From a virus: a stretch of 20,245 nt of DNA. Below are positions 1-20,245 of this stretch, piece after piece. The position numbers and the translations under genes are program-made. The first letter of the stretch is position 1. Each line of letters begins with the position of its first letter. The notes beneath the pieces are model-generated. The model was not told the origin of the DNA, ran no database searches, and was given only the letters and a program-made list of their open reading frames with translations. Location: positions 1-20,245 of IMG/VR virus record IMGVR_UViG_3300035698_003303; one strand, 5' to 3'.

Positions 1-36
1 GCCATTGGCATATGTTTTGCAAGTCGGTTTAGTCAT
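1..36 (-). CDS. Start of a leftward gene cut by the window edge
   Basis: An ATG at 36-34 on the minus strand opens a frame that stays open to the left edge and gives MTKPTCKTYANG. It lies 15 bases after the stop of the 101-aa gene, in the same direction, so it is the next gene of the leftward operon. The ribosome binding site is weak (a GGTG about 9 bases upstream). The 'TYANG' wording resembles the beginning of phage proteins made of repeated 'NGKLHREDGPA' units, but 12 residues are too few to assign a family. Function unknown. Confidence 0.5.
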   Translation of the reverse strand, partial: MTKPTCKTYANG

Positions 37-51
37 TTTTTAAACACCACT

Positions 52-357
52 TCATCTTCTACGATTCCTCATACGGTGTTGAAAATCTTCAAGCGATTCC
101 CACGCGGCGTAGATTTCTTTGTCGCGTTGCTCAATGATGTATCCGAGACTTTCCAAGTAGTCAGCGGCCATGTTGATGTCTTCTTGGATGGACGGGCGAA
201 AACTCTCGGGAGTAAGGTCAGAGAGACCATAGAACCGAGTGAGATTTATCATTCGAACCTCTGAGTCAAACGAATACGCCCTGATTTTATCTTCAAGGTC
301 ATTGGCTCGTGGAATATCAATCGGGCGATTTGTCCTTGCTTCTGATGCTTTTATCAT
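52..357 (-). CDS. Hypothetical protein, 101 aa
   Basis: Not a family I recognise. The protein starts MIKASEARTNRP and is soluble and highly charged, with an acidic middle and a very basic C-terminus (RMRNRRR). No membrane segment or signal peptide is visible. The last third (EQRDKEIYAAWESLEDFQHRMRN) looks helical. Its ATG overlaps the TGA of the upstream 275-aa gene in an ATGA junction, so the two are probably translationally coupled. An AAAGGA sits about 12 bases before the start. It is the penultimate visible gene of the leftward operon. The arginine-rich tail could bind nucleic acid, but that is only inference. Confidence 0.75.
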   Translation of the reverse strand: MIKASEARTNRPIDIPRANDLEDKIRAYSFDSEVRMINLTRFYGLSDLTPESFRPSIQEDINMAADYLESLGYIIEQRDKEIYAAWESLEDFQHRMRNRRR

Positions 358-1181
358 TTGTCTTCTTTTTCCTTTCTGAACGACATCTTATCGAAGCCGT
401 GCTTCGCGATACGCATATCATCATCAAGCTGCACCATCTTAGGCGAGTTTCCACCCATGACGCCAGAGATAAACATCGACAACTCTTGAAAAGCGGTAAA
501 GGCATCAACGGCCTTGTAAAACCCAATGTCTTTCAAAACAGGATTGAAGATGATTTTATTGTCACGGAAATCACGCATGATGATTGGAATACCAGTTTCG
601 TGATGAAGCTCAACCAATCTGGTGTTGTCACGCTTCTCCCATTGGTCGAATACCTTTACCATGCGACTACGGTTTAGCAACGACTTGACAGGGAGTGTTC
701 TGATACCATGGTGAAACGTTGTCAAACTAAGTCCGTTGCTGAACCTGTCTTTCTTTTTCTTTCTCTTGGTAAAATACAACTCTTTGATGTCTTTATCGAA
801 ATAATCATCTTCAATCATGCGGTCCAAATCGTTGATGTTCCAGATAAAGAACGGCCCAGCGTTTTTATGGGGGTCGTTCGAATAACAATCAACCCTCATG
901 CCAAAATACATCTTGCCACAAAACGCAACAAGGTAGCCGGAAATGGACTGAATGCCAGTGTGCAATCGTCGCCCATATCCAAGATGATACATACAACGAG
1001 TATCATTTACAACAGCCTCACTATCCTTATCGAACCACGGTAGATGAGTGTTGTATGGGTTCTCAACCGTCTGTGCGAGAACGCCGAACTCTTCTGTCTG
1101 GCGACTGTAATGACAAAGCTCGTCAATACCGTAACCAAGTGCGGTATCGTAATAATCTTGGAACTTACTGTGGAGTCTCAT
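354..1181 (-). CDS. Conserved hypothetical phage protein, 275 aa
   Basis: The frame can be extended to 1232, but I choose the ATG at 1181-1179. It gives MRLHSKFQDYYDTALGYGID, a typical beginning for this group of phage proteins, and has GAGG 9 bases upstream. The upstream extension would run back through the preceding gene. The protein is soluble, rich in aromatic residues and histidine, has a KKKKD basic patch near residue 142, and ends in a 'GFDKMSFRK' motif that I recall from several uncharacterised phage proteins. I see no catalytic signature or membrane helix. It overlaps the 97-aa gene upstream by 17 bases and the 101-aa gene downstream by 3 bases. Function unknown; probably early. Confidence 0.85.
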   Translation of the reverse strand: MRLHSKFQDYYDTALGYGIDELCHYSRQTEEFGVLAQTVENPYNTHLPWFDKDSEAVVNDTRCMYHLGYGRRLHTGIQSISGYLVAFCGKMYFGMRVDCYSNDPHKNAGPFFIWNINDLDRMIEDDYFDKDIKELYFTKRKKKKDRFSNGLSLTTFHHGIRTLPVKSLLNRSRMVKVFDQWEKRDNTRLVELHHETGIPIIMRDFRDNKIIFNPVLKDIGFYKAVDAFTAFQELSMFISGVMGGNSPKMVQLDDDMRIAKHGFDKMSFRKEKEDK

Positions 1182-1458
1182 TTTCTGTTTCCTCGTCGGT
1201 AGTATCGACCAACATGATGTTGCCAACGGCATTGAGCCGTGGTGTCAATCCGAATGGCCCACTAAGATATTGAACTCCTGTGCCGTAATCAACATAGATG
1301 TTCAGCCCAGACCTAACCTTGTTATTCTTGTCGGTATCGTCGTAGTTGCTCCGATACCACGGCATCTTGGTCACCAGACTTTTTGGAATCTTGGTGAGCA
1401 TTAGGCATCTGTAAAGCAACAACCCAGCAAATACCCCGAACATTACACTAGCGAACAT
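1165..1458 (-). CDS. Small membrane-anchored protein, 97 aa
   Basis: Residues 1-21 (MFASVMFGVFAGLLLYRCLML) form one hydrophobic segment followed by a positive stretch (TKIPKSLVTK). This suggests a single N-terminal membrane anchor with the remainder on the cytoplasmic side. The rest is soluble with an acidic C-terminus (DTTDEETENE). The ATG overlaps the TAA of the 69-aa gene by one base (TAATG), and a GGGAG sits 7 bases upstream inside that gene's last codons, so coupled translation is likely. No lysis-gene hallmark is seen beyond the single helix. Function unknown; a spanin or holin role cannot be argued from this sequence. Confidence 0.75.
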   Translation of the reverse strand: MFASVMFGVFAGLLLYRCLMLTKIPKSLVTKMPWYRSNYDDTDKNNKVRSGLNIYVDYGTGVQYLSGPFGLTPRLNAVGNIMLVDTTDEETENETPQ

Positions 1459-1667
1459 TATTTTGCTCCCGGCAATGGAATGCCTGTTTGGGTTCGCATA
1501 TAGTTTGCGTCTTCACTTCGGGTGAAGTGATAAGACACACGCTCTCGGTTGAGTGTCGCGTTGCCATGCCCAACCGTATCGAACTCAATCTCTTGAGACT
1601 TCAAGTTTTGTTGAATGATGGCGTGACCGCCCGTGTTCACTTCAAGTGTAACTACTTTGTCTAACAT
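1458..1667 (-). CDS. Hypothetical protein, 69 aa
   Basis: A small soluble protein starting MLDKVVTLEVNTGGHAIIQ, apparently mostly beta and turns, with several Asn, Gln and Thr residues and two HxxR/RxxxH-like patches. Not recognised. An AAAGG lies 8 bases before the ATG. The gene begins 3 bases after the stop of the 22-aa ORF and its own stop overlaps the next start, which fits a compact phage early operon. The open frame is short, but its position, start signal and exact junctions on both sides support it. Confidence 0.7.
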   Translation of the reverse strand: MLDKVVTLEVNTGGHAIIQQNLKSQEIEFDTVGHGNATLNRERVSYHFTRSEDANYMRTQTGIPLPGAK

Positions 1668-1670
1668 TTG

Positions 1671-1739
1671 TTATACCTTTACCAGTTTGCCATCAACAAG
1701 CTCACGCCTGTCGTCATTGAAATAGTTGCAGTAACTCAT
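1671..1739 (-). CDS. Very small ORF, 22 aa
   Basis: An ATG at 1739-1737 opens a frame of 22 codons ending in TAA at 1673-1671 (begins MSYCNYFNDDRREL, ends DGKLVKV). It fills the gap exactly. Its start is 2 bases after the TAA of the preceding frame and its stop is 3 bases before the 69-aa gene. There is no good Shine-Dalgarno, so it would depend on re-initiation after the gene before it. Its last codons contain the AAAGG that serves the next gene. It may be a real micro-protein or only a coupling spacer. Confidence 0.45.
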   Translation of the reverse strand: MSYCNYFNDDRRELVDGKLVKV

Positions 1740-1741
1740 GG

Positions 1742-1974
1742 TTATTCTGCTGTTTCACGACGAACTGCATAATAAAGGGCGTAGTCGCCAATATGCCATC
1801 GTCTTAGAACAGCGTCATATGTGCCAATCGCGTCTGATTGTTGTCTATCGACTGACTTGTTGTATCCCATGAATGGACACAGAACGCCATTATGTGCCCA
1901 ACCGCCCGTTTTGCTTTTGAAAGCACTAGGAGGCCGTTGTTGGGAAAATCATATTGAGCGATTTTACCTGACAT
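1742..1974 (-). CDS. Small protein split over two frames (about 77 aa if shifted)
   Basis: The first frame starts at ATG 1974-1972, one base after the stop of the 51-aa gene, reads MSGKIAQYDFPNNGLLVLSK, and would stop at 1804. The -1 frame is open from 1948 to a TAA at 1744-1742 and holds what looks like the rest of a real protein: GGWAHNGVLCPF, then VLRRWHIGDYALYYAVRRE. Moving to the -1 frame at the AAAA run (plus-strand TTTT at 1915-1918) gives one continuous protein of 77 aa that ends 2 bases before the next start. The first part alone is 56 aa (1804-1974) and the second part alone from its ATG is 42 aa (1742-1870). It could be a real one-base deletion, an assembly error or -1 slippage. 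Family not recognised. Confidence 0.55.
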
Positions 1975-1975
1975 A

Positions 1976-2131
1976 TTATTCTGCGACCGCTTCTAGACCA
2001 TTGAGGAAGTCGTTGATATCGTCAAGCGATACTTCGGTGATGTCGTCTGCATCAACCACACCCAAGATATACTCAACAGTGATTGCCGGAATCTCGTTAT
2101 GGTCTGCAAACTTGAAAGTTTTCTTAGCCAT
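1976..2131 (-). CDS. Small acidic protein, 51 aa, first gene of the leftward operon
   Basis: A frame reaching back to 2188 exists, but its first codons overlap the -35 and -10 boxes. The ATG at 2131-2129 is therefore preferred: it has AAAGGAGAT ending about 10 bases upstream and gives MAKKTFKFADHNEIP. The protein is acidic (DADDITEVSLDDINDFLNGLE) and probably helical in its second half. No family recognised. It is the promoter-proximal gene of the leftward set, and its stop is one base before the next ATG (TAA-T-ATG). Small acidic first-in-operon phage proteins often modulate host factors, but nothing here shows that. Confidence 0.7.
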   Translation of the reverse strand: MAKKTFKFADHNEIPAITVEYILGVVDADDITEVSLDDINDFLNGLEAVAE

Positions 2132-2159
2132 GCGTAAAATATCTCCTTTGATTCTGTCT

Positions 2160-2188
2160 ATTGTATAGTATCGTATGTGCATTGTCAA
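2160..2188 (-). promoter_or_regulatory. Sigma70-type promoter for the leftward operon
   Basis: On the minus strand TTGACA (2188-2183) is a perfect -35 box, followed by a 17-bp spacer and TACAAT (2165-2160), a 5-of-6 match to the -10 box. The predicted start of transcription, near 2153, leaves a short leader with a strong AAAGGAG before the 51-aa gene. No late-promoter motif is seen on this strand, which suggests early expression by the host-type holoenzyme. Confidence 0.75.
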
Positions 2189-2191
2189 TGC
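2179..2191. promoter_or_regulatory. 13-bp palindrome, candidate operator
   Basis: GCATTG-T-CAATGC is a perfect 6-bp inverted repeat around one central base. It covers the whole -35 box of the leftward promoter and ends exactly where the rightward late promoter motif begins (2192). The position suits a dimeric regulator that would block the early promoter. No regulator is encoded in this window, so the role is inferred. Confidence 0.4.
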
Positions 2192-2199
2192 CTAAATAC
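2192..2199 (+). promoter_or_regulatory. Late promoter motif CTAAATAC
   Basis: CTAAATAC matches the core of the T4-type late promoter (TATAAATA) and recurs in front of other genes in this window. By the T4 geometry transcription would begin near 2204, giving a 17-base leader with AGGA at 2207-2210 before the ATG at 2221. Confidence 0.55.
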
Positions 2200-2220
2200 A
2201 TAAAACAGGATAAACAGCAA

Positions 2221-2360
2221 ATGAGAGCCAGCGAGTTTCTATTATTAGAGTATATAGATTTCAGCCCACAGAAGTTCGTATTGAGGAACTAAAATCTAAG
2301 AAGCAAGACCACATCAATGATATGAAAGCAATAGTAAGAATGATAAAAGGTGAAGAATAA
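2221..2360 (+). CDS. Tiny protein split over two frames (about 46 aa if shifted)
   Basis: ATG at 2221 follows an AGGA 10 bases upstream and a late promoter motif. The frame reads MRASEFLLLEYIDF, an N-terminus of a kind common among T4-like phage proteins, and stops early at 2292 (23 aa). The -1 frame is open from 2214 to a TAA at 2358-2360 and encodes QPTEVRIEELKSKKQDHIND and a helical tail ending MIKGEE. A -1 move at the TTT run (2259-2261) joins them into 46 residues ending one base before the gp25 start. The second part looks like a charged helix. It is either a one-base deletion, an assembly error or translational slippage. Function unknown. Confidence 0.5.
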
Positions 2361-2361
2361 T

Positions 2362-2745
2362 ATGAGTTTTTATAGAGGTTACAACACAGTCGGCGTTACA
2401 TTCGGTTCGACCAGACTCGAAGACCGAGAGCTAATCAAGCGTGACTTGCTCAATCATTTTCATATTCGCAAAGGCGAGAAGCTAATGAATCCAGATTTTG
2501 GCACAATCATATGGGACCACTTATACGACCCGATGACCGAAGACGTGAAACAAAGCATTGTCGATGACGTAACGCGTATCGTGAATAGCGACCCACGCAC
2601 ACAGGCAACCAACATCATTCTAAGCGAATACGAACTTGGATTACAGGTAGAAGTAGAGCTATTCTATCGTGAGTTGGACTTGAGCGAAGCTCTTTTGTTA
2701 CAGTTCAATGGTGATACCCAGCAGATAACCGAATCAGCCCTATAA
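2362..2745 (+). CDS. 25: Baseplate wedge subunit gp25-like
   Basis: A 127-aa protein of the GPW/gp25 family; T4 gp25 is 132 aa. In T4 gp25 sits in the inner baseplate wedge and helps start sheath assembly. The family signature is clear at residues 27-55: an IRKGEKLMNPDFG stretch followed by TIIWDHLYDPMTED, then an IVDDVTRIV helix and a beta-rich C-terminus. The ATG at 2362 is preferred to a GTG at 2350: it is one base after the stop of the preceding mini-gene (TAA-T-ATG) and has AGGTGA 8 bases upstream. It has no late promoter of its own, so translation and transcription probably depend on the gene before it. It ends in tandem stops TAATAA. Confidence 0.93.
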   Translation: MSFYRGYNTVGVTFGSTRLEDRELIKRDLLNHFHIRKGEKLMNPDFGTIIWDHLYDPMTEDVKQSIVDDVTRIVNSDPRTQATNIILSEYELGLQVEVELFYRELDLSEALLLQFNGDTQQITESAL

Positions 2746-2772
2746 TAATGTGAGTATATTATAAATCGGGCT
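2736..2772 (+). repeat. Stem-loop at the gp25-gp6 junction
   Basis: AGCCC (2736-2740) with TATAATA (2741-2747) can pair with TATTATA (2757-2763) and GGGCT (2768-2772). This leaves a 9-base loop and a 4-base bulge. It begins in the last codons of gp25 and ends at the first bases of the gp6 late promoter. An A-rich rather than T-rich tract follows, so it is not a standard intrinsic terminator. It may slow or process read-through RNA. Confidence 0.45.
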
Positions 2773-2778
2773 AAATAT
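2771..2778 (+). promoter_or_regulatory. Late promoter motif CTAAATAT before gp6
   Basis: CTAAATAT lies 17 bases before the gp6 ATG. With T4 spacing the RNA would begin near 2783, immediately at the AAGGA (2783-2787), leaving a leader of about 13 bases. A weaker TTATAAATC stands 10 bases further upstream (2759-2767). Confidence 0.55.
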
Positions 2779-2795
2779 AAAAAAGGATATTATCA

Positions 2796-5700
2796 ATGAG
2801 TTCAACATCAGCACGCGGTTATTCGCTATTCGTCAATGAAGATTGGAAGAGAGTCTACGAGACTTTCCGTGAAGCAGACTTCCAAGCATACGACTACGAA
2901 ACCCTTCGCAAGACAATGATTGATTATCTTCGTATCTATTATCCCGAAGATTTCAATGATTTCATTGAATCATCTGAATATATCGCACTAATCGACTTAT
3001 TTGCGTTCATGGGCCAGAGCCTTGCGTTCCGCACCGACATGAATGCCCGCGAAAACTTTCTTGAGACAGCAGAACGCCGTGACAGTGTTCTTCGCTTGGC
3101 TCGTATGCTTTCGTATTACCCAAAACGTGCTTCAACGGCTCGTGGTTTCCTAAAAATAGACAGCATTACCACCACAGAAAACGTATTTGACTCGAACGGC
3201 TTCAATCTAGCCGACACACCTATCATCTGGGACGACAACATCAACAGTGACTTCCTTGAACAGTTCACAATCGTGATGAACTCATCCCTACAAAGCTCAC
3301 AGCGTTTTGGTAAACCACAATATAGTGCAACAGTAAACGGCATCAAGGTAGAAGAGTATTCTATGAACCTTGTGCCAAGCACCATTCCGATTTACAACTT
3401 CTCAACGACCATCAACGGTCTAAGCACAGATTTCGAACTGGTCAATGGAACGTTCTCTGGGCAGTCATATGTATATGAGCAACCACCAGTTCCCGGTGGC
3501 GGTTACAACATCATCTATCGTAACGATGGACGCGGTAATGGCTCTGTGAATACCGGATTTTTTGTGTATTTCAAACAAGGGTCGGTTCAACAGGCAGACT
3601 TCAATATTGACGAGTCTATTGAAAACCGTATCGTATCTATCGACGTAGAAAACATCGACAACAACGATGTGTGGCTTTACAAGCTGAACCCAGATGGCAC
3701 CGTGGCTGACCGTTGGACGAAAGTTCCAGCAGTATCAGGCACGAACGTAATCTATAACGACTTGGTAAAGAACACTCGTTCGTTGTTCGCCGTAAACTCA
3801 CGCACAAACGACCAGATAGACTTGGCATTTGGTGATGGTGTGTTCTCAGAGATTCCAGTAGGAAGCTTCCGTGCTATTTTCCGCACCGGCAACGCACTAG
3901 ACTACAAAATCACTCCTGACAATATGCAGAACATCGTGGTTGACATTCCTTATCTGAGCCGCAATAACCAACTTGAAACACTAACCATGGAACTAAGTCT
4001 TGAGGCAACAGTATCAAATGCATCGTCTCGTGAGTCATTGAACTCTATCAGAGAGCGTGCCCCACTTGCTCAGTTTAGCCAAGGTCGTATGATCAACGGT
4101 GAGGACTACAACACATTCCCATTGACAAAGTTCAATGACATTCTAAAAATCAAGAGCGTGAACAGAACAAGCTCTGGTATATCACGATACTTAGATGTTC
4201 GAGACACCACGGGAAAATACTCATCGACCAACATCTTTGCTGATGATGGACTTGTGTATGAGTTTGAAGATGTAAACTCTTTCGTTTTTGAGTTCACAAA
4301 CGACAACGACATTCTAAACGTGATTGTCAATCGTATCGAACCAATCATAGCGGACAAACCATCGTTGCATTTCTACTTCGATAAGTATGCCCCGTATGAC
4401 ATCACGGTAAACAATGTAAGTTGGCAGCAACTAACTACCGGCACAAACCTAACGACCGGTTATTTTCTGAACAGCACAAACTCGCCACAAAGTATTGCTG
4501 GTTTTGTCACGTCTAACTTGAAGTTTCTAAGAACAAACTCACTCGTAAAGTTCGTTGCCCCAACTGGTTTCTACTTCCTTGAGAATGGCACGCTGGCAGC
4601 GGGAACAAGTGGTGCCCCCGGCACACGAGATTTCATATGGTCGGCATTGACCAGTGTTATTGATGATGGTGCAAACCAAGGTGTAGGTGCCCTCACAGAC
4701 GGTAGTGGCCCCGTTACGCTAAACGAGATTGTGCCGACCGGTGCTATCCCAACGGAAATCATTGTGCCCTTCACCACGAACTTATCGGCTTCCATTGAGA
4801 GTGCAATCATTACCCGAGTCAAAATATTCAAAGAGTTTGGTCTTCGTTTTGACCAAGGAACTCAAGAATGGGCAATCATCGAAGACGTTGACTTGAATAC
4901 AGCAACCACGTTTGTTCTTGGAAACGCGGGTGACACATCATCCAGCGGCCTTGATAATAGTTGGTTTGTCTTGTTTGAAACTGACGGCGAAACATACACT
5001 GTAAAATATCGTAAGCTTGATTATTTCTTTGAAAGCACCCTACAAACAAGATTCTATTTTCAACCAGACCGGAAGATTTTTGACCCAAGAACGGGCCAAA
5101 CAATCAAAGACAACATCAACGTCTTGAAAATCAACTCACAGCCAGACTCGAACGATGCGTTCCCGACCAACTATAACTTGGCCATCTACGATAACGTTCA
5201 AGAAGCTGATGGTTATGTTGACTCCACAAAAGTCAAAGTCACATTCCCAGACCGTGACGACGATGGTATCCCAGATAACCCAGAGATATTTGACTTGGTT
5301 GTGGCACCACTTACAAACCCTAACGCAAAACTTGTTTTCTTTGAAAGTATTCTGGATGCTGATAACTTCCAAAGATGGCGTCCTATTTCATCTACTACGG
5401 TCAACGTATTATATACATCAGAGACAATCATCAATCAGAACCTAACCTTATATAACGATGGTCAGATTTTCTATGCCACAACCGCAGCCAAGTTCTTTGT
5501 ATTGAATATTGATAGTGCCGGTGTTAGAACTATTGCGGAATCTACTAACTATCGTGTTCGCACAGGTCGTGATTTGATTAACTTCCAATACATCCACAAC
5601 TCACCAAACGACCGCCGTATTGACCCATCACCAGCAAACTTCGTTGATATGTTCCTTCTAACTCGTGCATATGACCAAGACTACCGTGCATACATTGCTG

Positions 5701-6287
5701 ATGTAACAAATACAATATCGGAACCGGTGAAACCTACAAGTTTCGAACTACGAAACAGCTTTGGAAATCTTGAGGCGTTCAAAGCTGTCAGCGACACACT
5801 GATTTTCAACTCGGTAAAATACAAGCCATTGTTTGGTGAGAAAGCTGAGACTGAACTTCAAGCAACATTCAAGGTAATCAAGAACACCCCAACTCTAAAA
5901 ACTGACTCTGAAGTGCAGACTCGTGTTATCAATGCGATAAACCAATTCTTTGCAGTTGAAAACTGGGACTTTGGCGATACATTCTACTTCTCGGAGCTTG
6001 CAGGGTATATTCACCAAGAGTTATTGCCTGACCTTCAGACAGTTATCATTGTGCCCAACAGCGGCGACCAAGTGTTTGGTTCGTTGTTTCAGATAACATC
6101 ACAGCGTGATGAAATATTCATTAGTGCGGCAACAGTGAATGACGTTGAGGTTATTGATGGAATCACAGCAAACCGATTGAAAGCAAGTGGTTCGGTTGTT
6201 ACTTCTTCGACTTCAGACGACACAATCAAGAGTTCATTTAGCTCTGCGGCTACTATTTCTGATACAAATGTCGGCTCAACAAGCTAA
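2796..6287 (+). CDS. 6: Baseplate wedge subunit gp6-like, enlarged (1163 aa)
   Basis: gp6 forms the ring of the inner baseplate in T4 (660 aa) and is related to the P2 gpJ / baseplate J family. Visible hallmarks are: the N-terminus at 23-115 (FREADFQAYDYETLRKTMID, then ENFLETAERRDSVLRLAR); LAFGDGVFSEIPVGSF near 343-358; APLAQFSQGRMINGEDYN near 423-440; and a C-terminal segment at about 978-1122 with NWDFGDTFYFSELAGYIHQE. The protein is nearly twice T4 size. Most of the excess lies between about residues 470 and 970, where the sequence is beta-rich and holds a DRDDDGIPD calcium-type loop at 819-827. The last 30 residues are Ser/Thr-rich low-complexity sequence. The start has AAGGA 8 bases upstream and its own late promoter. 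Enlarged gp6 is, to my knowledge, usual in marine T4-like phages. Confidence 0.9.
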   Translation: MSSTSARGYSLFVNEDWKRVYETFREADFQAYDYETLRKTMIDYLRIYYPEDFNDFIESSEYIALIDLFAFMGQSLAFRTDMNARENFLETAERRDSVLRLARMLSYYPKRASTARGFLKIDSITTTENVFDSNGFNLADTPIIWDDNINSDFLEQFTIVMNSSLQSSQRFGKPQYSATVNGIKVEEYSMNLVPSTIPIYNFSTTINGLSTDFELVNGTFSGQSYVYEQPPVPGGGYNIIYRNDGRGNGSVNTGFFVYFKQGSVQQADFNIDESIENRIVSIDVENIDNNDVWLYKLNPDGTVADRWTKVPAVSGTNVIYNDLVKNTRSLFAVNSRTNDQIDLAFGDGVFSEIPVGSFRAIFRTGNALDYKITPDNMQNIVVDIPYLSRNNQLETLTMELSLEATVSNASSRESLNSIRERAPLAQFSQGRMINGEDYNTFPLTKFNDILKIKSVNRTSSGISRYLDVRDTTGKYSSTNIFADDGLVYEFEDVNSFVFEFTNDNDILNVIVNRIEPIIADKPSLHFYFDKYAPYDITVNNVSWQQLTTGTNLTTGYFLNSTNSPQSIAGFVTSNLKFLRTNSLVKFVAPTGFYFLENGTLAAGTSGAPGTRDFIWSALTSVIDDGANQGVGALTDGSGPVTLNEIVPTGAIPTEIIVPFTTNLSASIESAIITRVKIFKEFGLRFDQGTQEWAIIEDVDLNTATTFVLGNAGDTSSSGLDNSWFVLFETDGETYTVKYRKLDYFFESTLQTRFYFQPDRKIFDPRTGQTIKDNINVLKINSQPDSNDAFPTNYNLAIYDNVQEADGYVDSTKVKVTFPDRDDDGIPDNPEIFDLVVAPLTNPNAKLVFFESILDADNFQRWRPISSTTVNVLYTSETIINQNLTLYNDGQIFYATTAAKFFVLNIDSAGVRTIAESTNYRVRTGRDLINFQYIHNSPNDRRIDPSPANFVDMFLLTRAYDQDYRAYIADVTNTISEPVKPTSFELRNSFGNLEAFKAVSDTLIFNSVKYKPLFGEKAETELQATFKVIKNTPTLKTDSEVQTRVINAINQFFAVENWDFGDTFYFSELAGYIHQELLPDLQTVIIVPNSGDQVFGSLFQITSQRDEIFISAATVNDVEVIDGITANRLKASGSVVTSSTSDDTIKSSFSSAATISDTNVGSTS

Positions 6288-6289
6288 TA

Positions 6290-6305
6290 TTATATACATA
6301 TATAA
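6290..6305. repeat. AT-only inverted repeat after gp6
   Basis: TTATATA-CA-TATATAA is a perfect 7-bp inverted repeat just after the gp6 stop. It has only A:T pairs and would be a weak hairpin. It is followed by a TTCTTTTT stretch, so a weak terminator is possible, but the stem is too weak to be sure. Confidence 0.3.
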
Positions 6306-6314
6306 TTCTTTTTC

Positions 6315-6322
6315 ATAAATAC
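6315..6322 (+). promoter_or_regulatory. Late promoter motif ATAAATAC before the giant gene
   Basis: CATAAATAC is one of the best matches in the window to the T4-type late promoter, with a T-rich tract (TTCTTTTT) just upstream. Transcription would begin near 6327, about 21 bases before the ATG at 6348. Confidence 0.65.
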
Positions 6323-6337
6323 CTATAATAATATAGG
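6322..6337 (+). promoter_or_regulatory. Hairpin covering the ribosome binding site of the giant gene
   Basis: CCTATA (6322-6327), a 4-base loop ATAA, and TATAGG (6332-6337) form a perfect 6-bp stem. The right arm contains the AGG of the Shine-Dalgarno AGGA (6335-6338). The left arm is the stretch between the late promoter core and the predicted RNA start near 6327. RNA coming through from gp6 would carry the hairpin, while RNA from the late promoter would lack most of the left arm. Confidence 0.5.
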
Positions 6338-6347
6338 ATTATAAAGA

Positions 6348-9300
6348 ATGGCTCTACGTAAAACAATCGGTCTTCTACCTGAGATTTTCAGAACACAGAA
6401 GAACGAAAAGTTTCTAAATGCAACAGTTGATCAGCTTGTTACTCCAAAAGTAGAAGAAAAACTGAATGCTTACATCGGACGAAAGTTTGCACCGACCTAT
6501 ACCAAGGGCGATCAGTATGTAACCGAGCCTTCGGACGCCAGACAAGAATACCAGCTTGAGCCGGGTGTTGTTTATAATAACACCAGCGATAATGATGGTG
6601 CTAATCGTATTGAGTTCCTAACAAACTATGTAGATATGATCAACCGTATTGATTCACAAGGCGGTGATGTATCAGACCACGACAGAATATTTGAGAACGA
6701 ATACTACACATGGTCATCGTTCTTCGACTTCGACAAGTTCGTAAACTTCTCTCAATATTACTGGTTGCCGAACGGTCCTGACTCAGTTCAGGTCTTTAGT
6801 TCTATTATCGACAACGAAGCAAACTTTGATTTTACACGAGTTGATAACGAGAGTGCATATTTTGTAAATGGTCGTAACTCAGTAAACAACCCAACCATTC
6901 AAATCGCTCGTGGTGGGTCATATACATTCACCGTAGACCAAAATGACAATCCTTTTTATATTCAAACCGAACCCGGTCTGGATGGCCTCAAAAACATCCA
7001 AGACAACATTTCCACACGTGATATCTTGGGTATAACTAATAACGGAGAGGACACCGGACAGGTCACTTTCAACGTCCCACAGGCAGATGCACAGAACCTA
7101 TGGATTACGATGCCGACCACGGCTGATGTTGACTTCGCAACTCGCTTGAAGTTCAAGGATGTAAACAAGCAAACATTTAGTGCATTCATTGCAGCAAATC
7201 CAGAAGGACTTGACGGCATCACTGAAATCAACGAAATACAAAACACAACAATCGTTTTCTATAATGATTCAGACCAAGAAGTTACAGCCGATTGGGAATC
7301 TGGTGGTATATTTGACGAGAACGGCGTGGGATACGACACTGATGTTTATGACCCGACCGAGACAGTTCCACTGGCAGAAAGATATGATATCTATTCTCTG
7401 ACCATTGATGCTAACAACATTATCTACCTGAACAGACTGCAAAACATTCCGCAAAATGAGAAAGTCTTTATCCTAAAAGGTGAAGAGTTTGGTAACCGTG
7501 CGTTATGGAAAAATGCTATTGAGCGTCTTGAGTTTGTTCCAGTTATCACGGCACCACTGACACGTTTCTTTTATCAGGACGGAAACGACGCTGAGCGATT
7601 TGGTATCATTGATATTGTTGAACAAGATGTTGTTCCGCCAATCGACATTACAGAAGATATCCTTGGAAGAAACGAATACATTGCACCGAATGCCGTTGAG
7701 TTTACAAACGGACTAAAAGTTGAGTTCAACACAGATGTCACCCCAAGCACATACGCTGGTCGGGAGTTTTATGTAGATGGTGTTGGTCAGCCCGGTGGTA
7801 TTAGATTGACAGCCGTAGACGAACTTATCGTTCCTGAACCGTATACCACAACTGAAGAAGAAGGTTTTGATACAGAGATATATGACTCTACTGGATATGC
7901 TGGTTCGGCCAACGCACCCATAGACCAAGATTACTTTACAATCAATCGTTCGTCAAAAGACCGCAACGCATGGTCCCGTTCTAACAGATGGTTCCACATC
8001 GACGTTATCTCCATAACCGCAGTATACAATAACTTCAACGTTGTTGTTGACCAAAACAACAGAGCAAACCGCCCTATCATCGAAATGGAGCCTGATCTTC
8101 AGCTATACAAATACGGAAAGATATTCAATCGTGTTGTTACTGCGTTCGATGTGAGAGAGAAAGATGCACTATCGAACGTAGAAGGCGAGGCTGGTTTCTT
8201 CGTGGATGGTATTCCGTTATTGAACGGTGTCACTGTTATCTTCTCCGCCGATGAAGACCCGATTGTGCGAAGTAAGATTTACGAAGTTTCTATCGTAGAC
8301 CCACAAGGAGACGATACCGAACAAATACATTTGACTGAGATAGACGAAGCTGAAATAAATGATGTGATTATTGTGTCGAACGGTGCAACCAAGCAAGGCA
8401 TAGCATATTATTATGATGGCTCTGCGTGGGTGCAGTCACAGCAAAAAACACAGCTAAACCAAGCACCGTTCTTTGACATATTTGACACCGATGGCAACTC
8501 ATACAGCGATGACTCTGTATACTTTGGTACTGGTTTTACGGGTTCTAAGTTGTTCAGCTATCAGCAGCAACCTAACGTTACCGAAGACCCTGTTCTTGGG
8601 TTTGGTCTGAGCTATAAAAACTTTGAGAACGTTGGTGACATCATCTTTGAAAACAACTATGTTCGTGACAAGTTTACCTATTCACCAGCAGAAGTAATCG
8701 TAACCAAGAAGGTGAACGATGGTTTTGTTCATAAGATTATAGACCGCGATACCGTTGATATCAAGAACGACTGGACAAAGGTAAACAGAAACTCGCGTCA
8801 GTTCAAGGTTACAGAATACGAAGCGGCGGCAACTCAACTACAGACGTTCCAAGCAGCCGGTATTCCTAAATCTGAAACAGACACGGTAAACTTGTTCGTC
8901 TATAAGAATGCACAGCTTCTAAAACGAAACACAACACAAAACATAACCAACTTTGTTGACACCGATTACACCACTCTGTCTCAGGATGGAAACTTCTTTG
9001 TGGTTCTTAATGAACCGGCAACAGTCGGTGATCAAATCACTATCCGAGTTTACACTGACCAAGAAACCGATTTGGGGTATTACGAAGTTCCGGCCAACTT
9101 GGAAAACAACGCATTGAACGAAGAGTTCACAACCTTGACACTCGGACAGGTTCGTAACCACATCACTACAACCAGTAACAACTCTGCTACGTTCTTCGGT
9201 GAATCACCGGGCCGAAGCAACCTCCGTGACGTGACCAACCTAAAAACATATGCTGGTAATATTCTTCAACACAGTGCCGGTGCCCACATCGGAGCATTCT

Positions 9301-12300
9301 TGTTAGATGGCGAGAACGTCAACTTCAAGTTCAACGAAAAGCACGTGCATAGTGCAAATGCAATCACCTCTATTGATTTCGGACAGAAAGAATACAGCAA
9401 GTTCAAACAAAAGCTATATGAAGCTGTCTCTACGCTAGACTTAGATTTCACAAACATCCCTGCTGCACTCGACACAGTTATTGACGAACTAAAGATCGGT
9501 AAGTCAGAGACGTTCCCATTCTTCTATAGTGACATGATTGGTTATGGTGAGGACGTAACCAACACAACATACATTGTAGAGAACCCATCAATCAAGACCT
9601 ATGATTATGGTATTGAGTTCGACAACACAACGGTGAGCAACCGCTCTATTATTGTGTATTATAACGACGAACAACTGTATCTGGGACAGGACTATAACTT
9701 TGATGCGGGGGCAGCAACTATCACATTCGCAGACACATTTACACTTGCGGTGAACGGTGTCATCAAGATTGTTGATTATGTAAACACAGACGGTAGCTTC
9801 GTGCCACCAACACCATCTAAGATGGGACTATACCCAAAGTATAAACCAGAGATTTACACCGACAACACCTTCAGAACACCTAAGAATGTTATCCAAGGTC
9901 ATGACGGCGGTATCTTTGTTGCGTTTAATGATTCGCGTGATGATGTTATTCTTGAGTTTGAAAAGAGAGTATACAACAACATCAAGACCACGTATACAAA
10001 CGATGTGTTTGATATTAACGAAATCATGCCGGGTAAGTTCCGCGCGACAGATTATACGAGAGAAGAACTAGACAGTATTCTGAGTCTTGGATTCTTACAA
10101 TGGGCAATAAATAACAAAGTCGATTATTCTGCACAAACAGGATTTGATGTTCAAGATAAGTTCACATGGAACTGGTCGAACTTCCAAGACAAAATCGACG
10201 GCGAACTGTTGCCCGGTCACTGGCGTGGTATCTACCGTTATTTCTATGACACCGACAGACCCCATACACACCCCTGGGAAATGCTTGGTCTGAGTGAAAA
10301 ACCAACATGGTGGGACGACCGTTACGGCCTCGCACCTTACACATCGGGTAACGAAGTGATGTGGGAAGACCTACGTGATGCTAAACTATATCAAGACGCG
10401 GATGGCGAAACATTTACCGTGCTTGAAAACTACAAACGTCCTGATTTGAAATCTATCCTTCCGGTAGACGAGAACGGTGGGCTTGCTAGTCCGTTGGTTT
10501 CCGTGGTCGCGGCATACAACACAACTTACATCGAAGAGAGTTATGTCTTTGGTGATGTAGGCCCATCAGAATCAGCTTGGAGAAGAGCAAGCGAGTATCC
10601 TTTTGCGATTATGAAGATGGCGGCTCTAACACGCCCTAGTAAGTTCTTGTTTACTCGTTTCGACGTAGACAACATTTCACGCAATACAAGTCTTGACCAG
10701 ATTGTTGATGTTCATACCTTAAAGAGAATCCGCTCCACTGATCTAAAACTACACGGCACAACAACTGCAACCGGTGCAGTAAATCGCGTCAACGGTATAT
10801 CTCAGTTCCTTTCGGATTATGCACGTCACAGAAACGTAAGTCTGGCAAACATTACAGAGGTTATTGAAAACCTTTCGTTGCAGCTTGTGTATCGCGTTGC
10901 CGGATATACGGACAAGACTTTATTGAAAGTTCTTGCCGAACAGGTATCACCTACATCCACAAACAAAGGTATTTTTGTTCCAGACGACGACTATGAAGTT
11001 ATCCTGACGAAATCAGCACCTATTATTTCGGTTGCCATAAGCGGCGTCATTGTTGAAAAGACTGCAAACGGTTGGGCACTTCGCGGTTACGACACTGAGC
11101 GTCCATACTTCGATATTATTCCAAGCCAGATCACCGACAATAGCTATCAGATTCGTGCGGGAAATGAGTCAACCACAGCCGTTGTATATAATGATTTCAG
11201 AAACGAGATTCTGCGTATCCCATATAACACCGAGTTCACAAACAAGCAGCAAGTTGTTGACTTCTTTGTGTCGTATCAGCGTTACCTAGAAACACAGGGA
11301 TTTGTGTTTGATGAACAGTTAGAAGACGAGAATGATTCACTTCCAAAAGATTGGATTTTATCGGCTAAAGAGTTCTTGTTCTGGCAATCACAGGGATGGT
11401 CAAAAGGCTCGACTCTTACACTGAACCCTGTTTCCGATAAAGTGAAGTTTGAGTTGTTTGGAACCATACCTGATGATATAGGCGGAGAAGGCTTGAACTA
11501 TAAAGTCTTGAACCAGAACTTGAAACCTATCCGATATAACCAGTTGGAAATAAGCAGAGTAGATAATCTATTCACTATCCAAGCCAATCCAAACTCTGGG
11601 TCTATTTATCTCATAGAAGTAAACCCGGTTCAATACGAACACACAATCGTGTTCAACAACAGAACTGCATTCAATGACATTATCTATCTTCCAGAACTTG
11701 GTTCTCGCCAGTTCCGTCTGAAACTTATCGGCACAAAGACAAGTGCATGGGATGGCACTATGCAAGCACCGGGTTATGTGTTCAACCAACCAGTCACAAG
11801 AACGTGGCAAGCTGGTCGCGACTACAAGAAAGGTGACTTTGTAATCTTCCGCAAAAAAACTTGGGTTGCGGTAAAAGACCAAGACGCAACACAAACATTC
11901 GACCAAGAGTTCTGGAAAGTGGCAGACAATATCAAAACTGGTCTGCGTCCAAACCTTGACAGTCTATCGGTCTTGTCAGAAGGTTTCCACGATATTGACC
12001 AACAGAACAACGAAGATGCGTTTGACCGTTTCGGTAAAGGTCTTATCGGATACCAGAAGCGTGAATATCTTGAGAACTTGGAGCTTGATGACGTATCACA
12101 GGTGAAGTTCTATCAGGGTATGATAAAGCAAAAAGGCACTGCGGCGGCTATTGACAAGCTGATTCGTGCTCAACTTGACAACCAAGATTCAGACATTCAG
12201 TTCTTTGAGGAATGGGGATTCCGCATCGGAGAGTATGGTGCGATTGATGCTAACCAAGTAGTCGAAGTAGAACTTGATGAGACACGATTTATCTCTAACC

Positions 12301-15300
12301 CTGAACTTATTGAGTTCCTGAACAACGGCGATACTCGTCCTCAAAGTATTAGTTACATAGAAAATGATTTGTATAAGACTCCTAATGAGTATGATAAAAA
12401 TATGTTTACTAATCGTAGTGGGGTATCTAATACAAGAGGCGACATCACCAATGCTGGTTTCGCCCGCCTTGAGGATGTAAATACAACAATATTTGACATC
12501 GAAGACATCAACGAGCTTAGCTCCAACATAGATAACGTTGGTTCTGGTTATACGGTTTGGACAGGCAGAAACCGTTCTGGTGTCTGGGACATTTATCGTG
12601 TAAGTGAGACTTTCGTGAACGTAGTTGGGGCCGTCGATGTTCTTGACGACCAACTAAAGTTTACGACTGATATAAATCATAACCTTGAACTGAACGACTT
12701 TGTTGCAATCCGTAACACCGATACGGGTGCAGACGGCTTCTACAAGATTACAAAGATTGTTTCTAATATATCGTTCATAGTTGACTTCCAGAGTATTGGT
12801 ATTGACGCAGCGGACTTAGAAGGTTTGCTATTCAAGTTAGTATCTATAAAATACCCAGAACCAAAAGACATCGCATCTTTCAACCCTCTTCTTGGATGGC
12901 AAACCTCTGAGAAGGTATGGCTTGAGAATGACGAAAATGGAAAATGGGAAGTTCTACAAAAACAATCACCGTGGGATTTCAGCAATAATATCTCATACGG
13001 AACTATTGCTGGTTCGGAAAACTTAGGCAACAGCTTCTCTGCATCTGGTAGAAACCTATGGGCAGTCGCCGGTCTTCCAAACTCAGGAACTGGTAAGGCT
13101 ATTACCTATGTCCAAACCGCCACTGGCGACTTTGGCGAAAACTCAACACAAGACCCATCTACTGTGACAGGAATGAACGGATTTGGCACGAGCGTATCTG
13201 CTGGCGGCTCTACTTACTTTGTTGTTGGGGCACCAACGAGTGATAGCAGCAGCGGTTACGCAGTTGTGTATAAGAAAGATTCTGGAAACTCATTCAGTGT
13301 CAGCCAAGTTCTTCGTCCTAGCGGCTTGAACAGTGGTGACAAGTTTGGGCAGACAGTTACAATAAGCGAAGACGAAAACTGGATTTATGTTGGTGCCACC
13401 GGCAGCAGCAAAATCTATGCATACACCCTTCAAGAAGTTATTTCGGCAAACGAAACCGTGGAAACTATTACCGGCGACGGTGTAGCCACGAGCTATGACT
13501 TGTTCTGGTTCCCGGAGAGCGAAGACAACTTACGGATCATTGATGATACTGGACGCATCTTGGTTCCTTACGTTGATTACACAATCAGTGGAAACACAGT
13601 AAACTTCACGTTCACGTTGGTATCTGGGACTGATTACGTTGCACGTCGCGTTACTCTTTATCGCCATATCAGTGAGATTCAACGAGACACAGACTTACAA
13701 GATCGACCAGCGGATGCGTTGGCATCAAACATAACAACAAACGATGATGGTCGAGTTATAGTAGCTGGTGCCCCAAACCGCCGTTACTTTGGAACTGATA
13801 GTTCGTTGATGAGCAATGTCGGTGCCGCTTATGTTTTCGAAAGAACTCAGGAGAGCTTTATAGGTGACGCATCAACAAAAACATATACTCCAACCGGCAC
13901 TCTGCCGCCAGTAAACACATTGGATGTTTACGTGGATGATGTTGTTCAGATTTACACCGTTGATTTGGGGCTTAGTGCTTCGGATTCGCAGTTTGGTGAC
14001 TATACCACATCTGGAAACAGCGTTGTATTCCGAACAGCCCCAGCATCTGGAACCGTTGTTCGTATAAACACAAACAACTTTGTTCAGGTTCAAAGACTAT
14101 TGAGTTCTGATCCTACCGACTCTGACCAGTATGGAACAACTGTTGCTATTGAAAAAGATGCCAACTGGATTGCAGTAGGTTCACCTAACGAAGACCGTAA
14201 CAAAACGAACACAGGCTCTGTCTTTGTGTATGTTGATCAGTCACGCCGTTATGGAACAGTAACCGGAACAGCGTCTCCTACAATCGGGATCGGGGATAAG
14301 ATTCGAATCAATGATGTGGTTGTAACTACAACATCTACTCTGTTGTCCGATCTTGTGAATGACATCAACGCCGCCGGAATATCCGGTATAACAGCGTCTG
14401 GCACAGATGCACTTACCATTACGTCAGACCGGGTAATCGAAGACGACAAGCTTCGTGTGATGCCTCTCAGCGGAGACACATACGGAAGCCTTGGTGTCCA
14501 ACCATATGCCCAAGCACAAGAGATTTCACATCCGAGTGAGTTCGAGAACGAAAGCTTTGGTCTCGTAGTTGACATATCACGCGATGGTGAAACCCTCGTT
14601 ATTGGCTCCAAGTTCGCATCGACAATCAACGAAGTAAGGTTTGATGTTGATAGCGTCACGGACGAAGAGGCTACGTTCTTTGACAGCAACAGCACTAAGT
14701 TCTTTGATAAGGAGCTACAGTCCGGTGCAGTCTACATTTATAATCTACTTGCAAGCTGGCAAGAGTCTGTTACAGACCCTGCTCAGTTTGGATACATTCA
14801 ACAGCTTCAATCAGAGACAATCGAATCGTTCGATGAGTTTGGCACAAGCGTATTTGTGCGTGACGATAAGATCATTGTCGGTTCGCCAAAATATGACACA
14901 ACCACACTGACTGACAGCGGCATTCTGTATGAGTATGAAAACCCAACTCGCGGAAGCGGATGGAAAACTGTTAGATCGGAAGATGAAAAAGTTAACGTTG
15001 ACCTACTAAACAAAGCATTTGTATATGACCGTCGCCGTAACGAAATCTTAGAATATTTGGACTGGATTGACCCCTTCAAGGGTAAGGTTAGTGGACTTGC
15101 ACAGCAAGAACTTTCTTACACTGTTGAACGTGACCCGGCAATATATAATGTAAACTCAAATCAAAAGAACACCACTGATTCGAAACTGCCGTGGGGCGAC
15201 ATACAAGTTGGTCGCCTTTGGTGGGATGTGTCTCGCGTTCGTTATCTCGAATACGAACAAGGTTCCCTAGAATACAGACGCCAGAACTGGGGGGCAAAGT

Positions 15301-18300
15301 TCCCCAGTTCATCTATTGATGTTTATGAGTGGGTAGAAAGCAATGAACTACCAAGCGAATACACAGGTATCGGAACACCGAAGCTTATTGATGATTCCAG
15401 TTATGTAGAGCGTGTGTCCTACAATGCAAATACTGGGAATGTGTCAACCAAATATTATTATTGGGTAAAAGACAAAACAACTGTTCCTAATAACGGCCAG
15501 CGACAACTTGATAGCTTGTCGGTTTCTCGTGCTATTGACAACCCAAAAACATATGGATTGGCATACGTAGCACTTACAAAGAGTAACTCGGTTCTTGGTT
15601 ATAACTTGGCTGGTTATCTTGACGGTAAGAACACAATCCTTCACATCAACTATGATGTGATAAAGAACGCCAACGTGCTACATAGTGAATATCAACTTCT
15701 TGCAGAGGGTGATTCGACCAGCACAATTGAAGATAAGATTTACAATAAGTTTGTTGACAGCTTGGCCGGAACAAACGCCCGAGGTGACTCTGTGCCACAG
15801 CGTAACTTGAGTGTGACAGAACGCTATGGAGTTCTGTATCGCCCTCGTCAAACAATGTTTGTGAACCGTGCGGTGGCCGTTGAGCTATTCGTTACATTCT
15901 GTAACTCAGTATTCGAAACTGTCCAGATTGCCAACCAGTTTGACTTGTCTACCCTTGAAACATCCGATCCTATTCCCGGTGCACAAAGTGGTCAATGGAA
16001 TGAGAGTATCAACACATTTGCCGAACTTGGATACCTAAACCCTGCCATCTATGCAGATGGATACAAAGTTCTCATTCTAAATGACGAGACGGTTGAGAAT
16101 CTATGGACTATCTATACCAAACAGAGTAACAACACATGGACATTGAGTAGAGTTCAAGCGTATGATACTACTAACTACTGGGAAAGAACAACTTGGTATG
16201 CTGATGGATTTACGGCCAATACGGTTGTTACTTTTGCCGTGGAAACCGAACCTGATCTTGAAACTATCGTATCAACTCTAACGGACGGTGACCTTGTAAA
16301 AATCAAGAGTGACGACCAAGGTGGTGAGAGTGTTGTCCAATATTCAGCAACTGATAACAGTTTCACTTCGGTGGTTGTCGAGAATGGAACAATCCGCTTC
16401 AAAGAATCACTATATGATAACAGAGTAGAGGCAATCGGTTTTGACAACGCGGCGTTTGATAACACCGTATTTGATAAGTTGCCATCCACTGAGATTCGTC
16501 AGATTGTGACGGCAGTAAAGAATGACATATTTGTTGAAGATATCCGCATTGAGTGGAACCGCCTATGGTTTACAATGGTCGAATATCTCCTAACTGAACA
16601 GCCGTATGCTGATTGGTTATTCAAGACATCGTTCATCAAAGTTGTTCAGAAGCTTCGTGGGTTGGACCAATATCCAAACTACCAGCGTGACAACCAAGAC
16701 TACATCAGAGATTATATCAACGAGGCAAAACCGTATAGAACAAACATCCGCGAATACATCTTGGATTACACCAAGAATGACCCGTGGGGCGGCGACCCAA
16801 CTGACTTCGACGTGCACAGTTACTTCGATACAGACCTATCACTTTACCGCAAACCTTCGGGTGAGTTGGCGAGTGACTTTGCTCGTTGGGAACAAGGATT
16901 CAATATTCCGTGGGGCGAGAACTACAAGTTCAGTATCGGCTCTGTTATTATCCTATCATCAGGTTCTGGATACACAATACCACCAACTATCACCGTAACG
17001 GGTGGCGGCGGTAGCGGTGCGGTTATTACCGCCGCCACAAACGGTGATAAGATTGTTGGTGTTACGCTTGTGTCTGGTGGTAGCGGATATACTTCTACCC
17101 CTACTGCAACTATCAACGGTGTTGGAACAGGATTCAAAATATATCTAAACCTAACCAACGGTAAAGTTCGTGAGGCAGATGTAACGATGAAGTTCGACCG
17201 CTATAAATACACATCGGATATCGTTGAATGGACAGCCAACACAGCATACACGGCATCCCAGATCATTTCATATCTCGGCGAGGCATATCAGGTAAATACA
17301 GCATACACAAGTGGTGCAACATTTGATGCATCAAACCTAACCGTATATGCGGATTCCAACTTTACAAACGCAGCAGATCGTATCGCAGCTTATTACACGC
17401 CTACCGAGGGAATGGTTGGTAAGGATATAAATCAGCTACAACTTGGCACAGAATATCCAGGTGTCCGTATTTTTGGTCCTGATTTCTCGGCTAATCCCGG
17501 TTTTGACATCGGTGCATTTGATATTGAACCATTCGATTCTATTGAGATTGACGAAAACGGTATTCCTGTTATTAGTGGTGCGGGTTCGTTGGATACGATT
17601 CTTCGAAGCAGCTACACCGATGAATCTTTGGGTCTTGCATCTGAGGATATAAACATTGACGGTAGTGGCTTCGTAGACGTTTACAACTCACACGCCCCAG
17701 AAGAGTTTGTGCCCGGTATTATGTTTGACACCCTCGACTTGAAAGTGTTTACGCTACCCGGCCAAGACCAAGAGTTTGATGGTAATGCAGCAAGAATATA
17801 CACAGAGTTCCACGTAAGTGATGGTTCAACAACCTCGTTCGCATATAAAGGCGGCTCGTCTCTCGAAGATGTTGATAATATCTTTGTGTGGACATCGACA
17901 GGTGGTGCCCAATACGAAGGAACAGACTTCACGGTAAACTACACGACTGGATTGGTGAACTTTACATCATCCCCCGCATCCGACGCGACGATTTACATTT
18001 ACTCATACAGCAATACTGGTGAAAAGCCAGTGGCTGAAGAGAGCTTTGTTGCCGATGGTTCTGTCAAAAAATACAATATCGCAATCGACCCAAGTATCGT
18101 TCAACAGGTCTATGTGTTGGTAGATGGTGTTCGCAGCTTGAATCCGATAATAACGAAGAATGCTCTTGACATTGATATTACACTGACATCAATACCCGCA
18201 TTGAACTCACACGTTCATATCGTGCTATATGATGTCGATCCTGACACAAGACAGGCATTCTCGGCAGTGAACGAGCAAGTAGTTACAAGCGACGGCGTGA

Positions 18301-19463
18301 CAAAAGCAATCACCCTTGACAACCCTGTTCTTTACGGTAAGCCGTTTGGTGCAAATATCATTGTTGAGGTGAATGGTGTTCGTCTTCGTCCTGATAATGC
18401 AGTTTATTATGACGGCGACGGCGACACAACCGACTTCTTTATTCCGTCTTCCGCTCAAGAAAATCAAGCGTTGATTAGCAATAGCGACGTATCGGTTGCG
18501 GTGTATGATTTTAGTGCTGGCCAGTTGGTCAACTATGTATCTGGACAAGACTATACGTTGAACACATATGACGGAAGTTCCGTCCGTTCGATCAGTCTTA
18601 TCGGTGATGATTCGGCAGCGAGAACCCCATCAAACAGAGACAGTGTGATCATTGGTATTTCAACCGATGCAGAATACACGGTCAATGCCGCTGGAACAGT
18701 GGTGACGCTTGGTAGCGGTGTGTCTTTGAACCCCGGTGATAAGATTCGTATCATATCGTTCGGAAACCACGACCCACAGCGTCTGCAAACAAACGTGTTC
18801 AAGGGCACAGGAACACAACAGAAGTTCACGCTAGACCGCGTGGTGACCAACACAGACTATCTATGGGTGACCGTGGATGGCGTGAAACTACACAGTGCAG
18901 TCGATTATACAGTTGAAGGAAACACAATAATCATTTCTGACACAACCACACTGACATCATCAAGTATAATAGTGGTAACCGGCTTCACCGAAGATATATC
19001 ACAGCCAGCTACTGGCTTCCGTATTTTCAAGGATATGTTGAATGTGACAAACTATTATCGTATTGCCAGAGACAATACAACGACACTTGCACAAGCGTTT
19101 GATATTGGTGATGAGACTATGTATGTCAACGACGCAAGTATTCTTGCGGACGCCGACCCAATCGCTGGTGTGCCCGGTTTTGTAATGATTGAAGGTGAGC
19201 GTATTACTTATTGGAGCAAAGACAATGCGACCAACACGATTACCAGAATCCGCCGTAGCACTTCTGGGACAGGTGCAAGAGACACCTACCCAGTCGGGTC
19301 GAACGTGTTTGATGTGAGCGGCCAGAAGATACCGGGTGATACCCACACGAAGGTTTGGTATACCGCAGCAAACGGCAACCCAAGCAACGGTAAGGGTCTA
19401 CAACGTAGTGAAACAGTTCCGGCTAAGTTCCTAGTCGAAAAAAGAACTTTATTGGCTGAGTAA
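6348..19463 (+). CDS. Giant baseplate/tail structural protein, 4371 aa (gp7 position)
   Basis: One uninterrupted frame of 13.1 kb follows gp6, where T4 encodes gp7 (1032 aa). The N-terminus (LLPEIFRTQKNEKFLNATVD, IGRKFAPTYTKGDQYV) and the FDKFVNFSQYYWLPNGPDSV stretch near 128-147 are of the type seen in very large structural proteins of marine T4-like phages. Further blocks: 1902-1970 (YLENLELDDVSQVKFYQGMI), 2984-3070, and 3385-3480 (EYLLTEQPYADWLFKTSFIK, then a YIN-AKPYRTNIREY stretch). Likely binding domains: CBM5/12-like at 1817-1861 and 3626-3675, a seven-blade FG-GAP-like propeller at 2225-2865, two GSGY glycine-rich units at 3539-3600, tandem beta modules at 3824-4215, and a C-terminal module at 4224-4330 (GVPGFVMIEGERITYW). 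No signal peptide, membrane helix or enzyme motif is seen. Inferred role: outer baseplate wedge scaffold with host-surface contact. The gp7 link rests on position, not on similarity I can prove. Confidence 0.85.
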   Translation: MALRKTIGLLPEIFRTQKNEKFLNATVDQLVTPKVEEKLNAYIGRKFAPTYTKGDQYVTEPSDARQEYQLEPGVVYNNTSDNDGANRIEFLTNYVDMINRIDSQGGDVSDHDRIFENEYYTWSSFFDFDKFVNFSQYYWLPNGPDSVQVFSSIIDNEANFDFTRVDNESAYFVNGRNSVNNPTIQIARGGSYTFTVDQNDNPFYIQTEPGLDGLKNIQDNISTRDILGITNNGEDTGQVTFNVPQADAQNLWITMPTTADVDFATRLKFKDVNKQTFSAFIAANPEGLDGITEINEIQNTTIVFYNDSDQEVTADWESGGIFDENGVGYDTDVYDPTETVPLAERYDIYSLTIDANNIIYLNRLQNIPQNEKVFILKGEEFGNRALWKNAIERLEFVPVITAPLTRFFYQDGNDAERFGIIDIVEQDVVPPIDITEDILGRNEYIAPNAVEFTNGLKVEFNTDVTPSTYAGREFYVDGVGQPGGIRLTAVDELIVPEPYTTTEEEGFDTEIYDSTGYAGSANAPIDQDYFTINRSSKDRNAWSRSNRWFHIDVISITAVYNNFNVVVDQNNRANRPIIEMEPDLQLYKYGKIFNRVVTAFDVREKDALSNVEGEAGFFVDGIPLLNGVTVIFSADEDPIVRSKIYEVSIVDPQGDDTEQIHLTEIDEAEINDVIIVSNGATKQGIAYYYDGSAWVQSQQKTQLNQAPFFDIFDTDGNSYSDDSVYFGTGFTGSKLFSYQQQPNVTEDPVLGFGLSYKNFENVGDIIFENNYVRDKFTYSPAEVIVTKKVNDGFVHKIIDRDTVDIKNDWTKVNRNSRQFKVTEYEAAATQLQTFQAAGIPKSETDTVNLFVYKNAQLLKRNTTQNITNFVDTDYTTLSQDGNFFVVLNEPATVGDQITIRVYTDQETDLGYYEVPANLENNALNEEFTTLTLGQVRNHITTTSNNSATFFGESPGRSNLRDVTNLKTYAGNILQHSAGAHIGAFLLDGENVNFKFNEKHVHSANAITSIDFGQKEYSKFKQKLYEAVSTLDLDFTNIPAALDTVIDELKIGKSETFPFFYSDMIGYGEDVTNTTYIVENPSIKTYDYGIEFDNTTVSNRSIIVYYNDEQLYLGQDYNFDAGAATITFADTFTLAVNGVIKIVDYVNTDGSFVPPTPSKMGLYPKYKPEIYTDNTFRTPKNVIQGHDGGIFVAFNDSRDDVILEFEKRVYNNIKTTYTNDVFDINEIMPGKFRATDYTREELDSILSLGFLQWAINNKVDYSAQTGFDVQDKFTWNWSNFQDKIDGELLPGHWRGIYRYFYDTDRPHTHPWEMLGLSEKPTWWDDRYGLAPYTSGNEVMWEDLRDAKLYQDADGETFTVLENYKRPDLKSILPVDENGGLASPLVSVVAAYNTTYIEESYVFGDVGPSESAWRRASEYPFAIMKMAALTRPSKFLFTRFDVDNISRNTSLDQIVDVHTLKRIRSTDLKLHGTTTATGAVNRVNGISQFLSDYARHRNVSLANITEVIENLSLQLVYRVAGYTDKTLLKVLAEQVSPTSTNKGIFVPDDDYEVILTKSAPIISVAISGVIVEKTANGWALRGYDTERPYFDIIPSQITDNSYQIRAGNESTTAVVYNDFRNEILRIPYNTEFTNKQQVVDFFVSYQRYLETQGFVFDEQLEDENDSLPKDWILSAKEFLFWQSQGWSKGSTLTLNPVSDKVKFELFGTIPDDIGGEGLNYKVLNQNLKPIRYNQLEISRVDNLFTIQANPNSGSIYLIEVNPVQYEHTIVFNNRTAFNDIIYLPELGSRQFRLKLIGTKTSAWDGTMQAPGYVFNQPVTRTWQAGRDYKKGDFVIFRKKTWVAVKDQDATQTFDQEFWKVADNIKTGLRPNLDSLSVLSEGFHDIDQQNNEDAFDRFGKGLIGYQKREYLENLELDDVSQVKFYQGMIKQKGTAAAIDKLIRAQLDNQDSDIQFFEEWGFRIGEYGAIDANQVVEVELDETRFISNPELIEFLNNGDTRPQSISYIENDLYKTPNEYDKNMFTNRSGVSNTRGDITNAGFARLEDVNTTIFDIEDINELSSNIDNVGSGYTVWTGRNRSGVWDIYRVSETFVNVVGAVDVLDDQLKFTTDINHNLELNDFVAIRNTDTGADGFYKITKIVSNISFIVDFQSIGIDAADLEGLLFKLVSIKYPEPKDIASFNPLLGWQTSEKVWLENDENGKWEVLQKQSPWDFSNNISYGTIAGSENLGNSFSASGRNLWAVAGLPNSGTGKAITYVQTATGDFGENSTQDPSTVTGMNGFGTSVSAGGSTYFVVGAPTSDSSSGYAVVYKKDSGNSFSVSQVLRPSGLNSGDKFGQTVTISEDENWIYVGATGSSKIYAYTLQEVISANETVETITGDGVATSYDLFWFPESEDNLRIIDDTGRILVPYVDYTISGNTVNFTFTLVSGTDYVARRVTLYRHISEIQRDTDLQDRPADALASNITTNDDGRVIVAGAPNRRYFGTDSSLMSNVGAAYVFERTQESFIGDASTKTYTPTGTLPPVNTLDVYVDDVVQIYTVDLGLSASDSQFGDYTTSGNSVVFRTAPASGTVVRINTNNFVQVQRLLSSDPTDSDQYGTTVAIEKDANWIAVGSPNEDRNKTNTGSVFVYVDQSRRYGTVTGTASPTIGIGDKIRINDVVVTTTSTLLSDLVNDINAAGISGITASGTDALTITSDRVIEDDKLRVMPLSGDTYGSLGVQPYAQAQEISHPSEFENESFGLVVDISRDGETLVIGSKFASTINEVRFDVDSVTDEEATFFDSNSTKFFDKELQSGAVYIYNLLASWQESVTDPAQFGYIQQLQSETIESFDEFGTSVFVRDDKIIVGSPKYDTTTLTDSGILYEYENPTRGSGWKTVRSEDEKVNVDLLNKAFVYDRRRNEILEYLDWIDPFKGKVSGLAQQELSYTVERDPAIYNVNSNQKNTTDSKLPWGDIQVGRLWWDVSRVRYLEYEQGSLEYRRQNWGAKFPSSSIDVYEWVESNELPSEYTGIGTPKLIDDSSYVERVSYNANTGNVSTKYYYWVKDKTTVPNNGQRQLDSLSVSRAIDNPKTYGLAYVALTKSNSVLGYNLAGYLDGKNTILHINYDVIKNANVLHSEYQLLAEGDSTSTIEDKIYNKFVDSLAGTNARGDSVPQRNLSVTERYGVLYRPRQTMFVNRAVAVELFVTFCNSVFETVQIANQFDLSTLETSDPIPGAQSGQWNESINTFAELGYLNPAIYADGYKVLILNDETVENLWTIYTKQSNNTWTLSRVQAYDTTNYWERTTWYADGFTANTVVTFAVETEPDLETIVSTLTDGDLVKIKSDDQGGESVVQYSATDNSFTSVVVENGTIRFKESLYDNRVEAIGFDNAAFDNTVFDKLPSTEIRQIVTAVKNDIFVEDIRIEWNRLWFTMVEYLLTEQPYADWLFKTSFIKVVQKLRGLDQYPNYQRDNQDYIRDYINEAKPYRTNIREYILDYTKNDPWGGDPTDFDVHSYFDTDLSLYRKPSGELASDFARWEQGFNIPWGENYKFSIGSVIILSSGSGYTIPPTITVTGGGGSGAVITAATNGDKIVGVTLVSGGSGYTSTPTATINGVGTGFKIYLNLTNGKVREADVTMKFDRYKYTSDIVEWTANTAYTASQIISYLGEAYQVNTAYTSGATFDASNLTVYADSNFTNAADRIAAYYTPTEGMVGKDINQLQLGTEYPGVRIFGPDFSANPGFDIGAFDIEPFDSIEIDENGIPVISGAGSLDTILRSSYTDESLGLASEDINIDGSGFVDVYNSHAPEEFVPGIMFDTLDLKVFTLPGQDQEFDGNAARIYTEFHVSDGSTTSFAYKGGSSLEDVDNIFVWTSTGGAQYEGTDFTVNYTTGLVNFTSSPASDATIYIYSYSNTGEKPVAEESFVADGSVKKYNIAIDPSIVQQVYVLVDGVRSLNPIITKNALDIDITLTSIPALNSHVHIVLYDVDPDTRQAFSAVNEQVVTSDGVTKAITLDNPVLYGKPFGANIIVEVNGVRLRPDNAVYYDGDGDTTDFFIPSSAQENQALISNSDVSVAVYDFSAGQLVNYVSGQDYTLNTYDGSSVRSISLIGDDSAARTPSNRDSVIIGISTDAEYTVNAAGTVVTLGSGVSLNPGDKIRIISFGNHDPQRLQTNVFKGTGTQQKFTLDRVVTNTDYLWVTVDGVKLHSAVDYTVEGNTIIISDTTTLTSSSIIVVTGFTEDISQPATGFRIFKDMLNVTNYYRIARDNTTTLAQAFDIGDETMYVNDASILADADPIAGVPGFVMIEGERITYWSKDNATNTITRIRRSTSGTGARDTYPVGSNVFDVSGQKIPGDTHTKVWYTAANGNPSNGKGLQRSETVPAKFLVEKRTLLAE
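13020..14942 (+). other. Seven-bladed FG-GAP-like beta-propeller region in the giant protein
   Basis: Residues 2225-2865 carry seven repeats of the pattern (F/Y)G-x-x-V-x-(8-10)-hydrophobic-V-G-(A/S)-P followed by a tyrosine-rich strand. They begin near residues 2225, 2279 (FGTSVSAGG), 2333 (FGQTVTISED), 2458 (LASNITTNDDG), 2595 (YGTTVAIEKD), 2737 (FGLVVDISRDG) and 2831 (FGTSVFVRDD). VVGAP, IVAGAP, IAVGSP and IIVGSP recur. Seven is the number of blades of integrin-type propellers. Beta modules are inserted between blades 3-4, 4-5 and 5-6. The repeats are seen directly; the fold is inferred. Confidence 0.65.
17820..18992 (+). other. Tandem beta-module array near the C-terminus of the giant protein
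   Basis: At least four diverged modules follow one another at residues 3824-4215. Each opens with 'DG(S/V)-T/V-K' or 'GTQQKF', goes on to a strand of the type 'V-x-V-x-V-(D/N)GV(K/R)', and ends 'I-x-I-x-x-Y/F'. Examples begin at residues 3824 (DGSTTSFAYK), 3903 (DGSVKKYNI), 3982 (DGVTKAITL) and 4154 (GTQQKFTLDR). Similar units are inserted in the propeller (near 2365 and 2506). Such short modules are common in large phage structural proteins. The DNA of the copies has diverged. Confidence 0.5.
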
Positions 19464-19468
19464 GGATG

Positions 19469-19476
19469 ATAAATAC
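19469..19476 (+). promoter_or_regulatory. Late promoter motif ATAAATAC before the 217-aa gene
   Basis: GATAAATAC begins 5 bases after the stop of the giant gene. Its predicted RNA start (near 19481) falls on the ATG at 19480, so late RNA could only use the later ATG at 19501. Confidence 0.6.
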
Positions 19477-19500
19477 AATATGAACAAGGATCAAAAACCA

Positions 19501-20154
19501 ATGAACGAAGAGCAAAAACCTGATGAAGTTCGTAATGTGTCTGACTTGAAGGACTGCGGGCAACTACACCTCGAAGGACATATCCGCATTTACGACCCAG
19601 AAACTGGTGAAGATTATGTGAACAAACGTAATGCGATACATTTCGAGAACTTTTCCGAGGCGTTGGCGTTGTCTGTATCTAACAAAACAACAGGTTTCGT
19701 TCACGAAATGGCATTTGGTAATGGTGGAACATCAGTTGATCCGACCGGTGTTATCACTTACTTGCCAGCAAACGCATCAGGTGTGAACGCAGCGTTGTAC
19801 AACCAAACCTATTATAAGGTGGTTGATGACTTGAGTGCATTGAACACCGACACTACACGAAACAAGATTGAAGTTAGACACACGGCTGGTACTGTTTATT
19901 CAGACATCGTTGTGTCTTGTTTGCTCGACTATGGTGAGCCAAACGGGCAGCAAGCATTCGACAACACTGCAAACTTTGATGGAACTTATGTTTTTGATGA
20001 GCTTGGATTGAAATCTTGGAATGGAACGGTCAACACCGGTAAGCTTCTTACCCACGTTATCTTCCACCCAGTTCAGAAGTCATTGAACCGATTGATTCGT
20101 ATTGATTATACCATTCGAGTTCAGACATTATCGAATCTTTCTTCTATCCAATGA
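19501..20154 (+). CDS. Conserved virion structural protein, 217 aa
   Basis: The frame extends to an ATG at 19480 (224 aa), but I prefer the ATG at 19501. It has AGGA 10 bases upstream, and the late promoter at 19469-19476 would start RNA at about 19481, cutting off the first ATG. The protein (GHIRIYDPETGEDYVNKRNA, then FVHEMAFGNGGTSVDPTGVI, YVFDELGLKSW and LTHVIFHPVQKSLNRLIRID) is of a type I recall as conserved in marine T4-like phages and annotated only as structural. It is beta-rich, with no signal peptide or membrane helix. The position after the giant protein corresponds to T4 gp8, but T4 gp8 is larger (334 aa) and I cannot show homology. A baseplate component is the likeliest role. Confidence 0.8.
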   Translation: MNEEQKPDEVRNVSDLKDCGQLHLEGHIRIYDPETGEDYVNKRNAIHFENFSEALALSVSNKTTGFVHEMAFGNGGTSVDPTGVITYLPANASGVNAALYNQTYYKVVDDLSALNTDTTRNKIEVRHTAGTVYSDIVVSCLLDYGEPNGQQAFDNTANFDGTYVFDELGLKSWNGTVNTGKLLTHVIFHPVQKSLNRLIRIDYTIRVQTLSNLSSIQ

Positions 20155-20161
20155 TAAATAG
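20154..20161 (+). promoter_or_regulatory. Late promoter motif ATAAATAG before the last gene
   Basis: GATAAATAG overlaps the TGA stop of the 217-aa gene by one base. It would start RNA near 20166, giving a leader of about 58 bases before the ATG at 20224, the longest leader of the set. Confidence 0.55.
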
Positions 20162-20164
20162 AAT

Positions 20165-20194
20165 GTGAGCCACGAGGTTGCCGCCTCTGCTCAC
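20165..20194 (+). repeat. GC-rich stem-loop in the leader of the last gene
   Basis: GTGAGC (20165-20170) pairs with GCTCAC (20189-20194) and GAGG (20174-20177) pairs with CCTC (20184-20187). There is a 6-base loop TTGCCG and an internal 3/1 bulge. It is the most GC-rich structure between genes here. No T-run follows, so it is not a standard terminator; a 5'-end stabilising or processing hairpin is more likely. Confidence 0.5.
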
Positions 20195-20223
20195 TCTATG
20201 TCACAAGATAGGAGTAACACAGC

Positions 20224-20245
20224 ATGAGTGTATTTATTGACAACA
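20224..20245 (+). CDS. Start of the next rightward gene, cut by the window edge
   Basis: ATG at 20224 follows GGAG (20211-20214) by 9 bases and a late promoter at 20154-20161, and gives MSVFIDN before the window ends. Too short to identify. By its place after the 217-aa structural gene it should be another structural or baseplate gene. Confidence 0.7.

Follow-up and report, generated by a model that had tools for sequence, protein, structure and literature searches.

A predicted T4-type late promoter with a weak, probably incidental ribosome-binding-site hairpin precedes a giant virion gene in an uncultured jumbo phage

The window analyzed here, a 20,245-base IMG/VR virus fragment, carries on its plus strand a gp25-like baseplate gene, a gp6-like baseplate wedge gene, and a gene for a giant virion structural protein (Table 1), with one more plus-strand gene 3' of the giant gene. 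The plus-strand unit starts near 2192 with a late-type core; the genes upstream of gp25 lie on the minus strand and point left, a layout common to the window and to two relatives, G001 and G002. The sigma-70-type site at 2188-2160 is directed leftward, away from the late unit. A 60-nt spacer with an A+T content of 87% separates gp6 from the giant gene, and an Rfam scan of positions 6000-6700 gave no match. The part of the giant protein encoded at 10347-19460 contains an FG-GAP repeat and a sub-threshold match to the carbohydrate-binding family CBM_5_12, which suggests that the protein may have a surface-binding role. Around the likely start of the next gene (19469-19501), the late core ATAAATAC at once precedes an ATG at 19480 that would fall outside the late RNA of this gene; the likely start is the ATG at 19501, behind AAGGA. 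A G+C-rich hairpin, GTGAGCCACGAGGTTGCCGCCTCTGCTCAC, at 20165-20198, directly 3' of the gene ending at 20154, is possibly a terminator or an RNA-processing structure.

Table 1. Genes and sequence features around the start of the giant gene, in window coordinates
Feature	Position	Strand	Remark
Sigma-70-type promoter-like site, TTGACA-17-TACAAT	2160..2188	-	11/12 consensus matches; consensus match only
gp25-like baseplate gene	from about 2350	+	Gene content of the window
gp6-like baseplate wedge gene	2796..6287	+	Own TAAATA core about 20 nt upstream, plus AAGGA site
All-A/T inverted repeat ATTATATA-CA-TATATAAT, then TCTTTTT	6289..6306	+	In the gp6-giant gene spacer; in read-through RNA only
Predicted T4-type late promoter core, ATAAATA	6315..6321	+	C at 6314 replaces T at -13
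Hairpin left arm, CCTATA	6322..6327	+	Spans -5 to +1 of the promoter
Predicted RNA start (+1)	6327..6327	+	Core taken as -13 to -6 by T4 geometry (PMC2988020)
Hairpin loop, ATAA	6328..6331	+	From the sequence
Hairpin right arm, TATAGG	6332..6337	+	Holds AGG of the Shine-Dalgarno (SD) sequence
SD sequence, AGGA	6335..6338	+	9 nt before ATG 6348
Giant virion structural protein gene	6348..19463	+	4371 aa, phrog_10938

The giant gene is preceded by an 8-bp TATAAATA-like box, CATAAATA at 6314-6321, with a single mismatch at -13 and an A/T-rich leader downstream. T4 late promoters consist of a TATA box of 8 bp, which precedes the start by one turn of the helix and is followed by A/T-rich DNA, and they too vary at position -13 (PMC2988020). 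An RNA that starts at 6327 would carry AGGA as its ribosome site in a leader of 21 nt. The hexamer TAAATA was found 26 to 38 nt before the start of the orthologous giant gene in 19 of 82 distinct relatives; eight control hexamers at -26 to -38 scored between 0 and 11 of 82, the highest being AAATAT, which overlaps TAAATAT. G002 has an unbroken run of six genes that begins at gp25, includes the giant gene, and extends past it, and TAAATA and an SD stand before every one of them; in the window, late cores precede gp6, the giant gene, and the gene after it. A gp55-like sigma factor was found in 8 of the 9 relatives searched, among them G001, where it was missed with the T4 gp55 query and recovered with the gp55 of a relative; no gp55-like gene was seen in the window, which is a 20-kb fragment. 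The first-pass annotation had proposed a late promoter before the giant gene, and this is borne out by the 19 relatives, the G002 gene series, and the gp55-like factors.

Part of the published account of the RaK2-like jumbo phages offers a parallel: in CBB, which has a gp55-like sigma factor, ATAAATA is predicted as the late promoter before structural genes, and CBB and GAP32 share with the window the same core before such genes and A/T-rich DNA downstream (PMC5259590). They differ in that this part of the account does not mention a ribosome-binding-site hairpin with their predicted late promoters (PMC5259590). The assignment of a T4-type late promoter of its own to the giant gene is thus a well-supported prediction and adds one more case to a known kind; its activity and a start at 6327 are what we infer. 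In several relatives (L020, L036, L057, L044, and others) the gp6 stop codon TAA lies inside a late core, TTAAATA, at about -32 of the giant gene, and the putative late promoter is there built into the end of gp6. The gp55-like gene of G001 (L152:5021-6847; contig 205021-206847) is a single frame of 608 aa, the most conserved stretch of which is interrupted by about 300 aa (CVDEKTEALT...IYLTGN before TYNDEM); the position of this insertion, together with a sub-threshold match to the intein N-terminal model TIGR01445, indicates that the insert in this late sigma factor is probably an intein.

Directly behind the core, CCTATA and TATAGG form a perfect 6-bp stem with two G:C pairs. ATAAATA, the CCTATA-ATAA-TATAGG hairpin with AGG in its right arm, and a 4371-aa open reading frame are all present where the first-pass annotation had placed them, and the T4 precedent that it invoked is sound, as genes e, soc, and 49, and also I-TevI, are so described (PMC3014915, PMC2988022). 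As in T4 e, the late promoter lies in or next to the left arm, the SD lies in the right arm, and late RNA would be without the left arm (PMC3014915); in I-TevI, I-TevII, I-TevIII, segB, and Aeh1 mobE, too, the left arm goes with the late promoter and the right arm with the SD (PMC2988022). Folding of both RNA versions gave the predicted outcome, with the SD closed in read-through RNA, where the hairpin is the minimum-energy local structure, and open in RNA from 6327, where the hairpin is absent. The cost of opening the SD was 5.9-6.5 kcal/mol in the read-through RNA versus 0.4-0.7 kcal/mol in RNA from 6327, an equilibrium gap of 5.5-5.8 kcal/mol. Assuming a start near 6327, the SD therefore forms part of a helix that loses its opposite arm in the late RNA. 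Such a structure would suit a role in dosage, in which the hairpin closes the SD on late read-through RNA from gp6 and the late promoter of the giant gene determines how much giant protein is made; the left arm is almost wholly upstream of the predicted start, and opening the SD costs over 5 kcal/mol more in read-through RNA.

The strength of the stem argues against this role. The isolated hairpin has a predicted energy of -3.8 kcal/mol at 37 C and -6.6 kcal/mol at 15 C, and the minimum in local context is -5.3 kcal/mol; the values for T4 e and I-TevII were -13.3 and -10.5 kcal/mol, about 5 to 8 kcal/mol stronger than the window stem. The e hairpin covers AGGAGG, lies downstream of early genes, and has been demonstrated experimentally, whereas that of the window covers AGGA, reaches -5.3 kcal/mol at most, follows late genes, and is a prediction from sequence. 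Expression of the MS2 coat gene is full at -7.9 kcal/mol and down to 20% at -9.5 kcal/mol (PMC9894550); even hairpins more stable than the window stem hardly change it. Calibration against MS2, an extrapolation from E. coli, predicts 97-100% expression with the window hairpin, that is, less than 5% repression, and the helix would on this basis not be stable enough to block 30S binding. The same fit predicts 0.06% expression for T4 e and 1.3% for I-TevII; since the reported repression of T4 e is about 100-fold (PMC3014915), the fit is right in direction but rough. It may understate the effect in the window, where the SD is only 4 nt long and the host may be other than E. coli and cooler than 37 C.

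How often such a hairpin would arise by chance was estimated in several ways. A perfect stem of at least 6 bp over the SD, with its left arm upstream of the predicted start, has P = 0.003-0.010 under two nulls in which a 13-nt segment was shuffled or redrawn, and recombining the promoter halves and SD halves of real leaders (107 late-promoter leaders from five phages) gave P = 0.0036 for the hairpin geometry of the window. The chance is 0.3-1% per site and about 1-3% over the three late promoters in the window. The window leader alone has this geometry among the 107 late promoters, where about 0.4 (0.39) would be expected by chance; a single match across 107 late-promoter genes is chance level. 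The energy of opening the SD was borderline against dinucleotide-shuffled upstream sequence, with p=0.03 for a fold from -90 to +35 and p=0.077 for a fold from -70 to +30 (1000 shuffles). The very stable hairpins known from I-TevI, I-TevII, I-TevIII, segB, and Aeh1 mobE block RNA of the early or middle class; the window hairpin reached z=1.5-2.0 in the two fold windows versus z=6.2 for I-TevII and z=4.2 for T4 e, positive controls for which 0 of 100 shuffles were as extreme. The SD-opening test did not pick up T4 soc, whose start codon is within the predicted helix and whose SD is left in the loop. The 11-mer CCTATAATAAT, which makes up the left arm and loop at 6322-6332, also occurs at 2739-2749, at the end of gp25.

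Relatives were then compared at the same position. A second contig of the same phage gives no covariation, as it is 99.8% identical with an unchanged leader, and a strict pattern scan for relatives with their own promoter returned only G002 and this same phage. In G001 (72% aa identity) the giant gene begins on the gp6 stop codon (TTAATGG), without a spacer or promoter. In G002 (71%) the spacer and the ATAAATA core are present, the DNA after the core is TTCAATAAAAGAGAGTATTCAAAAATG, and the arms of the window are absent. G002 is the only near relative with the same promoter, and the complementarity of the arms in relatives, on which the first-pass annotation had staked its proposal beforehand, is missing there at the position of the window hairpin. 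G002 has instead a different 7-bp stem with one G-U pair over its GAG (AATATTC/GAGTATT, -2.3 kcal/mol), which gave p=0.01 in one fold window and p=0.38 in the other; its significance hinges on the folded length, and we rejected it as a functional replacement. In 28 relatives with the promoter, sequestration of the SD was not above that in shuffled upstream sequence (mean z 0.10, median p 0.41). Judged from G002, G001, and these 28 relatives, the hairpin structure is not kept in related phages. Among the 82 representatives, 35 have a giant gene that overlaps the gp6 stop or adjoins it, so that the family seems normally to translate this gene from gp6 RNA; in many gp6 relatives the giant gene starts on the gp6 stop itself, TAATG.

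These comparisons bear on a role in dosage from both sides. The window phage and G002 have a spacer with a promoter where G001 and many others start on gp6, and G002 also has a weak hairpin covering its SD; against this, the G002 result changes with the fold window, and the 28 promoter-bearing relatives lack an excess over shuffles. The suggestion of the first-pass annotation that the hairpin sets the dose is upheld by the geometry and undercut by the strength (-3.8 to -5.3 kcal/mol) and the conservation. We consider it unlikely that the hairpin uncouples the dose of the giant protein from gp6 read-through. It is more doubtful that this lineage gained the late promoter and the weak hairpin together, in a step that uncoupled the giant protein from gp6 read-through, with G002 keeping the function by means of a different hairpin. 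In such a case the control would act on dose inside the late program and not as a switch between early and late.

The T4 genes controlled by such hairpins are carried on early or middle RNA (PMC2988022). The first-pass annotation had envisaged a switch of this type, in which the hairpin blocks translation of the giant gene from early RNA until the late promoter releases it, and the anatomy is indeed that of T4 e and I-TevI, whose early or middle RNA is blocked (PMC2988022, PMC3014915). Early RNA is not evident at this locus, however. Upstream on the plus strand are gp25 and gp6, both of them late structural genes that have TAAATA promoters of the late type; the genes farther away are on the minus strand, and the early-type promoter points away. 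Since the plus-strand unit starts with a late core and the genes before it point away, read-through RNA at 6322 would be late; judged from sequence, the giant gene does not lie on early or middle read-through RNA. With gp25 and gp6 late and the farther genes divergent, the argument from early and late timing fails, and the stem falls short of e and I-TevII by the margin given above. A timing role is unlikely, and a switch like that of T4 e in particular seems highly improbable to us; in this context the hairpin could sensibly act on dose only.

The 16-bp palindrome could also act at the DNA level, as an operator overlapping the late promoter, in the manner of I-TevI autorepression. It spans -5 to +11 of the late promoter as a perfect inverted repeat, and I-TevI represses from such a position (PMC2988022). 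Even with the four loop bases left free, however, the palindrome was found nowhere else in the window, nor in 380 loci except for the copies of the same phage, and a repeated operator was rejected on this count. We regard this reading as scarcely probable.

Our results are best explained by an ordinary T4-type late promoter with an incidental hairpin, which we hold to be probable. A gp55-dependent late promoter would drive the giant structural gene from a 21-nt leader with AGGA, and the hairpin would arise from the A/T-rich region at the promoter start, where a C is favored after the core, being complementary to an ordinary TATAGGA SD context. RNA reading through from gp6 would form the hairpin, whose stability, as predicted, would not suffice for a noticeable block of initiation; this lack of effect is what we infer. 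The hairpin as a regulatory switch is not well supported: it has the right geometry but fails on strength, conservation, and context. The hairpin is most likely incidental, although it may have a modest effect on dose.

Complementarity between promoter and SD in A/T-rich phage DNA need not, then, mean a switch. If the hairpin does work, it would extend the principle of T4 e and I-TevI from timing to the control of dose within the late program. The late promoter assignment points to the route by which a 13-kb virion gene would be expressed in an uncultured jumbo-phage group, in which near relatives are split between starts of the giant gene that overlap gp6 and starts served by a promoter of their own.
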